Shown: one piece after another, positions 1 to 64,000 of the stretch
Position numbering within the stretch: the stretch's first letter is position 1
Layout: every line of letters starts with the position of its first letter
Position numbers and translations under genes: made by a program
DNA from: Peptoanaerobacter stomatis
Lineage (GTDB): Bacteria > Bacillota > Clostridia > Peptostreptococcales > Filifactoraceae
Direction of reading: 5' to 3'
NCBI RefSeq assembly: GCF_000238095.2
Contig: NZ_JH815225.1
Coordinates: 1,369,863 to 1,433,862, forward strand
DNA: 64,000 nt
The notes under the pieces: generated by a model
What the model was told of the DNA's origin: nothing
Seen by the model: only the letters and a program-made list of their open reading frames with translations
The model's database searches: none

Positions 1-87
1 CTTGCAAAATCAGAGCAAGATTATAAGGAGTATAAGTTAAGTGAAATAATGCCACTTGGCTTTAATAAAAATAATTTAAACAACTAA
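1..87 (+). CDS. cdd: Cytidine deaminase, C-terminal end (partial)
   Basis: Frame 1 is open from the window edge to TAA at 85-87 and gives 28 residues. The stretch KEYKLSEIMPLGF resembles the conserved end of homotetrameric cytidine deaminases (typically EYT-x-x-ELLP-x-F). The catalytic zinc residues lie upstream of the window. The enzyme converts cytidine and deoxycytidine to uridine and deoxyuridine. Its place just before a nucleoside importer, a pyrimidine phosphorylase and DeoC supports the assignment. With so few residues the call rests on one motif plus context. Confidence 0.6.
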   Translation, partial: LAKSEQDYKEYKLSEIMPLGFNKNNLNN

Positions 88-212
88 ATTTTAATTTATC
101 AGCTTGCCTAACTTCGTTAGACTTCATATCAAGGCTCAGTCACGTAACATTAGTACACTCCTTCGCCTTTCATTTGTCTGTCTCGTTATCCAAGTGCTAA
201 ATTAAAATTAAT
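86..212 (+). repeat. Dispersed ~125-bp intergenic repeat, copy A
   Basis: A GC-richer island in AT-rich intergenic DNA. Its ends form an imperfect inverted repeat: AATTTTAATTTATCAGCTTG at the left and CAAGTGCTAAATTAAAATT at the right. It carries an internal small palindrome CTAACTTCGTTAG. It aligns along its length with the reverse complement of 5765-5891, and more weakly with 5519-5630. No ORF is convincing, so it looks like a MITE or palindromic intergenic unit. Confidence 0.6.
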
Positions 213-329
213 ACTATATTTATAACTATAAATTGGAAATTATTTTTTATTAAATTCAAACTAAATAATTTAGTATTCAAACCATATAAATTATTAATTT
301 GAAATATAAAATAAGGAGGCGAACACTAA

Positions 330-1868
330 TTGAGTAATGTAATTGAAATGAATCATATTACCAAAAAATTTGGTGATTTCAAAGCACTGGACGATGTTAC
401 ATTGCATATTGAAAAGGGTGAAATCCATGCCTTGTTGGGTGAAAATGGCGCCGGAAAATCTACTCTTATGAGTGTATTATTCGGTCTATATCAGCCTGAA
501 GAAGGTGAAATATATATAAATGGAAAAAAAGAAGATATAAACAACCCAAATATAGCCAATGATCTCGGTATAGGTATGGTACATCAACATTTCAAGCTTG
601 TTCATAATTTTACTGTGCTTGAAAACATTGTATTAGGTCACGAAACTGTAAATGCCGGATTTTTAAAGATGACAGAGGCAAGAAAAAAAGTAGTTGAGCT
701 TTCTGAAAATTATAAATTCAACATAAATCCTGATGCGTACATATCAGATATAACGGTAGGCATGCAACAAAAAGTTGAAATTCTCAAAATGTTGTACTGC
801 GACAATGATATATTAATATTTGATGAGCCTACAGCTGTACTTACTCCACAAGAAATAGATGAGCTCATGGAAATTATGAAGCAAATGGCAAAAGAAGGTA
901 AATCAATAGTTTTTATAACTCACAAACTCAATGAAATAAAGGCTGTTGCAGACAGATGTAGCGTACTGAGAAAAGGCAAATATATAGGAACTGTTGATGT
1001 AAAATCTACCTCAAAAGAAGAAATGTCGGAAATGATGGTAGGCAGAAAAGTCAATCTGAATGTTGATAAAAAAGAACAGCAAGCCGGCGATACAGTCCTT
1101 GAAGTAAAAAACCTCACTATAAAAGACCAAATACACGCAGGAAAAAATGCGGTATCCAATGTATCATTTACAGCAAGAAAAGGTGAAATAATAACAATTG
1201 CCGGTATAGACGGAAACGGACAGTCGGAACTTGTATACGGAATAACAGGTCTTATACATGTGGAATCAGGTCAAATTATTTTAAACGGAAAAGATATAAC
1301 TAACGAGAGTATAAGAAAAAGATGTTTGGACGGAATGGCTCATATTCCTGAAGATAGACATAAATTCGGTCTTGTACTTGATTATACTCTTGCCCAAAAT
1401 CTTGTCCTACAAACTTATTATGATGACAGGTTTCAAAAAAACGGTTTTATAAAATTTGACGAAATATCAAAATATGCAAAAAAACTTATAGAGCAATATG
1501 ACGTAAGAAGCGGACAGGGAGAAGAGTCAATCGTAAGAGGAATGTCCGGAGGCAATCAGCAAAAAGCGATAATAGCAAGAGAACTTGACAGAGATCCTGA
1601 TATTGTAATAGCAGTACAACCTGTAAGAGGATTAGACGTAGGTGCAATAGAGTACATTCACAAAAAATTGGTTGAGCAAAGAGATAAAGGAAAAGTAGTC
1701 TTATTAGTATCTTTTGAATTGGATGAAGTTATGAATTTAAGTGATAGGATACTTGTAATGTATGAGGGCGAGATAGTTGCAGACATAGATCCTAAAACTA
1801 CTACTACACAAGAACTTGGATTATATATGGCTGGAACAAAGAGAGGTATAGGATATGAAAAACAATAA
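330..1868 (+). CDS. Nucleoside ABC importer, double ATPase subunit (NupO/YufO-like)
   Basis: A 512-residue protein with two ABC ATPase domains, the layout of sugar and nucleoside CUT2-type importers. Domain 1 has Walker A GENGAGKST (about residues 38-46), signature VGMQQKVEI and Walker B ILIFDEPT. Domain 2 is degenerate: GIDGNGQSE replaces Walker A, although the signature RGMSGGNQQK is intact. The TTG start fits an AAGGAGG site at 313-319 and places the N terminus like YufO homologues. It overlaps the next permease gene by 14 bases. With the two permeases and the BmpA lipoprotein at 6618 it would import purine and pyrimidine nucleosides. Confidence 0.9.
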   Translation: MSNVIEMNHITKKFGDFKALDDVTLHIEKGEIHALLGENGAGKSTLMSVLFGLYQPEEGEIYINGKKEDINNPNIANDLGIGMVHQHFKLVHNFTVLENIVLGHETVNAGFLKMTEARKKVVELSENYKFNINPDAYISDITVGMQQKVEILKMLYCDNDILIFDEPTAVLTPQEIDELMEIMKQMAKEGKSIVFITHKLNEIKAVADRCSVLRKGKYIGTVDVKSTSKEEMSEMMVGRKVNLNVDKKEQQAGDTVLEVKNLTIKDQIHAGKNAVSNVSFTARKGEIITIAGIDGNGQSELVYGITGLIHVESGQIILNGKDITNESIRKRCLDGMAHIPEDRHKFGLVLDYTLAQNLVLQTYYDDRFQKNGFIKFDEISKYAKKLIEQYDVRSGQGEESIVRGMSGGNQQKAIIARELDRDPDIVIAVQPVRGLDVGAIEYIHKKLVEQRDKGKVVLLVSFELDEVMNLSDRILVMYEGEIVADIDPKTTTTQELGLYMAGTKRGIGYEKQ

Positions 1869-2955
1869 CAAAAATTTTCAAAAATCAATAATAAGTTTTT
1901 CTTCATCTATAATGGCTATACTTGCCGGTTTGCTCTTCGGACTTATAATTCTTTTGGTATCAAATGCCAAGCAAGCGAGTGCAGGTTTTATCACAATATT
2001 ACAAGGCGGACTTGTAAACGGTATGACAGGAATAGGTCAAACAGTAAATTTAGCAGTACCTATTATAATGACAGGTCTTGCTGTAGGTTTTGCTTTTAGA
2101 ACCGGACTTTTTAACATAGGGGCGGCAGGACAATTTACATTAGGTTCATTTGTAGCTGTTTTAGTCGGTATAAAATTTACATTTTTGCCTCCTGTAATAC
2201 ATTTTATTGTAGCTCTTATACTTGCAGGAATTGCCGGAGGATTATGGGGATTCATACCGGGATTTTTAAAAGCCGTAGCAAATGTAAATGAAGTTATATC
2301 ATCTATTATGACAAATTATATAGGAATATTTTTCGTAAATATGATGATTCCTAAACTAAAATTATATGACCAGTTAAAAAACCAAACACTGCCTGTAGCA
2401 GAATCTGCAAAAACACCAAGGATCGGTCTTGATATACTGTTTCCTGATGCAAACTTGGATATGGCACTTTTAATAGTAATAATGGCAGTAGTAATAATAT
2501 ATATAATTATCGAAAAAACTACTTTCGGCTTTGAATTAAAAGCCTGTGGTATGAACAAAGATGCGAGTAGATATGCAGGTATAAATGACAAAAAAAATAT
2601 CATACTTGCAATGTCAATATCAGGTGTACTTGCAGGAATCGGTGGAGCACTTATGTATCTTGGCTCTACAGGTAAATATATGCAGGTGCTTGACGTAATA
2701 GCTCCTGAAGGCTTTAACGGTATATCAGTCGCATTGCTCGGCGTATCAAACCCTATAGGTATATTATTCGCAGGCCTATTCATTGCACACATAACAGTAG
2801 GCGGATATAATTTACAACTTTTAAGTTTTGTTCCGGAAGTAATAGATATGATAGTTGCTGCTATAATATATTGCGGTGCGTTCTCTTTAGTATTTAAAAC
2901 TATAATATTAAAATTATTTTTTGATAAAAAAGACAAAAAGGAGGATAAACAATAA
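1855..2955 (+). CDS. Nucleoside ABC importer permease 1 (NupP/YufP-like)
   Basis: A 366-residue, highly hydrophobic BPD_transp_2 family permease with a short basic N terminus and about eight to ten membrane segments. The segment RTGLFNIGAAGQF is the conserved loop of this family (FRTGLFNIG in YufP homologues). Its start lies inside the ATPase gene. Its stop overlaps the next ATG as TAATG, so the three genes should be translationally coupled. It forms the membrane channel together with the following permease. Confidence 0.9.
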   Translation: MKNNNKNFQKSIISFSSSIMAILAGLLFGLIILLVSNAKQASAGFITILQGGLVNGMTGIGQTVNLAVPIIMTGLAVGFAFRTGLFNIGAAGQFTLGSFVAVLVGIKFTFLPPVIHFIVALILAGIAGGLWGFIPGFLKAVANVNEVISSIMTNYIGIFFVNMMIPKLKLYDQLKNQTLPVAESAKTPRIGLDILFPDANLDMALLIVIMAVVIIYIIIEKTTFGFELKACGMNKDASRYAGINDKKNIILAMSISGVLAGIGGALMYLGSTGKYMQVLDVIAPEGFNGISVALLGVSNPIGILFAGLFIAHITVGGYNLQLLSFVPEVIDMIVAAIIYCGAFSLVFKTIILKLFFDKKDKKEDKQ

Positions 2956-3917
2956 TGAACACAATCTATTATATAGTTCAACAGACAATGTTTTTTGCAA
3001 TTCCTCTTTTAATAGTCGCTCTCGCAGGTATGTTCTCAGAAAGAAGCGGAATTATAAATATAGCACTTGAAGGAATAATGGTAATCGGTGCATTCTTCGG
3101 CATAGGATTTATAGCTTTAATGCAAATGAATGATTCTCCTATGAATCCTCAGCTTATGCTGTTAGTAGCTATAATTATTGCAGGCATTGCCGGTGGAATT
3201 TTTTCCCTACTTCATGCTTTTGCCTCAATAAATCTAAAAGCCGATCAAACAATATCAGGCACAGCACTTAATATGTTTGCACCTGCTGCTGTAATATTTA
3301 CAGCAAGAATATTACAAAGCGTACAACAAGTACAATTTGCAGATAAATTTCACATAACAGAAGTACCTGTTCTGTCAGGCATACCTATAATAGGCTCAAT
3401 GTTCTTCAAAAACGCTTATATAACTACTTATGTAGGTTTGATAATATATGTAATATCTTATATACTTATCACACACACAAGATTCGGCTTAAGGTTGAGA
3501 GCTTGCGGAGAGCATCCTCAAGCAGCTGATTCTGTCGGTATAAATGTATATTTCATAAGATATATGGGAGTTTTAATATCAGGAATATTGGCAGGTATTG
3601 GTGGAATAGTTTTTGTAGTACCTACTTCTACAAATTTCAATGCAACAGTTGCAGGTTATGGCTTCTTGGCACTTGCGGTTTTGATATTCGGTCAATGGAG
3701 ATGTCAAAAAATATTCTTCTCAGCATTTTTCTTTGGTATTATGAAGACTTTTGCGGCTGCATACTCAGGCATACCAATTTTAAAAGACTTACCTATATCA
3801 GCCAATGTGTTCAAGATGATACCATATATAATAACACTGCTCGTGCTTGTATTTATGTCCAAAAACTCTCAAGCCCCTAAAGCAGAAGGTATCCCATATG
3901 ATAAATCAGTGAGATAA
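2955..3917 (+). CDS. Nucleoside ABC importer permease 2 (NupQ/YufQ-like)
   Basis: A 320-residue BPD_transp_2 permease with about eight membrane segments. The motif ERSGIINIALEG, early in the protein, is typical of the second nucleoside permease. Its ATG shares an A with the stop codon of the upstream permease, and an AAGGAGG site lies at the end of that gene. It is the heterodimer partner of the preceding permease. The next 250 bases hold no gene and are AT-rich, before the phosphorylase. Confidence 0.9.
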   Translation: MNTIYYIVQQTMFFAIPLLIVALAGMFSERSGIINIALEGIMVIGAFFGIGFIALMQMNDSPMNPQLMLLVAIIIAGIAGGIFSLLHAFASINLKADQTISGTALNMFAPAAVIFTARILQSVQQVQFADKFHITEVPVLSGIPIIGSMFFKNAYITTYVGLIIYVISYILITHTRFGLRLRACGEHPQAADSVGINVYFIRYMGVLISGILAGIGGIVFVVPTSTNFNATVAGYGFLALAVLIFGQWRCQKIFFSAFFFGIMKTFAAAYSGIPILKDLPISANVFKMIPYIITLLVLVFMSKNSQAPKAEGIPYDKSVR

Positions 3918-4173
3918 AACTAAGTTTATAAACTTACAAAAAACAAAAAAATATTCATAATTTAGTTGGTTAAGAGCAATACCTTTATTTATTAAATAAA
4001 TATATTTACAACTAAAAACCATGACTTATTTAATTCGTTTATAAAGTTAAGGAAATACAACATTTTAAAAATCTCATTATTTTAAATAGTTTTTAGCATT
4101 ACAATTCAAATATTCTATATAAAAAATTCGCTTAATTAAATTTACAACAACCTATAAAAAAGGGGTGATACCG

Positions 4174-5496
4174 ATGTATATGTATGATTTAATTATGAAA
4201 AAACGTGATGGAAATGTATTAAGTGAAAAAGAAATAAGAGAAATGGTAAGTGAATATGTAGAGGGAAATATACCCGATTATCAGATGTCTGCAATGCTTA
4301 TGGCTATATATTTTAAAGGTATGAACAGTCAAGAAACATTTGTATTGACAGATGCAATGGCACATTCAGGCGATATAGTTGATTTATCCGCAATACAAGG
4401 CATAAAAATTGATAAGCACTCTACAGGCGGAGTTGGAGATAAAACAACTCTAATAATTTCTCCTATAGTAGCATCTTATGGTGTAAAAGTTGCAAAGATG
4501 TCAGGAAGAGGACTTGGCCATACAGGCGGAACAATAGATAAACTTGAAGCCATACCTAATATGAAAACTACACTGACACAAAAAGAATTTTTCGATGTAG
4601 TAAATAAAGCTGGATTTTCTGTGATAGGACAATCCGGAAATTTAGCACCTTGCGATAAAAAATTATATGCACTTAGAGATGTAACCGCAACTGTAGACTC
4701 TATACCTCTAATTGCATCATCAATTATGAGCAAAAAATTGGCAGCAGGTTCAGATTGCATACTTCTTGATGTAAAGACCGGAAGTGGTGCATTTATGAAA
4801 ACATTGGACGGTTCGATTGAATTATCAGAAGCTATGGTTGACATAGGTGAGCGTTCAGGAAAAAGAACAGTAGCGCTTATAACCGACATGGATATACCTC
4901 TTGGAAATAATATAGGCAACTCACTTGAAGTAATTGAAGCAGTAGATGTTTTACTTGGAAAAGGTGCAAAAGACTTAACTGACGTCTGCATAGAATTATC
5001 AGCTAATATGCTTTACTTAGCACAAAAAGGTGATTTGGATAAGTGCAGACAAATGGCAACTGACGCAATAAAAAATAAATCAGCCTATGAATATCTCAAA
5101 AAAATGGTAGCACTTCAAGGTGGAGATGTATCTGTAATAGAAAATACAGACAATTTTGAAAAATCAAAAATAATCTATGAAGTAAAATCAACTGAAAGCG
5201 GTTATATATCAAAAATGAATACGCAACAAATAGGATTATGCTCTTCGCACTTAGGAGCCGGCAGAATGACAAAAGATTCTCCGATAGATTATTCAGCAGG
5301 GATAATACTGTCAAAAAAAGTGGGAGATTATGTAAATAAAGGCGATGTACTTGCTAAGTTTTACACAAATGATGAAAACTGCATAAATTCTGTAGAGCAA
5401 AACTATATAAAAGCTCTACAATTCAGCAAAGATAAACCAAAAGAAGAAAAACTTGTATTGGCAAGAATTGAAAAGGATAATATCACTAAATTTTAA
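4174..5496 (+). CDS. pdp: Pyrimidine-nucleoside phosphorylase
   Basis: A 440-residue enzyme of the thymidine/pyrimidine phosphorylase family. It splits uridine, deoxyuridine or thymidine with phosphate to give the base and (deoxy)ribose-1-phosphate. Landmarks are DKHSTGGVGDKTTL (phosphate site), KMSGRGLGHTGGTIDKLEA, SIMSKKLAAGSD and the C-terminal domain DYVNKGDVLA. A GTG at 4165 is in frame but sits inside the AGGGGTG ribosome site at 4161-4167. The ATG at 4174, giving MYMYDLIMKK, matches family N termini and is preferred. Its product feeds DeoC, encoded just downstream. It could equally be named deoA; the substrate range cannot be read from sequence. Confidence 0.93.
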   Translation: MYMYDLIMKKRDGNVLSEKEIREMVSEYVEGNIPDYQMSAMLMAIYFKGMNSQETFVLTDAMAHSGDIVDLSAIQGIKIDKHSTGGVGDKTTLIISPIVASYGVKVAKMSGRGLGHTGGTIDKLEAIPNMKTTLTQKEFFDVVNKAGFSVIGQSGNLAPCDKKLYALRDVTATVDSIPLIASSIMSKKLAAGSDCILLDVKTGSGAFMKTLDGSIELSEAMVDIGERSGKRTVALITDMDIPLGNNIGNSLEVIEAVDVLLGKGAKDLTDVCIELSANMLYLAQKGDLDKCRQMATDAIKNKSAYEYLKKMVALQGGDVSVIENTDNFEKSKIIYEVKSTESGYISKMNTQQIGLCSSHLGAGRMTKDSPIDYSAGIILSKKVGDYVNKGDVLAKFYTNDENCINSVEQNYIKALQFSKDKPKEEKLVLARIEKDNITKF

Positions 5497-5518
5497 TTTA
5501 CCCAAATTTGCCCTAAAA

Positions 5519-5630
5519 CTGTGAATTTACTTCGCCTAACTTCGCAGAACTTTCGCTTGTATAACTTCAGTACACGCACTCAAGCTCTACTTGTCCGCCT
5601 CGTTCTACACGTTTTATAGAACAAATTTTA
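5519..5630 (+). repeat. Diverged copy B of the dispersed intergenic repeat
   Basis: This stretch shares ordered blocks with copy A (86-212): CGCCTAACTTCG against TGCCTAACTTCG, CAGTACACGCACTC against TAGTACACTCC, and CTTGTCCGCCTCGTTC against TTTGTCTGTCTCGTTA. The terminal inverted repeat is much weaker. It lies directly after the phosphorylase gene and may overlap its terminator. Confidence 0.45.
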
Positions 5631-5764
5631 CTCAAGTAGAAATAAATAATATAAAAAATCAAAATATTAAAAAAACATTATAATTTATATTGTCTGAATA
5701 TTAAATTTTTTAGTTTCAATTTATCAAGAAATAACTTACAATTTACACTTGTTAAAGAGAATAT

Positions 5765-5891
5765 CAATTTTGATTTATCACTTGTATAGTGGAGATAGAC
5801 GAACGAAAGACAAATGAGCGTACTTATATTACTTAGCTTAAGAAATACGTTAAGTCTAACAAAGTTAGACAAGATGATAAATCAAAATTAA
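5765..5891 (-). repeat. Dispersed ~125-bp intergenic repeat, copy C (inverted)
   Basis: This is the reverse-orientation relative of copy A. Its ends form a good inverted repeat: ATTTTGATTTATCACTTGT at about 5767-5785 and ACAAGATGATAAATCAAAAT at about 5869-5888. Inside, GTCTAACTTTGTTAGAC forms a small stem-loop on the minus strand. It ends about 50 bases before the deoC start. Any effect on deoC expression is unknown. Confidence 0.6.
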
Positions 5892-5939
5892 ATGTTGACC
5901 ATTACACCAAATTGTACTATTATTAAAGGAGAAGAGTTT

Positions 5940-6584
5940 ATGAAAAATGAAGAAATATTTCCCAAAATAGACCATACTGTATTAAAAGCTTTCACAACTT
6001 GGAGCGATATAGCAAAGTTGTGTGATGAAGCTATAAAATATGGTATGGCAAGTGTTTGTGTACCACCTTGTTACATAAAAAAAATAAAAGATACCTATGG
6101 AGATAAAATAAATGTATGCACAGTTATAGGATTTCCACTTGGGTACAATACAACAGATGTCAAAGTTTTTGAAACAAAAAAAGCTATTGAAGACGGAGCG
6201 GGCGAAGTTGATATGGTAATAAACATCTGTGAAGTAAAAAACAACAACTTTTCTTACATAGAAAACGAAATAAAACAAATAAGACTGGCTGCCAAAGATG
6301 TAATACTTAAAGTAATAGTGGAAACTTGCTATTTAACTGATGAAGAAAAAGAAAAGCTATGTAAGATAGTAAGCGATGCAAAGGCGGATTACATCAAAAC
6401 AAGCACAGGTTTTGGAACAAGCGGTGCAAATTTGCAAGACATAGCACTGTTTAAAAAACACATATCAAATGATGTCAAAATGAAAGCCTCAGGTGGAATA
6501 AAGACAAAATCTGATATGGAGAACTATATTAACGCAGGCTGTAGCAGAATAGGTACAAGTTCAGCTATTTCACTGATAGATTAA
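5940..6584 (+). CDS. deoC: Deoxyribose-phosphate aldolase
   Basis: A 214-residue class I aldolase that splits 2-deoxyribose-5-phosphate into glyceraldehyde-3-phosphate and acetaldehyde. The Schiff-base lysine is in KTSTGFG (K153). The helper lysine is in KASGGIKT (K182) and the acid-base aspartate is in DMVIN (D92). An in-frame ATG at 5892 exists, but it lies at the edge of repeat copy C and adds 16 residues unlike the family. AAAGGAGAAGAG directly precedes the ATG at 5940, which is therefore chosen. The gene completes the deoxynucleoside catabolic route with the phosphorylase upstream. A phosphopentomutase is not in this window. Confidence 0.93.
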   Translation: MKNEEIFPKIDHTVLKAFTTWSDIAKLCDEAIKYGMASVCVPPCYIKKIKDTYGDKINVCTVIGFPLGYNTTDVKVFETKKAIEDGAGEVDMVINICEVKNNNFSYIENEIKQIRLAAKDVILKVIVETCYLTDEEKEKLCKIVSDAKADYIKTSTGFGTSGANLQDIALFKKHISNDVKMKASGGIKTKSDMENYINAGCSRIGTSSAISLID

Positions 6585-6617
6585 AAAAATATTTTTTATT
6601 TTAGGAGGCAATTTATT

Positions 6618-7760
6618 ATGAAAAAGAAACTTTTTAGTGTTTTGCTTTCAGTTGTTATGGCATCTACACTATTAGTAGGTTGCGGTGGTTCAAACCAAAC
6701 TGCTGAGAAAAAAGAGGAAACAAAAACTGAGCAATCAGACGCAAAAAATGACGAACAATCAGCTGATGGAGCAGAAATAGCTCTAATAACAGACGTTGGA
6801 ACAATTGATGACAAATCATTCAACCAAGGAGCTTGGGAAGGCGTTGAACAATTTGCAAAAGAAGCCGGAAAAACTCATAAATACTACAAACCGACTGAAA
6901 AATCAGATGCAGCTTGTATAACAGCAATTGAGCTTGCAATAAAAGGTGGAGCAAAAGTTGTGGTTTGTCCAGGATTTTTATTTGAAGTACCAATTTATAA
7001 AATGCAAACAAAATACCCTGATACAAAATTCATAATATTAGACGGTGCACCACATGATTTGAATAAAGACGCAGAAATCACTGAAAACACAGCATCTATA
7101 TTCTATGCAGAAGAACAATCAGGATACCTTGCAGGTTATGCAGCAGTTAAAGAAGGATACAGACAATTAGGATTTATGGGTGGAATAGCCGTACCGGCTG
7201 TTATAAGATTCGGATACGGATATATACAAGGTGCAGACGCAGCTGCTAAAGAACTTAACTTAGCAAAAGATGAGGTAAAAATAAAATATACTTACGTTGG
7301 AAATTTCGACGCAACTCCTGAAAATGAAACAAAAGCATCTTCTTGGTTCACAGACGGAACAGAAGTAATATTTGCTTGTGGTGGAGCAGTTGGAAACTCT
7401 GTAATGAAAGCCGCAGAAAAATCTAAAAAAGCAGTTATAGGTGTTGACGTTGACCAATCAGGCGAATCAGAAACAGTTATAACATCAGCAATGAAAAACC
7501 TTAAAAACTCAGTATATGAAACATTAAAAACTGTATATGATGATAAATTTGAAGGCGGAAAATCAGTTGTACTTGGCGCAGATACAGGCAACGTGCTATT
7601 AGCTATGGATACAGCAAGATTCAAAAACTTCACAAAAGAAGAATACGATAAAATATATCAAGACATAGTTGATGGTAAAGTAGTTGTAAACAAAGACGAT
7701 ATCGCAGAAAACGCTGCAGAAGTACCTACTGAATTGGTAAAAGTTGAAAATATACAATAA
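6618..7760 (+). CDS. bmpA: BmpA-family nucleoside-binding lipoprotein
   Basis: A 380-residue extracellular solute-binding lipoprotein. The signal peptide ends in the lipobox LLVGC, so C22 should be lipid-modified. A charged low-complexity linker (about 26-52) precedes the ABC substrate-binding PnrA/BMP domain, seen as LITDVGTIDDKSFNQGAWEGV, GFLGGIAVP-like FMGGIAVPAV and the C-terminal DGKVVVN. It is the binding subunit of the importer encoded at 330-3917, separated from it by the catabolic genes. TTAGGAGGCAA precedes the ATG, and a strong terminator follows the gene. Confidence 0.93.
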   Translation: MKKKLFSVLLSVVMASTLLVGCGGSNQTAEKKEETKTEQSDAKNDEQSADGAEIALITDVGTIDDKSFNQGAWEGVEQFAKEAGKTHKYYKPTEKSDAACITAIELAIKGGAKVVVCPGFLFEVPIYKMQTKYPDTKFIILDGAPHDLNKDAEITENTASIFYAEEQSGYLAGYAAVKEGYRQLGFMGGIAVPAVIRFGYGYIQGADAAAKELNLAKDEVKIKYTYVGNFDATPENETKASSWFTDGTEVIFACGGAVGNSVMKAAEKSKKAVIGVDVDQSGESETVITSAMKNLKNSVYETLKTVYDDKFEGGKSVVLGADTGNVLLAMDTARFKNFTKEEYDKIYQDIVDGKVVVNKDDIAENAAEVPTELVKVENIQ

Positions 7761-7773
7761 TATACAACAATTA

Positions 7774-7804
7774 AAAACCGTCCTGATTTGAGGGCGGTTT
7801 TTTT
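7774..7804 (+). terminator. Rho-independent terminator after bmpA
   Basis: The stem AACCGTCC/GGGCGGTT, with an eight-base loop, is followed by a run of T. It closes the nucleoside import and catabolism block. Confidence 0.85.
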
Positions 7805-7999
7805 ATAAATATACAGCTACAATTTATATATTATACCTTTACTTATTGTTAATAGCTTTATACCTCAAAATAACTTTATCAACAAATTTGTTTTCGTTTA
7901 TTAGTTTTAAAAAAATTATACTATCAATTTTTAAGTTTAATTACTAAATCATATTTAGAAAATTATATAAACTATTAAAAATAACGCAATAAAAAATAT

Positions 8000-8027
8000 T
8001 TGGGATTAATGGTGTATTGCTTATAAT
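8000..8027 (+). promoter_or_regulatory. Possible sigma-A promoter of the crp-deoD unit
   Basis: TTGGGA at 8000-8005 and TATAAT at 8022-8027 are 16 bases apart, upstream of the regulator gene. The 7805-8087 gap otherwise shows only AT-rich DNA. The palindromic stretch GCAATA...TATTGC at about 7985-8020 overlaps the promoter and could be an operator. This is inference from consensus only. Confidence 0.35.
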
Positions 8028-8087
8028 ATTTTTTATTTTAATCAGTTAACAGTATTATAGTATAAGACATCTGCTTTAAGGAGAAAT

Positions 8088-8792
8088 ATGATTAACATAG
8101 ATAACTTTCCTAATATTCCCAAAGAGAATAAAGAATATTTTTTAAACTATATAAAAACCGCTCCTGAAAATATGTTAAAAAATCTAAAAGTAGAAAAATT
8201 ACCCAAAGACACCATATTCATAAGAGAAAATGAGAGTGTAAACAATGTATATATTCTTTTAGACGGAGTTGTAAGAGCGGTAGATTATCGAATGCACGGA
8301 ATTTCGTATGAATTTATGCGATTTTATCCTGTAAAAATGCTCGGAGCAATGGAAATAGTATTAGATATAGAAAAATACTGCACCACGCTTATAACAGAAA
8401 CGTCCTGCACTATATTGGTATGCCCTGCAAAAGAGTTTTCAAATTGGATATTAAACGATCTAAACGCCATAAAAATGGAGATGAAAACAATAGGAACATA
8501 TCTTTTAGAAGAAGACAGACAAAACAGATTATTTCTATTTTTACAGGGAAGAGACAGGCTTTTTGTCCTATTGATGCAATACTATGAAAAATATTCCAAA
8601 AACGACAGATGCCTTGTAAAACTCACACGTTTGGAATTATCTGACAGAACAGGTATAAGCATAAGAACCATCAACCGTTCAATCAGAAAAATGCAAGAAG
8701 AAGGACTTATAAATAAGGAAAATTCAAAAATATTAATAACAAAAAAACAATATGAAAAAATGTTAAATTATATATCAGAAAAAATAGATTAA
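8088..8792 (+). CDS. Crp/Fnr-family transcriptional regulator
   Basis: A 234-residue protein. The N-terminal part (about 30-130) is a cyclic-nucleotide-binding-like beta barrel, seen in FIRENESVNNVYILLDGVVRAV. The C-terminal part holds a Crp-type winged helix with RLELSDRTGISIRTINRSIRKMQEEG, in which TGISIRTINR is the recognition helix region. I see no cysteine cluster for an iron-sulfur centre. The effector is unknown. GGAGAAAT precedes the ATG. The gene ends 14 bases before deoD, so the two are almost certainly co-transcribed, and it is a good candidate regulator of nucleoside salvage. Confidence 0.85.
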   Translation: MINIDNFPNIPKENKEYFLNYIKTAPENMLKNLKVEKLPKDTIFIRENESVNNVYILLDGVVRAVDYRMHGISYEFMRFYPVKMLGAMEIVLDIEKYCTTLITETSCTILVCPAKEFSNWILNDLNAIKMEMKTIGTYLLEEDRQNRLFLFLQGRDRLFVLLMQYYEKYSKNDRCLVKLTRLELSDRTGISIRTINRSIRKMQEEGLINKENSKILITKKQYEKMLNYISEKID

Positions 8793-8806
8793 GGAGGACT
8801 AAAAAC

Positions 8807-9511
8807 ATGAGTATTCCAACACCTCATATCACAGCAAAATATGGAGAAATAGCAAAAAAAGTATTAATGCCGGGAGATCCGTTAAGAGCAAAATTTATAG
8901 CCGAAAAATACCTTCAAGACATAGTATGCTTCAACACAGTTAGAAATATGTTCGGATATACAGGCACATATAAAGGCGAAAAAGTATCAATAATGGGTAG
9001 CGGTATGGGTATGCCGTCAATCGGTATATATTCATACGAACTATATAAATTTTATGATGTAGACTCAATAATAAGAATAGGCTCAGCAGGCTCATTAAGA
9101 GATGATGTTCACGTTATGGATATAGTTATAGGAATGGGAGCATGCACAAACTCAAACTATGTATCACAATACAAATTAAACGGAACATTTGCACCTATAG
9201 CAAATTATGAGTTGTTAAACAAAGCTGTAGAAGTTGCAAAACTTCAAGGCAAAAAAGCTGTAGTAGGTAATATATTGTCATCAGATACATTTTATAGTAA
9301 TGATACTACTGCAAACGACTCTTGGAAAAAAATGGGAGTAATAGCCGTAGAAATGGAAGCCGCTGCACTTTATATGAACGCTGCACTTCTTAATAAAAAA
9401 GCACTTTGCATACTCACAATATCAGACCATATATATTTGGATGAAAATCTGTCAGCCGAAGAAAGACAATTAGGCTTTTCAAATATGATAGAAATAGCAC
9501 TTGATATTTAA
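8807..9511 (+). CDS. deoD: Purine-nucleoside phosphorylase, DeoD type
   Basis: A 234-residue hexameric PNP that phosphorolyses purine (deoxy)nucleosides to the free base and pentose-1-phosphate. Family landmarks are the N-terminal PTPHITAKYGEIA, the phosphate loop MPGDPLRAK, GSGMGMPSIGIYSYEL, the ribose site VEMEAAALY, and ISDH with the catalytic aspartate near residue 206. Length matches the family. AAGGAGG lies just before the ATG. It extends the pyrimidine route upstream to purines, and the bases can go to Xpt encoded at 11556. Confidence 0.95.
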   Translation: MSIPTPHITAKYGEIAKKVLMPGDPLRAKFIAEKYLQDIVCFNTVRNMFGYTGTYKGEKVSIMGSGMGMPSIGIYSYELYKFYDVDSIIRIGSAGSLRDDVHVMDIVIGMGACTNSNYVSQYKLNGTFAPIANYELLNKAVEVAKLQGKKAVVGNILSSDTFYSNDTTANDSWKKMGVIAVEMEAAALYMNAALLNKKALCILTISDHIYLDENLSAEERQLGFSNMIEIALDI

Positions 9512-9568
9512 GAAACTTTAATTTAAGTTAGTTAATTCTCATTTCAAATGGGGATTAACTAACTTATA

Positions 9569-9607
9569 CTAAAATTTATTTAGCTAAGTGAAATTAAGTA
9601 TATTTAA
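9569..9607 (-). repeat. AT-rich ~38-bp dispersed intergenic repeat, copy 1
   Basis: Read on the minus strand the core is TTATTTTAAATATACTTAAT followed by TTCACTTAGCTAAATAA. Nearly the same core occurs at about 58580-58616 and 59820-59858. The three copies sit in unrelated intergenic regions. Confidence 0.45.
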
Positions 9608-9673
9608 AATAAATTACTTATATAAATCTTGTACATTAACATTATATTATTACTTTCATAAACGTTTTGTTCT

Positions 9674-10936
9674 TTAACTATTTTTTATTTTCCTTCTATA
9701 TATTTCTATTTGACTTTCGTATTTATTATTCTGAGGTTTATAGTAAACTCTATCTTTTAATTCGTTAGGTAAATATTGTTGCTCAACATAGTTATTTTCA
9801 TAGTTGTGCGGATATTTATACTCTATTCCCCTACCCATTTTTTTTGCACCGCTGTAATGTGCATCTTTTAAATGCTTAGGTATATCTCCTGTGCTTTTAT
9901 TGTCAATATCTGATAACGCCTCGTCTATTGCAAGTATTACAGAATTTGATTTAGGTGAAGTAGCAAGCAATATCACTGCTTGAGCAAGGGGTATCCTTGC
10001 TTCAGGCAATCCCAAGAATAATGCACTGTCCACACAATTTTTCACTATTGATATTGCACTTGGATGCGCCAAACCTATATCTTCGCTTGCAATAACGAGA
10101 AGTCTTCTGCATATAGGCTTTATATCCCCCGCTTTTATCGCTCTTGATAAATAATGTAGCGCTGCATTCTCGTCAGAGCCTCTTATAGATTTTTGAAAAG
10201 CACTCAAAAGATCATAATAGCTGTCGGAGTTTATATCATATAAGAGTTGTTTTGATATATTAAGAGACTTTAGAATATTTTCGTCTATTATAAGCTCATC
10301 ATCATCTGAATACAAATCTATTATAAGCTCCAGCAAATTAATTGAGCGTCTTACATCTCCATTTGCATATGAGCTTATAAGTTTTATTGCATTTTGAGAT
10401 ATATCTATTTTTTTAAAATTATTTTTCAATTTTTCTATGCAATGTAATATATTCTGCTCTATTTTTTCATAAGACACTTCTTTAAATTCCAATATTATAA
10501 GCCTGCTAAGAAGCGCTTTATACACATATTGGTAGGGATTTTCAGTGGTAGCAGCTATAAATGTGATTACACCTGTTTCTATGTATTCTAGCAATATCTG
10601 CTGTTGTTTTTTGTTGAAATTCTGCAATTCGTCTATATAAATAACAGGTTTTACACGCCTTATGTCATTCACATAAGATGATATTATTTTTTTTATCTCC
10701 TCAGTTTTTGTATGAGTGGCGTTGAACATATGTATATCTGTATTGCAATTATCCGCTATTATTTTTGCTACTGTCGTCTTGCCTACTCCCGGCGGACCGT
10801 AAAATACCATATTGGGTATGTTTTGCGTTCTTATCGCCCTATCTATAATCATATTTTTTGATGTTATATGCTCTTGTCCGAATACATCAGCAAGTGTACT
10901 CGGTCTTAGAGTTTCGCTCAACATTGTCTTTATCAT
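9674..10936 (-). CDS. rarA: Replication-associated recombination protein A (RarA/MgsA)
   Basis: A 420-residue AAA+ ATPase of the RarA/WRNIP1 family, which acts at stalled replication forks. Walker A is GPPGVGKTT near residue 48, Walker B is VIYIDELQNF and sensor 1 is AATTEN. The C-terminal half has the family's tetramerisation region (SRAIKAGDI, RRLLVIASEDIGLAHP and GAKKMGRG). The longer frame from 10969 adds 11 residues without a ribosome site. GAAGGTAGAG lies just before the ATG at 10936, which begins MIKTMLSETLRP. It is transcribed alone, convergent with deoD. Confidence 0.93.
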   Translation of the reverse strand: MIKTMLSETLRPSTLADVFGQEHITSKNMIIDRAIRTQNIPNMVFYGPPGVGKTTVAKIIADNCNTDIHMFNATHTKTEEIKKIISSYVNDIRRVKPVIYIDELQNFNKKQQQILLEYIETGVITFIAATTENPYQYVYKALLSRLIILEFKEVSYEKIEQNILHCIEKLKNNFKKIDISQNAIKLISSYANGDVRRSINLLELIIDLYSDDDELIIDENILKSLNISKQLLYDINSDSYYDLLSAFQKSIRGSDENAALHYLSRAIKAGDIKPICRRLLVIASEDIGLAHPSAISIVKNCVDSALFLGLPEARIPLAQAVILLATSPKSNSVILAIDEALSDIDNKSTGDIPKHLKDAHYSGAKKMGRGIEYKYPHNYENNYVEQQYLPNELKDRVYYKPQNNKYESQIEIYRRKIKNS

Positions 10937-11430
10937 ATCTCTACCTTCATATAAAAAAATAAATATCAAAAACTTTTACTATACATATCATAAGATTTTA
11001 TATGGTAATTCTATTATTTGTAATATTATTGTCTGATTATGATATTATGTTCAAACTATTTTGCAAGCAGGATTGCCAAATTTTTTATAAATATTCGCTT
11101 TATAGGTATTTATAAAAAAGTGCATAGACCAAAATATATTTTAGCATATCTTAATATATAGTATTTAGTATAAAATCAAATTTCCCATCAATTATCTCTT
11201 ATATTATAAGATAGTTTACACATAACAACAAGTTTTTTGATGAATTTTATAGTATTAAATGTAGTTTCTATACTAAAATCCATTTCAACAATAAAATATA
11301 TCCATTTGATTAAGCAATAGTATTAGCATTAATTTTTAAATACAGTTACACCGCTAAAGTATATAAGCTTATAAAAACAGAACATTATTATATTTTTATC
11401 ATTTATAGTTTATATTATTATAGCTTTTCA
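10937..11430. other. Gene-free AT-rich intergenic region rarA-xpt
   Basis: About 500 bases between divergent genes. I see no ORF with a ribosome site, no tRNA, and no purine-riboswitch three-way junction before xpt. The segment ATTTTAGCATATCTTAAT near 11138 resembles ATTTGAGCATATCTTAAT near 25096. Confidence 0.5.
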
Positions 11431-11459
11431 TTGTTTTTTATCAAATTTTATAGTATACT
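11431..11459 (+). promoter_or_regulatory. Sigma-A promoter of xpt
   Basis: TTGTTT at 11431-11436 and TATACT at 11454-11459 are separated by 17 bases, about 100 bases upstream of xpt. Based on consensus and position only. Confidence 0.55.
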
Positions 11460-11555
11460 AATTACTGTATCTTTCAAATTATTATATCAATTACAAAATT
11501 TGAAACAGAATAATCTATTACATAAAAATTTGTATCTGTATTTGGAGGTTTGTAT

Positions 11556-12134
11556 ATGAAATTATTAGAGCAAAAAATTCTATCTGAAGGACGTGTAAAA
11601 GATGGTAATATCCTCAAAGTTGATGAATTTTTAAACCACAAGCTCGACATAGCATTCTTGAACGAAATTGGAAAAGAGTTCAAAAGAATATTCGCAGACA
11701 AAAAAATAGACAAAATACTTACAATAGAAGCATCAGGTATCGCTATAGCTTGTATTGCTGCACAATATTTTGACAATGTACCTGTAGTATTTGCAAAAAA
11801 AGCAAAAAGTCAAAACTTAGATGGCGATTGCTACACAAGTGTTGTAGAATCCTTCACTTATAAGAAATCTTTCACAATCACAGTTGCTGAAAAGTTTTTG
11901 AAAGAAGGAGAAAGAATACTTATAATAGACGATTTTCTTGCAGAAGGTAAAGCTGTAAGAGGTTTAATAGACGTAATAAATCAGGCAGGTGCAATAATTG
12001 AAGGTGTAGGCATAGTAATTGAAAAAGGCTTCCAAACAGGAGGAAAAGATCTAAGAGGTTTAGGATTAAACGTACAATCACTATGTATAATAGAATCTAT
12101 GGAAAACGGAAAATTACAATTTAAAGAAGTGTAA
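11556..12134 (+). CDS. xpt: Xanthine phosphoribosyltransferase
   Basis: A 192-residue type I phosphoribosyltransferase that turns xanthine and PRPP into XMP. It matches Bacillus Xpt along its length: [10 protein letters not shown] near the N terminus, the substrate strand [20 protein letters not shown], the PRPP loop [13 protein letters not shown] and GIVIEKGFQ. The in-frame TTG at 11550 directly abuts GGAGGT (11544-11549). The ATG at 11556 has normal spacing and is chosen. Bacillus xpt is guanine-riboswitch controlled, but no such aptamer is visible here. Confidence 0.93.
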
Positions 12135-12150
12135 ATTTAAAACTTTTATA

Positions 12151-12190
12151 AAAAATACCCTAAAATTATAAAATTTTAAGGTATTTTTTT
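12151..12190. terminator. Bidirectional terminator between xpt and the P4 phosphatase gene
   Basis: The stem ATACCCTAAAATT/AATTTTAAGGTAT (one G-U type pair) has A runs on the left and T runs on the right. It can therefore serve both convergent genes. Confidence 0.75.
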
Positions 12191-12192
12191 AT

Positions 12193-13128
12193 CTATTTTA
12201 CTTCTTTTGTTTCTTTTACTTCCTTTGTTTCTTTATTGTTCGTATCTTTTTTTACGTCTTTTTTAACATCTTTTTGATAATCAAATACTTTTAATGTGTT
12301 TAATCTCAAGTCTTCTTTCTCTTGTGGTGATTTTTTGAAGTCATGATTATAAATCGCACTTTCCCAGCTACCATACATAGGGTTAGGGAATATTATATAT
12401 TTTTCTCCGAACTTATCTGCTATACCTTTAAGTTTTTCATCTCTTTGTTCTAATGTAAGTCCTTCAAACTCTTCGAAGTCAACTATGTTATCACCGAAAA
12501 GCATTATAAGATTGTATTCTTTTGCAATTTTTTGTCTTCTTGCCTCTTTGCTCTTGTCTTCTTTTGATTTAAGCAATACGTGTTTTTCATCTGCATAAGG
12601 CAAGCCCTTATCTTCAAGATTTTTTATTGTAGCTTTTAATTGGTCTACTTTTCTATCTGATATATAAAATACTTCAACACCTTTTGATTTTGCATAATTT
12701 AAAAACTCTTTTGCTCCTGCAACAGGATCTGCCTTTGCTTCATCTACCCACTCTTTCCAACCTTCAGGATACATCTTCATAGCATAAGCAAAGTATGCTT
12801 GTTGAGGCGAATTATCCAACACGGTTTCATCAATATCAAGAGCTATAGCATAAGTTTTATCGCTCTTTTCTTTAATTTTTGCATCAAGTACAGTTTTAGC
12901 CACATTATATCCTTGATAATACAATGCTTTTGCTTCTACTGATGATTGATACCACAAAGTTCCCATAAGATTTTCTCTGCTTAGAGTTTCGTTTGTTACT
13001 GCTGGTTTTTCACTTGCTACAACAGTTTTTTCAGTTTTTACTTCTGTTTTTGTATCAGCTATTGCGTATACAGGCATAACCATTGTAAAGGCAAGTGCCA
13101 TAGGTAAAATTTGTTTTTTTAAATTCAT
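12193..13128 (-). CDS. Exported HAD phosphatase, lipoprotein e(P4) family
   Basis: A 311-residue secreted HAD-superfamily phosphatase. The catalytic motif is ALDIDETVLDN with nucleophile D98 and D100. YISDR carries motif II and GDNIVDF carries the metal aspartates of motif IV. The family (acid phosphatase class B / e(P4)) dephosphorylates NMN and 5'-nucleotides outside the membrane. The signal peptide (1-25) ends in AIADT with no lipobox cysteine, so this member is probably secreted rather than lipid-anchored. The C terminus is a charged tail with repeated KETKEV. AAGGAGG precedes the ATG. The location fits a role in nucleotide salvage, giving nucleosides to the importer. Confidence 0.85.
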   Translation of the reverse strand: MNLKKQILPMALAFTMVMPVYAIADTKTEVKTEKTVVASEKPAVTNETLSRENLMGTLWYQSSVEAKALYYQGYNVAKTVLDAKIKEKSDKTYAIALDIDETVLDNSPQQAYFAYAMKMYPEGWKEWVDEAKADPVAGAKEFLNYAKSKGVEVFYISDRKVDQLKATIKNLEDKGLPYADEKHVLLKSKEDKSKEARRQKIAKEYNLIMLFGDNIVDFEEFEGLTLEQRDEKLKGIADKFGEKYIIFPNPMYGSWESAIYNHDFKKSPQEKEDLRLNTLKVFDYQKDVKKDVKKDTNNKETKEVKETKEVK

Positions 13129-13308
13129 AAAAAAACCTCCTTAAAATTAAATTTTTGAATAACGTTTTTATATATAATAAAAAATCATATCTATTTAATT
13201 TTAAAACTTTTTATTTAAAATTACAACATTTTATATAAAATATATAGGTATAATTCGTGCCATATGTCCTTGATTTTTTATAATAATTAAAAATATATCT
13301 TGTTCATA

Positions 13309-13342
13309 AAAAAAGGTACCTATATGAAATAGATACCTTTTT
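13309..13342 (-). terminator. Terminator after tuf
   Basis: The imperfect hairpin AAAAGGTA...TACCTTTTT ends in a T run on the minus strand, just past the tuf stop codon. Confidence 0.65.
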
Positions 13343-13386
13343 GTTTTATTAAAATATTATTATATATTTTTAATATGAGTTTTAAA

Positions 13387-14580
13387 TTAGTCTAATATTT
13401 TTGATACAACGCCTGAACCTACTGTTCTTCCACCTTCTCTTATGGCAAATCTCATTCCTTCTTCCATAGCTACCGGTGTTATAAGCTCAACAGTTATTGT
13501 TACGTTATCTCCAGGCATTACCATTTCTACTCCTTCAGGTAATTGGATATCTCCTGTAACATCTGTTGTTCTGAAATAGAATTGAGGTCTGTAACCTTTG
13601 AAGAATGGAGTATGTCTACCACCTTCATCTTTTTTAAGAACGTATATTTCGCCTGAGAATTTCTTTTTTGGATGAATAGAACCCGGTTTTGCTAAAACTT
13701 GTCCTCTTTCTATTTCATCTCTGTTTACACCTCTTAAAAGCGCTCCTATGTTATCTCCTGCTTGAGCTTGGTCAAGTAGTTTTCTGAACATTTCTATTCC
13801 TGTTACTACTACTTTTCTTGATTCGTCTTGTAGACCTACTATTTCTACTTCGTCTTGTACTTTTAGTACTCCACGTTCTACTTTACCTGTTGCAACTGTT
13901 CCTCTACCTGTTATTGTAAATACGTCTTCTACAGGCATTAAGAATGGTTTATCTGTATCTCTTACAGGTTCTTCTATATATGAATCTATTTGTTCAAATA
14001 GTTCTACTATTCTGTCTCCCCATTCGCTTGAAGGATCTTCTAACGCTTTAAGAGCTGAACCTCTTACTATTGGAGTATCATCTCCAGGGAATTCATATTC
14101 ATTTAGAAGTTCTCTTACTTCCATTTCAACTAATTCTAAAAGTTCTTCGTCGTCTACCATATCGCATTTGTTCAAGAATACTACTATTTTAGGCACACCA
14201 ACTTGTCTTGATAGAAGTATATGTTCTCTTGTTTGAGGCATAGGACCGTCTGCTGCAGAGCAAACAAGTATTGCACCGTCCATTTGTGCAGCTCCTGTTA
14301 TCATGTTCTTTACATAGTCGGCGTGTCCCGGGCAGTCAACGTGAGCGTAGTGTCTGTTTGGAGTTTCATATTCAACGTGAGCTGTTGATATTGTGATTCC
14401 TCTTTCTCTTTCTTCTGGAGCTTTATCTATATTGTCAAATGCAACAGCTTCTCCTGTACCGTATCTTTCATGTAATGTTTTTGTTATTGCTGCTGTTAAT
14501 GTAGTCTTACCATGGTCAACGTGACCTATTGTTCCAATATTAACGTGTGGTTTTGTTCTTTCAAATTTTGCTTTAGCCAT
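13387..14580 (-). CDS. tuf: Elongation factor Tu
   Basis: A 397-residue translation GTPase that delivers aminoacyl-tRNA to the ribosome. G1 is [10 protein letters not shown]3 is DCPGHADYV and G4 is NKCDMVDD; domains 2 and 3 are complete, ending in [13 protein letters not shown]. Length is normal. It is the last gene of the leftward str operon, 45 bases after fusA, and starts with GGAGAATAACAATG. Confidence 0.98.
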
Positions 14581-14625
14581 TGTTATTCTCCTTTTTTAAT
14601 TTTTAATTTTTTTATATTTTCAAAA

Positions 14626-16698
14626 TTATTTTCCTTTTTCAGTTATCTTAGCCGCTATAGATGCCGGCACTTCTTCATAGTGGTCAAATATCATTGTATG
14701 TGTTGCTCTACCTTGAGTAGTTGAACGAAGATCGGTTGTATATCCGAACATTTCTGAAAGCGGAACATATGCAGATATTGCTTGAGCTCCACCTACTCTT
14801 GCCTCCATACCTTCTATTCTTCCTCTTCTTGAGTTAAGGTCACCCATAACATCACCCATATAATCTTCAGGTGTTATTACTTCTACCTTGAATACAGGCT
14901 CCAATATAACAGGGTCAGCTTTTCTCATACCATCTTTGAATGCCATTGATGCTGCAACTTTAAACGCCATTTCAGATGAATCGACTTCGTGGTAAGAACC
15001 ATCATAAAGCTCTACTTTTACGTCAACAACAGGATATCCTGCAACAACACCTGACTGCATAGCACCTTGTATACCTGCATCTACCGGTCCTATATATTCC
15101 TTCGGAATAGCTCCACCGACTATAGCATTGACAAATTCATATCCTTTACCAGGTTCTTGAGGTGTCATTCTTATCTTAACATGACCATATTGTCCTCTAC
15201 CACCTGATTGTTTAGCATATTTGTTTTCTATATCAACAGCTTTTCTGATTGTTTCTCTGTAAGCAACTTGTGGTGCACCTACATTGGCTTCTACCTTAAA
15301 TTCTCTCAGCAATCTGTCTACTATTATTTCAAGGTGCAACTCTCCCATACCTGAGATTATTGTTTGTCCTGTTTCTTCATCAGTTCTGACTCTGAATGTA
15401 GGATCTTCTTCAGAAAGTCTTGCAAGTGCTGTACCCATTTTTTCTTGAGCAGCTTTTGATTTAGGCTCTATCGCTACTGATATAACCGGTTCAGGGAATT
15501 CCATAGATTCAAGCACTATAGGTGCTGATGGATCACAAAGAGTATCTCCTGTTGTAGTATCTTTAAGACCTACAGCCGCAGCTATATCTCCTGCATAAAC
15601 TTCTGTTATTTCTTTTCTTGTATTGGCGTGCATTTGCAGTATACGACCTATTCTTTCTTTTTTGTTCTTAGTTGAGTTCAAAACATAAGAACCTGAGTTC
15701 AATATTCCTGAATAAACTCTAAAGAAAGCCAATTTACCTACAAACGGGTCTGCCATTATTTTAAATGCTAAGGCTGAAAACGGCTCTTCATCTGATGAAT
15801 GTCTTACAGCTTCTTCTCCGTTTGGAAGAACTCCTTTTATAGCTTCTATATCTGTCGGAGCAGGCATATAGTCAACTACTGCATCCAAAAGTAATTGAAC
15901 CCCCTTGTTTCTGTATGAAGTTCCACAGAAAACAGGATTTATAGTAGTGTTAATTACTGCTTTTCTAAGAGCTGTTTTTAACTCATCTATAGTTATTTCT
16001 TCACCCTCAAGGTATTTCATCATCAATTCTTCATCAGTTTCAGAAATTGATTCTATCATTTTTTCTCTATATTCTTCAGCTTTTTCTTTATATTCAGCCG
16101 GTATTTCAGTTATTTCTATATCTTTACCTTGATCATCTTTGTATATGATAGCTTTCATTTCAAGAAGATCTATCATTCCTTCAAATGAATCTTCGGCTCC
16201 TATCGGTATTTGCATAGCTACAGCATTTGAACCGAGTCTGTCTTTCATCATGCCTATAACTCTATAAAAGTCAGCACCTGTAATATCCATCTTGTTTACA
16301 TATGCTATTCTTGGAACTTTATAGTTGTCCGCTTGACGCCATACATTTTCTGATTGAGGCTCAACTCCGCCTTTTGCACAAAATACTGCAACCGCTCCGT
16401 CAAGTACTCTAAGTGAACGCTCAACTTCAACAGTGAAGTCAACGTGTCCCGGAGTATCTATTATGTTTATTCTATTATCTTTCCAATGAGCTGTTGTAGC
16501 AGCAGAAGTAATTGTTATACCTCTTTCTTTTTCCTGCTCCATCCAGTCCATTTGAGACGCCCCCTCATGAGTTTCTCCAAGCTTATGAGTTATACCTGTA
16601 TAATAAAGTATTCTTTCGGTAGTTGTAGTTTTACCGGCATCTATATGAGCCATTATACCAATATTTCTGGTTCTTTCTAAAGGATATTCTCTACCCAC
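14626..16698 (-). CDS. fusA: Elongation factor G
   Basis: A 690-residue translocation GTPase. G1 is [14 protein letters not shown]3 is DTPGHVDF and G4 is NKMD, followed by domains II-V with [10 protein letters not shown] and GYTTDLRS. A longer frame opens at 16740 but overlaps rpsG and lacks a site. The sequence GGAAGGAGAGAATCA precedes GTG at 16698, giving [14 protein letters not shown], the normal family N terminus. Third gene of the str operon. Confidence 0.96.
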
Positions 16699-16733
16699 TG
16701 ATTCTCTCCTTCCAATCTCTACTTTAGAGTTAA

Positions 16734-17204
16734 TTACCAACGATAATGTGCGAATGCTCTGTTTGCTTCTGCCATTTTATGAGTGTCTTCTCTCTTTTTA
16801 ACAGATGCACCTGTATTGTTTGCTGCATCCATTATTTCTTTAGCAAGTTTTTCAGTCATTCCCTTTTCGCCTCTTAGTCTTGAATATCTTACAAGCCATC
16901 TAAGTCCAAGAGTTTCCCTTCTGTCAGCTCTTACTTCTATAGGCACTTGGTAGTTAGCTCCACCGACTCTTCTTGCTTTTACTTCAAGAACCGGCATTAT
17001 ATTGCTCATAGCTTTTTCAAAAACCTCTAAAGGATCTTGGTCGGTTCTTTCTTTTATTAAATCAAATGCTCCGTATACTATTCTTTGAGATGTACCTTTC
17101 TTTCCGTCAAGCATTACTTTATTTATAAGTTTCGTTACAACTCTGCTTGAATAAATAGGATCAGGTAAGACTTCTCTTTTTGATATTTTCCCTTTTCTTG
17201 GCAT
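16734..17204 (-). CDS. rpsG: 30S ribosomal protein S7
   Basis: A 156-residue primary 16S rRNA-binding protein of the small-subunit head, with the normal N terminus [11 protein letters not shown] and the conserved [16 protein letters not shown] and [10 protein letters not shown]. Length is standard. It is followed by fusA with a short gap. In other bacteria S7 represses the str operon from the rpsL-rpsG region. Confidence 0.98.
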
Positions 17205-17324
17205 TAACTTCCCTCCTTAATAATAATTAATTCATCGGTACTCGACACTGAAACTTATGCCGCTTGCCTTTTATATCTATTATTTATAAAAAGCGTGGAC
17301 ATCTGTTTGGTAAACACGGGGTGT
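17205..17324 (-). promoter_or_regulatory. Structured rpsL-rpsG intercistronic region
   Basis: 120 bases, GC-richer than other spacers here. On the minus strand a hairpin forms from GTAGACACC and the later GATGTCCAC region. A second block contains GGCAAGCGGCATAAG and GTGTCGAGTACCGATG. S7 binds this intercistronic position in E. coli. Whether this RNA is such a site is inference. Confidence 0.35.
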
Positions 17325-17747
17325 CTACTTTTTAGCTTCTTTAGGTTTCTTTGTACCGTATTTTGATCTTGCCTGTCTTCTTTTTTCTACTCCTGCTGTA
17401 TCAAGAGTACCTCTTATGATGTGGTATCTAACCCCTGGTAAGTCTTTTACTCTACCGCCTCTTATAAGCACAACGCTATGCTCTTGAAGATTGTGACCTT
17501 CACCCGGAATATACGCTGAAACTTCCATAGAGTTTGTAAGTCTTACTCTGGCAACTTTTCTAAGCGCTGAGTTAGGTTTTTTCGGTGTAACTGTCTTTAC
17601 AGATGTGCAAACCCCTCTTTTTTGTGGAGCTGATATATCTGTAGGTTTTTTTCTTAGTGAATTAAATCCTTTTTGTAGTGCCGGAGAAGTTGATTTCTTT
17701 TCAACTTTTTCTCTACCACTTCTTATTAATTGGCTAATAGTTGGCAT
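17325..17747 (-). CDS. rpsL: 30S ribosomal protein S12
   Basis: A 140-residue decoding-centre protein. The N terminus [15 protein letters not shown] follows an AAAGGAGGTGCTATA site. The longer frame from 17780 is an upstream extension without support. Conserved [11 protein letters not shown] and [13 protein letters not shown] keep the lysines whose substitution gives streptomycin resistance, so they are wild type here. First gene of the str operon in this genome; rpoBC are not adjacent, unlike in many relatives. Confidence 0.97.
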
Positions 17748-17823
17748 TATAGCACCTCCTTTATTTTTAATGTTTGCCAACAGCTATGTCCATAGCTTGA
17801 ATGTATATTTTACATACCTTACA

Positions 17824-17852
17824 ATTATATCACTTCAAATTACAAGCGTCAA
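17824..17852 (-). promoter_or_regulatory. Strong promoter of the str operon
   Basis: On the minus strand TTGACG (17852-17847) and TATAAT (17829-17824) are 17 bases apart, about 80 bases upstream of rpsL. This is a near-consensus sigma-A promoter. Confidence 0.8.
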
Positions 17853-17960
17853 TATATTTTTTATTTTCTGATACTTTATTTTACAACTTTTAAGATTAAA
17901 ACCTCTTAATTATTTGTAATATCAAGTTTTTCAAATATTTTATCTCTTTATTTATATTTA

Positions 17961-18617
17961 TCAATTTTTTAAACTGTTTTCAAATTTTTGCAAATCTTCA
18001 TTTTTTCCGACCAATAATATTGCAGTATCTTCTTCTAATATTTCATTTGGATTAGGAACTATATTAAGCTCATCATCTTTTTTGGTAGCCACTACATTTA
18101 GCAAATATCTCTTTCTGATTTCAAGTTCTGCCAAGGTTTTTCCAACCCAAATTTCAGGAATTCCTATCTCTACTATTGTATAATTAGGATCTAAATCTAT
18201 CTTATCTAATATATTTTCCGATACGAGATTATTAGCTATTTTCATACCCATTTCTTTTTCCGGCGTTATAACTTTATTAGCACCTATCTTATAAAGTATC
18301 TTTTCTTGTATTTCACTTCCTGCTTTACATAATATATATCCGACTCCCAATTCTTTTACTGCGAGAGTTGTTATAACTGACGCTTCTATATCTGAACCTA
18401 TTCCTACTATTACAACATCACAATTAGCTACCCCTACTTCTCTAAGCACATTTTCGTCAAAACTGCTTACAGTAACAGCTTTTGTAACATAATCAGCTAT
18501 ATTTTGAGTAACCTCTTCGCTGTAATCTATCGCAAGCACATCATATCCGAGTTTGTATAATGTCTTTGCAACAGATGAGCCGAATCTTCCACAGCCTATA
18601 ACTGCAAAACTCTTCAT
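17961..18617 (-). CDS. ktrA: Potassium uptake regulatory subunit (KtrA/TrkA RCK protein)
   Basis: A 218-residue cytosolic protein. The N-terminal RCK Rossmann fold has the nucleotide loop VIGCGRFGSSVA, DVLAIDYSEE and DVVIVGIGSD. The C-terminal RCK_C (TrkA-C) domain covers about 135-215. It gates the membrane subunit encoded just upstream in response to ATP/ADP or c-di-AMP in known Ktr systems. The ATG at 18617 follows AAAGGAGTATGGATT; the longer frame from 18635 adds six unsupported residues. It lies 24 bases after ktrB. Confidence 0.92.
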   Translation of the reverse strand: MKSFAVIGCGRFGSSVAKTLYKLGYDVLAIDYSEEVTQNIADYVTKAVTVSSFDENVLREVGVANCDVVIVGIGSDIEASVITTLAVKELGVGYILCKAGSEIQEKILYKIGANKVITPEKEMGMKIANNLVSENILDKIDLDPNYTIVEIGIPEIWVGKTLAELEIRKRYLLNVVATKKDDELNIVPNPNEILEEDTAILLVGKNEDLQKFENSLKN

Positions 18618-18641
18618 AATCCATACTCCTTTCAAATATGT

Positions 18642-19982
18642 CTATCCTACCGCTATATCTTCTTTCGGATATATATATTTTTTTTGTCCCAAATCTGTTA
18701 TAAATGTATATAAAACAGTAAGCGAGCCTACTCTTCCAGAAAACATTATTATCATAAGCACTATTTTAGCAACAGCATTCAATTTTGTAGTTATACCGAG
18801 AGTAAGACCTACAGTTCCATATGCCGATGTAACTTCATATAATATAGTCAAAAAATCAAACTGAGGATTTGTAAGCGATATTATCATCGTGCCTGTAAAA
18901 ACCAGAAAAAAGCCTATCACAAGTATTACAAGCGCCTTATTCAATACATTATATGATATTCTTCTTCCAAATGCCTCTATATTTTCTCTTTCTTTTATAA
19001 GAGATATAACTGATATTAATATAATAGCAAATGTAGTGGTCTTTAAACCTCCTGCGGTTGATGCCGGAGAGCCTCCTATAAACATCAATATTATAGTCAA
19101 AAATTTGCTGCTGTCTCTCATAGCGTTTATATCTATCGTGTTAAATCCCGCTGTTCGTGGGCTTACTATTTGAAATAACGAAACCAGCACTTTCTCCCAT
19201 AATTTCATTTCGCCCATTGTTTGAGGGTTATTCATTTCAATCAGAAAAAATATTATTGAAGGTATTAATATGAGCAACGATGTGGTTATTATAACTATTT
19301 TTGTATGTAATGCCAATTTGTAAAAATTCTTTTTATCTTTTATATCCAAAATAGTCGAAAAACCCAAACCTCCAAATATTATTAGAAACATTATTGTAAA
19401 ATTTACAATCATATTGTTGTAATACTTTACAAGCGATGAAAAATTTCCCATAATATCAAAGCCTGCATTGCAAAATGCTGATATTGAATGAAATATTGAG
19501 TATGCAATCCCTTTTATAATACCCATTTCAGGGATGAATACAAACGAAAGAAAAAACATCCCAATCAATTCTATAATAAAAGATATTATCACAATATTTT
19601 TGCTCAATCGTATAACTCCGGAGATTTTTCCTGAATTAAGTGACTCTTGTATTACCAGTCTTTCAGAAAAAGAAATTTTTTTACCCATAAATTTGATTCC
19701 CATAGTAGCTATGGTCATAAATCCGAGTCCGCCTATCTGAATAAGTATTATTATTACAGTTTTACCGAATAATGACCAATATGTTCCTGTGTCTACTGCA
19801 ATAAGTCCGGTTACACAAACTGCCGATATAGACGTGAACATTGCATTTAACAGACCGACAGATTCGTTATTTGCACTTGATATGGGCAAATTAAGTATAA
19901 GACCTCCTATTACCGCTATGAGCAAAAAGCCTCCCGCAAGTATTTGACTTTGAGAAAGTTTTCTATATATCACAGACATCAT
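18642..19982 (-). CDS. ktrB: Potassium uptake membrane subunit (KtrB/TrkH)
   Basis: A 446-residue membrane protein with four pore repeats. Filter-like segments are SISAVCVTGL, SISAFCNAGFD, PRTAGFNT and TSAYGTVGL, each with the single glycine typical of Trk/Ktr channels. Length fits KtrB, which is shorter than enteric TrkH. AGGGGAGAAAAGT precedes ATGATG. It forms a two-gene unit with the RCK protein. Confidence 0.93.
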   Translation of the reverse strand: MMSVIYRKLSQSQILAGGFLLIAVIGGLILNLPISSANNESVGLLNAMFTSISAVCVTGLIAVDTGTYWSLFGKTVIIILIQIGGLGFMTIATMGIKFMGKKISFSERLVIQESLNSGKISGVIRLSKNIVIISFIIELIGMFFLSFVFIPEMGIIKGIAYSIFHSISAFCNAGFDIMGNFSSLVKYYNNMIVNFTIMFLIIFGGLGFSTILDIKDKKNFYKLALHTKIVIITTSLLILIPSIIFFLIEMNNPQTMGEMKLWEKVLVSLFQIVSPRTAGFNTIDINAMRDSSKFLTIILMFIGGSPASTAGGLKTTTFAIILISVISLIKERENIEAFGRRISYNVLNKALVILVIGFFLVFTGTMIISLTNPQFDFLTILYEVTSAYGTVGLTLGITTKLNAVAKIVLMIIMFSGRVGSLTVLYTFITDLGQKKYIYPKEDIAVG

Positions 19983-20000
19983 ACTTTTCTCCCCTAAAAA

Positions 20001-20045
20001 AACAATAAGGTTTCCGACATCTGTTTAAAATACCGAAAACCTTAA
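20001..20045 (-). terminator. Terminator after rplT
   Basis: On the minus strand AAGGTTTTC and GGAAACCTT form a stem around a long loop, followed by ATTGTTTTTTT. It separates the infC operon from ktrBA. Confidence 0.6.
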
Positions 20046-20049
20046 AAAT

Positions 20050-20409
20050 TTATTTTCCTAATGCTTGTTTTGAAACTTTTACCAATGCTTCAAATCCGCT
20101 TGGATCTTTTATAGCCATTTCTGACAACATTTTTCTGTTTATATCTATGTTTGACAATTTAAGTCCATGCATAAAGTTAGAATAACTCAAACCGTATTGT
20201 CTTGTTCCGGCATTTATTCTTGCTATCCATAGCGCTCTAAAGTTTCTCTTCTTTTGTTTTCTTCCTATATATGAATAAGCAAGTGCTTTCATAACAAACT
20301 GATTAGCTGTTCTGAAAAGTTTTGATCTCGCTCCTCTGAATCCTTTAGCTAATTTTAGAATCTTTTTATGTTTTTTCTTAGCATTTACTGCCTTTTTTAC
20401 TCTTGCCAT
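20050..20409 (-). CDS. rplT: 50S ribosomal protein L20
   Basis: A 119-residue 23S rRNA-binding assembly protein with the usual basic N terminus ([16 protein letters not shown]), [12 protein letters not shown] and [15 protein letters not shown]. Last gene of infC-rpmI-rplT. In Bacillus, L20 represses this operon through its leader RNA. Confidence 0.98.
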
Positions 20410-20428
20410 TGTTAATCCTCCTTAGTTT

Positions 20429-20626
20429 TTATTTATATGGTAGTAATTGAGAAATTCTTGCTGTATCTCCACTTGACACAATGGCAGCTTTTCTGAAGTT
20501 TCTTTTTCTCTTTTGTGATTTTTTAGTTAATATATGTGATTTGAAAGCTTTAAATCTTTTAAGTTTTCCAGTGCCGGTAACTTTTATTCTTTTTGCGGCA
20601 CCTCTGTGAGTTTTCATCTTTGGCAT
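20429..20626 (-). CDS. rpmI: 50S ribosomal protein L35
   Basis: A 65-residue basic protein with the conserved start [13 protein letters not shown] and [17 protein letters not shown]. Middle gene of the infC operon. GGAGGGAAAGA precedes the ATG, and a 126-base spacer separates it from infC. Confidence 0.97.
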
Positions 20627-20752
20627 TTTTCTTTCCCTCCAAATTATTTTTATTTTTTATATTAAATAATCAAATAGATTATATTATTTGAATATCTAAT
20701 TTTTTAACAATACTTAATACAATCAAAAAATATAAATTTTAAATTAACATAG

Positions 20753-21271
20753 TTATTTTTTTACAGGATCTACCATTAAAACCATAGTGTTACCCTCAAG
20801 ACGCGGTTTATTTTCTCCTGCTGTTCCATGGTCTTTTATAATTTCCATAAATTTCTCTATTACCTGAACTCCCATTTCCTTGTGTCCAAGCTCTCTACCT
20901 CTAAACCTTACAGCAACTTTCACCTTATCTCCGGCTGCCAAAAACTTTATCGCCATATTAGCTTTAGTTTCCAAATCATGCTTTTCTATTACAGGCCTTA
21001 ATCTTACCTCTTTCATAGATATGACTTTTTGTTTTTTCTTGGACTCTTTTTCTTTTTTGGCAATTTCATATTTGTACTTACCATAGTCCATTATCTTGCA
21101 CACAGGCGGGTTTGAATTAGGTGATATTTTCACCAAATCAAGATTTTTGCTTGAAGCCAAATTCTGAGCGTCCTTCGCCGACATTATTCCAAGCTGTTCT
21201 CCTTCTTCTCCGATAAGCCTTATTTCTTTATCACGAATTTGCTCATTTATTTGTTGCTCTTTAATAATCAT
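20753..21271 (-). CDS. infC: Translation initiation factor IF-3
   Basis: A 172-residue initiation factor. The N-terminal domain has INEQIRDKEIRLIGEEGEQLG, a lysine-rich linker follows (about 85-95), and the C-terminal domain has EVRLRPVIEKHDLETK and VRFRGRELGHKEMG. ATGGAGGTGT precedes the ATG. The operon is preceded by an attenuator leader. Confidence 0.97.
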   Translation of the reverse strand: MIIKEQQINEQIRDKEIRLIGEEGEQLGIMSAKDAQNLASSKNLDLVKISPNSNPPVCKIMDYGKYKYEIAKKEKESKKKQKVISMKEVRLRPVIEKHDLETKANMAIKFLAAGDKVKVAVRFRGRELGHKEMGVQVIEKFMEIIKDHGTAGENKPRLEGNTMVLMVDPVKK

Positions 21272-21450
21272 ACACCTCCATTTAGGGTAATTTTTACAAT
21301 AAAAAAACGGATAGAATACTATCCGCTCACACTACTAATTTAATGATAAATCAATACTATGTAATAATGAATCGTCAAAACTACATTCATATCAAAACCT
21401 TATAAGCATTACCATAAGGTGAGAAACGGATATTTCTTCTTTTTAATACT
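21272..21450 (-). promoter_or_regulatory. infC-rpmI-rplT leader RNA with attenuator
   Basis: A ~180-base leader ends in a clear intrinsic terminator before infC: CGGATAG/CTATCCG with a four-base loop (21308-21325), then seven T on the minus strand. Near the 5' end of the leader TATCCGTTTC (about 21424-21433) can pair with the 5' arm of that terminator, giving an antiterminator. Between them ACCTTAT and ATAAGGT form another stem. This is the logic of the L20 leader of Bacillus; direct L20 binding is inference. Confidence 0.7.
21301..21325 (-). terminator. Attenuator hairpin upstream of infC
   Basis: A perfect 7-bp stem CGGATAG/CTATCCG with loop AATA on the plus strand, followed by seven T in minus-strand reading. 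It lies inside the infC leader. Confidence 0.85.
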
Positions 21451-21456
21451 CATAGT

Positions 21457-21484
21457 ATTATATCACTTTTTTTCTTCTTGTCAA
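21457..21484 (-). promoter_or_regulatory. Promoter of the infC operon
   Basis: Minus-strand TTGACA (21484-21479) and TATAAT (21462-21457) lie 16 bases apart, directly upstream of the attenuator leader. Both hexamers match consensus. Confidence 0.8.
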
Positions 21485-21491
21485 GTATATT

Positions 21492-22559
21492 TTATAAGAC
21501 CACTACTTTATTTTTTCCTGTACGTTTACCCTCATACATCTGTGCATCGGCATCATTTATCATATCTGCAACACTTTTATAATTTTTTGAGCCTACACTT
21601 CCAAACGTCATGGTAACTCCGATATTATGCTCCTTATATTTCATCTTCATATTTTCAATCTTTATTCTGACTCTATTCAATATTGACATTACTTTACTTG
21701 AATCTAATTGTCCCATGTCATCTCTTTCATTTCTTAAAAGTATTAAAAATTCCTCTCCGCCCCATCTTGCAACAACATCATCATTACGAAATTCCTGTTT
21801 CAACACATTGGCTATGAGTATAAGTATTTTGTCTCCCACATCATGTCCATATGTGTCGTTTATATATTTAAAATCATCCAAGTCTGCAAACGCTATATAA
21901 AATATACTGTTATCTTTACCTATGGATTTATTCATATCTTCAAGTATCAGATTCATCTTATGTCTATTTATCAAACCTGTAAGCTCATCCGTTCCGACTA
22001 TTTCTTTCATCTTTTTTACTTCATTTTGCAAAAAGAAATTTTCAATTATATTGGACCAACCGAGTGCTTTTTCCGAAAAGAAAAGCAAAATAAACAATCC
22101 AACTCTGTTTGCTAAAATTAAAAAAATATCCAAAAATGTAAGTTTGTTTATATTTCCTTCCAATCCCTTTGCAAAATATAATACAAGATATGTCAATGCC
22201 ATAATTATTGCAAGCATATAAAATTTACGTCTTGCTGAAAACGGAACTGTAAGCGCCAACACTACGACTACTATAAGCCAATTTTGAAAACCGTATCCCC
22301 AGCCCATAATAGTTGTAGATACTATACAATATATAGTAACTTCAATAAATCCCACTAATGCGGTAATTTCTTTATTATTTTTTGCCTTTGTCAAAAGTAC
22401 GATAAATAACGCTATACTGAACAGATTATAGTGTATCAACACAGGCACTTTCGCATATATAAAAACCACTTCAGCTAAAATATGCAATACCAGCCCTAAA
22501 AATATAATCCAATAATAGCTAATTTCTTTTTTTGAATATTGGCCATCTTTTTTATCCAT
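21492..22559 (-). CDS. Membrane diguanylate cyclase (GGDEF)
   Basis: A 355-residue protein. About six hydrophobic segments fill residues 14-165, followed by a GGDEF domain (about 185-350). The active-site signature is GGEEF (267-271). RNDD (258-261), five residues before it, matches the inhibitory I-site RxxD. The metal/GTP landmarks FADLDDFKYINDTYGHDVGD are intact, so it should make cyclic di-GMP and be product-inhibited. GGAGGATATGT precedes ATG at 22559; the upstream GTG at 22574 is discarded. The gene starts 42 bases after comEC. The sensory input of the membrane part is unknown. Confidence 0.9.
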   Translation of the reverse strand: MDKKDGQYSKKEISYYWIIFLGLVLHILAEVVFIYAKVPVLIHYNLFSIALFIVLLTKAKNNKEITALVGFIEVTIYCIVSTTIMGWGYGFQNWLIVVVVLALTVPFSARRKFYMLAIIMALTYLVLYFAKGLEGNINKLTFLDIFLILANRVGLFILLFFSEKALGWSNIIENFFLQNEVKKMKEIVGTDELTGLINRHKMNLILEDMNKSIGKDNSIFYIAFADLDDFKYINDTYGHDVGDKILILIANVLKQEFRNDDVVARWGGEEFLILLRNERDDMGQLDSSKVMSILNRVRIKIENMKMKYKEHNIGVTMTFGSVGSKNYKSVADMINDADAQMYEGKRTGKNKVVVL

Positions 22560-22601
22560 ACATATCCTCCACACAAAAAAAGCTAAAATTTATAGATATA
22601 A

Positions 22602-23912
22602 TTATACAACTCTTTTCTTACCTTGTCCATTTGAAATATAATTTCTCATAATCTGTATATTTATATATAGAGTATATAAAAACAATATTATTATGTATGA
22701 TATAACTACAAAAATCAAACTCTTATGCTCAAAGCTTATATACGAATAAGACAGCGATGTCAAAACTTCATTAGATTTATAAAATAAGAACATCATAAAA
22801 TTGACTATATTGCAAAAAACATCTCTTAAAAACGGGACTTTAACAAAAATCATTGACAGTAATATGAAAGGATACGCCAATGATATAAGCGGAACGCTTA
22901 TGATATTGGCAATTACACTTATCAAACTCACTATCCCAAAGTTGTAATACACATACGGAATTGTAAGTATCTGCGCTGATAAAGTTACACATATCATAGA
23001 CAAAATCAATTTACCTAAATTATTTTTCACAAATTTTTCCAAATGTTCAAAGATGATTTTATAAAACATAGCTATGGAAAACACCGACATAAATGACATA
23101 CAAAATCCGAAATCATATATGACATAAGGATTTAATATCATATAAAATGCCGACAACAAGAAACCTATAGAGAATATATCGTATCTCTCTTCTAAAAATA
23201 TGCTCGCTATAAATGTTATATAAAATATATAAGCCCTTACAGCCGGTGGATTTGCACCTGTAAGTATCACATAAAAAAGTGTGCACAAAACAGAAATTAT
23301 GTATCTGTATTTTTTAGAAAGAAAAAATGTTATATTGAAAAATATTCCGGCAATAAGGACTATATGAAATCCGGATATGCTTATTATATGGCTTATTCCG
23401 GCTCTCGAAAACAACATGGTCTCATCTTTTGAAATAAACTCTCTGTCAGCAATTATGAGCGCTCTTATTATAGGCGAATACTCTTTATACAAAAAATCTA
23501 TACCGCTTTTTAAATTTTGCCTTATATCATACACAATACTTGCTAAAGATATTTTGTGCCCAATTTTTTCAATATAATCTATATACATTATATAATCGTA
23601 GCCTTTGCTTTTAAGATATAAGCCATAATCCCCCATGCTTAGCAAATCCTGTCCGTATCCGCCTGCACATATCAAATCTCCGACTTTATATTCATCTGAT
23701 ATATAATTGTTCACCATAACAAAATTTTTGGAGTATATATAATATTTGGAGTTTCGAATTTCTATCTTATCAATAAGCTCTCCTTTAAATTCAGTATATT
23801 CTTTTGTATAATTTATATTTTTTGAATTATTATATGTGATGAAAGCTGATGTAAATAATATTATTATAAAAACAAAAAAGGAGAACCTTCTGATTTCAAT
23901 TTTTTCAATCAT
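22602..23912 (-). CDS. comEC: ComEC/Rec2-family protein without the C-terminal hydrolase domain
   Basis: A 436-residue membrane protein. The N-terminal soluble part (about 30-115, after a first membrane segment) matches the DUF4131/OB-like part of ComEC. The Competence domain follows, with HIISISGFHIVLIAGI and TGANPPAVRAYI, the family's signature strings. Full-length ComEC has about 750 residues and ends in a metallo-beta-lactamase domain with HxHxDH. That domain is absent here, and no such ORF lies nearby. ComEC is the channel for incoming single-stranded DNA. Short two-domain forms exist, so loss of function is not certain. Confidence 0.85.
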   Translation of the reverse strand: MIEKIEIRRFSFFVFIIILFTSAFITYNNSKNINYTKEYTEFKGELIDKIEIRNSKYYIYSKNFVMVNNYISDEYKVGDLICAGGYGQDLLSMGDYGLYLKSKGYDYIMYIDYIEKIGHKISLASIVYDIRQNLKSGIDFLYKEYSPIIRALIIADREFISKDETMLFSRAGISHIISISGFHIVLIAGIFFNITFFLSKKYRYIISVLCTLFYVILTGANPPAVRAYIFYITFIASIFLEERYDIFSIGFLLSAFYMILNPYVIYDFGFCMSFMSVFSIAMFYKIIFEHLEKFVKNNLGKLILSMICVTLSAQILTIPYVYYNFGIVSLISVIANIISVPLISLAYPFILLSMIFVKVPFLRDVFCNIVNFMMFLFYKSNEVLTSLSYSYISFEHKSLIFVVISYIIILFLYTLYINIQIMRNYISNGQGKKRVV

Positions 23913-23929
23913 AAGTCCTCCTTGTTAAA

Positions 23930-24637
23930 TTAATTTCTTCTTCTCCCAGAGTTAGCTATCATAATAAGTCTGAGTACAGATAACAAAGATGCCGCAACTC
24001 CTGCCACATAAGTCAACGCCGCAGCTTTTAATACCTTTTTTGAACCGTCTATTTCTTGAACTTTCAGAACATTACATTCCCTAAGCAAGTCAAACGCTCT
24101 GTTTGATGCGTCAAACTCAACAGGTAGTGTTATTATTTGAAATAAAAGTGTGAGCGAAAACAATCCTATACCTATAGGAACAAGAAAATTAAAACTTCCA
24201 AATATTATACCTGCTATAAATATCGGCATAGCCAAATTTTGTCCTATATTTACAACGGGAACTATGCCCGCTCTTAAAAGATAAGGTTTATAATCCTTCA
24301 AGTCTTGCACAGCATGTCCACATTCATGAGCCGCTACACTTACTGCTGCAATAGATGTAGAATTTATAACCGACTGTGACAAGGCTATCGTTTTATTTCT
24401 CGGATCATAATGATCTGTAAGCTCTCCTGCTATAGGTACAATTCTTATATTCGAAAGTCCGTTTGCATCCAATATAGCTCTTGCAGTTTGAGCACCTGTC
24501 ATACCTGATGCACTTCTTATCATAGAATATCTTGAAAAGGTAGATTTTAATCTTCCGCTTGCAAGCATTGATATAATTCCGCCTATAATTATAAGTATAA
24601 ATGTCCAATCATATCCGAATCCGTAGTAATATGGCAT
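23930..24637 (-). CDS. Membrane zinc metallopeptidase (YugP family)
   Basis: A 235-residue member of the neutral zinc membrane peptidase (Zn_peptidase_2, YugP-like) family. One N-terminal and two or three C-terminal membrane segments flank the catalytic part. The zinc motif is HECGH (H104, E105, H108) in SVAAHECGHAVQD. The DPRNKTIALS string before it and FDASNRAFDLL after it are family features. The substrate is unknown. AAAGGGGAAGAAAAT precedes the ATG. It is followed closely by comEC and may share its transcript. Confidence 0.85.
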   Translation of the reverse strand: MPYYYGFGYDWTFILIIIGGIISMLASGRLKSTFSRYSMIRSASGMTGAQTARAILDANGLSNIRIVPIAGELTDHYDPRNKTIALSQSVINSTSIAAVSVAAHECGHAVQDLKDYKPYLLRAGIVPVVNIGQNLAMPIFIAGIIFGSFNFLVPIGIGLFSLTLLFQIITLPVEFDASNRAFDLLRECNVLKVQEIDGSKKVLKAAALTYVAGVAASLLSVLRLIMIANSGRRRN

Positions 24638-24669
24638 ATTTTCTTCCCCTTTCTATATAATCATATCGT

Positions 24670-24951
24670 CTAAACTCGTTTTTGCACAAACAAACTTAAC
24701 AAGGATTTTTTCATGTTTATAAAAGCAGAAAAAACAACTTCTTTTAAAAATTTAAACCTATTTTTATGGCATTTATATTTTCTAATACTCTTTCTTACAT
24801 CTCTCTCAAAATCAAGAGATATAAGCGACAGTCCTGTCATAAAAAATATAAATCCCGGCATTATGGGCAACATTCCTCCAATTATTCCGAGAATTATAAA
24901 AAATACCCCTAAAGATTTTCTAAAAACTCCAGTTTTTATATTTATTCTCAT
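24670..24951 (-). CDS. Small integral membrane protein (DUF454/PGPGW-like)
   Basis: A 93-residue protein with two hydrophobic segments in residues 11-47 (SLGVFFIILGIIGGMLP and PGFIFFMTGLSLISL) around IMPG, followed by a basic C-terminal tail. This arrangement recalls the DUF454/PGPGW small membrane proteins. GAAGGTAATGATTA precedes the ATG. It is likely co-transcribed with the peptidase gene, which starts 32 bases downstream. Function unknown. Confidence 0.6.
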   Translation of the reverse strand: MRINIKTGVFRKSLGVFFIILGIIGGMLPIMPGFIFFMTGLSLISLDFERDVRKSIRKYKCHKNRFKFLKEVVFSAFINMKKSLLSLFVQKRV

Positions 24952-25173
24952 TAATCATTACCTTCTTTCTGCCAAAATAGTATTTTATACTATTATATAA
25001 TCAAGCACGAATATTTTTTAATATGATACTCAATCTATTTTTCTTGATACACTTTTTTACAAATATTGTTAACAAGCACTCTTTCAAAATAATTTGAGCA
25101 TATCTTAATTTAATTATATACAGTAATGTTTAATTTAAAATTAAAAATATAATAAATTTTAGTTAATATTATT

Positions 25174-25629
25174 TTATCCTCTGCCCAAATCACTGGTACT
25201 TCCACTTATATTAACATCAGTCTTGCCATAAGTTATACCCTTGGACAAGTTTTTATGTTCATTTTTGTCGCTCATATTTGCACCGGCACTGTACCACGCA
25301 TCTCTTAGCGTTTCAAATATCTTTATAATGCCGCTTATCTCACTTGTATCTTTTTTTATCACTGCATTATTTACGACTCTGTTTATATATAGATATAAGT
25401 CAATACTTGCGTTTTTGAAATCATTGTTGTCATCTCCGAGGGTAGCTATGAGATTGGACAATATATCCCTTATCTTATCTGATGCGGCGAAAGTTTTTTC
25501 TTTATCATTTTTATTTATATATTTCCCCAAATCTTGTACATTTTCAATTAGAGCCTGATACTGAAGCGCCACAAGCTCACAAGAATTGCCTGTAGCTATT
25601 TTAATAGCCAAATCTTCCTTATATGACAT
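25174..25629 (-). CDS. fliS: FliS-like flagellar export chaperone
   Basis: A 151-residue helical protein. GNSCELVALQYQALIENVQDL and the later KIFETLRDAWYSAG match FliS landmarks: N-terminal helix, and terminal helix with LRDAW. FliS caps the C terminus of flagellin before export. The tail beyond residue 125 is longer than in typical FliS and polar. Other flagellar genes are not nearby, so the gene stands alone between AT-rich gaps. GAGGAGAAATA precedes the ATG. Confidence 0.75.
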   Translation of the reverse strand: MSYKEDLAIKIATGNSCELVALQYQALIENVQDLGKYINKNDKEKTFAASDKIRDILSNLIATLGDDNNDFKNASIDLYLYINRVVNNAVIKKDTSEISGIIKIFETLRDAWYSAGANMSDKNEHKNLSKGITYGKTDVNISGSTSDLGRG

Positions 25630-25974
25630 TATTTCTCCTCGATTACATAAATACTATCATCCGATTAAATATAGATTAATATTATGTTTAAATAACTTTT
25701 ATCACAAAACATTTCAAAATATCTTAATTTAATACTAAACACGAACTAAAACTATATTATACCCACTTCCTTAAAGAGTTGTACTTTTTCAAAAACAATA
25801 AGTATATAAAGTTTAGAAATATTATAATTTTATAATAGAGTTTATCCTAAAAATCTGTTTATTAATATTTCTATTATTTTACTAATTCATAACATATTTG
25901 TAATGTTTTTATAAAGCTTTGTTTAAGAAATACATAATATAATTTAAATAGATAATTATTTTGCAAGCTGACAC

Positions 25975-26163
25975 TGGTCTTTACCCCCACACTCGCCTGC
26001 TGGAACTTTTGCTTGGGTTTGCCTCACTAATCATTCTCTCGTAATTTACGGCAGGACTTACACCTAAGATGCACTATGCTCACTATATCATTTTTGTATA
26101 GCTTACGTGGATTCCTTCGCCTGCATCTGGCATGAACTTGCAACCACAGACCTTGCAAAATAT
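25975..26163 (-). repeat. GC-richer non-coding island with inverted ends (possible group II intron remnant)
   Basis: About 190 bases of clearly higher GC within AT-rich DNA, bounded by TTTTGCAAG at the left and CTTGCAAAA at the right. No frame is convincingly coding. Read on the minus strand it contains GGTGTAAGTCCTGCCG, GAGGCAAACCCAAGCAAAAG and GTGTGGGGGTAAAGACCAGT, which resemble domain I strings of bacterial group II introns. No domain V or reverse transcriptase is visible. A MITE or other structured RNA is equally possible. Confidence 0.35.
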
Positions 26164-26468
26164 GATATAAGTGTAACATAACATAACAAATATGTAAATA
26201 ATTGTAATTGAATATTAATGTTTTGGGGAAAAATTGCTGATATAATGTAAACAACAAATTTCATACATATTATTAAATCAGTAGTCTATAGACCAACAAA
26301 CCTATAACAACAAAGTTTTCAAAAAAATTTTCATATTATTATTTACATTTTTATACTGAATACCAATTAAAACTGAACTATAACTATATATCTGAAAATT
26401 TATGTTTTTTTTAAAAAACAAGTTATATAAAGCAAAGAACATTAATATAAAAGCAAGTAGGTGATAAT

Positions 26469-27185
26469 TTGTCTCAAGATATTGTAAAATCTCCATTTAT
26501 ACAAATAAAGCATATAAGAAAAGTATATCGAATGGGTAATGAAAAAGTGGTTGCATTAAACGATGTCTCGCTTGATATAAAAAGAGGAGAGTTTGTTTGT
26601 TTTTTGGGTAAATCCGGCTCCGGTAAATCGACATTTTTAAATATGGTCGCCGGACTTGAAAAGCCCACTAAAGGAGAAATAATCATAGGCGGTGTACACT
26701 TAGAAAAGTTAGACGAAGAGGAAGTCACGTTGTTCAGACAAAAAAATATAGGTTTCATATTTCAAGCATATCAACTCATACCCTCTCTTAATGCCATAGA
26801 AAACGTAGCACTCCCATTAGTATTTAGAGGTATGTCGGCAAAACAGTCACAAAAAGTAGCCAAAAAATATCTTGATGACGTTGGGCTTAAAGGCTATTAT
26901 AATAGAAAACCGAGCCAAATGAGTGGAGGACAACAGCAAAGAGTTGGAATTGCAAGAGCTCTTGTAGGTAACTCCAAAATTATTTTTGCTGATGAGCCTA
27001 CAGGAAATTTGGACTCCAACACCACTTTGGACGTAATGAATATAATAGTTGACATCGCAAAAAAAAATAACCAGACAATCATACTCGTAACACACGATAA
27101 TATGATAGCCGATTATGCAGACACCATAGTTGAATTAAAAGACGGAGATATAATAAATGTCTCAAGACCTAAGCAAAACCAATAA
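26469..27185 (+). CDS. MacB/LolD-type ABC transporter ATPase
   Basis: A 238-residue ATPase. Walker A is GKSGSGKST, Q-loop FQAYQL, signature [15 protein letters not shown], Walker B IIFADEPTGNLDS and H-loop VTHD. NLDSNT and the length place it with the MacB/LolD/FtsE group. Start TTG at 26469 follows AGTAGGTGATAAT. A downstream ATG would cut conserved residues. The permease partner is probably encoded at 30582, two genes downstream. Confidence 0.9.
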   Translation: MSQDIVKSPFIQIKHIRKVYRMGNEKVVALNDVSLDIKRGEFVCFLGKSGSGKSTFLNMVAGLEKPTKGEIIIGGVHLEKLDEEEVTLFRQKNIGFIFQAYQLIPSLNAIENVALPLVFRGMSAKQSQKVAKKYLDDVGLKGYYNRKPSQMSGGQQQRVGIARALVGNSKIIFADEPTGNLDSNTTLDVMNIIVDIAKKNNQTIILVTHDNMIADYADTIVELKDGDIINVSRPKQNQ

Positions 27186-27346
27186 ACACAAAATTCTACT
27201 AATCTCTTGCATAACCATATCAAACACTATACAACTAATGAGAAATAAACCTGATTTAGAACCTGTAATCTTAGTTGTATCCATATACAATGATATATGA
27301 ATAATATTAGAAAATATAAAACAAAATTTTCAAGGAGGAAATGATT

Positions 27347-28690
27347 ATGTATTGCTCAAAATATCAAAAAAAACGAAATGAACGGCAAAATTTTTGTCCA
27401 AATAATAAAACAGTTATTATATTTTTTGCAATTACAATACTTTCATCCTTTATCTTACAGACAAAATCAGCATCAGCCGATAGTCCAAGTTTAGCAGAAA
27501 AAATTGAAAAAGCAAAAAAAAATATAGTTTGGATCGATAAAAAATACGATACATATCTTAATTTAGGCGAAACTATTGTCGGAGTTTTAAAAGATGAAAA
27601 TATTAAACACGTCAGATTAGATTTTATGGATAATAACTTAAAAACTATAATAAACTATAAATATGCAGATAAAGAGTTTTTAATTTCAGGTTTTATTGAT
27701 GATTGGGGCTTTTTGCAAGACTCAGTGCCTGTACCGAAAGATAATAAATACGGATATATAGATAAAACCGGAAAAGAAATAGTAAAGCCGAAATACGATG
27801 ACGCATATGAGTTTTCAGAAGGTTTAGCGAGAGTACAAAAAGATGATAAATGGGGATTTATTGATAAAACAGGCAAGGAGATAATAAGCCTTAAATACGA
27901 TTACGAATTGGATTTTTCCGAGGGCTTGGCAGCAGTACAAAAAGATAATAAATGGGGATTTGTTGATAAAACTGGCAAAGAAATAATAAAACCTATGTAT
28001 GAACGTGCACCTAATTTTTGTGAAGGCTTAGCGAGAGTACAAAAAGACTACAAGTGGGGCTTTATGGACAAAACAGGCAAAGAAATAGTAACACCTAAAT
28101 ATGATTATGCTTTTGACTTTTCAGAAGGCTTAGCTACAGTACAAAAGGGTGACAAATGGGGATTTATAGATAAAACAGGCAAAGAAATAATAAAACCACA
28201 GTATCAGATTACATCTTCTTTCTCTGAAGGATTGGCAGCAATACAAAAAAACGAAAAATGGGGATTTATTGACAAAACAGGCAAGGAAGTGATAAGCGCT
28301 AAATACGAAATTGTACACGAATTTTCAGAAGGTTTTGCAGCTATATCCGTAAATAAAAAATACGGCTTTATTGATAAAACAGGCAAAGAGATAATAAGTC
28401 CTAAATATTATTTCGCATATGAATTTTCAGATGGCTTGGCGAAAGTGCAAAAAGATGAAAAATGGGGATTTGTAAATAAAAACGGAAAAGAGATTGTACC
28501 GCCTAAATATGATTTTGTCGATAAATTTTCAAAAGGGTTGGCAAGAGTGATGAACGATTACAAATATGGCTTTATTGATGAGAACGGAAAAGAAATAATA
28601 AAGCCTATATATGATAAAGCCAGCGAGCTTAAAAATAATATGATTATATTGGAAAAAGGCAATAAGGTTGGAGTATTAATCATCAAATAA
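27347..28690 (+). CDS. Exported WG-repeat protein
   Basis: A 447-residue protein with a signal peptide (basic start, then VIIFFAITILSSFIL, cleavage near ASA-DS) and about 100 residues of linker. Nine ~35-residue WG repeats follow, of the form K-W/Y-G-F-I-D-K-T-G-K-E-I followed by xKYDxxxxFSEGLAxVQKD. The final repeat decays to NKVGVLI. The repeats are near-identical, so recent internal duplication is likely. WG repeats form beta structures with binding or surface roles; no catalytic motif is seen. ATG 27347 is preferred over 27341 because AAGGAGG at 27332-27338 would be too close to the latter. It lies inside the ABC gene cluster. Confidence 0.85.
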   Translation: MYCSKYQKKRNERQNFCPNNKTVIIFFAITILSSFILQTKSASADSPSLAEKIEKAKKNIVWIDKKYDTYLNLGETIVGVLKDENIKHVRLDFMDNNLKTIINYKYADKEFLISGFIDDWGFLQDSVPVPKDNKYGYIDKTGKEIVKPKYDDAYEFSEGLARVQKDDKWGFIDKTGKEIISLKYDYELDFSEGLAAVQKDNKWGFVDKTGKEIIKPMYERAPNFCEGLARVQKDYKWGFMDKTGKEIVTPKYDYAFDFSEGLATVQKGDKWGFIDKTGKEIIKPQYQITSSFSEGLAAIQKNEKWGFIDKTGKEVISAKYEIVHEFSEGFAAISVNKKYGFIDKTGKEIISPKYYFAYEFSDGLAKVQKDEKWGFVNKNGKEIVPPKYDFVDKFSKGLARVMNDYKYGFIDENGKEIIKPIYDKASELKNNMIILEKGNKVGVLIIK

Positions 28691-28780
28691 TATATATTGA
28701 GATTGTATTCAAGAATATAAATAATATTGTAATTTAGTTAACCAAAAAAATAAAATACTTAATAAATAAAGAGGAGAATA

Positions 28781-30589
28781 ATGAAAATAAATAAAAAAAT
28801 TGCTTGTTTTATATTATCAACTGCACTTATATTTACACCATTTTTAGTAAATATACACTCTTATGCAGAAACAACAAGCATAGACAATGAAGAGGACAAA
28901 AGAGAGCAAGAAGAACGAGAAAGACAGGAAGAACAAAGAAGACAAAAGGAACGTGATTACTATGTAGCAGTAGAAATGTACTCAGATTTTCCAAAGCTTA
29001 AAAATGATACACAAAATACATTGACACTACAAATAAAAAATACAGGCGGTTCGCATTTAGAAAAATCAAAGATAAAAGTAAGCGCATTGCCCGGAGAAAT
29101 ATCACTTACAGGCGGTAGCAGTACAACCCAAGATGTCGGCACTATATATGTAGGTAACCAAACTTCCATAAACTACGAAGTACAAGTAAGCAAAGACGCA
29201 AAGACAGGCACATATCCTATAACATTTGAGTTTACAGGTAACTACGGTACAAGTGTAGACAATTATAAAGCATATAGCTATTCAAAAACTTTCTACTTGA
29301 ATATAACAAAGACAGAAAAAGAAAAAGATAAATCACAATATAAACCGTTTTTAATACAAAATATCAAACATCCCGCAATAATAAACAAAGGTGATGTAGC
29401 CGACTTGACATTCAGCATCAAAAACCCGAACGACAAACCTATGAGTTCAATAAAAGTAAGCGTCAGCCCTGATGAAGGTATAGTCAATCAAACTCAAGGA
29501 GTATTCGTAGAAAATAATTTTCCTGCAAACGGCGAAAAAACTTTCAATGTAAAATTATTCGCACAGGACAAGGCAGAAAAGAAAAATTACTCTATAAAAT
29601 TGACTGTAGAGCCTACAAATCCTACTGAGCAAACAGATTCAAAATCATCAGAAGATTCAAATGAAACACCGAAAATATTGCCTACATCTACACAGTACAC
29701 AGGTATATTTTATAATGCACCCGACAAAGATGAAGTTGACGGTGTCAAAAATCCGCAAATAATAATATCAAGTTATTCATACGGAGGCACATATGTCGAA
29801 CCGAATCAACAATTCCCTCTTACTATGAGCTTTGTAAATACAAGCTCACAAAAGGTACTCAGAAATATAAAAATATCTCTCAATGCAGAAGAAGGGACAT
29901 TTATAGCTGTAAATTCGTCAAACTCTTTTTACATTGACAGTATGTCTCCAAACTCATCCGTTACTAAAACTATAAATTTCGTTACAAAGCCTGATGCAAC
30001 CACAAAAACTGTTGCTATGACAATAGATTACACTTACGAAGACACAAAAGGTACCGCTCTTACAGCAAAAGACAGCATCTCAATTCCCGTTATGCAAAAA
30101 ACTCTCTTAAGCATAGATGATGTCGCTCAACCTCAAGATGTAATGGAGGGCGAGCCTGTAAATATCAGCCTTAACTTTTATAACTTAGGTAAAACTAAAA
30201 TATCAAATTTGAAAATGGTAGCAAGCGGAGATTTTACAGTACAAGGTGAAAATTCATACTTTGTAGGAAATTTAGAGCCCGGAAAAAATGATTCATTTTC
30301 AATAAGTGCTATGCCAAACGATCCAAACAAAATATCAGGTGTTATAGACTTCACTTATGAAAAATTGGACGGTTCAATAGAAACTGCACAAAAAAAATTC
30401 AATTTCACTCTTAATCCTATATCTCCAATGCCTGATAATAACAATATGGATGATATACAGCCTCCTAAACATGATAACAAAATTATTTATATAGGTGTAG
30501 GTATAGCAGTCGTTATAATAATCGGCATAATTCTTAAAAAGAGACATAATAAGCGCAAAAAAAGTCAGGAGCTTGATTTAGATGAATAA
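28781..30589 (+). CDS. Exported COG1361/NEW3-like protein of an ABC export system
   Basis: A 602-residue extracellular protein. Signal peptide at 1-30 (ending SYAET), then a charged coiled segment rich in E, R and Q (about 35-65). Three or more Ig-like beta domains follow, each containing LxxxNTGxxxxxxxxV or FxNTSSQKVLRNIKISLNA strings typical of COG1361/NEW3/CARDB folds. Near the C terminus one membrane helix (IIYIGVGIAVVIIIGIIL) precedes a basic KKRHNKRKK tail, so it is anchored with most of the chain outside. It overlaps the permease start by eight bases. It probably acts as the adaptor of the ABC system, in the place MacA takes elsewhere. Confidence 0.8.
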   Translation: MKINKKIACFILSTALIFTPFLVNIHSYAETTSIDNEEDKREQEERERQEEQRRQKERDYYVAVEMYSDFPKLKNDTQNTLTLQIKNTGGSHLEKSKIKVSALPGEISLTGGSSTTQDVGTIYVGNQTSINYEVQVSKDAKTGTYPITFEFTGNYGTSVDNYKAYSYSKTFYLNITKTEKEKDKSQYKPFLIQNIKHPAIINKGDVADLTFSIKNPNDKPMSSIKVSVSPDEGIVNQTQGVFVENNFPANGEKTFNVKLFAQDKAEKKNYSIKLTVEPTNPTEQTDSKSSEDSNETPKILPTSTQYTGIFYNAPDKDEVDGVKNPQIIISSYSYGGTYVEPNQQFPLTMSFVNTSSQKVLRNIKISLNAEEGTFIAVNSSNSFYIDSMSPNSSVTKTINFVTKPDATTKTVAMTIDYTYEDTKGTALTAKDSISIPVMQKTLLSIDDVAQPQDVMEGEPVNISLNFYNLGKTKISNLKMVASGDFTVQGENSYFVGNLEPGKNDSFSISAMPNDPNKISGVIDFTYEKLDGSIETAQKKFNFTLNPISPMPDNNNMDDIQPPKHDNKIIYIGVGIAVVIIIGIILKKRHNKRKKSQELDLDE

Positions 30590-31991
30590 AATACAGCTTT
30601 TAAAAATGGCTTTTACCAACTTATTTAGGAGAAAAGCCAGAAGTATATTGGCAATACTCGGTGTGCTGATAGGAACGGCATCAATCATAACTATGGTATC
30701 CATAGGTCTTGGAATAAGTAAAAATTTTACGGATACAATGAAAAAAAATGAAAGTCTTCACGTAATACAGATATTCGGTATAAGCAAAAGAAATCAGACT
30801 CCTGGAAGTCAAACTATGAAAATGGACGATAAAGCCATAAAATATCTAAAAAATATAAAAGGAGTTACATTTGCCACACCTGTAAAAAATCTTAATACAA
30901 GAGTTATAATAGGCGACTATGTTGCAGATATGAATATAACCGGAATTGACCCTGAATTTTTTGATAAAGCTCATATAGAATTTCAAAGCGGACATAATTT
31001 AAAAACAGGAGATAAATTCAAATTTATATTCGGTTCTATGACAGCTTTTAATTTTCAAAACTATAAAACAGGCAGATATATAGATTACTCTCCTGACGGA
31101 AAAACACCGATAAATTTTGTAGTACCGAAAATAGAACTTACAAATGATCCTGAATATAAAAAAGCGAAAGTTACCGGCAGAAGATATGGAATTACTCGAG
31201 AGCAAAGTGAAAATCCTCCTAAATACGAAGTGTTCAGAGCAGGAGGAGTCGGCGTTATAAGAGGAGAAGGAGAATATTCTTTTTCAGCATACACCACACT
31301 TGAAACTTTAAATTTAATAGAAAAATCCAATAAAAGAGCTGAAAATGCCGTAGGACAAAAAAACAGCAGATACGAAAGCAGAAATAACGACCAATACCAA
31401 AGCATAATGATATATATAGAAGACATAAATCTAATATCAGATATAACGAAAAAACTTAGAGAAGAAGGTTTTGAGTTCTATTCCATTATGGATGAGATAA
31501 AAGAGGCTCAAAAAACATATGCCATGATACAAGGCGCTCTTGGAGGAATAGGTGCCATATCACTACTTGTTGCCGCAATAGGTATAACAAACACCATGAT
31601 AATGTCAATCTATGAGCGTACAAGAGAAATAGGCGTCATGAAAGTAATAGGCGCAAGTCTATATGATATAAAAAGATTGTTCTTGTGTGAAGCGGCATCT
31701 ATAGGATTAATCGGCGGTATACTTGGAACCGTACTGAGCTTAATAATCTCATATGTGCTTAATTTTCTATACTCTACATTTGGAGGAGGCGCTATGGGAA
31801 TGATGGATATGTATTCTTACGGTTATATGGGAATGGGCGCAGAACAATCATCCGTATATATATCTTACATCCCGCCATGGCTTGTTATGTTCGGAATATT
31901 ATTTTCAACATTTATAGGAATCGTATCCGGATATATACCTGCTAAAAAAGCTATGTCTCTATCAGCACTTGAAAGTTTAAGAAATGAATAA
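30582..31991 (+). CDS. MacB-like ABC transporter permease
   Basis: A 469-residue protein of the MacB_PCD plus FtsX layout. Membrane segment 1 (about 20-42) is followed by a ~280-residue extracellular domain and three C-terminal segments starting near 315 (GALGGIGAISLLVAAIGITNTM). NTMIMSIYERTREIGVMKVIGAS is the FtsX family signature. A loop rich in G and M (GGGAMGMMDMYSYGYMGMG) lies between the last segments. It overlaps the upstream adaptor gene. Together with the ATPase at 26469 it would form a mechanotransmission-type exporter; the substrate is unknown. Confidence 0.88.
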   Translation: MNKIQLLKMAFTNLFRRKARSILAILGVLIGTASIITMVSIGLGISKNFTDTMKKNESLHVIQIFGISKRNQTPGSQTMKMDDKAIKYLKNIKGVTFATPVKNLNTRVIIGDYVADMNITGIDPEFFDKAHIEFQSGHNLKTGDKFKFIFGSMTAFNFQNYKTGRYIDYSPDGKTPINFVVPKIELTNDPEYKKAKVTGRRYGITREQSENPPKYEVFRAGGVGVIRGEGEYSFSAYTTLETLNLIEKSNKRAENAVGQKNSRYESRNNDQYQSIMIYIEDINLISDITKKLREEGFEFYSIMDEIKEAQKTYAMIQGALGGIGAISLLVAAIGITNTMIMSIYERTREIGVMKVIGASLYDIKRLFLCEAASIGLIGGILGTVLSLIISYVLNFLYSTFGGGAMGMMDMYSYGYMGMGAEQSSVYISYIPPWLVMFGILFSTFIGIVSGYIPAKKAMSLSALESLRNE

Positions 31992-32000
31992 AAATTGTAA

Positions 32001-32038
32001 AAAAAAGCAATCAACAAAAACATTGATTGCTTTTTTTA
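32001..32038. terminator. Bidirectional terminator after the MacB-like operon
   Basis: AAAAAAGCAATCAA and TTGATTGCTTTTTTT form a perfect stem around a short loop. It serves the rightward ABC operon and the leftward FMN-binding gene. Confidence 0.9.
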
Positions 32039-32043
32039 TTATT

Positions 32044-34158
32044 TTATTTTCCGGCTACATAGTTAAATTTAAGAGACTCATCAAATCCCCAAACTTTAAC
32101 TTCTATTTCATATTCTTTTCCGTTTTCAAATATATTCGCTTTTCCTAAATCCTTAGCTGTTTCTTTTATCTTGCCGTTTTCATCAAATACTTCTGTAGCT
32201 TTTATTCTAAGTCTTCCTTCTACAGTTACCGGTTCAACTTTTACAGGTTTGTATTTGCTGTCACTTTCTTTTGCTTTTTTATCTGTTATTGTTATGCTTT
32301 CTATATTTTTATATATGTTTGCAAGGTCGTTGTCGCTTACTGAAAGTTTATTGCCTTCAAATTTCAAAGTTTCTTTACTCTTTACAACAAAATACGGATA
32401 GTGCATATTTGTTCTTTCTTTATCTCTTTCACCGGAAACAAAATCAGGTGAACGATAAGCACCGCTTTCATCAACTATGTTTACATAGTAATGTCCAGGT
32501 TTTAAATCATTTGGTATTGTAAGAACAGTTCCGTCTTCACTTAATTTTACATCTTTTATTATATCTTCACCATTAAATACTCCCTGTGATACATTTAGAA
32601 GTTTTAATTTAAAATCTTTAGGAAGTGTATTTGTAAATTTAACAGTTGTTGTTCCTATCTCTATTATAGGTGTAATAGGTGTCAATGTTTGTTTATCTGT
32701 AAGGAACATTTTGCCTTTTCTACCTTCTATTGCGTTTATAACCGCCTGTTTTATCGCTATGCTGTCAGCTGTAGCTCCTGAAACTACGTCAGCCTCACCT
32801 TTTCTCATTTTCATAGCTTTTACTTGTTCTAATGTTTTTCCTGCAAACTTATCATATATATTCCCTGCTGTCATTCTGTTCCAATAACGCTCATGTTTCA
32901 TCCAGTCTTTTTCCTGCGCTCCAGGCATAAGTCCTTTTATTTGTGTAGAATCATTGGCTACTTCCACGATTTTGTTATTTTTGTCAAGTACTACTTTTAC
33001 TCTCATATCGTAAAATGGCGGACGTAAAAATAATTTTAAATTCGGATATTCCGCTTGATCCACATTTGAATATCCATATACAACTTTATAAGGCACATTT
33101 GTATTTGAACCTTTTGATATAGATGAATTCACTTCCAACTTGAATGTGTTTTCTTTATTTTTATAAGTTTTTTTAGTTTTTTCAAATTTATCTACATTAT
33201 TAGGAAGTTTTATGCTGTCCACTTTGCTGTTTTTTTCTACCGATATGTCAGCATTTACAGTTTTTATGTCAAGTTCTTTGACTTTGGCGTCTATAACTGT
33301 TTGGTATTCACTGCCGAGTATATCTGACAATTCTAATGTTGCTATTTCTCCTGCACCTTTTGTTTGTATTTTTGCAGGTGTTTTTACAACCAATCTGTTC
33401 AATTTTGTTTTATCGTCTAAAACTACATTTATTCTTTTTCTAATTTGTTTGTCTATTATTACTTTTCCTGTTATTTTGCAATTGTTAAGAGAAACTTCTT
33501 CCGCTCCTCTTATTACAAGGTCTCCGTCTATTGTTATATTTTCAAGAACAACCGCTCCGTCTCTTAAAGTGTCTGATATTAAAGCATTTTTTGAAACTTT
33601 TGCATTTCTTATTTTTACTTTAGGTTTTTCATTTGTTCTTTCAGGATTTGTTATTTCCATACTTGGATATGTTTTTTCTTGTGCATCAAGTGATTTTTCT
33701 TCAGAATCTTTATTTGATTCCACTGTAAGCGGCGCCTGAACACTTTCAAGAGCATTTGAAACCGCCTTCATAAATCCGTTTGATGATATTGTTGCTCCCG
33801 CTAAAGCATCAACTTTTATAGATTGTGTTTTTACTATGTTATCTGCCAATATTTTTGCTTTTTCCGCATTAAAATAAATAGGTGTATCATTTTGACTTAA
33901 AAGATCTACTGATTTTATAGCTCCGCCTGATACAGTAACTTTAACTTTTATGTCTGATGAATATCCTCTCGCCGTACCTTCATATACTCCGTCTACATAT
34001 TTGCTTTCTTCTTTTTTCTTGCTGTCATCAGTTTTATTTACTGTTGTTGTCTGCTCAGTCTTTGCACTGTCATTTTGTGCATAAGATGATGATATTGCCG
34101 CTGTAGAAACAGCCATAATCATTGATAAGGCAAGAACTAATTGCATATTTCTCTTCAT
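32044..34158 (-). CDS. Large exported protein with two FMN-binding domains
   Basis: A 704-residue secreted protein. The signal peptide ends at SSSYAQN. A first FMN_bind domain (about 50-140) holds VDALAGATISS and a second (about 370-490) holds ADVVSGATADS. These are flavinylation-type S/T-G-A-T motifs where FMN can be attached to the threonine. Between them is a beta-helix-like segment of stacked N and D residues (ENITIDGDLVIRGAEEVSLNN). The C-terminal ~200 residues look like beta domains. Such proteins serve in extracytosolic electron transfer; the partner is unknown. ATG 34158 follows AAGGAAG; the ATG 18 bases upstream lacks a site. Confidence 0.8.
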   Translation of the reverse strand: MKRNMQLVLALSMIMAVSTAAISSSYAQNDSAKTEQTTTVNKTDDSKKKEESKYVDGVYEGTARGYSSDIKVKVTVSGGAIKSVDLLSQNDTPIYFNAEKAKILADNIVKTQSIKVDALAGATISSNGFMKAVSNALESVQAPLTVESNKDSEEKSLDAQEKTYPSMEITNPERTNEKPKVKIRNAKVSKNALISDTLRDGAVVLENITIDGDLVIRGAEEVSLNNCKITGKVIIDKQIRKRINVVLDDKTKLNRLVVKTPAKIQTKGAGEIATLELSDILGSEYQTVIDAKVKELDIKTVNADISVEKNSKVDSIKLPNNVDKFEKTKKTYKNKENTFKLEVNSSISKGSNTNVPYKVVYGYSNVDQAEYPNLKLFLRPPFYDMRVKVVLDKNNKIVEVANDSTQIKGLMPGAQEKDWMKHERYWNRMTAGNIYDKFAGKTLEQVKAMKMRKGEADVVSGATADSIAIKQAVINAIEGRKGKMFLTDKQTLTPITPIIEIGTTTVKFTNTLPKDFKLKLLNVSQGVFNGEDIIKDVKLSEDGTVLTIPNDLKPGHYYVNIVDESGAYRSPDFVSGERDKERTNMHYPYFVVKSKETLKFEGNKLSVSDNDLANIYKNIESITITDKKAKESDSKYKPVKVEPVTVEGRLRIKATEVFDENGKIKETAKDLGKANIFENGKEYEIEVKVWGFDESLKFNYVAGK

Positions 34159-34176
34159 TTTTACTTCCTTTCTCAT

Positions 34177-34457
34177 TTCTTAAATTAATTTGCAAATACT
34201 CTAAGATATACAAATTTTTATAATAACATTTAACTAAGCAAAATTTCTTTGACGATATAATTTTATAAAAATATGTATCTATAACTTTTTAGCAAAAGAG
34301 ATTATAACACAATAAATCATTATATGCAATTAATATTTAATTTCATACAATGATTTCATATAAAAGCAATATATATCAGAATTATTTATATTTTTTTAAT
34401 CAAATACATATATGCATACTTCTTATTTTTATGTTTTATAAAGATAGATTGTCAAGT
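34177..34457. other. AT-rich flank between FMN-binding gene and IS30
   Basis: About 280 AT-rich bases holding the presumed promoter of the leftward FMN-binding gene. No ORF, RNA gene or remnant of the IS3 5' half is visible. Confidence 0.4.
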
Positions 34458-35460
34458 TAAGTGCAACACTTTTTTTAATTACTCAAAAAACTTACTTAAA
34501 ACTTCTAATGGAGTTTTATAACCTAATCTCTTTCTTGGTCTGTTGTTAATCATGTCAACAACTTCTTTTAGAGATTCATCAGTAATATTTTTAAATGAAC
34601 TGCCTTTTTGGAAAAATTGTCTAAGTAGTCCGTTTGTATTTTCATTTGTACCTCTTTACCATTATCTACGGTGAAGCTCTTTTTGAGTTTATCAGGTATA
34701 GTTTCAAAAGCTTGTATGGTTTTATAACTAAACTCAGTGTCTGTTTTAGTTTCTAACTTAAAAGCTACAAGAAAACTGGACTTTCTTTCTACATGAGTTC
34801 CAAGTAGACCTGTTTTTCTCATACCAAGCACTGTATCACTTTCAAAGTGACCAAATCTGCTTCTGTTAGTACATCCATTTGGTCTTTGAGAAATATTAAT
34901 GGTGTTGGGTATTTTACCTCTGTTATCATTAGAAGATTTACGTTTTTTATGTTTATTCATAAATCTCATTTTCTTCTTTATATCTATAGGTAAAATACCT
35001 GAATGGACAGCTCTATAAATAGTGTTATATGAAATACTAAAAGGTCGTTTTTCTAACTTTGCTCTACCTGATATTTGTTCAGGAGTCCACATAGACTTAA
35101 GTCTATCAATAACATAGTTTTTAACTTGTTCATTAGATTGTAATATAGCTTTTTTACCACAATTAGATTTTCTTTTAAGATACTTTTTTTGAGCATGATG
35201 AGCGGCGCAAGAGCCGTTAGCGTATGAATTACGATTAAATTCACAAGATATAGTTGAGGGCGAGCGACCAAGTATACGTGCTATAGCACGTATACTTGAA
35301 CCTTGCTTAAACATAACTCTTGACTTTTCTCTTTCTTCTATGCTAAGATGAGTGTAATGACTCATAAAATTTAGGCTCCTTGTATTATTTGTTGTGGTAA
35401 ACTCTATTATACAAGTTTTTGTTTTATGAGTCATTATTTTTTTATTAAGTGTTGCACTTA
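34458..35460 (-). mobile_element. IS30-family insertion sequence, defective
   Basis: About 1 kb bounded by inverted repeats. The left end begins TAAGTGCAACACTTTTTTTA. The right end, read inward, begins TAAGTGCAACACTTAATAAA. Inside is one leftward transposase gene with an internal deletion. No convincing target duplication is visible. It directly abuts a truncated IS3-family gene. Confidence 0.8.
34479..35365 (-). pseudogene. IS30-family transposase with internal deletion and frameshift
   Basis: The ATG at 35365 gives MSHYTHLSIEEREKSRV, a standard IS30 helix-turn-helix start, followed by SPSTISCEFNRN and the DDE-domain strings FESDTVLG and FTVDNGKE. After DNGKE the sequence jumps to GTNENTNGLLRQFF in another frame. 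Some 27 codons normally between them, including the P-Y-S-S-W-Q-R region, are gone. The shifted frame then continues with MINNRPRKRLGYKTPLEVLS to a stop at 34479. The enzyme should be inactive. The open frame as read stops at 34568 with a nonsense tail. Confidence 0.85.
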
Positions 35461-36384
35461 TATTGTAAACCTAAAATTAAAAAAAGCCATTGCCATATTC
35501 ACGCCTCACTAAGTCAAAGATTAGATGCTGTATATACTCTTAGAAATGAACACAATATAAATACTCTTTGCAGAGTACTAAATATTAATAGAAGCACCTA
35601 TTACAAACATTTTTTCTCAAAACCTTCTAATAGAGAAATAGAAAATAAAAAGATAAAATCTAAGATTTTTGAGATATATGTAAACTTCAAAAAAAGCATA
35701 GGCGGTTATAAAATCAAAACAATACTACAGCGTGATTATGGCATAAAAATAAGTGTAGGTAAAGTATACAGGCTTATGAATCAGATGAATCTACCAAGGA
35801 TGACAAAACCTAAGGCAAAGTGGAGAAGTACAAAAAGTGAAAATAAAACATACGAAAACCATCTAAAGCAAAACTTTAATCAAGATGCACTCAATAAAGT
35901 GTGGGCAAGCGATTTTACTTATATAAAAGTAAATGGAAAATGGAAGTATCTATGTATAGTAATGGACTTGTTTTCAAGGAAAGTAGTAGGATAGAGTTTA
36001 TCATCTAAGCATGATGTAAATTTTGTAATAGAGGCATTTGAAAAAGCCTATGTAAATAGAAAATATCCAAAAGGTTTGATGTTTCATTCAGATAGAGGCA
36101 GTGAGTATAATAGTGATATATTCAGGAAATTATTAGAAAATTATGGAGTTTGTCAATCATTTTCTAAGAAAGGCTATCCATATGATAATGCTTGTTTAGA
36201 GAGTTTCTTTAAGCAGATGAAAAGAGAAGAAATACAAAGGAGAATATATAATGGTATAAAAGATTTATATTTATCTTGTTTTGAGTATATACAAAGATAC
36301 AATAAGAAAAGACCCCATGGTTCGCTTAATTATTTAACACCTGATGAAGTTGAAGAACAATATTGGAAAAGAGTTTTGATATAG
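35461..36384 (+). pseudogene. IS3-family transposase OrfB, truncated and with an amber codon
   Basis: The frame runs out of the IS30 right end through an HTH_21 region (INTLCRVLNINRSTYY, GGYKIKTIL) and an rve integrase core. The DDE residues are in WASDFTYI, MFHSDRGSEY and CLESFFKQMK. A TAG at 35992-35994 interrupts SRKVVG-stop-SLSSKHD, where relatives usually have W, so a TGG to TAG change is likely. The same frame stays open to 36384. The start of OrfB and all of OrfA are missing. It is not expected to be functional unless the amber codon is read through. Confidence 0.85.
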
Positions 36385-36502
36385 GTGTGATATAAGTATG
36401 TATATTTTTACAAAAAAATATTCCAAAATTGTGTATAAAGTATTGACTGCTATGCACTCATTTTTATCACCCTTTATAATTATACCATAAATAATTGGCT
36501 TT

Positions 36503-36712
36503 TTAAAGGGTTTTTAGTATCAGCTTGTCGTAAATCTCCCCACGCAGAGGGAGATCGTCTGTCACCCGACCATCAGGCGTGAAAAAAGCTCCGTTTGCAA
36601 AGATGATCCTGCGCTCATGCAGAAATTCTTCACAGAACAGAGCTTCGTTGATGTTCTGCACATCAAACCAGATTGGCAGATTCATATCCGGCATTTTACC
36701 TTTCTTCCCCAT
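36503..36712 (-). CDS. Small element-encoded protein of unknown function
   Basis: A 69-residue protein, MGKKGKMPDMNLPIWFDVQN at the start, with EEFLHERRIIFANGAFFTPDGRV in the middle. The ATG at 36712 follows AAGGAGGGGATGTCCC and overlaps the end of the primase-like gene by 17 bases. A longer frame to 36745 has no site. I recognise no domain. It travels with the primase-like gene on the element. Confidence 0.6.
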   Translation of the reverse strand: MGKKGKMPDMNLPIWFDVQNINEALFCEEFLHERRIIFANGAFFTPDGRVTDDLPLRGEIYDKLILKTL

Positions 36713-37306
36713 GGGACATCCCCTCCTTTCGTTTCCGTGCCACATAGTCCCGAAGGAAAGCCATCTTGCCCTCCTTCATCAGCTCATCCACCATGGCAAC
36801 CCGTTCTTCCAGATCACCCACGGTCAAAATACCTGCCAGATATTCGATATAATCGAGCATCTGGCAGGCTTCCACAAAACGGTCATCCAGAGCATTGTCC
36901 GGTGTCTTTGGTGCATACCGCACTTTCCAATCTTCCAGCAGATGCAGATAATCCGTCAGTTTCGGAAGCACAGCATTTCGTCCTCCCGAAACTGACGGAT
37001 GTAGGGACGTTTCAGTTTGGGCAATGCAGCGGCAGTAGGCGGTTTCGGGTCAAGTCCAAAATCCGCAGCCAGTTTCTGCGCCGCATCATAGCTGCTCAGA
37101 TCGAACAGCCTTGCCACGAAGTCGATCACATCCCCCTTGGCTCCGCAGCCGAAGCAGAAGAAATATTCCTCGTTCAGCTTCAGGCTCGGATGCCGGTCAT
37201 TGTGGAACGGGCAGCAAGCCATGCCGTTGCGGCTCACTTTCAGCCCATAGTGTTCGGCGGCTTGCTTTACGCTGATTGCCGCCTTGATGGTTTCATAGAT
37301 CGTCAT
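36696..37306 (-). pseudogene. CHC2 zinc-finger primase-like protein, frameshifted
   Basis: The ATG at 37306 (after ACGGAGGTTTTTCT) gives MTIYETIKAAISVKQAAEHYG. A primase zinc ribbon follows: CCPFHNDRHPSLKLNEEYFFCFGCGAKGD split over about 32-61, with the C-H-C-C ligands present. The frame stops near 36956 after EDEMLCFRN. The natural continuation LTDYLHLLEDWKVRYAPK runs in another frame to 36696. One extra A in the run near 36972 would restore a single ~200-residue chain. A GTG at 36971 could restart the second part. Loss of one base or a sequencing error explains it best. Confidence 0.7.
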
Positions 37307-37527
37307 AGAAAAACCTCCGTTCATAGTATTCAGAAAGCATAAAACACCCGCCGTGATTGGCAGGTGCTTCGCTCCTTCTACTATGGTTATGCCGAATTTT
37401 TGAAAAAACAGGCTAATCGGAGGACAACCCCATTTCAAAAAACAGGACAACTTTTCGGAGGATGTAGATTTCTTCACATTTGCATGGTATAATGAAAGAA
37501 ATGAAAAAACAGGACAGGAGGGCAAGT

Positions 37528-38637
37528 ATGAATCAAGAACTGATGACACTGGATTTTTGGCAGAATACGGTCATATATGAGGGCAAAACATTTCCTGTCG
37601 GCACTCTTGCCTGTGATGCGCTGAATGTTCCTGCGAATACCATTGCAAAAATGAATAAGCAATGCGAGAAAATCAATCTGCTGCTTGGTCTGCTGAACGC
37701 AGGGCAGGACGCTTCTGCACTCTTTCCTATGGCAAGGGAAGCTGCTCTGATAATGTTGGATATTCTCAGCAAAACGCCGCCGTTCTCCTACATGAACATA
37801 TCACAGCACCGAGAACGGATAGAAACAGTCTTTACTGCCGACAATGTGCTGAAATATGTGGAGTTTGCTATAAAAGCCGCAACCAACTCCTTGCAGTTTG
37901 AAGAAGTTCCGAAATATGCGGATGCAATGATGCTACAACGCTATACCGCCGTATTCGGGCATCTGGCATACTCCCTTGGGGAATACCAAAAGGCAATGCT
38001 TGATTTTGTGGAAAAATCAGATGGCAACGAAGCAGACCGCACCGCAGAGGGCTTCGCAAAAATGTTCGGAAGCTATTTCCCGCCGGAGTTCTCCATCTCG
38101 GATGGAAATGCCTGGATGTCTACCTTGAACAACTCTGTTCAGTATGTATCTACCATTCGCCCCGGAGAAAATGTAGCAAAGCTGGTCAAGCGAGTACACT
38201 ATGTTTCTTTTGTCGGGATGTTCCGTTCTGATCTCTTTGAGGGACTGTGCGTGGGTCATGCACCGAAGAAATGCCGCATCTGCGGCAAATGGTTTCTGAC
38301 AACCAACGCACGGCACACCAAATACTGTGGTGGCTTTGCATCGGGCGATAAACTGCACCGCACTTGCCGGCAGATCGGCAATCTGAAAGGCAGAGAACAG
38401 CGGGAGCTTGCGGACGATCATCCGGTGAATCAGATACACGAAAAGCGTCTGAACACCATAAACCGCTATGTAAAGCGTGGTACTCTGGACGAAGATCTTA
38501 CAGAAGCTATGAAAAAGCTGGCAAAAGATAAGATGCTCCGGGCATTGAGCAATGTGGCTTATGCCAAGGGCGATTATGAAAAAGAGATGGGACAGGCTGC
38601 CTTACTTGCAGAAACGTCACAATTATTAAATAGATAG
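37528..38637 (+). CDS. DUF6076-like element protein with a treble-clef zinc motif
   Basis: A 369-residue protein. ACAGGAGGGCAAGT precedes the ATG at 37528; the longer frame from 37480 has no site. The N-terminal two thirds are mostly helical without recognisable motifs. Near residue 265 CRICGKWFLTTNARHTKYC has the C-x2-C...H-x3-C pattern of a small zinc knuckle, as in CGNR or DUF6076 proteins. It begins divergently from the primase-like gene. Function unknown; a nucleic-acid-binding role is a guess from the zinc motif. Confidence 0.65.
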   Translation: MNQELMTLDFWQNTVIYEGKTFPVGTLACDALNVPANTIAKMNKQCEKINLLLGLLNAGQDASALFPMAREAALIMLDILSKTPPFSYMNISQHRERIETVFTADNVLKYVEFAIKAATNSLQFEEVPKYADAMMLQRYTAVFGHLAYSLGEYQKAMLDFVEKSDGNEADRTAEGFAKMFGSYFPPEFSISDGNAWMSTLNNSVQYVSTIRPGENVAKLVKRVHYVSFVGMFRSDLFEGLCVGHAPKKCRICGKWFLTTNARHTKYCGGFASGDKLHRTCRQIGNLKGREQRELADDHPVNQIHEKRLNTINRYVKRGTLDEDLTEAMKKLAKDKMLRALSNVAYAKGDYEKEMGQAALLAETSQLLNR

Positions 38638-38663
38638 CATTGCAGTAAAAAGGAGGTGCTCGA

Positions 38664-39683
38664 ATGAATGTCGGTATTAACACACAATTAGACGAATCGA
38701 CAATTCGATATTACGATTTATTCTATGATGTTTTGCGTACTCCCAATTTTGATGATCACTTACGATTGCTACGCCCTCAACATGGCATACAAATAATCGG
38801 ATCAAAGAAGAATCAAAGATGCCGGTTTTGCCAAAAGAATGAGCCAGAAGTCCATTTTACAAAAATAGCTCACGTATTCCCAGAATCTATTGGCAACAAT
38901 GCCTTAGCATCAAATTATGAGTGCGACACCTGTAATCAGTTTTTTGGAAATACGACAGAAAATGACTATGCCAATTTCTTTAATCTATATCACAGTATAA
39001 TGCAAATTGATGGGAAAAGTGGCGTTCCAAAGTGTAAATTCAAAGTACCTTGCAAAGCTCGTACTGATGAATGTGCTAAATACTGCGTTGAAATTTCTCT
39101 TGACGGCAATAAACCTCAGATACGCAGATGTAAAGAAGTTGAAAACAAATATATAAGGTTTTCAAATAACTCCATCACGATCTCCAAACCAGTTGGTAAA
39201 TGTTGCCCAATTGCCGTTTTCAAAGCAATTGTTAAAATGGCTATTACAGTTATGCCTGTTGAAGAATTGTCAGGTTTTACCAATACTATAAAATGGATTC
39301 TTGAACCTGAACACCGCAACTTCTATAGCGACAGTAAATTACTTGTCAGATATAAAATGATACCAGGATTTAATGTGACAAAATATCCACATTTTTGTTT
39401 GTTTCGACGCAAGAAAACCGTTTGGAATAAGCCATATATGCTTTTCAATTTGACATATGGATGTTTTTCGTTATTTATAGAAATTCCATCTTTTTCAAAT
39501 AAAAATGCACATGGTGATTTTGAAATAATGCCATTCCCCCCTCTCCCTTTTTATACTAATGCAGAAGGAATATGGGATTTATCTAAAATAGATTCGCCAA
39601 AAGATATGTTACATAGCATAATGTTAAATTTTGATACTTATCAAGATTGTACCGATAGACTGAAACAGAAATCGATACTATAA
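38664..39683 (+). CDS. HNH-type endonuclease-like protein
   Basis: A 339-residue protein. Near residue 50 CRFCQKNEPEVHF is followed by IAHVFPESIGNNALASNYECDTCNQFFG. This is the C-x2-C / H / C-x2-CN pattern of the HNH_5 family. The remaining ~240 residues are unassigned. Its DNA is visibly more AT-rich than the genes on either side, so it may have joined the element separately. AAAAAGGAGGTGCTCGA precedes the ATG. Such proteins occur in restriction and phage-defence islands; that role is inference. Confidence 0.65.
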   Translation: MNVGINTQLDESTIRYYDLFYDVLRTPNFDDHLRLLRPQHGIQIIGSKKNQRCRFCQKNEPEVHFTKIAHVFPESIGNNALASNYECDTCNQFFGNTTENDYANFFNLYHSIMQIDGKSGVPKCKFKVPCKARTDECAKYCVEISLDGNKPQIRRCKEVENKYIRFSNNSITISKPVGKCCPIAVFKAIVKMAITVMPVEELSGFTNTIKWILEPEHRNFYSDSKLLVRYKMIPGFNVTKYPHFCLFRRKKTVWNKPYMLFNLTYGCFSLFIEIPSFSNKNAHGDFEIMPFPPLPFYTNAEGIWDLSKIDSPKDMLHSIMLNFDTYQDCTDRLKQKSIL

Positions 39684-39740
39684 ATAACCTAAGAATTATT
39701 CAAACACGTCACAACAAGATCAAGTAAAGGGAGGTGCGTT

Positions 39741-40916
39741 ATGCGGAATGATTTTACATGGAATATGACCGGATACATAGCGAAGCATCCTGTCAATCCG
39801 TCTGGTGACGGCATCATTCCCTATGTGGCAGAGCGCATCTTCCAACTGGAACCGGAGCCGCCTGCAGTGGACAACCCGAATGAATATATCCTATCCGCCT
39901 TACAGGAAAAGGACTTGAAGCATTTCTCGTTCTTTCTCCATCATTACGAGCCGCAGCTTAATAAGAGAATCAAGAAATTCATCGGTGCAGATGGCAACGA
40001 TCCATACAACACTGACCGTTTTCTGGATATAAAGCTGTCCTGCCGGGAGCAAATGCTCCAAAAGCTGATGGAGTACGATCCTGCCAAGGGTGCGGAGTAT
40101 GCCACCTACATTTTTCCGTTCATTCGGGACGCTATGCTCCGTTTCCGCATTGGCGAAGAACAATGGTCTGTATCCTCGCTGACCAATTACAAAATGCTCC
40201 GCACGATGGCATATCTGTACCATAACACCAAGGATGCCGTCAGTGAGTTTGCAAGGAAGTACAACTGTGATCTTTCCTTTGCGGAAGAATATTTGAAAGT
40301 TGTTCGCGGTATCCGTAATCAGCAGCCGTTCTATGTGACGGACGAGGACGGCGAAGAAACTGGTGAAGATGTTGCCCTTGATGATACATGGAACTATGCC
40401 TACATTCTCTGGAACGGCATACAGGCCGAAAAGGTACAGAGGGCATTTAAGAAGCTGAATTACCGTGAGCAGACCTTACTTGAAAAACGGCTGGCAATCT
40501 GTATGACTTGTGGGCGTGTTGGTTCATGGAAGAACCGCCCCACCTTTGAAGAACTGGCAGTTATGTTTGAGGACAGCACAGCCAGCGGCGCGGAGAGAGC
40601 CTACCGGAAAGCAGTGGACAAGCTGACGGAGCTTCTGGTTGCTGAAGGTGCGCTCCATGCTGTCCGGCTGAAACAAAAATCCAAAACCAAGCGCAAAAAG
40701 AAAATCGCCGCCGCAATCTACGAATATCAAGCAGACTGCGACAGCGAATGGGGTGAGATTTCATTTGATTTTGAGAACGGCACAGCGGAGATTGTTCGGC
40801 TTGCCGATTGGGATATGATGAAAACAAACCGCTTTGCAAATAAAGCGATAGCTTATCTTCTGAACTGCGAGAATGAAAAACTGCCAAAGGAAACAATGAT
40901 TGCATTTGAGGCATAA
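39741..40916 (+). CDS. Sigma-70-like element protein
   Basis: A 391-residue protein. Residues about 75-160 (KRIKKFIGADGNDPYNTDRFLDIKL, AKGAEYATYIFPFIRDAM) resemble sigma-70 region 2. KLNYREQTLLEKRLAICM and PTFEELAVMFEDSTASGAERAYRKAVDKL resemble region 4 with its helix-turn-helix. A lysine-rich stretch (KQKSKTKRKKKIAAA) precedes an unassigned tail. Proteins of this type are common on clostridial conjugative elements. GGGAGGTGCGTT precedes the ATG. Whether it directs transcription is unproven. Confidence 0.6.
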   Translation: MRNDFTWNMTGYIAKHPVNPSGDGIIPYVAERIFQLEPEPPAVDNPNEYILSALQEKDLKHFSFFLHHYEPQLNKRIKKFIGADGNDPYNTDRFLDIKLSCREQMLQKLMEYDPAKGAEYATYIFPFIRDAMLRFRIGEEQWSVSSLTNYKMLRTMAYLYHNTKDAVSEFARKYNCDLSFAEEYLKVVRGIRNQQPFYVTDEDGEETGEDVALDDTWNYAYILWNGIQAEKVQRAFKKLNYREQTLLEKRLAICMTCGRVGSWKNRPTFEELAVMFEDSTASGAERAYRKAVDKLTELLVAEGALHAVRLKQKSKTKRKKKIAAAIYEYQADCDSEWGEISFDFENGTAEIVRLADWDMMKTNRFANKAIAYLLNCENEKLPKETMIAFEA

Positions 40917-40934
40917 AATCCCCATAAAAAAGCA

Positions 40935-40984
40935 AAAACCGCTGCAACTTCCACCCTACATGAGGATGAAATTGCAGCGGTTTA
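40935..40984. terminator. Bidirectional terminator between convergent element genes
   Basis: AAACCGCTGCAA and TTGCAGCGGTTT form a perfect 12-bp stem around a 25-base loop, between the sigma-like gene and the leftward 177-residue gene. Confidence 0.8.
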
Positions 40985-40985
40985 A

Positions 40986-41519
40986 TCATATCACTCGAAA
41001 CGTCAGCATCTGATTCAGATCAGCATTTTCGATAGAGCAAGGCACACCACCACGCAATGTAGCTTCCAGATGATAAAACAGCATACAACGATTTATGTGT
41101 TGCAGCAACAACTGTGATCTTCGCTTATAACCGTATTGCTTGAGCAGGGTTCTCAGCTTAATTCTAACATAATCATTTCCATATCCATACAGAATACGGA
41201 TGCGAATGCTTTTGAAAAACAAATCCAAGTCCGAGAAATCGCTGGTTAATTGTTCTGCTTGCAAAGCTATGTTTGAACGTGCCAAATCTTTTTGAATAGC
41301 AGGAAATTCTTTATCAATGATTGGTTTATCATAGAAGTATTGCGACCAATAATAGGTGTCCAAAATAAATTTTCTTTGATTTGTTCTATATGGAGCATCG
41401 AGAAACACTTTCTCGCCCTCCCATATTCGGTCAAGTATTCTGCTCTCATCTCGACAACCGAGCTGCATACTGCTGACAATTACCACAATATCAAGTGCAG
41501 AGTAGAATAACCCTTGCAT
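40986..41519 (-). CDS. Unknown protein coupled to the helicase-HNH gene
   Basis: A 177-residue soluble protein I cannot assign. It starts MQGLFYSALDIVVIV and has an E/D- and aromatic-rich middle (IWEGEKVFLDAPYRTNQRKFI, TYYWSQYFYDKP), then a basic helical part (RIRILYGYGNDYVRIKLRTLLKQYGYKRRSQ). No signal peptide or membrane helix is clear beyond the mildly hydrophobic N terminus. Its ATG overlaps the helicase stop as TAATG, so the two are translationally coupled and probably work together. It is the last gene of the leftward recombinase-helicase-unknown run and ends at a strong terminator. Confidence 0.65.
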   Translation of the reverse strand: MQGLFYSALDIVVIVSSMQLGCRDESRILDRIWEGEKVFLDAPYRTNQRKFILDTYYWSQYFYDKPIIDKEFPAIQKDLARSNIALQAEQLTSDFSDLDLFFKSIRIRILYGYGNDYVRIKLRTLLKQYGYKRRSQLLLQHINRCMLFYHLEATLRGGVPCSIENADLNQMLTFRVI

Positions 41520-43798
41520 TACTGATCACCTTTGATTCCGTTGCACTGGCGACAGAGAATCTGCAAATTGTCAGCAACGCTCTTTCCGCCGTTGTTCATC
41601 GAAATAATATGATCGACTTGGAAATAGATACGAGATTTATCCGAAATACCACAGCAAGCGCAGCGGTAATTTCCATCAGCATCTTTAGCCTTTTCAAAAG
41701 CCTGATCCCTCAAGCTCTTTTCCAATTCAGGATTGATTTTTCCGATTTCGTACAAAGGTAATTCTTCCAATGTTCTGGTTCCGTACTTGATGTTATTTTC
41801 ATCATCGTAAATATCCGGATGTGACAGCTTCATCAATTCGATATTCAGCTGACGGAGGAAATACAGTTTTCTTCCAAAGAACAGGCGAAGCATATTATCA
41901 TCACTGGATTCCCAGAGAGAATCAATATACTCTGTTCTTTTTCGTTCACCCATATCTTCGTCCCAAATATGCTGAGCAATCTTGCTTACGTCAAGCTTGC
42001 TTCTATCGACTTCAGCAAATGTGTAGAACTGAGGAACAGCTTCATACTGGGCATAATATTTCAGCATATTCAGAACATCCTTTCTTTCGTATGGAGGAAT
42101 CATTTCTCCACAGAAGAAGGAATCTCTGCACTGTGCTTCCATTTCATCAAGCTGTGCTTCTGTCAAATATTCTTCGGTTGTCCCAAAAGACTTAAACAGC
42201 GAAGGAAGCGCATCCATCAAATTTTTATAGGAATCCTGGGTGCTGTCATAGACCATAACCTGATAAGCGTGATCCATGCCATTCTCTTCGAGATATGTAA
42301 ACGCATACATACCAACAGGGATTCTCTGCTCAAAAGGCACTTTTTCCAATACAGTAGTATCAACTGCATCATCCAAAATAGCAGCGAACTCCTCGATTTT
42401 TGAAATAGCAATCATACGCAGATCACGTTTTGCACGATCAGCATCATTGTCCTGGAAGTCATTGTTTCCATCAAACAAGCTTTCAGGATTTACCCATGCA
42501 ATGTGCTCGTTCCAGTGATCTACAAAGGAAACAATATATGCACTGGATGTACCACCGGCCGCTGTACCACGCAATGCACGACCAACCATCTGGGTCATCA
42601 AAATAGAGGAAACCGTGGGTCTTGCCAAAAACACTGTCTTAGTTTTCGGCAAATCCACGCCTTCTGTCAAGATATTTACGTTGATTAAAACCTGTAACTT
42701 TCCGTTTCGATAATCGTCAAGCTTTCTTTCGTTATCCTCTCGGCTGATTGTCACACCGGTAATCGCATCTTTCACAGAAGATACAACGAAGTCAGCTTTG
42801 ATACCGGTTTTTTTGAAAAGGGAGGTCAGTTGGATTGCGTGAACCACATTAACAGCAAATAGAATCGTTTGACCGTATTCATCCTTCTTTGACTTATAGG
42901 TTTCGACAATCAGCTTGTTACGAGCTGCACTGTCAGCCATCTGCTGTGCAACTTCGTCCGGCAACACGTCCAAATGCTGAATGCTTTCCCAAGCATCCAC
43001 GCCAAGAGAATCGCCGTATTCTTCATCTGTATAAAAACTTTCAAAAATGGGTTTTGCAAGAATCTGTCTGTTAATCAGTTCTTTCAAACCGATCTGGTAT
43101 GTAATACCGACATCACCGTGAACAACCTGTCCATCGCTGATTCCATCGGTATAGATTTTTGCTAAAAGCCCCTGTTCTTCCTCAGCGGTACGGAACGGAG
43201 TAGCAGTCAAACCAATCAGCTTCAAGTTAGGAACTTTGGCTCTTACATAATCAATGACTTTTCTATATGTCTTCGCCGTTGAGTGATGGGCTTCGTCTAC
43301 AATCAGATACAACTCTTTTTCATCCTTGAGCCACTGATCCAATCGCTCAATATTTCTTCCGATACTATCTTTGCTGACAATCAACAAATTATCACTTGAA
43401 CGAATATCGCTGATTCGATCATGGCTGGATGCACCAGATATAATTCTAAAACAAAAAGAAGAAATGTGAGGAACAACTTCTGTATAGGCAAACTTTTGGA
43501 ATGATTCGGCAGCCTGATCCAGTAACATCTGACGGTGGGCAATCCAAAGGATTTTCTTTTTCTTATCAATAGCATTTTTTAAAAGCCACATAGAAGCAGT
43601 ATAAGTTTTACCACCACCAGTAGGAAGAACTACCAGTGTACTGTAAGATGCTTCCTGATTCATCTTATCCAGCGCTTCCATTGCCTTTTTCTGATGCTCG
43701 TAAGGTGTTCTGGTGTTTGTTCCCTTTTTAGGAAAAATATCACCAAATGATTTTACTTCTACATGGTTTATAAAGTTTTGTTCGTCTGTTATTTTCAT
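41519..43798 (-). CDS. Superfamily 2 helicase fused to a C-terminal HNH nuclease
   Basis: A 759-residue protein. The N-terminal SF2 helicase core has motif I LPTGGGKTYTA (59-65), Ia AHRQMLLDQ, II VDEAHH (168-172), III LTATPFR (198-203), V ILTEGVDLP and VI QMVGRALRG. A ~270-residue linker follows. The last ~50 residues form an HNH domain: CACC, DHIISMNNGGK, NLQILCRQCNGIKGD, with all expected cysteine, histidine and asparagine positions. Such fusions occur in restriction-like and phage-defence loci. The start is weakly supported by AAAGG 15 bases before the ATG. It begins 19 bases after the recombinase stop and overlaps the next gene by one base. Confidence 0.85.
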   Translation of the reverse strand: MKITDEQNFINHVEVKSFGDIFPKKGTNTRTPYEHQKKAMEALDKMNQEASYSTLVVLPTGGGKTYTASMWLLKNAIDKKKKILWIAHRQMLLDQAAESFQKFAYTEVVPHISSFCFRIISGASSHDRISDIRSSDNLLIVSKDSIGRNIERLDQWLKDEKELYLIVDEAHHSTAKTYRKVIDYVRAKVPNLKLIGLTATPFRTAEEEQGLLAKIYTDGISDGQVVHGDVGITYQIGLKELINRQILAKPIFESFYTDEEYGDSLGVDAWESIQHLDVLPDEVAQQMADSAARNKLIVETYKSKKDEYGQTILFAVNVVHAIQLTSLFKKTGIKADFVVSSVKDAITGVTISREDNERKLDDYRNGKLQVLINVNILTEGVDLPKTKTVFLARPTVSSILMTQMVGRALRGTAAGGTSSAYIVSFVDHWNEHIAWVNPESLFDGNNDFQDNDADRAKRDLRMIAISKIEEFAAILDDAVDTTVLEKVPFEQRIPVGMYAFTYLEENGMDHAYQVMVYDSTQDSYKNLMDALPSLFKSFGTTEEYLTEAQLDEMEAQCRDSFFCGEMIPPYERKDVLNMLKYYAQYEAVPQFYTFAEVDRSKLDVSKIAQHIWDEDMGERKRTEYIDSLWESSDDNMLRLFFGRKLYFLRQLNIELMKLSHPDIYDDENNIKYGTRTLEELPLYEIGKINPELEKSLRDQAFEKAKDADGNYRCACCGISDKSRIYFQVDHIISMNNGGKSVADNLQILCRQCNGIKGDQ

Positions 43799-43817
43799 CA
43801 GTTTATCCCGTACCTTT

Positions 43818-45774
43818 CTATATCATCCCAAAATATTTAAATGCTTCTCGGATTGCTTTCTCTTTTTCTGGCGGACACTGGGGCTGTCTGGAATCCTCGG
43901 ATTTTGGCAGGTTATAGTTTTTTCCTACCTCAATCCCGCATTTTCGTTTAATCTGAGAGATATACAGGTTGAAAACCTTCAACCCGGTATGCTCTAACAC
44001 ATACTCCTTGATCTGCGGATAGGTTGCCCCGTCTTGAAACTCCGACATATCCATATCTTCCAAAGAGAACTCAACCCGAATCTTTTTCGAGTCGACCTCG
44101 CCCTTGGAAAGCAACGCGACTGTCTCGACTTGCTCATCATTGTCCAAACTTGTATTTAGATCCTCATCAATGATAGGTAGCTTAAAAGTAATGGATTTTA
44201 GCCATTGTCCATTAGGCTGCTTCTCTTCATAAATTTGAATTTCAGAAATGAGTGCTTCTATTAGCTGCCTGCGTTCGACATCGTTCATGACTTTATAAAG
44301 TTTGTAAAAATAAATCAAAACCTTATATATATTATCGCCAGTCAGTTTCTCAGCTTCTATTGTTTCTTTCTTTGCTTTAGCTTCTATTAACTGACCTTCT
44401 AATTCCTCAATTTTATAATACATACGATAAAGTCTATCATCTAAATCATTCTTTCTTCTCTTATAGTGTTTATCCTCAACATCTAAATTATCTATTTCCT
44501 CAATGAGCTTAAATTTTGTGGAATGACTTTTCCTTAGCTTTTTTTGATAATTATCTATCTCATTTTCAATCGCTGATGTATCAACTTTCATGTTGATTTT
44601 TTCCTGCATCATAGACGCAAATTTAGGATTGCTAACTAACTTAATTATTACCTCAGCAACAGCATCATCTAACGATTCTTCTCTAATTTGTTTGTTGTAG
44701 GTGCATTTATGTCCTCTATTCATAAGTCTATGCTTACAACCATAGTAATAGAAGTCTTTATGCTTCGTCCCATCTTTTTTATATTTTATATATTTGTTTC
44801 CAAACATTCCAGCACCACATATCGGACACTTTACTATTCCTGATAATAAGTGTGTCCTCATGTTCTTGCCCTTATTTACATGTTCATACTTTTTAGCTTG
44901 TGCTTTCAGTTTAACTTGTGCAGCCTGCCACAATTCATCTGGGATTATTGCTTCATGAATGCCTTCTGCTACTATATAATCGTCCTGCTCTACTTGTCTG
45001 TATTCATTCCTTGTACCATGAACTTTTTCTAAAGTTCTTCTTCCAAATGCTATTTTTCCATTATATACAGGATTCTTTAATATCTTTCTTATAAGACCTG
45101 CGTCAAACAATGGATTTTTTCCATTTTGTCTTGGTATTTTTCTTATACCATGGTTTTCTAAATACTTAGAAAGACCATTAGCTACAATACTTGTGTTTAC
45201 ATACTGATCAAATATAGTTCTTATTGCAATTGCTTCTTCTTCATTTATTAACAACTTTCCATCAATCAGTTGATAGCCATACGGAGCAAATCCACCATTC
45301 CATTTACCCTCTCTTGCCTTTTGAATACGACCTTCCATTGTTTTGGATACGAATGTTTTCTCTTTCTATTTCAGCCACTGCTGATAAAACAGAAATCATC
45401 AATTTACCTGCATCTTTAGATGAATCAATTCCATCTTCAACACAAATAAGATTTACACCAAAATCTTGCATTATTTGCAGAGTCGAAAGTACATCAGCAG
45501 CATTTCTTGCAAATCTCGATAATTTAAATACAAGAACGAAAGATACCCCATCCTTTCCAGATTTTATATCTTCCATCATACGAGTAAACTGGACTCTACC
45601 TTCTATAGATTTTCCGGATTTACCTGCATCTTCATATTCACCAACAATCTCATAATCGTTATAGAGAGCAAAAGCCTTCATTCTTGATTTTTGTGCCTCT
45701 AAAGAATAACCGTCTATCTGTATTGATGTAGATACTCTTGTATAGAGGTATACTTTTATTTTTTCTTTTGACAT
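43818..45774 (-). pseudogene. Large serine recombinase, frameshifted
   Basis: Together the two frames form a ~650-residue large serine recombinase that would integrate and excise the element. The N-terminal resolvase domain has YTRVSTSIQIDGYSLEAQ with the catalytic serine in RVSTS, KLSRFARN and AEIERENI. After IRIQ the frame ends at 45304. The continuation MEGRIQKAREGKWNGG opens from 45338. Removing one A from the run at about 45341-45344 would give IRIQTMEGR, the usual sequence. The second part has the zinc ribbon CPICGAG...C, a coiled coil (about 255-330 of that part) and a C-terminal QIKEYVLEHTGLKV tail. Base composition rises near 44.2 kb toward this tail. Probably inactive unless the shift is a sequencing error. 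Confidence 0.85.
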
Positions 45775-45906
45775 AGCATTAACCTCAATATCCTTTTCTA
45801 TATCTTTATATTTTTACCAATTATGGTTTGGACTTATATATCAAGTATATTATAGCACTTTTATTGCTTTTTCTCAATCTGTGTTTTTGCTATGTCAAAT
45901 TTATTT

Positions 45907-46027
45907 TTATCTTCTATGATTTTTTACCGGAGTTGTATTTGGAAGATTATCTAAATCTAAAACTCCAGCATACTTTGTAATCAAATTTGCAATTAAATCA
46001 GCCAATCCATTCCAGTCATTATCCACT
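45907..46027 (-). pseudogene. Small element ORF upstream of the recombinase, frameshifted
   Basis: GTG at 46027 follows GGAGGAGGTGTG and encodes MDNDWNGLADLIANLITKYAG. The frame is then broken in a run of five T (plus-strand A run at 45959-45963). With four T it would continue VLDLDNLPNTTPVKN to a stop at 45907. Short proteins of this kind often precede TnpX-type recombinases. As given, only 26 codons are open. Confidence 0.5.
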
Positions 46028-46040
46028 AACACACCTCCTC

Positions 46041-46549
46041 CGCTTTAAATTTTCCTTAATTAACTATTATTTTTCTTACTAAGTTTTATGACATTGGTAG
46101 GTGCATTGGCTGCTACATAGGAATCTCACCTCCGCTCCTTATTCCAGACGAAGCGACTTAAACTATTGAAGTATCATTATCACTACTTGTATCACCGAAC
46201 AGATTGCCATTTCTGTTTTTTTTGTATTCTTATTTATCGCTCACTTTCTTGTATCCTTGGCTAACCCAGTATTCATAGAACCGAAATTGCTTTCAGCAGA
46301 AAGGTCATGGCGTAAGTCATAATTCTCCACAAGTAGATAAAGTCCTACCTTGGTCTATTCCGTTGTCAAAGAGCAATATTTGAAAGGGATTATTTTCTTT
46401 ACATTTTCCTATTTGCCATAAGCAGGCTATCTCTTATTCAAGAAAGTAAAGGAGGTCAAACTCCCCTTCATTTAAGAGATTTAGTTGCAATGGGCTGTTG
46501 CATAATGATGAAAATCATAGTAACAGTCTCTATTTTTATACAAAATTTT
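46041..46549 (-). other. Gene-poor right end of the element
   Basis: About 500 bases with no long ORF. On the minus strand GGAGCGGAGGTGAGATTCCT, a strong ribosome site, precedes ATG-TAG, which looks like another broken small ORF (AANAPTNVIKLSKKN follows in a shifted frame). Upstream, NGNLFGDTSSDNDTSIV can be read as a possible peptide end. The 46250-46490 part is GC-richer and probably leader sequence of the element. The junction with host DNA lies near 46.5 kb but is not defined. Confidence 0.4.
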
Positions 46550-47557
46550 TCACAGTCTCTTAATTTTAAGCTTCGGCATTCTTAAATCTCTGCCTATGAA
46601 TTTATATGTGTTGTAATAGCTTGATATTCTTGAAAATGTGCGTTGCTCATATCTTTCTTGCAGTTCATCTTGTGTCAAATTACTTGATATTATTGTTTTT
46701 CTTCCATTTATTGTTCTTATGTTCACTATGTTGAATATTTGATTTCTGACAAAATCATTGGTCATCTCAGAGCCTAAATCATCTATGATGAGCAGGTCGC
46801 AATTATACACAAGCGAATTAAAAACAGCTGCATCACTGTTTTGCGTCTTATCTGATGAAAATACATACCTTGCCAACTTTTCAAATAATTCACTACTGCT
46901 TTCATAAACTACATTTTTTCTTTTTTTAATCAATTTTTCCGCTATGCAAAGGCATAAATACGACTTGCCTACTCCTACTTGTCCATAAAATAGCATTGAT
47001 TTTTCATTTTTGTCATCAAAATTATCTATAAAAGATAAGGCTTTATTTCGCATTTTGCTCATAAACTCTCTTTGAGTAAACTTCCCTATTTTTTTAACAT
47101 CGTCAAATATTTCTATATCGAATTTATCAAAGTTGCAGTCTTCAAACAGTTTTGACATATTCATATTTTCATATACAAGCGAATTATACCTATTGGTATA
47201 GCATTGACATCTTGAAATTTTACCGTTATTCTCCAAAATACCTGTATCTTTGCATATATTACACTCATAGTTCATCTTAATTGATGACATATCTATATTG
47301 TTTTCCATTATATATTGCTTTTTTTGCTTTTTCAGCTCGTCTATATCCTTGTAAGTTTTGTCATTTACATTTTTTTCTTCTATTGAATCTTTCACGATGC
47401 TTAGATATTTCATATTTATCTCATCATCTATCTTTTCAAGATATGGATATTGCTCATAAAGTTTTCTTTTTCTTTTTTGTAAATTTATTTCATTTCTTCG
47501 TCTTTTATTTTGATATTCCAATTCTATGGAAGATATTATTTCTTGATTTGTTCTCAT
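46550..47557 (-). CDS. dnaI: Helicase loader, DnaC/DnaI family
   Basis: A 335-residue AAA+ protein that loads the replicative helicase in Firmicutes. After a helical N terminus, a zinc-binding patch (CNICKDTG...CQCY, about 95-115) like that of DnaI precedes the ATPase domain. Walker A is GQVGVGKSY, Walker B LLIIDDLGSE and sensor 1 TIISSNLT. The end, RDLRMPKLKIKRL, is typical. AGGAGAAAAA precedes the ATG. It follows the DnaB/DnaD-like gene by 27 bases, the usual dnaB-dnaI pairing. The element inserted downstream does not interrupt it. Confidence 0.9.
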   Translation of the reverse strand: MRTNQEIISSIELEYQNKRRRNEINLQKRKRKLYEQYPYLEKIDDEINMKYLSIVKDSIEEKNVNDKTYKDIDELKKQKKQYIMENNIDMSSIKMNYECNICKDTGILENNGKISRCQCYTNRYNSLVYENMNMSKLFEDCNFDKFDIEIFDDVKKIGKFTQREFMSKMRNKALSFIDNFDDKNEKSMLFYGQVGVGKSYLCLCIAEKLIKKRKNVVYESSSELFEKLARYVFSSDKTQNSDAAVFNSLVYNCDLLIIDDLGSEMTNDFVRNQIFNIVNIRTINGRKTIISSNLTQDELQERYEQRTFSRISSYYNTYKFIGRDLRMPKLKIKRL

Positions 47558-47584
47558 TTTTTCTCCTGATTGTTTTATATAATT

Positions 47585-48868
47585 TTAAAAATTATCCAAA
47601 TCATTATTAGACAATATAGCGTCTTCCAAGTCTTTGCCTGTCAAAGTAGGCGTGTTGACATAAGTCTGTCTTTTTTGAGTTTTTGTAATGTTTTTAGGTT
47701 CTGTTTTTCTCATATTTTCTTGTTGGTTTGCAAATATATTTTCTAAATCCTCCAAGCTTATATTCCCAAAAGAAAGAGTGGTTTCTTTTTGCAAGTCGCC
47801 TGTGTTTATATCTCCTGTTATAAAATCAAACAAGGTATCTATATCATTTGTTTTATTTTGCAGATTCATATGTTTTATTGCTGAGAATACTGTATCTAAT
47901 GGGTAGTTTTTGTATAAAAATGAGAGTTTTTTTTCTTCATCTTCAGTTATTTTTCTGTCTGCATTTTGTAATTTCATTATTTCAGTTTTAAAGTTTGTAT
48001 AATCTTTCTTATCTTTTTGTAATATTTTTCTCGTTCTTGTATAAAGCTCATACCATTTATCCAATATTGCATCCAAATATCTGAAATTCGGAGATTTTAT
48101 CTTGAGTGTCTCATCTATGGCCTTTTCTATGACTTCTATCGAAAAACAGTATTCATCTATCCATTTATCCATTTTTTTCATCTCAGGTTTTGTAGGCAGT
48201 CTGTATTCTCCAAAATATTTCAATATTTTTCTATATGTGGCATATCTTTCATTTATATTAGACAAGCTGTTGTCCAAGTCCTTAGAAGTATATATTCCCT
48301 CTCTTATCCATAGTTTAAGAGTATTTAGAGCTTCGTTCACATTTACGCTTTTGTTGTTATAATATATGAATTTAAAAGCCTCTATCACTACTTCATAGGC
48401 TATGTCGTTGTTTTTAATGGTCGTATCTATCTTTTTTATATCATATGCGTTTAAATGTACTTTTGTAATTTCTTCTATCTTGTCATACATCTGCCTTAGT
48501 TTTTCATTTTTACTGCTTATATATTCCATTTCATATGTAGTTTCTTGTTTTTTACTATATTTGTTGAGCGATAATATCTCTATCGAATAGTTATCGCTTT
48601 GCGAATTTTCTACATAGTGTTTTCTGATTAAATTCAATTTTTCCAAATAGTCAAAGGCTGATATGACATCAAGATAGTCTATATTGAGGTCTTTTGCTAT
48701 ATCTTCGTTATTTTTTACACCTATTTTATCTATATTGTTCGCTAAATAATATGTGTACATATACACCTTTAAATATTTGTCATCTAAATATGGCATAATC
48801 TGCTCAAAAAACACATTATGTATCAATGTATACGACTTTGCTTCATTTGTATTTGATAAAAAAAACAT
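47585..48868 (-). CDS. Replication initiation protein, DnaB/DnaD family
   Basis: A 427-residue protein. The N-terminal winged-helix part (about 10-110: NIDKIGVKNNEDIAKDLNIDYLDVISAFDYLEKLNLI) is followed by DnaB_2/DnaD C-terminal domains. Strings such as IKSPNFRYLDAILDKWYE match the family's Y-x3-I-x2-W signature. A polar C-terminal tail follows. With the helicase loader downstream it fits Bacillus DnaB, which remodels DNA and recruits the loader-helicase complex. The start lies next to a weak GGGAGAATAA site. Confidence 0.85.
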   Translation of the reverse strand: MFFLSNTNEAKSYTLIHNVFFEQIMPYLDDKYLKVYMYTYYLANNIDKIGVKNNEDIAKDLNIDYLDVISAFDYLEKLNLIRKHYVENSQSDNYSIEILSLNKYSKKQETTYEMEYISSKNEKLRQMYDKIEEITKVHLNAYDIKKIDTTIKNNDIAYEVVIEAFKFIYYNNKSVNVNEALNTLKLWIREGIYTSKDLDNSLSNINERYATYRKILKYFGEYRLPTKPEMKKMDKWIDEYCFSIEVIEKAIDETLKIKSPNFRYLDAILDKWYELYTRTRKILQKDKKDYTNFKTEIMKLQNADRKITEDEEKKLSFLYKNYPLDTVFSAIKHMNLQNKTNDIDTLFDFITGDINTGDLQKETTLSFGNISLEDLENIFANQQENMRKTEPKNITKTQKRQTYVNTPTLTGKDLEDAILSNNDLDNF

Positions 48869-49202
48869 ATTTATTCTCCCAATTTATATAATGCCGTTCC
48901 AATTCAAATTTATCGGCATAATATTAATATATGCCAAAAAAATGTATCATCTATATACAGCAATATTTTTATGATTTTCCTCAAAATATTAAATCTGTAA
49001 CCTTTTAATTTATTATATCCGAAATGTTTTTTATAATATTATATCATATTTTGAAATATTTTATAATTTCTAATACTTTAATATGCGAAAAATATAATTT
49101 AGCATTAATTAAAAAACATCTATATGTAATTGGATAATAGTATAAAAAGGCAATAAAAAAGAATACCTTAATTTATAAGATATTCTCTAAATTATTTTTT
49201 TA
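48869..49202. other. AT-rich intergenic region
   Basis: About 330 bases between two leftward genes. AGAATACCTTAATTT and its partner AGATATTCT near 49160-49190 form a weak hairpin, a possible terminator of the NlpC/P60 gene. Nothing else is seen. Confidence 0.35.
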
Positions 49203-49832
49203 TTACAGATATCTTGCAGCTGTAACATATCTTGGTGCATAATAGCTGTCATTTATATTAGATACAACTACTCCGCTACCATATGAAGATGCGTGTATGA
49301 AATTACCGTTTTCTATATATATTCCAACGTGTGATATTCCACCATAAGTATTGAAAAATACTAAATCGCCTTTTTGTAAATTAGCTTTTGCAACTTTTAC
49401 TCCGGCGTACGCTTGGCTTGATGCAGTTCTCGGTAAGCTTATTCCCATTTGTCTGAACACATAGCTTGTATAACCTGAACAGTCAAAGGCATTTGGTCCT
49501 AATGAACCGTATGAATATGGAGAGCCAAGTTTTGATTTTGCTATTACTATAAGTTTATCTGCATCTACTGAAACTGATACTTCCTCTTCAACGTTTTTAG
49601 CTTGTTTTTCTTTTTCCTCTTTTTCTTCTATTTTTGTTTGCTCTTCATTTAAAGCAAGTAATTTTTCCAATTCTGAAACTTCTATGCTTACAGGCTCAGC
49701 TATTTCTTTAGCAACTGCAGTTTTTACCTCTACTTCATTATTAAATATTTCAGCTTCATCCGCATAAGAAAAATTCATACTTAATCCTACAAATCCTAAT
49801 GTAAATATAGCCGCAAGCAAAGTTTTCTTCAT
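49203..49832 (-). CDS. Secreted NlpC/P60 cell-wall hydrolase
   Basis: A 209-residue exported protein. The signal peptide (MKKTLLAAIFTLGFVGLSM...SYA) is followed by a charged, glutamate-rich linker (about 30-95). The C-terminal NlpC/P60 domain has the catalytic cysteine in FDCSGYTSYVF, histidine in ISHVGIYI and a third polar residue near FIHASS. It would cut D-gamma-glutamyl-meso-DAP or related stem-peptide bonds. A TTG two codons upstream is better spaced from GGAGGT, so the start is either 49838 or 49832. Binding repeats such as LysM or SH3 are absent. Confidence 0.88.
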   Translation of the reverse strand: MKKTLLAAIFTLGFVGLSMNFSYADEAEIFNNEVEVKTAVAKEIAEPVSIEVSELEKLLALNEEQTKIEEKEEKEKQAKNVEEEVSVSVDADKLIVIAKSKLGSPYSYGSLGPNAFDCSGYTSYVFRQMGISLPRTASSQAYAGVKVAKANLQKGDLVFFNTYGGISHVGIYIENGNFIHASSYGSGVVVSNINDSYYAPRYVTAARYL

Positions 49833-49838
49833 TATCAA

Positions 49839-50261
49839 AGTTATATACCTCCAACATTGATTATTCTTTAAATTCTATATATTATTCTTAGTTACAATTT
49901 TATCTTTATCTGTAATCACTTTGTAAATTATAGATTATTTTGTTTGACTTGTCAATAGTTTTTCAAAAAATTATTTCTTTTTGTTACACTTTTTCTGTAA
50001 TATTATTTCTTAAACATATTGATAAAACGAAATTTTTATATTACATACAATTTATTATTTTTTATTTATTTACAATTTGTAACTTTTCACAATTATTTGA
50101 CATAATTTATAATTGATGATAAAATACATCAGTCTATCAGTGGATATATCGATAAAATCTATTTAAATTAAGATATACTTAGATTATATTTGTAAGCAAG
50201 ATTGCTAATACCTTTATAAATATCTATATTTAATTAGATAACAGTATCATAATTCACAGAT
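49839..50261. other. Intergenic region upstream of the QueT gene
   Basis: About 420 AT-rich bases between divergent genes, holding promoters for both. No ydaO-type riboswitch before the NlpC/P60 gene. TTTGTAAGCAAGATTGCTAA near 50190 resembles TTTGCAAGCAGGATTGCCAA near 11060, a possible small dispersed palindrome. Confidence 0.35.
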
Positions 50262-50298
50262 AAGTGTTTCTTGGCACCCACTAAAAAAATCAAGGAGG
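50262..50298 (+). promoter_or_regulatory. preQ1-I type riboswitch
   Basis: A compact aptamer pattern ends in the ribosome site of the QueT gene. P1 is AGTG (50263-50266) with CACT (50279-50282). The loop between reads TTTCTTGGCACC, comparable to the TTCTAGCTACACC core. An A-rich tail (AAAAAAAT) follows, then CAAGG, which can pair with CTTG in the loop to form the pseudoknot. CAAGG overlaps AAGGAGG, so ligand binding should block translation. The size, order and target gene all match the class. Confidence 0.7.
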
Positions 50299-50305
50299 AA
50301 ATTTT

Positions 50306-50791
50306 ATGAAAACAAAAATTTTGACAAGACAGGCACTTATTGCATCAATTTACTTTGTGGTAACTTATTTTTTAAAGGATATATCTTATGGTCCTGTTCA
50401 ATTCAGAGTTGCTGAGATATTGAACATCTTAGCTTTTTATAATCCTGTTTATATAATAGGTGTTACGGCAGGTTGCTTCATATCCAATCTATACTCACAA
50501 TTCGGCGTTTATGATTTAATCTTTGGTACTCTACACACATTTATATCCCTCACTGCTATGAGCAAAATTAAAAATGTCTATGTAGCATCTCTTATGCCGT
50601 CACTTTTTTCATTCATAGTAGGTATAGGAATAATGCTGGCAACAGGTACAACAGCAGGCTTTTTCATAACAACAGCTCAAATAATGTTAAGCGAGTTTGT
50701 GGCTGTGAGCGTAATATCTGTACCTTTGTTCAAAACATTCGAAAAAAACTCTTATATAAGAGGAAATATACTATATATTCCATTTTCATAA
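50306..50791 (+). CDS. queT: QueT-family ECF transporter substrate-binding subunit
   Basis: A 161-residue membrane protein with about five to six helices. LTRQALIASIYFVVTYFLKDISYGPVQFRVAE split over residues 6-37 is the QueT signature; QFRVAE and DLIFGTLHT are conserved. It is the S component of an energy-coupling factor importer thought to bring in queuosine precursors. The ECF ATPases are not in this window. CAAGGAGGAAATTTT precedes the ATG and is part of the preQ1 riboswitch. A strong terminator follows. Confidence 0.88.
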   Translation: MKTKILTRQALIASIYFVVTYFLKDISYGPVQFRVAEILNILAFYNPVYIIGVTAGCFISNLYSQFGVYDLIFGTLHTFISLTAMSKIKNVYVASLMPSLFSFIVGIGIMLATGTTAGFFITTAQIMLSEFVAVSVISVPLFKTFEKNSYIRGNILYIPFS

Positions 50792-50872
50792 TTTATAAAT
50801 AATCGCCAATTAATACTGACATTTCTCATATAATAGAATTTTAATCTAATTTAATTTTCTAATACTATAAGA

Positions 50873-50930
50873 AAATCATCTATATTTTAAAAAAGATATT
50901 GCAATCAATTAAAATATAGATGATTTTTTA
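50873..50930. terminator. Terminator after queT
   Basis: AAATCATCTATATTTTAA and TTAAAATATAGATGATTT form a perfect 18-bp stem followed by TTTTTTA. Confidence 0.85.
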
Positions 50931-50934
50931 TGCA

Positions 50935-50981
50935 AAAAAAATACTTTAAGCCATGTAATAATACATAGTTTAAAGCATTTT
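50935..50981 (-). terminator. Terminator after the G5-NlpC/P60 gene
   Basis: On the minus strand AATGCTTTAA and TTAAAGTATT pair, with an inner CTATGTA/TACATGG stem, then eight T. It faces the queT terminator. Confidence 0.7.
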
Positions 50982-50991
50982 AACTTTTATA

Positions 50992-52209
50992 TTATTCTAC
51001 TCTTGTACCGAATAGGAAGTTTCTTACATCTATACTTGCTACACTTACTACATCGCCAGGTTTCGGTGCGTGTATCATCATTCCATCTCCTATATATATT
51101 CCTACGTGTCCAGGGAAGTGACATAAATCTCCCGGTTGTAATTGTGAACGTGATACTCTTCTTCCTACGTTTACTTGTTCATAAGTAGTTCTTGGTAAAT
51201 ATATTCCTCTTTGTGCATAAACATACTGAACAAATCCTGAGCAGTCAAAGCCTCTCGGTGTAGTTCCACCCCAAACATACGGTACTCCCAAATAGTTATA
51301 AGCTATTTTTAATACAGGAGCAACTTTAGGTTTAGTTCCTACTTTTATAACCTTAGGTTTTGGTTCTTGCAATACTTTTTCGCTAAGCACATTAGAAGAT
51401 ATTACATTTCCGTTTATCTCCGTTACTCTGCTCTCTACTGATTTTACTCCGTCAGATCCTGCTGATTGAATAACAGATTCTCCCTCATACATAGAAGAAT
51501 CACCTATTGTAGTAACTCCTCTTTTTATAGGTTTTTCAGAAGTTGCCGTATAAGACACTTTTACATCAAATTTCGGTTTTTCAGAAGTCGCATTTGATGC
51601 TGTTATATATGACATAGCCTGACTGTAATTAAGTATTTTATCTACAGGCACATTTTTTGATTCTATCAAAGATATATTGCTTACTATCTCAGCTTCTGCA
51701 TCTCTTTTTCCCTCCAAGTATGGAACTTTTACTCCTTCAAGTATACTGTCCATAGACTCTTTGGAATCTATAGCGAACGCTATTCCGTCATCTGTTTTAA
51801 GTATAAATGCCGGTTTTTTAATGCTGAGCATTGATGACACCATAATTTTAAGATCATCTGCATTTACCAGTTTATTTCCGTCAAGTTTACCTTTTACGAA
51901 CTTAACATCCATATCATATTTGATATCTTCGCCTTTTGTAACTCTCAAATCTTTATCAAGCGATGACAAAGTCTGCATTATATCCTTAGGATTTTTAGTG
52001 AATCCTATATGCTCTCCATTGACTAATATCTCATATCCTATTCCGGGTTGAAATACAGCCAGCGAAACTCCAACTGAAAGCATAAATGCTATTATAATCA
52101 TGTATAGACTATTTTGCTTAAATCTCTTTAAAAGCAATCTTGATGTAGAATAATCAAATCTATCATATGTTCTGGATCTTATAGTAGAAAAATCATTATC
52201 TCTAATCAT
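50992..52209 (-). CDS. Membrane-anchored G5 and NlpC/P60 cell-wall hydrolase
   Basis: A 405-residue protein. A basic N terminus and one membrane helix (YMIIIAFMLSVGVSLAVF, about 36-53) anchor it. A long extracellular part contains a G5 domain (about 235-295: EKPIKRGVTTIGDSSMYEGES). The C-terminal NlpC/P60 domain has the catalytic cysteine in GFDCSGFVQYVY, histidine in GHVGIYIGD and a second histidine in MIHAPKPGD. G5 domains bind glycans, so it probably acts locally on peptidoglycan at the membrane. The pairing of G5 and NlpC/P60 is common in Clostridia. It starts with a GGGAGGGTAAATTCAAATA-like region before the ATG. Confidence 0.9.
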   Translation of the reverse strand: MIRDNDFSTIRSRTYDRFDYSTSRLLLKRFKQNSLYMIIIAFMLSVGVSLAVFQPGIGYEILVNGEHIGFTKNPKDIMQTLSSLDKDLRVTKGEDIKYDMDVKFVKGKLDGNKLVNADDLKIMVSSMLSIKKPAFILKTDDGIAFAIDSKESMDSILEGVKVPYLEGKRDAEAEIVSNISLIESKNVPVDKILNYSQAMSYITASNATSEKPKFDVKVSYTATSEKPIKRGVTTIGDSSMYEGESVIQSAGSDGVKSVESRVTEINGNVISSNVLSEKVLQEPKPKVIKVGTKPKVAPVLKIAYNYLGVPYVWGGTTPRGFDCSGFVQYVYAQRGIYLPRTTYEQVNVGRRVSRSQLQPGDLCHFPGHVGIYIGDGMMIHAPKPGDVVSVASIDVRNFLFGTRVE

Positions 52210-53010
52210 TATTTGAATTTACCCTCCCAAAGCGCATAAACTATATACACTCTCTTAACCGTATAAAACATATAAAACAGTTCGATATTTTTATATAGAC
52301 TGTTTATTCTTAACAACACCTTGTATTTAAGCTATGTTATCAGCTGTAACTTAAAAAAAGCTTAAACCTAAAATTACGTCATTAAAAATTTGTAATTAAA
52401 ATTTAATAAAATTTTATCCAGAAAGATTATAACACATTATTTACAAAAAAGAAACAAAAATATTTATTTTTTAATTACAACAAAACAAAAATATTTATTT
52501 TTTTATTTGCAGTAATTCATTATAGACAAATTTATGACTTATGTCGGATAAAATATAAATATTATATATTTATCTTATCTATTGCAAACTACATCAATTA
52601 ACAGATAGTAAAAGATACTGATATCTCAAGTCAAATAGTAAAAATATCTTATAATTTATACATAAAAATACTTGATAAAAATATTTTTAATGATATAATC
52701 TATAGTTGATATTAAATCTAATCTAAAAAATCTTTTACTTGTACAATATCGGTTTTTTTATCTATATAATATTTATATCCCAATTTAAAATTTGACATCA
52801 TTATCTTCTTGAAATTTCATAATTTAAAAATATATTAAATATGCGAACTTTTAATTTTTTTATACCTACATTTTAATACTTATATTTTTGAATTTATGCC
52901 ATTTCGCCAAATATCATTGCATATTATAGATAAAAAATTTAGACTACATCTTTTTACACATATTATGATTTTATATGGATTAGTTTTGAAATTATTTTGG
53001 AGGTCTCTTT
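52210..53010. other. Long AT-rich intergenic region
   Basis: 800 bases upstream of the chemotaxis receptor gene without a credible ORF or RNA gene. A tandem direct repeat of AACAAAAATATTTATTTTTT occurs at about 52453-52472 and 52484-52503. The rest is AT-rich and may hold two divergent promoters. Confidence 0.4.
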
Positions 53011-55032
53011 ATGAAAAACATATTCAAGTCAAAAAGCATAAAGGCTAATATGACACTTAGTTTTGTGTTAATAATTTTGATTTCAAACATATTGTTATTT
53101 GTCTTTAACAACCAACTGTTGAAGAAATATTTCTCACTACAAGTTAATGATTCTATTGAAGTAATCATTAAACAGGCGGCGGATATAATTGAAGAAGATA
53201 TAAAATCTACCGAATCTCAAGTAGATGCTCTATCCAAAACTTGGGCGTTTACAAAGAATTTGGACAAAAATCAAATAGCAGATTTTTACGAAAACTCTGC
53301 GAAATCAATGGGATTTATCGAATTTGCATATATCGACACAAAAGGAAACGGACTTAACCTTAACAAAGAAGGCGCAAAATGGGACGCAACTCAAAGAGAA
53401 TATTTTAAAAGAAGTTTAAACGGAGAATTGTATACAAGCGAAATTCTTGTAGACCTTGTAACTAATCAAAAGATGATAGTTGTATCAACTCCTTATTATG
53501 AAAACGGCAAAATAGAAGGTGTTTTCATAGGAATAAAAGACGCAAATTTCATAAGTGAGCTATGCAAGAACTTTAATTGGGGAGACTCCGGTATACTTTC
53601 AGTATATGACAAAAACTCAAAAATCGTAGGACATACAAGAAGTGAAATAGTAGAAAAAGAATTAAACCTTGTAGAAGAAGCTGCAAAAGACAGTTCATAC
53701 AAAGAAGTAGCAAACTTTTGGCAAAATGAAGTTTTGCAAAAACAATCAGGTGTAGGCGAATATTTCTTCACAGGAGAAAATAAGCTCGCAGCGTTTTATA
53801 ACCTTGAAAACAGAGGATATAGTGTACTCGTTTCTATAAATAAGAGCGAAATATTTGCTCCTCTTGTTACTCTAAGTAAATGGTTAAGTTTTGCAGCAAT
53901 TTTAATAATAATTATATGTGCTCTCATAGTATACTTCTTAATAGCATCAAGTGTAGCAAATGCATTTAACAATATCAAGAAAGATTTGGAAAAAATAGCG
54001 GATTACAATTTGATAGCAGAACCAAGCAAAAACTATTCAGATAGACGAGATGAAATCGGAGACATATACAGATCAAGTATAATGTTGAAGGAAAATTTAA
54101 CAAATATAGTCAACAATATAAAAGAATCTACGGAATTACTTGAAAACAGTTCTAATCTTTTACAAGAAAAATGCGATTTGGCAAATAGCGTAGCCAACGA
54201 TATATCAAACAGTGTTGATGATATAGCAAGAGGAGCTACTTCTCAAGCTGAAGATACACAAACAGGTGTAATTCAACTTCAAAATATGACTGATTTGTTA
54301 AGCAAAAATAAAACTAATTTACAGCAGTTAAATTCCGCATCTGACAGAACAGAAACACTTAAAAACGAAGGTGTGGATACTATGAACGAACTTCTTGAAT
54401 CTACTCAAAAAAATAAGGATATATCAAAAGATATCAAAGAAGCTATGGATAAGACAAAAAATAGTGTCGATGATATAAAATCAGCAGGGGAAATGATAAA
54501 ATCAATAGCTGAACAAACAAATCTGCTTGCCTTAAATGCAGCAATCGAAGCAGCAAGAGCCGGAGAAGCCGGCAAAGGCTTTGCAGTTGTTGCAGAGGAA
54601 ATTCGAAAATTGGCTGAAAATTCAAGCTCATTTACAGAACAAATAAACAATTCAGTTGCAGAATTGCTTTCAAGAGCAGATTACGCAGTAGATAAAATCA
54701 ATGAATCATCTACAGTAGTAGAAGAACAATCCATGAACGTAAACGAAGTTGAAAAGAAATTTGATGGTATAGCTGAATCTATAAATTCACTTAGAGTTTC
54801 TTTAAAAGAGATAATCTCATCTAACGAAGAGATAGACAAAGCACAAGGCAGTCTATATACAATAATGGAAAATGCATCAGCCTTATCAGAAGAAAATGCG
54901 GCATCTACTCAAGAAGTAGCAGCATCTACTCAAACACAAATGAATTCTTTTGAAGAAATATCAAACGAAAGTATACAGCTTAAGAACCTTGCAGAAGAAT
55001 TAAAAGACATAATAGATAAATTCAATGTATAA
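53011..55032 (+). CDS. Methyl-accepting chemotaxis protein with dCache-type sensor
   Basis: A 673-residue receptor. Membrane segment 1 lies at about 13-33 and segment 2 at about 288-312. The ~250-residue extracellular part has the [24 protein letters not shown] and [18 protein letters not shown] strings of dCache domains. A HAMP-like linker and a long cytoplasmic coiled coil follow. The hairpin tip [19 protein letters not shown], then [14 protein letters not shown], is fully conserved. It would bind a small ligand and control CheA, in line with FliS at 25174. TGGAGGTCTCTTT precedes the ATG. Confidence 0.93.
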
Positions 55033-55074
55033 AAACTTTATAATCCTTTTATATAAGTCTTTACACAAATAAAA

Positions 55075-55121
55075 AATATTGTTATAATACACACTAATTC
55101 AAAGTGTATTACAACAATATT
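55075..55121 (+). terminator. Long hairpin after the chemotaxis receptor gene
   Basis: AATATTGTTATAATACAC and GTGTATTACAACAATATT pair over 17-18 bp with one or two mismatches, then TCTTAAAAAATT. First of three adjacent long hairpins. Confidence 0.6.
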
Positions 55122-55169
55122 CTTAAAAAATTATTTTTCAAAACAAAAATATAGAAAATTTATTTGTAA

Positions 55170-55208
55170 TAGAGTTTAGTATTATAAACGTATAAATACT
55201 AAACTCTA
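55170..55208. repeat. Perfect inverted repeat between receptor and ATPase genes
   Basis: AGAGTTTAGTATT and AATACTAAACTCT form a perfect 13-bp stem around ATAAACGTATA, followed by ATTTTA. Possible terminator or structural element. Confidence 0.6.
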
Positions 55209-55226
55209 TTTTATATTATAGAATAC

Positions 55227-55272
55227 AAAAAAACAGACTGTTATACAAATACGATATAATAGTCTGTTTTTT
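55227..55272 (-). terminator. Terminator after the P1B ATPase gene
   Basis: AAAAAACAGACTGTTATA and TATAATAGTCTGTTTTTT pair over about 17 bp, flanked by A and T runs, directly past the leftward ATPase stop. Confidence 0.75.
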
Positions 55273-55282
55273 ATTTAATTTT

Positions 55283-57376
55283 TTAATCTTTTTCTTTAGT
55301 ATTTAATAACTTTCTCATAGATGCCGCGCAAACAGCCATAGTTGATACATTATGAAAAAGTGCAGTAGTAGCAGGTGTTAATACCCCTGCAATTCCCAAT
55401 GCTATAAGCGATGTATTAAAGCCTACTATAAAATTATAATTTGAATGTATTCTTTCAAACAAATTTTTTGATAATACTCTTAGAGTGATAAGGTCATTAA
55501 GGTCGCTTGACAACAATGTTATATCAGCAACTTCTCTTGCTATATCTGAAGAATCTTTCATTGCTATAGATACATTTGCGGCACTTAGTGCAGGTGAGTC
55601 GTTTATTCCATCGCCTACCATTACAACTTTTTTACCGCTTTCTTTTATACTTTCAATTATCTTGTATTTTTCATCAGGTAATACTTGTGAATAACAACTA
55701 TCTATGCCAAGTTTCTTGCATACCGATTTTGCAACTATATCACTGTCACCTGTTATCATAATCACATTATCAAAGCCGTTTTCTTTTAATCTTCTTATAA
55801 CGTCTACCGCCTCATCTCTTGGAGGGTCATCTATACAAAATATTCCTATTATTCTATCTCCAAGAGCAAGGAACAATGTGGAGTACTCTTTACATTCTGT
55901 CATCAATACTTTCAACTGATCATCCGTCAATTTTATATTTTCATCATCTTCTATAAAATGCCTGCTTCCGATTAAAGCTCTTTGTCCGTTAAGCTTTGAC
56001 GATATACCGTGTGCCACTATATATTCGACTTCTGCATGAGTTTCTTCATGAATTATATTTCTGTCAGCAGCTTCTTTTACTATGGCACGAGCAACAGAAT
56101 GCGGGAAGTGTTCTTCCAAACAAGCAGCTATTTTCAAAACTTCCGATTCGCTATAATCATAAAAAGGCACTATTTTCGCAAGATGAGGTGATGCATTTGT
56201 AAGTGTACCGGTTTTATCAAAAACTATGGTATTTGCATTCGCATACTCTTCCAAAAATTTACCGCCTTTTACAACTATGTTGTTCACAGATGCTTCTTTC
56301 ATAGCAGATATTACCGTTATAGGTGTAGATAATTTTATTGCACAGGAGTAATCCACCATAAGAACTGCCATAGCTCTTGTAATATTTCCCGTCAAGGCAT
56401 ATACTCCCGCAAAAGATATAAGGCTGAACGGAACTATGCTGTCCGCCAATTTCTGTGCATTGCTTTGCACATTGGCTTTTAAATCTTGAGATCTATCTAT
56501 CAAATCAATTATCTTGCTTATTCTTGTCTGATTGTCTATAGCCGTAACTTTTATATTTATATTTCCTTCTTCTATTACACTACCGGCATATACGCTAAGT
56601 CCGTCATATTTTCTTACAGCAAGAGACTCTCCCGTCATACTCGATTCATTTATCATTGCTTCGCCTGAAACAATCACACCGTCTACAGGTATCATAAGAC
56701 CTGTTCTTGCAACTACCACATCTCCACATTTTACTTGCGACATAGGTTTTTTAACTTCATTTCCGTCTTCAACAACCCATACATGATCTACATTTATCTC
56801 CAAGGATTTTGCAAGTTGTAGACTTGCTGAACGCATAGTATAGTCTTCAAGTAACTGAGATACATTGAGCAAAAACATTATAGAATTGGCCGTGGCATAA
56901 TCATTTGTAACTATTGACGCAGTAATTGATGTAGCATCAAGCACATCAACATTTATATCCCCGTCAAGCAAAGATTTCACACCTTTGCTTACAAATTTTA
57001 ATGCTCTTAGTATTGTGACAAACCTTGAAAAAGGCGCCGGTATAAGTATAGGCATAAAAAATTTTCTTGCAATAAGTGTGGTAACTTTACTCTTAAAATT
57101 TTTATTGAGTTTTTCCAACTCTTCATCTACAGGATAAGCTAATCTTGATATTTTTTCTTTATTCAAGGACGAAAGAATTTCAAGTAATTTCGGTTTATAC
57201 TTACAGTCATAATTTATAAGCACAGAGCCATTACTCGTGCTTATACGAACGTCATCGACAAAGTCGAAAGTTTTAAGATAATCCGATACACCGTAAGAAG
57301 AATACCTGTCAAACGCATATTCTCCGTATCTCACCCTCATTCTTCCGCCTTTGTCATATACTGTGGTAAATTTCAT
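55283..57376 (-). CDS. P1B-type heavy-metal ATPase with an SCA ion-site motif
   Basis: A 697-residue P-type ATPase. An N-terminal ~80-residue HMA-like domain lacks the CxxC metal motif. The actuator domain has SSMTGES (about 245-251). The P domain has DKTGTLT with D387, and GDGINDSPAL near the end. Membrane helix 6 reads VDYSCAIKLSTP (341-352) where copper pumps have CPC, so the ion site is S-C-A. Ion identity is open: iron, manganese or zinc are candidates. A small DUF6110-like gene precedes it by 13 bases. Loss of the CPC proline argues against a classical copper exporter. Confidence 0.85.
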   Translation of the reverse strand: MKFTTVYDKGGRMRVRYGEYAFDRYSSYGVSDYLKTFDFVDDVRISTSNGSVLINYDCKYKPKLLEILSSLNKEKISRLAYPVDEELEKLNKNFKSKVTTLIARKFFMPILIPAPFSRFVTILRALKFVSKGVKSLLDGDINVDVLDATSITASIVTNDYATANSIMFLLNVSQLLEDYTMRSASLQLAKSLEINVDHVWVVEDGNEVKKPMSQVKCGDVVVARTGLMIPVDGVIVSGEAMINESSMTGESLAVRKYDGLSVYAGSVIEEGNINIKVTAIDNQTRISKIIDLIDRSQDLKANVQSNAQKLADSIVPFSLISFAGVYALTGNITRAMAVLMVDYSCAIKLSTPITVISAMKEASVNNIVVKGGKFLEEYANANTIVFDKTGTLTNASPHLAKIVPFYDYSESEVLKIAACLEEHFPHSVARAIVKEAADRNIIHEETHAEVEYIVAHGISSKLNGQRALIGSRHFIEDDENIKLTDDQLKVLMTECKEYSTLFLALGDRIIGIFCIDDPPRDEAVDVIRRLKENGFDNVIMITGDSDIVAKSVCKKLGIDSCYSQVLPDEKYKIIESIKESGKKVVMVGDGINDSPALSAANVSIAMKDSSDIAREVADITLLSSDLNDLITLRVLSKNLFERIHSNYNFIVGFNTSLIALGIAGVLTPATTALFHNVSTMAVCAASMRKLLNTKEKD

Positions 57377-57389
57377 ATTATTTTACCTG

Positions 57390-57605
57390 CTATTCTTCTT
57401 CAGTTATATTAGCTTCATCATAGCACATATCTTCTGCTTCTTCTTTTATGTTTTGCAAAGACGCTTTCAAACTTTTTTGCATTTTCATACCATTTGCCAT
57501 ACCTTTTACCGCTAAATTGTGAAAAGTATCGCTTTTTAATAGAGAAGACGCCAACAATCCACCCGCAAAAGCCCAAAGTCTCTTATTTTTTAGTAAAAAC
57601 ATCAT
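57390..57605 (-). CDS. DUF6110-like small membrane-associated protein
   Basis: A 71-residue protein. LLKNKRLWAFAGGLLASSLLKS (split over 4-25) is a short hydrophobic hairpin-like N terminus, followed by KGMANGMKMQKSLKASLQNIKEEAEDM and an acidic tail. It resembles DUF6110 proteins, which commonly precede P1B ATPases of this type. GGGAGGTAATTATA precedes ATGATG. It shares an operon with the ATPase and may assist it; its role is unknown. Confidence 0.65.
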   Translation of the reverse strand: MMFLLKNKRLWAFAGGLLASSLLKSDTFHNLAVKGMANGMKMQKSLKASLQNIKEEAEDMCYDEANITEEE

Positions 57606-58076
57606 TATAATTACCTCCCTAAGTAATTTTTCAAAAAATTAATATAACAAAATTATTAATATCGAACTAATACAGATTTTATCCAAAATTTTTAAATATA
57701 ATCTGTTTTGAAAAAATATAATAAATAAATTTATTATATAAAAACAATACTTTCCAAAAAAATTATATTCATTCAATAAAAATAATTATTTATTAATGAA
57801 ACCAAAATTTAGTTTTTGATAATCAATTAATAATATTATTATAATATTTTTGTTAAAAAATGTCAATATTATTTACTAATATTTTAGTGTTATTAAATAA
57901 ATAGAGTCCTTTTCTTTTTATTATTAATTGATAATATATTTTTATTTTTATCTATTAATTCCATAATTAATAATATTCCTTAATTAAAAATACTTATAAA
58001 ATTCTAATAAAATATGTTATAAAATATACTATATTGGTATTAATATAATATAAAAATTTTATAGGAGGTATTATAT
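57606..58076. other. AT-rich divergent control region with inverted repeats
   Basis: 470 bases between the leftward DUF6110-ATPase operon and the rightward cupin gene. ATCAATTAATAAT (57822-57834) and its exact reverse complement ATTATTAATTGAT (57920-57932) lie about 85 bases apart. The first sits in TTGATAATCAATTAATAATA and the second continues to GATAATAT, both loosely similar to Fur or PerR boxes. No ORF or RNA gene is seen. Confidence 0.4.
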
Positions 58077-58421
58077 ATGGATAAATATATTAAAAATTTC
58101 CCTTTTGATACTGTTGTCAATTTAGCAGGTCAAGTAGAAGTAAGAGAAGGAGAAATAGCAAGCAAGACTCTTGCTCAAAACAACAGCGTAAGCGTTACTC
58201 TATTTGCATTTGATAAAGGTGAGGAAATAAGCACGCACGAATCTGATGGAGATGCAATGGTTATAGCTCTCGAAGGCAAAGGTATGTGTATAGTTGACGG
58301 TAAAGAGCATATATTAAATGCTGGCGATTCGTTGATAATGCCTTCAAGAAAACCACATTCAGTGCATGCTGTAGAACAATTCAAAATGATGTTGGTCGTT
58401 ATATTTCCTAACGAAAGATAG
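58077..58421 (+). CDS. Small cupin-domain protein
   Basis: A 114-residue single-domain cupin. Motif 1 is EISTHESDGDAMVIALEGKG and motif 2 is GDSLIMPSRKPHSVHAV. The metal ligands are reduced: H-E and the late H-S-V-H are present. The family includes quercetinase-like and sensor proteins; no specific reaction can be inferred. TAGGAGGTATTATAT precedes the ATG. It is a single gene followed by AT-rich DNA. Confidence 0.82.
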   Translation: MDKYIKNFPFDTVVNLAGQVEVREGEIASKTLAQNNSVSVTLFAFDKGEEISTHESDGDAMVIALEGKGMCIVDGKEHILNAGDSLIMPSRKPHSVHAVEQFKMMLVVIFPNER

Positions 58422-58920
58422 TAATATTTTTAGAATATAAAAAATTTTAAATGCACAATCTTATAATTATTATACCTGTTTAAAATGTAGATACATCTTA
58501 CATTTGGACAGGTATTTTTTAATATATCAATATTTATATTTTATAACAATCTCAATTTAACTAATAGATACATATATATAATTTATTTTAAATATGCTTA
58601 ATTTTACTTAGCTAATAAGTTTTTAAAAACAGAAATGTCTATTACTCTATTGATTTTTAGTATTATGTGCTGTTTCATTTTGATAAAAAATTAAATACCA
58701 TATACCAAACTTTTTATATGCGATGATTTTTGCTTTCATTAAATTACTATTGTTTATAAAAATATAGCTTTTTAATAGTTTTTTAGTATAAATATAGGAT
58801 ATATTTTAGAGCCAAAATATTACTTTTGTTGTATTTTGTAAATAATTTAAATAAATTCAAAAAAGTACTTGATATTATTTATTAATTGTGATATATTTAA
58901 CTCACAACTAAATAATCCAT
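58422..58920. other. Intergenic region with AT-rich repeat copy 2
   Basis: 500 AT-rich bases. TACCTGTTTAAAATGTAG and CTACATTTTGGACAGGTA-like strings at about 58472-58516 form a terminator hairpin for the cupin gene. The dispersed core TTTATTTTAAATATGCTTAA TTTTACTTAGCTAA lies at about 58580-58616. No ORF seen. Confidence 0.45.
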
Positions 58921-59029
58921 ATTCTTCAGGGAAGGTGAAATTCCTTACCGGCGGTAAAGTCCGCGAACCCTTTTGGGCCGAACTTGTGAAATTCAAGTAC
59001 CGACAGTACAGTCTGGATGAAAGAAGAAA
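58921..59029 (+). promoter_or_regulatory. ribU leader: FMN riboswitch (RFN element)
   Basis: The six-helix FMN aptamer is clear: TTCAGGGAAGGTGAAATTCC, CCGGCGGTAAAGTCCGCGA and CCGACAGTACAGTCTGGATG, closed by ATTCTTC/GAAGAAAT. A terminator follows at 59041. It controls the riboflavin transporter gene 75 bases downstream; FMN binding should end transcription. Confidence 0.97.
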
Positions 59030-59040
59030 TATTTTTCATT

Positions 59041-59068
59041 ACCCTTGAAGTATTTTTAGGGTTTTTTT
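59041..59068 (+). terminator. Riboswitch-controlled terminator before ribU
   Basis: ACCCT/AGGGT stem with a twelve-base loop, then seven T. It is the expression platform of the FMN riboswitch. Confidence 0.85.
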
Positions 59069-59104
59069 ATTGCCAAATTTATATTTCAACGGAGGATTAT
59101 TATT

Positions 59105-59716
59105 ATGGAAAACCAATCTTTATCAAGATCAAGGAAAAATCTAAAAACAGCAACAATGGTCAAAGTTTCACTGCTTGGTGCAATATCATTTGTATTTATG
59201 GCACTTGAATTTACAATACCGATTTTTCCTGCATTTCTTAAGTTTGATATCAGTGATATTCCATCACTTATTGCAGGCTTCGCATTAGGCCCTATAGCCG
59301 GTGTAATAGTTCAGTTTATAAAAAACATCATGAATGTTGCAATAATGGGAACTACAACAGGCGGTGTGGGAGAGTTGTCAAACTTCGTAATAGGCAGTTC
59401 ATTTGTAGCTACAGCTGCACTTATTTACAAACACCACAAAGGTATTAAATCTGCTATAATAGCATGTATATGTGGTACTTTAGTTATGACAATACTTGGC
59501 GTATTTTCAAACTATTTTGTAATGTTGCCTTTATATTCTAAATTCATACCTATGGATAAAATAGTTCAAATGGGTTCTGTAGTAAACCCTGCAATAAAAG
59601 ATACATTTACTCTTGTATTATATGGAATAGCACCATTTAATATATTTAAAGGCTTAAGCATATCTTTCCTTACAATGCTTATATATAAGAAAATATCAAT
59701 TTTGTTGAAGAGATAA
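59105..59716 (+). CDS. ribU: Riboflavin ECF transporter substrate-binding subunit
   Basis: A 203-residue membrane protein with five to six helices. KVSLLGAISFVFMALEFTIPIFPAFLKFDISDIPSLIAG (split over about 19-57) is the RibU signature, and FKFDISDIP-like LKFDISDIP is its hallmark. It binds riboflavin outside and works with a shared ECF module. The FMN riboswitch upstream confirms the substrate. GGAGGATTATTATT precedes the ATG. Confidence 0.95.
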   Translation: MENQSLSRSRKNLKTATMVKVSLLGAISFVFMALEFTIPIFPAFLKFDISDIPSLIAGFALGPIAGVIVQFIKNIMNVAIMGTTTGGVGELSNFVIGSSFVATAALIYKHHKGIKSAIIACICGTLVMTILGVFSNYFVMLPLYSKFIPMDKIVQMGSVVNPAIKDTFTLVLYGIAPFNIFKGLSISFLTMLIYKKISILLKR

Positions 59717-60031
59717 TTTTTATTTACACTTACCCTATATAAAGAAAGGTAGTTTAAATATCTAAAAAATACCTGATACTCATATCTTTTTGATTAACGG
59801 ATACATTTATATAAGAGATTTATTTTAAATATACTTAATTTTACTTAACTAAATAAATTATTAAAAATAATAATATCCATTATTCCATTAGCTTTTATAC
59901 TAAAATCTTATAGAATAATGGAAAATCATAACAATTAATTTTTCTGGTAGACTATGTATATTAATTTTATATAATTATACAACTTATCCATAATTTTATT
60001 AGAAAATAGTATTAGTATATATAAAATATTA
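59717..60031. other. Intergenic region with AT-rich repeat copy 3
   Basis: About 300 AT-rich bases after ribU. The dispersed core TTTATTTTAAATATACTTAA TTTTACTTAACTAAATAA lies at about 59820-59858. No ORF seen. Confidence 0.45.
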
Positions 60032-60033
60032 TA

Positions 60034-60066
60034 AAAAACCGCTCAATATGGGCGGTTTAATTTTTT
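60034..60066. terminator. Terminator hairpin between ribU and the opp operon
   Basis: AAAACCGC and GCGGTTTAA form a stem around TCAATATGG, followed by TTTTTT. Confidence 0.7.
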
Positions 60067-60070
60067 ATAC

Positions 60071-60114
60071 AAAAAAGACACCTAACATTTTTTTATAATA
60101 TCAGATGTCTTTAA
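60071..60114 (-). terminator. Terminator of the opp operon
   Basis: On the minus strand AAAGACATCTGA and TTAGGTGTCTTTTTT pair around an AT-rich loop, directly after the oppF stop. Confidence 0.7.
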
Positions 60115-60117
60115 AAT

Positions 60118-61083
60118 TTATTTTACAAATTCTTTTGCTCTATGGCAAGCCACAAAATGCTTTTCTTTTATTTCCTGCATTACAGGTTCTTCTTTTGAAC
60201 ATATATCTATCGCATATGCACATCTGTCTTTCAACCTGCAACAAGGTTTAGGATTAATCGGACTTGGCACATCGCCTTCCAATACTATTCTTTTTCTTGA
60301 TTTTTGTACATCAGGATCTGGTATAGGTATTGCTGATAATAACGCACTTGTATATGGATGAATAGGGTTATCATAAAGCTCATTAGATTCCGCTATTTCT
60401 ACCATTTTTCCAAGATACATAACACCTACTCTGTCTGATATATATCTTACCATTGACAAGTCATGTGCAATGAAAAGATAAGTAAGCCCAAGTTTATTTT
60501 GAAGCTCTTTAAGCAAGTTAACAACTTGTGCCTGTATAGATACGTCCAATGCCGATATCGGCTCATCACAAACTATAAACTTAGGGTTTAATGCAAGTGC
60601 TCTTGCTATACCCACTCTTTGTCTTTGTCCGCCTGAAAACTCGTGAGGAAATCTTGATGCGTGTTCTTCTCCAAGACCAACCAGTTTTAATAACTCCACA
60701 ACTTTTTCATGTCTTTCAGTTGCATTTTTACAAATTCCGTGTACATCAAGAGGTTCAGCGACTATATCTTCTACCGGCATTCTCGGATCTAATGAGGCAT
60801 ATGGATCTTGAAATATCATCTGCATGCTTTTTCTTATAACTGTCATCTTATCTCTTGATAATCCACAAATATTTTCTCCGTTAAAGAATACTTCTCCTCC
60901 TGTAGGCTCATATAATCTAAGCAATGTTCTTCCACAAGTAGATTTACCACAACCGGATTCTCCAACAAGTCCGAATGTTTCCCCATCATATATATCAAAA
61001 CTCACATCATCAACAGCTTTTAAAGTTCCGGCTGATACTTTAAAATATTTTTTCAGATTTTTAACGCTTATAAGTTTTTCCAT
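60118..61083 (-). CDS. oppF: Oligopeptide ABC importer ATPase (OppF/DppF)
   Basis: A 321-residue ATPase. Walker A is GESGCGKST, signature [16 protein letters not shown], Walker [14 protein letters not shown]-loop FIAHDLS. The C-terminal oligo_HPY extension has the cysteine cluster [20 protein letters not shown] of four to five cysteines, as in Dpp/Opp ATPases that carry an iron-sulfur cluster. AGAGGTGTGAT precedes ATG 61083, which sits one base after the oppD stop; the longer frame to 61104 is discarded. Last gene of the leftward operon. Confidence 0.92.
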
Positions 61084-61084
61084 A

Positions 61085-62074
61085 TCACACCTCTTTATTT
61101 GCAAGTTTGTGATTTAGAAAACATCTACTGAAATGTTCATTACCATGGTTAGAAAAAACCGGCATATTATTTTCACACACAATCATTGCTTCATTACATC
61201 TATCAAAAAATCCACATCCCATAGGTGGTTTATACAAATCCGGAGGTGTGCCTTGTATTGAATAAAGAGGTTCATCTTTTTTCATATCCGGTCTTGGCAC
61301 TGATGCCAACAGATTTTTTGTATATGGATGTTTAGGATTATAAAATATATCATTAGTTTTGCCTTGCTCCACTATCTGTCCTGCGTACATAACGACAACA
61401 TCATCCGCTTTGTCTGCAACTATTCCGAGGTCATGCGTTATAAGTATTATGGACATACCCATCTTATCTTGGATATCCTTCATAAGATCAAGTATCTGCG
61501 CCTGTACGGTAACATCAAGCGCTGTGGTAGGCTCATCAGCTATAAGAAGCGATGGATTACAAGACATTGCAAGAGCAATCATAACTCTTTGTCTCATACC
61601 GCCTGAAAATTCGTGCGGATATTGATTTACTCTCTTATCCGCCTGTGGTACTGCAACAAGCTCAAGCATTTCAATAGCCTTTTTATGCGCCTCTTCACTG
61701 CTCATCTTTTTATGACGTCTTAGCCCTTCAACTATCTGCTTACCTATTTTCATCGTAGGATTAAGCGAAGTCATCGGATCTTGAAATATCATAGCTATTT
61801 TATTTCCACGATATTCATTCATCTCTTTTTCAGATTTAGGTATTAAATTTTCACCTTCAAATAATATCTCTCCACCTTTATAAAGTACAGGCGGTTGTGG
61901 CAATAACTTCATTATAGAGCCTGCCGTTACGGATTTCCCACAACCTGACTCTCCAACTATAGCCAAGGTCTTACCCTTTTCAACATTAAAACTTATCCCT
62001 CTGACAGCTTCAACTTCTCCAAAAAAAGTCTGGAAGGACACCTGTAAATTTTTTACTTCTAATAAATTTGACAT
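61085..62074 (-). CDS. oppD: Oligopeptide ABC importer ATPase (OppD/DppD)
   Basis: A 329-residue ATPase. Walker A is [10 protein letters not shown], with V after S where OppF has T, as usual for OppD. Signature [16 protein letters not shown], Walker [14 protein letters not shown]-loop LITHD. The C-terminal oligo_HPY part holds [16 protein letters not shown] and a late CF. It forms a heterodimer with OppF. AGGAGGATTAT precedes the ATG, 9 bases after oppC. Confidence 0.93.
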
Positions 62075-62083
62075 ATAATCCTC

Positions 62084-63055
62084 CTACTTTCTAAGGCGTG
62101 GGTCAAGCGAATCTCTAAGACCGTCACCTAATACGTTAAATGAAAACATTATTAAAGATATGAATATCGCCGGAATTATAATCTGATAGTAATTACCTAC
62201 CGCCATACCTGTAAGACCATCATTTACAAGAGTTCCAAGAGATGCTTTCGGCGCTTGCAAACCAAGACCCAAAAAGCCCAATGTAGCCTCTGAAAATATA
62301 GCTCTCGGCACTGTCAAGGTAACATCTACCAATATAGGTCCCATTGAATTGGGTATTATATGCTTTCTGAGTATATACCACTTTGATGCCCCTATAGATG
62401 TGGACGCAAGTGCATATTCACTTTGTTTTAATTGTAAAACTTGTCCTCTTACAAGTATCGCAAGAGGTGTCCAACTTGTAAAGCTGAGCGCAAATATTAT
62501 TACAAAAAAACTGCTTCCTCCGGAAGATGAAAATACGACAGACAATAGTATTACTATTAGAAGATATGGTATAGAATATATTATCTCAGCAATTCTCATC
62601 ATAAGCATATCCACTTTGCCGCCTGTTATACCTGCAAATCCTCCATATAATATACCTATTGTAAATGATATGAAAGCTGTCATAGCACCAATAAGCAAAG
62701 AATAGCCCGTACCATACCATATTCTTGTGAATATATCTCTACCAAGCGAATCCGTACCGAACCAAAATGAAGAATTCGGTTTTATATTCATATTAGCATA
62801 ATCCTGATCAAAATAAGTGTAGCCTGATATATATCTTCCCACTATCGCCATTATGGCAAGTATTATTATCATACATAGTCCGAACATAGCAAGTTTATTC
62901 ATTTTTAATCTTCTGAACACATCTGCCCAATACTTTATAGTAGGACGTGAAATTCTTTCGGCATTCATCTGAGTTCTGTCAATTTTTTGAAACATTTCTC
63001 TTGTAAAATTTTGTTCACTGTCATTCATATTTTTAGATACTTCTACCAAAATCAT
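62084..63055 (-). CDS. oppC: Oligopeptide ABC importer permease (OppC/DppC)
   Basis: A 323-residue permease with one N-terminal membrane segment (about 54-75) and five in the BPD_transp_1 core. FGTDSLGRDIFTRIWYGTG is the OppC_N landmark, and EATLGFLGLGLQAPKASLG is the ATPase-contact loop region. The ATG overlaps the oppB stop as ATGA, with GGGGGTGA next to it. An ATG at 63028 (MNDSEQNF) is an alternative start. Confidence 0.92.
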   Translation of the reverse strand: MILVEVSKNMNDSEQNFTREMFQKIDRTQMNAERISRPTIKYWADVFRRLKMNKLAMFGLCMIIILAIMAIVGRYISGYTYFDQDYANMNIKPNSSFWFGTDSLGRDIFTRIWYGTGYSLLIGAMTAFISFTIGILYGGFAGITGGKVDMLMMRIAEIIYSIPYLLIVILLSVVFSSSGGSSFFVIIFALSFTSWTPLAILVRGQVLQLKQSEYALASTSIGASKWYILRKHIIPNSMGPILVDVTLTVPRAIFSEATLGFLGLGLQAPKASLGTLVNDGLTGMAVGNYYQIIIPAIFISLIMFSFNVLGDGLRDSLDPRLRK

Positions 63056-63984
63056 TCACCCCCATCCGCAAGTTTTATTCTCGGATCTATAATCATATAT
63101 AAAACATCCACTATAAGTATCATAAATACCAATATAGAAGAATAAAATATCGTAGTACCCATTATCAAAGGATAATCCCTGTTATTTATAGACGTAACAA
63201 AAAACATACCCAATCCCGGAATACCGAATATCTTTTCTATTACGAAGCTACCTACAAGCAGGTTTGTAGCACTTGTTCCAAGCGAAGATATTATAGGCAA
63301 TATAGCATTTCTGACAGCATGTTTGAAGATTACCACTTTATTAGCTATACCCTTTGAACGTGCTGTTTTTATATAATCCTGATTCAATACCTCAAGCATT
63401 GTAGAACGCATAAGTCTCGCCATATATGCAAGCGTCATCAAAGACAGCGCAAGAGAAGGTAATATTGTATGTTTAAAAGAACCCCAACCGCCTATCGGAA
63501 AACCCTTAAAATAAGTAGCTGTTATTTGAATAAACAATGCCCCCAACACGAAACTTGGCACAGATACCCCAATTATAGCAATCACAGTTGCTACATAATC
63601 CGCCGCTTTATTTTGATTTATAGCCGCAAATGTCCCAAGAAGCGGACCTAATATCAAAGAAATACATAGAGCTTGTAATCCTAATCTTGCAGACACAGGA
63701 AATCCTCTTTTTATCATCTGATTAACTGTTTCAACATCAGATTTCATAGAACGACCAAAATCAAATTTGGAAACATTTTTAAGATAGATTACATACTGCT
63801 CCGATAAAGGCTTATCCAAACCATATTGTTTTACAAGGTTCTCATACACTACCTTAGGCATCTTGCCACCTTCTTTTGAAAACGGATCTCCAGGTACTGC
63901 GTGCATGAGAAAAAATGTTATTGTTATTATGGCCCATATCGTCACAATAGCCATAGCAACACGTTTTAATATATATTTTCCCAT
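63052..63984 (-). CDS. oppB: Oligopeptide ABC importer permease (OppB/DppB)
   Basis: A 310-residue permease with six membrane helices. MGKYILKRVAMAIVTIWAIITITFFLMHAVPGDPF (split over 1-35) is the typical OppB N terminus. RSTMLEVLNQDYIKTARSKG is the EAA loop that contacts the ATPase. TAGGTGGTTATTTAAA precedes the ATG, which is 16 bases from the window edge. The substrate-binding protein gene is not in the window and may lie just upstream. Confidence 0.92.
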   Translation of the reverse strand: MGKYILKRVAMAIVTIWAIITITFFLMHAVPGDPFSKEGGKMPKVVYENLVKQYGLDKPLSEQYVIYLKNVSKFDFGRSMKSDVETVNQMIKRGFPVSARLGLQALCISLILGPLLGTFAAINQNKAADYVATVIAIIGVSVPSFVLGALFIQITATYFKGFPIGGWGSFKHTILPSLALSLMTLAYMARLMRSTMLEVLNQDYIKTARSKGIANKVVIFKHAVRNAILPIISSLGTSATNLLVGSFVIEKIFGIPGLGMFFVTSINNRDYPLIMGTTIFYSSILVFMILIVDVLYMIIDPRIKLADGGE

Positions 63985-64000
63985 TTTAAATAACCACCTA

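What the first reader, a model, noticed from the sequence alone, without database searches (positions are those of the whole stretch)
40986..43798. Helicase-HNH fusion with a coupled unknown partner: candidate defence module
The SF2 helicase keeps motifs I, II, III, V and VI plus a complete C-terminal HNH nuclease. Its stop overlaps the next start (TAATG), and that 177-residue protein has no recognisable family. Both frames are open while the recombinase beside them and two other element genes are broken, which hints at retained function. Helicase-plus-nuclease pairs such as Hachiman and restriction-like systems defend against phage, but the domain layout here does not match one I can name.
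Basis: partly seen in the sequence, partly recalled or inferred. Interest (0 to 1): 0.65.

Follow-up and report, generated by a model that had tools for sequence, protein, structure and literature searches.

The report
Two-gene helicase-nuclease cassette, probable defence
A DNA motor fused to a DNA-cutting enzyme travels between bacteria as a compact two-gene cassette with a small helper protein that resembles parts of the motor itself; it is probably an unrecorded restriction-like defence against foreign DNA, but this has not been tested.

Summary
In detail: the minus-strand pair 43798-40986 is a 759-aa SF2 helicase with a complete zinc HNH nuclease, its stop overlapping (TAATG) the start of a 177-aa protein that no Pfam, NCBIfam, PADLOC or PDB sequence matches. 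In 80 relatives (best of at least 446) the small gene follows directly in 42, overlapping by 1 or 4 nt in 35; in another sample 11 of 11 genomes with the HNH-type helicase have it (seed included). It marks one helicase clade (41 of 43 rows). DNA similarity stops at the pair: a 2.9-kb cassette. Both genes are under purifying selection. The partner is composite: its acidic helical half (A) resembles the helicase's own segment before the HNH; its basic, winged-helix-like half (B) is fused in front of the helicase in 12 of the 80. Best reading: a restriction-like ATP-dependent DNA-cutting complex in which the partner docks by A and reads DNA by B. By the tests run it is not Hachiman, SauUSI, R-M or RadD. 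Defence is inferred, with no assay: some copies lie beside R-M genes (not significant), and a distant phage helicase family is related. New variant of a known kind.

The parts
41519..43798 (-). SF2 helicase with C-terminal HNH nuclease, 759 aa
42509..43711 (-). helicase core (residues about 30-430): ResIII/DEAD and Helicase_C
   Evidence: PDB relatives SauUSI and RadD
41804..42004 (-). helicase segment (residues about 599-665) that resembles the first half of the partner ('A-like')
   Evidence: similar order of helices in the two models by eye
41522..41662 (-). zinc HNH nuclease domain (residues 713-759)
40986..41519 (-). 177-aa partner protein, overlapping start (TAATG)
41265..41519 (-). partner domain A (residues 1-85), helical, acidic on average in the family
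40989..41168 (-). partner domain B (residues 118-177), basic, winged-helix-like; fused in front of the helicase in relatives
40936..40983 (-). strong hairpin then T-rich run just after the partner stop: probable intrinsic terminator
   Evidence: (-29.9 kcal/mol, z -6.3) and sequence; the simple terminator scan does not list it
43818..45774 (-). broken CcrB-like serine recombinase directly upstream (two frames); context, not part of the cassette

Best explanation
The two genes encode one ATP-driven, DNA-cutting complex of restriction type. The helicase-HNH is motor and nuclease. The partner docks on it, probably by its helical domain A lying next to the related segment of the helicase just before the HNH, and presents a basic winged-helix-like domain B that recognises DNA (a modified base, an end or a junction rather than a variable sequence). 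Engagement of B switches on translocation and HNH cutting of foreign DNA. Shown: motifs, coupling, conservation, resemblance of both partner halves to helicase parts, B fused to the helicase in relatives, cassette mobility. Inferred: complex formation, DNA recognition by B, activation, cutting, and defence as the purpose.
For: Helicase and HNH motifs conserved. Partner directly downstream in 42 of 80 relatives, by my choice of start codon overlapping by 1 or 4 nt in 35 of 42; 41 of 43 rows of a clade with support 100/99; 11 of 11 in another sample. Fusion: a partner-only profile run on 398 genomes hit, besides the window, only two places, both inside helicases of this family, one by B at the N-terminus and one by A before the HNH. 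B against the N-terminal extension of fused helicases: hhalign E 1.9e-11 (3 rows) and 7.7e-5 (9 rows); with the whole partner, like for like with the shuffles, 2.6e-10 against a best of 0.038 and 0.0013 against a best of 0.0086 in 50 column shuffles each. A against the helicase segment, whole partner against residues 430-700: 4.4e-6 in relatives without partner gene (best of 100 shuffles 0.01) and 8.4e-4 in the window's clade (best 0.023); narrower comparisons reach 7.9e-7 and 4.5e-5. B is basic (mean charge +5.4) and better conserved than A (44% against 29%). One distant relative, L111, has an ASCH domain in the N-terminal slot, a superfamily of which some members are predicted to bind modified bases (PMC7641849, passages). 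Within 33-50 kb, similarity to the other loci is confined to the pair. R-M genes beside several copies.
Against: No assay of any member. The R-M neighbourhood signal is not significant by locus, and other PADLOC models (11 families) also match in the control. The Pfam families listed for the flanks are mostly ordinary (first 25 of 134 and of 163). The profile comparison for the nine Bacteroidota extensions is modest (HHsearch probability 19-62%), and that for A 24-92%. Fold matches of B are weak (Z at most 3.8; no Foldseek hit at E below 0.001). L111 and L102 have no HNH match in Pfam, so front domain and HNH do not always go together. 15 of 68 tree rows have neither partner nor fused B. Full-length partner relatives stand alone in conserved synteny in 5 of 12 genomes of one family, so A+B can exist without this helicase. 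Phages are not free of relatives: the phage helicase family phrog_16 matches residues 23-640 at E 2.8e-71, although tblastn of residues 425-700 found nothing in phage records. Confidence was lowered from 0.55 to 0.5 on re-reading.
Confidence: 0.5

Rival explanations
1. DNA-integrity sensor in the manner of Hachiman or Druantia III: the helicase patrols DNA, the partner holds the HNH in check or senses aberrant DNA, and activation destroys phage and host DNA together.
For: Helicase plus small coupled protein, nuclease in the complex; B is conserved rather than variable, as for a reader of DNA structure. Hachiman works this way (abstract of PMC12278908).
Against: Partner is not HamA (no PADLOC match); here the nuclease is on the helicase. 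In two relatives (L062, L070) the partner frame is broken while the helicase is open, odd for a needed brake, unless these are assembly errors.
Confidence: 0.2
2. DNA repair, recombination or replication helicase (RadD-like or of phage origin) carried by mobile elements, not defence.
For: Best NCBIfam model and best PDB fold match are RadD; the phage DNA-helicase family phrog_16 matches residues 23-640 at E 2.8e-71.
Against: 97.7 bits against a cut-off of 720 for RadD; the pair is patchy (1 of 391 genomes of the window's class) and moves as a cassette; RadD has no HNH or partner (recalled).
Confidence: 0.15
3. Element-maintenance or inter-element competition module (toxin-antitoxin-like or plasmid exclusion) of integrative elements.
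For: In the window it lies behind a serine recombinase in a higher-GC block; resolvases, relaxases and integrases occur in flanks.
Against: In the stretches held, 2 of 80 relatives have a recombinase similar to the window's, at 24-32% identity (many flanks are short); partner can be broken with the helicase open and the reverse.
Confidence: 0.1

Closest known systems
SauUSI (ATP-dependent type IV restriction enzyme, PDB 7clg)
   Same: Closest solved relative of the helicase core by sequence (E 1.4e-21) and best PADLOC class (mREase_IV); SF2 motor plus nuclease, no methyltransferase in the cassette.
   Different: SauUSI has an N-terminal PLD nuclease, an alpha-helical coupler and a C-terminal SRA reader in one chain (PMC7913695, passages); here the nuclease is a C-terminal HNH and the presumed reader is a separate protein with a different fold.
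Hachiman HamAB
   Same: Helicase and nuclease acting as one two-gene complex (abstract).
   Different: HamA is the nuclease; here the partner has no HamA match and the HNH is on the helicase.
CglI / NgoAVII
   Same: DEAD-family ATPase and a second protein act as one ATP-dependent DNA-cutting enzyme (abstract of PMC4267653).
   Different: Three genes with a methyltransferase; the endonuclease is the R-protein, not the ATPase.
RadD
   Same: Best fold match of the helicase.
   Different: Far below the RadD model cut-off; no HNH or partner (recalled).
phrog_16 (phage DNA helicases)
   Same: Strongest family match of the helicase in any library used, residues 23-640, E 2.8e-71.
   Different: Match does not include the HNH; no phage record matched residues 425-700 by tblastn.

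Membership tests
SauUSI-type IV restriction enzyme | SF2 helicase-like ATPase | tested here: met
SauUSI-type IV restriction enzyme | N-terminal PLD nuclease domain | tested here: not met
   no PLD match at E up to 1; chain starts about 30 residues before the helicase core
SauUSI-type IV restriction enzyme | C-terminal SRA target-recognition domain | tested here: not met
   C-terminus is HNH; no SRA match in either protein at E up to 1
SauUSI-type IV restriction enzyme | cuts only modified DNA | not testable with these tools
   needs biochemistry
Hachiman | HamA (DUF1837) partner | tested here: not met
   partner has no PADLOC or Pfam match at E up to 1
Hachiman | HamB helicase | tested here: inconclusive
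   no HamB among the 25 of 32 PADLOC families shown
Type I / III restriction-modification | methyltransferase and specificity subunits in the operon | tested here: not met
   conserved unit is the 2.9-kb pair only; no methyltransferase model matched the other five window ORFs given to PADLOC, and none of those shown for the helicase lies outside its motor region; the rest of the window was not annotated
RadD | NCBIfam RadD equivalog score | tested here: not met
   97.7 bits, cut-off 720
Septu | PtuA ATPase with PtuB HNH (definition recalled) | tested here: not met
   only an HNH-level PtuB match, E 0.0019, on the helicase; the partner matches no PADLOC model
Anti-phage defence system (any) | protects cells from phage | not testable with these tools
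   plating assay needed

The most novel reading that the evidence does not exclude
An unnamed, horizontally spread restriction-like immune family in which the target-sensing subunit was built out of the effector's own modules: a copy of the helicase's pre-HNH segment became a docking domain for the winged-helix reader that other members carry fused at the N-terminus. The N-terminal/partner slot is an exchangeable sensor (winged helix; ASCH or TPR in distant relatives) on a shared helicase that usually ends in an HNH. (Probability lowered from 0.35 because the ASCH relative has no HNH match.)
Probability: 0.3. Interest if true: 0.72.

Novelty: new variant of a known kind. Interest (0 to 1): 0.55.

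Why it matters
If it is defence, it adds a two-gene helicase-nuclease family, found in about 6% of sampled genomes of the class of Selenomonas (11 of 180) and scattered through gut Clostridia, that the 2023 PADLOC models do not name. It is also a clear natural case of fusion, splitting and domain reuse that suggests which protein touches which, and a small, testable 2.9-kb system for how a motor-nuclease is licensed by a separable reader.

Tried and rejected
Rejected: partner as an unrelated orphan (searches show both halves in the helicase family). Rejected: chance overlap of ORFs (dN/dS; 42 of 80 relatives). Not found: a fixed third gene; no Pfam family listed recurs in more than 3 of 148 or 4 of 129 flank ORFs, though recurrence of unnamed proteins was not tested. 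Rejected: Hachiman, SauUSI, R-M, RadD, Septu as membership (see table).

Led nowhere or spoke against: plain BLASTP of the partner against the fused G690 helicase (nothing significant; only profiles show it); partner in viral contigs, plasmids and phages; helicase in viral contigs (one match to the HNH only); helicase C-terminal part in phages (three records, HNH only) and on plasmids (one Deinococcus, 25%). The distant helicase of G679 was not hit by the partner profile. Fold search of the partner gave only weak, mixed matches, winged-helix proteins among the top rows. Promoter scan is at chance level (18 found, 17.3 expected) and the terminator scan (3 found, 2.7 expected) does not list the hairpin after the partner. 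A Bacteroidota sample added no copy beyond its seed at E 1e-50 (1 of 198). The three distant helicases and the two showed no partner, but only some 270-760 bases downstream of them were held.

Literature: no title or abstract in the listings describes this pair, and (five phrases such as 'helicase HNH') gave 0 papers; one search listed 15 of 27. Subscription journals are mostly not held. Papers seen: PMC7641849, PMC12839542 and PMC7913695 as passages; PMC4267653 and PMC12278908 as abstract and section list; all others only as search listings.

Rows dropped: the tree uses the window and 67 of 80 loci; 13 were left out because the helicase match began after residue 60 or ended before 640. Two rows of the tree (L041, L042) are identical. 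Flank scan used 277 of 280 ORFs of at least 110 aa; two of the three dropped are pieces of broken helicases, the third (L073:1943-3334) was left out by oversight. The control scan used 125 of 184 ORFs from 18 regions of 7 genomes chosen by hand at round positions; 58 were cut by the size limit and one very long ORF by me. L115's short match to the partner profile lies away from the partner's place and was not counted. Most source genomes are metagenome bins, so single odd taxa may be binning errors.

Full report
What is there. On the minus strand, 43798-41519 encodes a 759-aa SF2 helicase ending in a zinc HNH nuclease, and 41519-40986 a 177-aa protein; stop and start share one base, TAATG. A strong hairpin with a T-rich tail follows the partner stop (-29.9 kcal/mol, z -6.3), probably the end of the unit, although the simple terminator scan does not list it. 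Just upstream lies a CcrB-like serine recombinase broken into two frames. The 1-kb bins from 36 to 44 kb have 37-48% G+C, against 22-38% in the other bins.

Is it more than chance. The genome has one copy. The partner sits directly downstream in 42 of these 80; with the start codons I chose, the overlap is 1 nt in 22 and 4 nt in 13 of the 42. In L062 and L070 the partner is split into two frames, in L072 and L073 the helicase. Against the closest copies, L038 and L066, dN/dS is 0.03-0.04 for the helicase and 0.07-0.09 for the partner, with dS near 1 and so roughly measured. DNA similarity to L038 runs from 40934 to 43829 and stops; within window 33-50 kb no alignment of 150 bases or more to any of the loci lies outside the pair. 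Distances of helicase and partner correlate over 27 rows (r 0.81, reached by 0 of 2000 permutations): they travel together.

Who has it. On a maximum-likelihood tree of 68 rows the partner-bearing helicases are 41 of the 43 rows of one branch with support 100/99; the exceptions are L064 and L075. The branch mixes Lachnospiraceae, Oscillospiraceae, Selenomonadaceae, one Bacteroidota and one Methanosphaera row (many are metagenome bins), so it has probably moved between lineages. In a sample of 180 genomes of the class of the Selenomonas genome G784, 14 had a match; the 11 of HNH type all have the partner next door (seed included; one is a partial helicase, two carry an in-frame TAA), and the 3 distant ones show none in the 270-760 bases held behind them. 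In the window's own class 3 of 391 genomes had a match and only the window's has the pair.

What the partner is. It is not an orphan. A profile of 39 partner sequences, run on 398 whole genomes, hit the window and two other places only; both lie in helicases of this family: positions 103-174 at the N-terminus of the G690 helicase (E 1.2e-5), positions 6-116 before the HNH of the G544 helicase (E 7.5e-5). In the 80 loci a first-round partner profile already hits the front of L087, L102 and L101 and the pre-HNH segment of L082, L090 and L078. Profile comparisons agree: residues 112-177 (B) align end to end with the N-terminal extension of L087/L101/L102 (E 1.9e-11) and of nine Bacteroidota helicases (7.7e-5); an unrelated extension (L107/L109/L110) gives 0.11. 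Like for like with the whole partner the values are 2.6e-10 and 0.0013, against best shuffles of 0.038 and 0.0086, so the Bacteroidota group alone is a modest case. Residues 8-80 (A) align with helicase residues about 590-665: 4.4e-6 in relatives without a partner gene (best of 100 shuffles 0.01), 8.4e-4 in the window's clade (best 0.023). AlphaFold2 gives the partner mean pLDDT 87 (pTM 0.77): helices to residue 111, then strand-helix-helix-strand-strand; the helicase segment shows a similar order of helices by eye (mean pLDDT 77). PDB matches are weak and mixed, with winged-helix proteins such as RepE and TFIIIC among the top rows (Z at most 3.8). B is basic (mean +5.4) and 44% identical on average; A is acidic (-4.9) and 29%.

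Front slot. Of the 38 loci without a downstream partner, 12 carry B fused in front (3 individually significant, 9 as a group). L111, a distant relative, has an ASCH domain in front (E 1.2e-6) but no HNH match; L102 has no HNH match either; L113 has TPRs in front and a DEDDh exonuclease behind its HNH, L097 TPRs behind. A shared helicase with a varying front suggests interchangeable sensors; this is inference.

Mechanism. Most likely the two proteins form one ATP-dependent DNA-cutting complex: docking by A, DNA reading by B, translocation by the helicase, cutting by the HNH. B is conserved and basic rather than hypervariable, so it probably reads a common feature (modification, end, junction). 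No methyltransferase belongs to the cassette, so discrimination would have to come from such a feature. I saw no binding, ATPase, cutting or phage experiment on any member; those steps are inferred.

Defence or not. For: the best PADLOC class is type IV restriction; the closest solved relative by sequence is SauUSI; R-M genes lie next to copies in at least 4 of 39 loci with flanking ORFs (L049, L104, L088, L070), a DpdF/Cas3-like helicase at L057, PDC-M57 at L085, while 125 control ORFs from 18 regions have no R-M match. Against: the locus count is not significant, 11 other PADLOC families match in the control and a SoFic match occurs in both sets, the flank families listed are mostly ordinary, and the phage helicase family phrog_16 matches residues 23-640 at E 2.8e-71, so phages do hold distant relatives; in 50,697 phage records, however, tblastn found only HNH matches for the C-terminal part and none for residues 425-700.

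Left over. Full-length partner relatives occur as a single gene in conserved synteny in 5 of 12 genomes of one family; on the one contig read whole there is no such helicase. A+B has a life of its own, and which came first is open.

Membership and novelty. Defining features of SauUSI (PLD, SRA), Hachiman (HamA), R-M (methyltransferase), RadD (score) and Septu were tested and not met; it looks like an ATP-dependent restriction enzyme in its parts but is a member of none of these. No listing of six paper searches describes the pair. I file it as a new variant of a known kind.

Noticed in passing
   Followed up: partly
L141, L145: Helicase-HNH with one in-frame TAA while the partner is intact; conversely L062 and L070 have a broken partner with an open helicase.
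   Followed up: no
L113:2415-6170: Fusion of TPRs, helicase, HNH and a C-terminal DEDDh exonuclease in one 1251-aa protein of the same helicase family.
   Followed up: no
window 38664-39683 (+): 339-aa protein with an HNH_5 domain, on the opposite strand beyond the convergent 391-aa gene.
   Followed up: no
window 37480-38637 (+): DUF6076 protein with a weak HamA-like match (E 0.0029).
   Followed up: no
window 46115-46180 (-): pemK RNA motif (RF02913, 41.9 bits) upstream of the broken recombinase.
   Followed up: no
window 25959-26160 (-): raiA RNA (RF03072, 167.9 bits).
   Followed up: no
window 58918-59032 (+): FMN riboswitch (RF00050, 105.8 bits).
   Followed up: no
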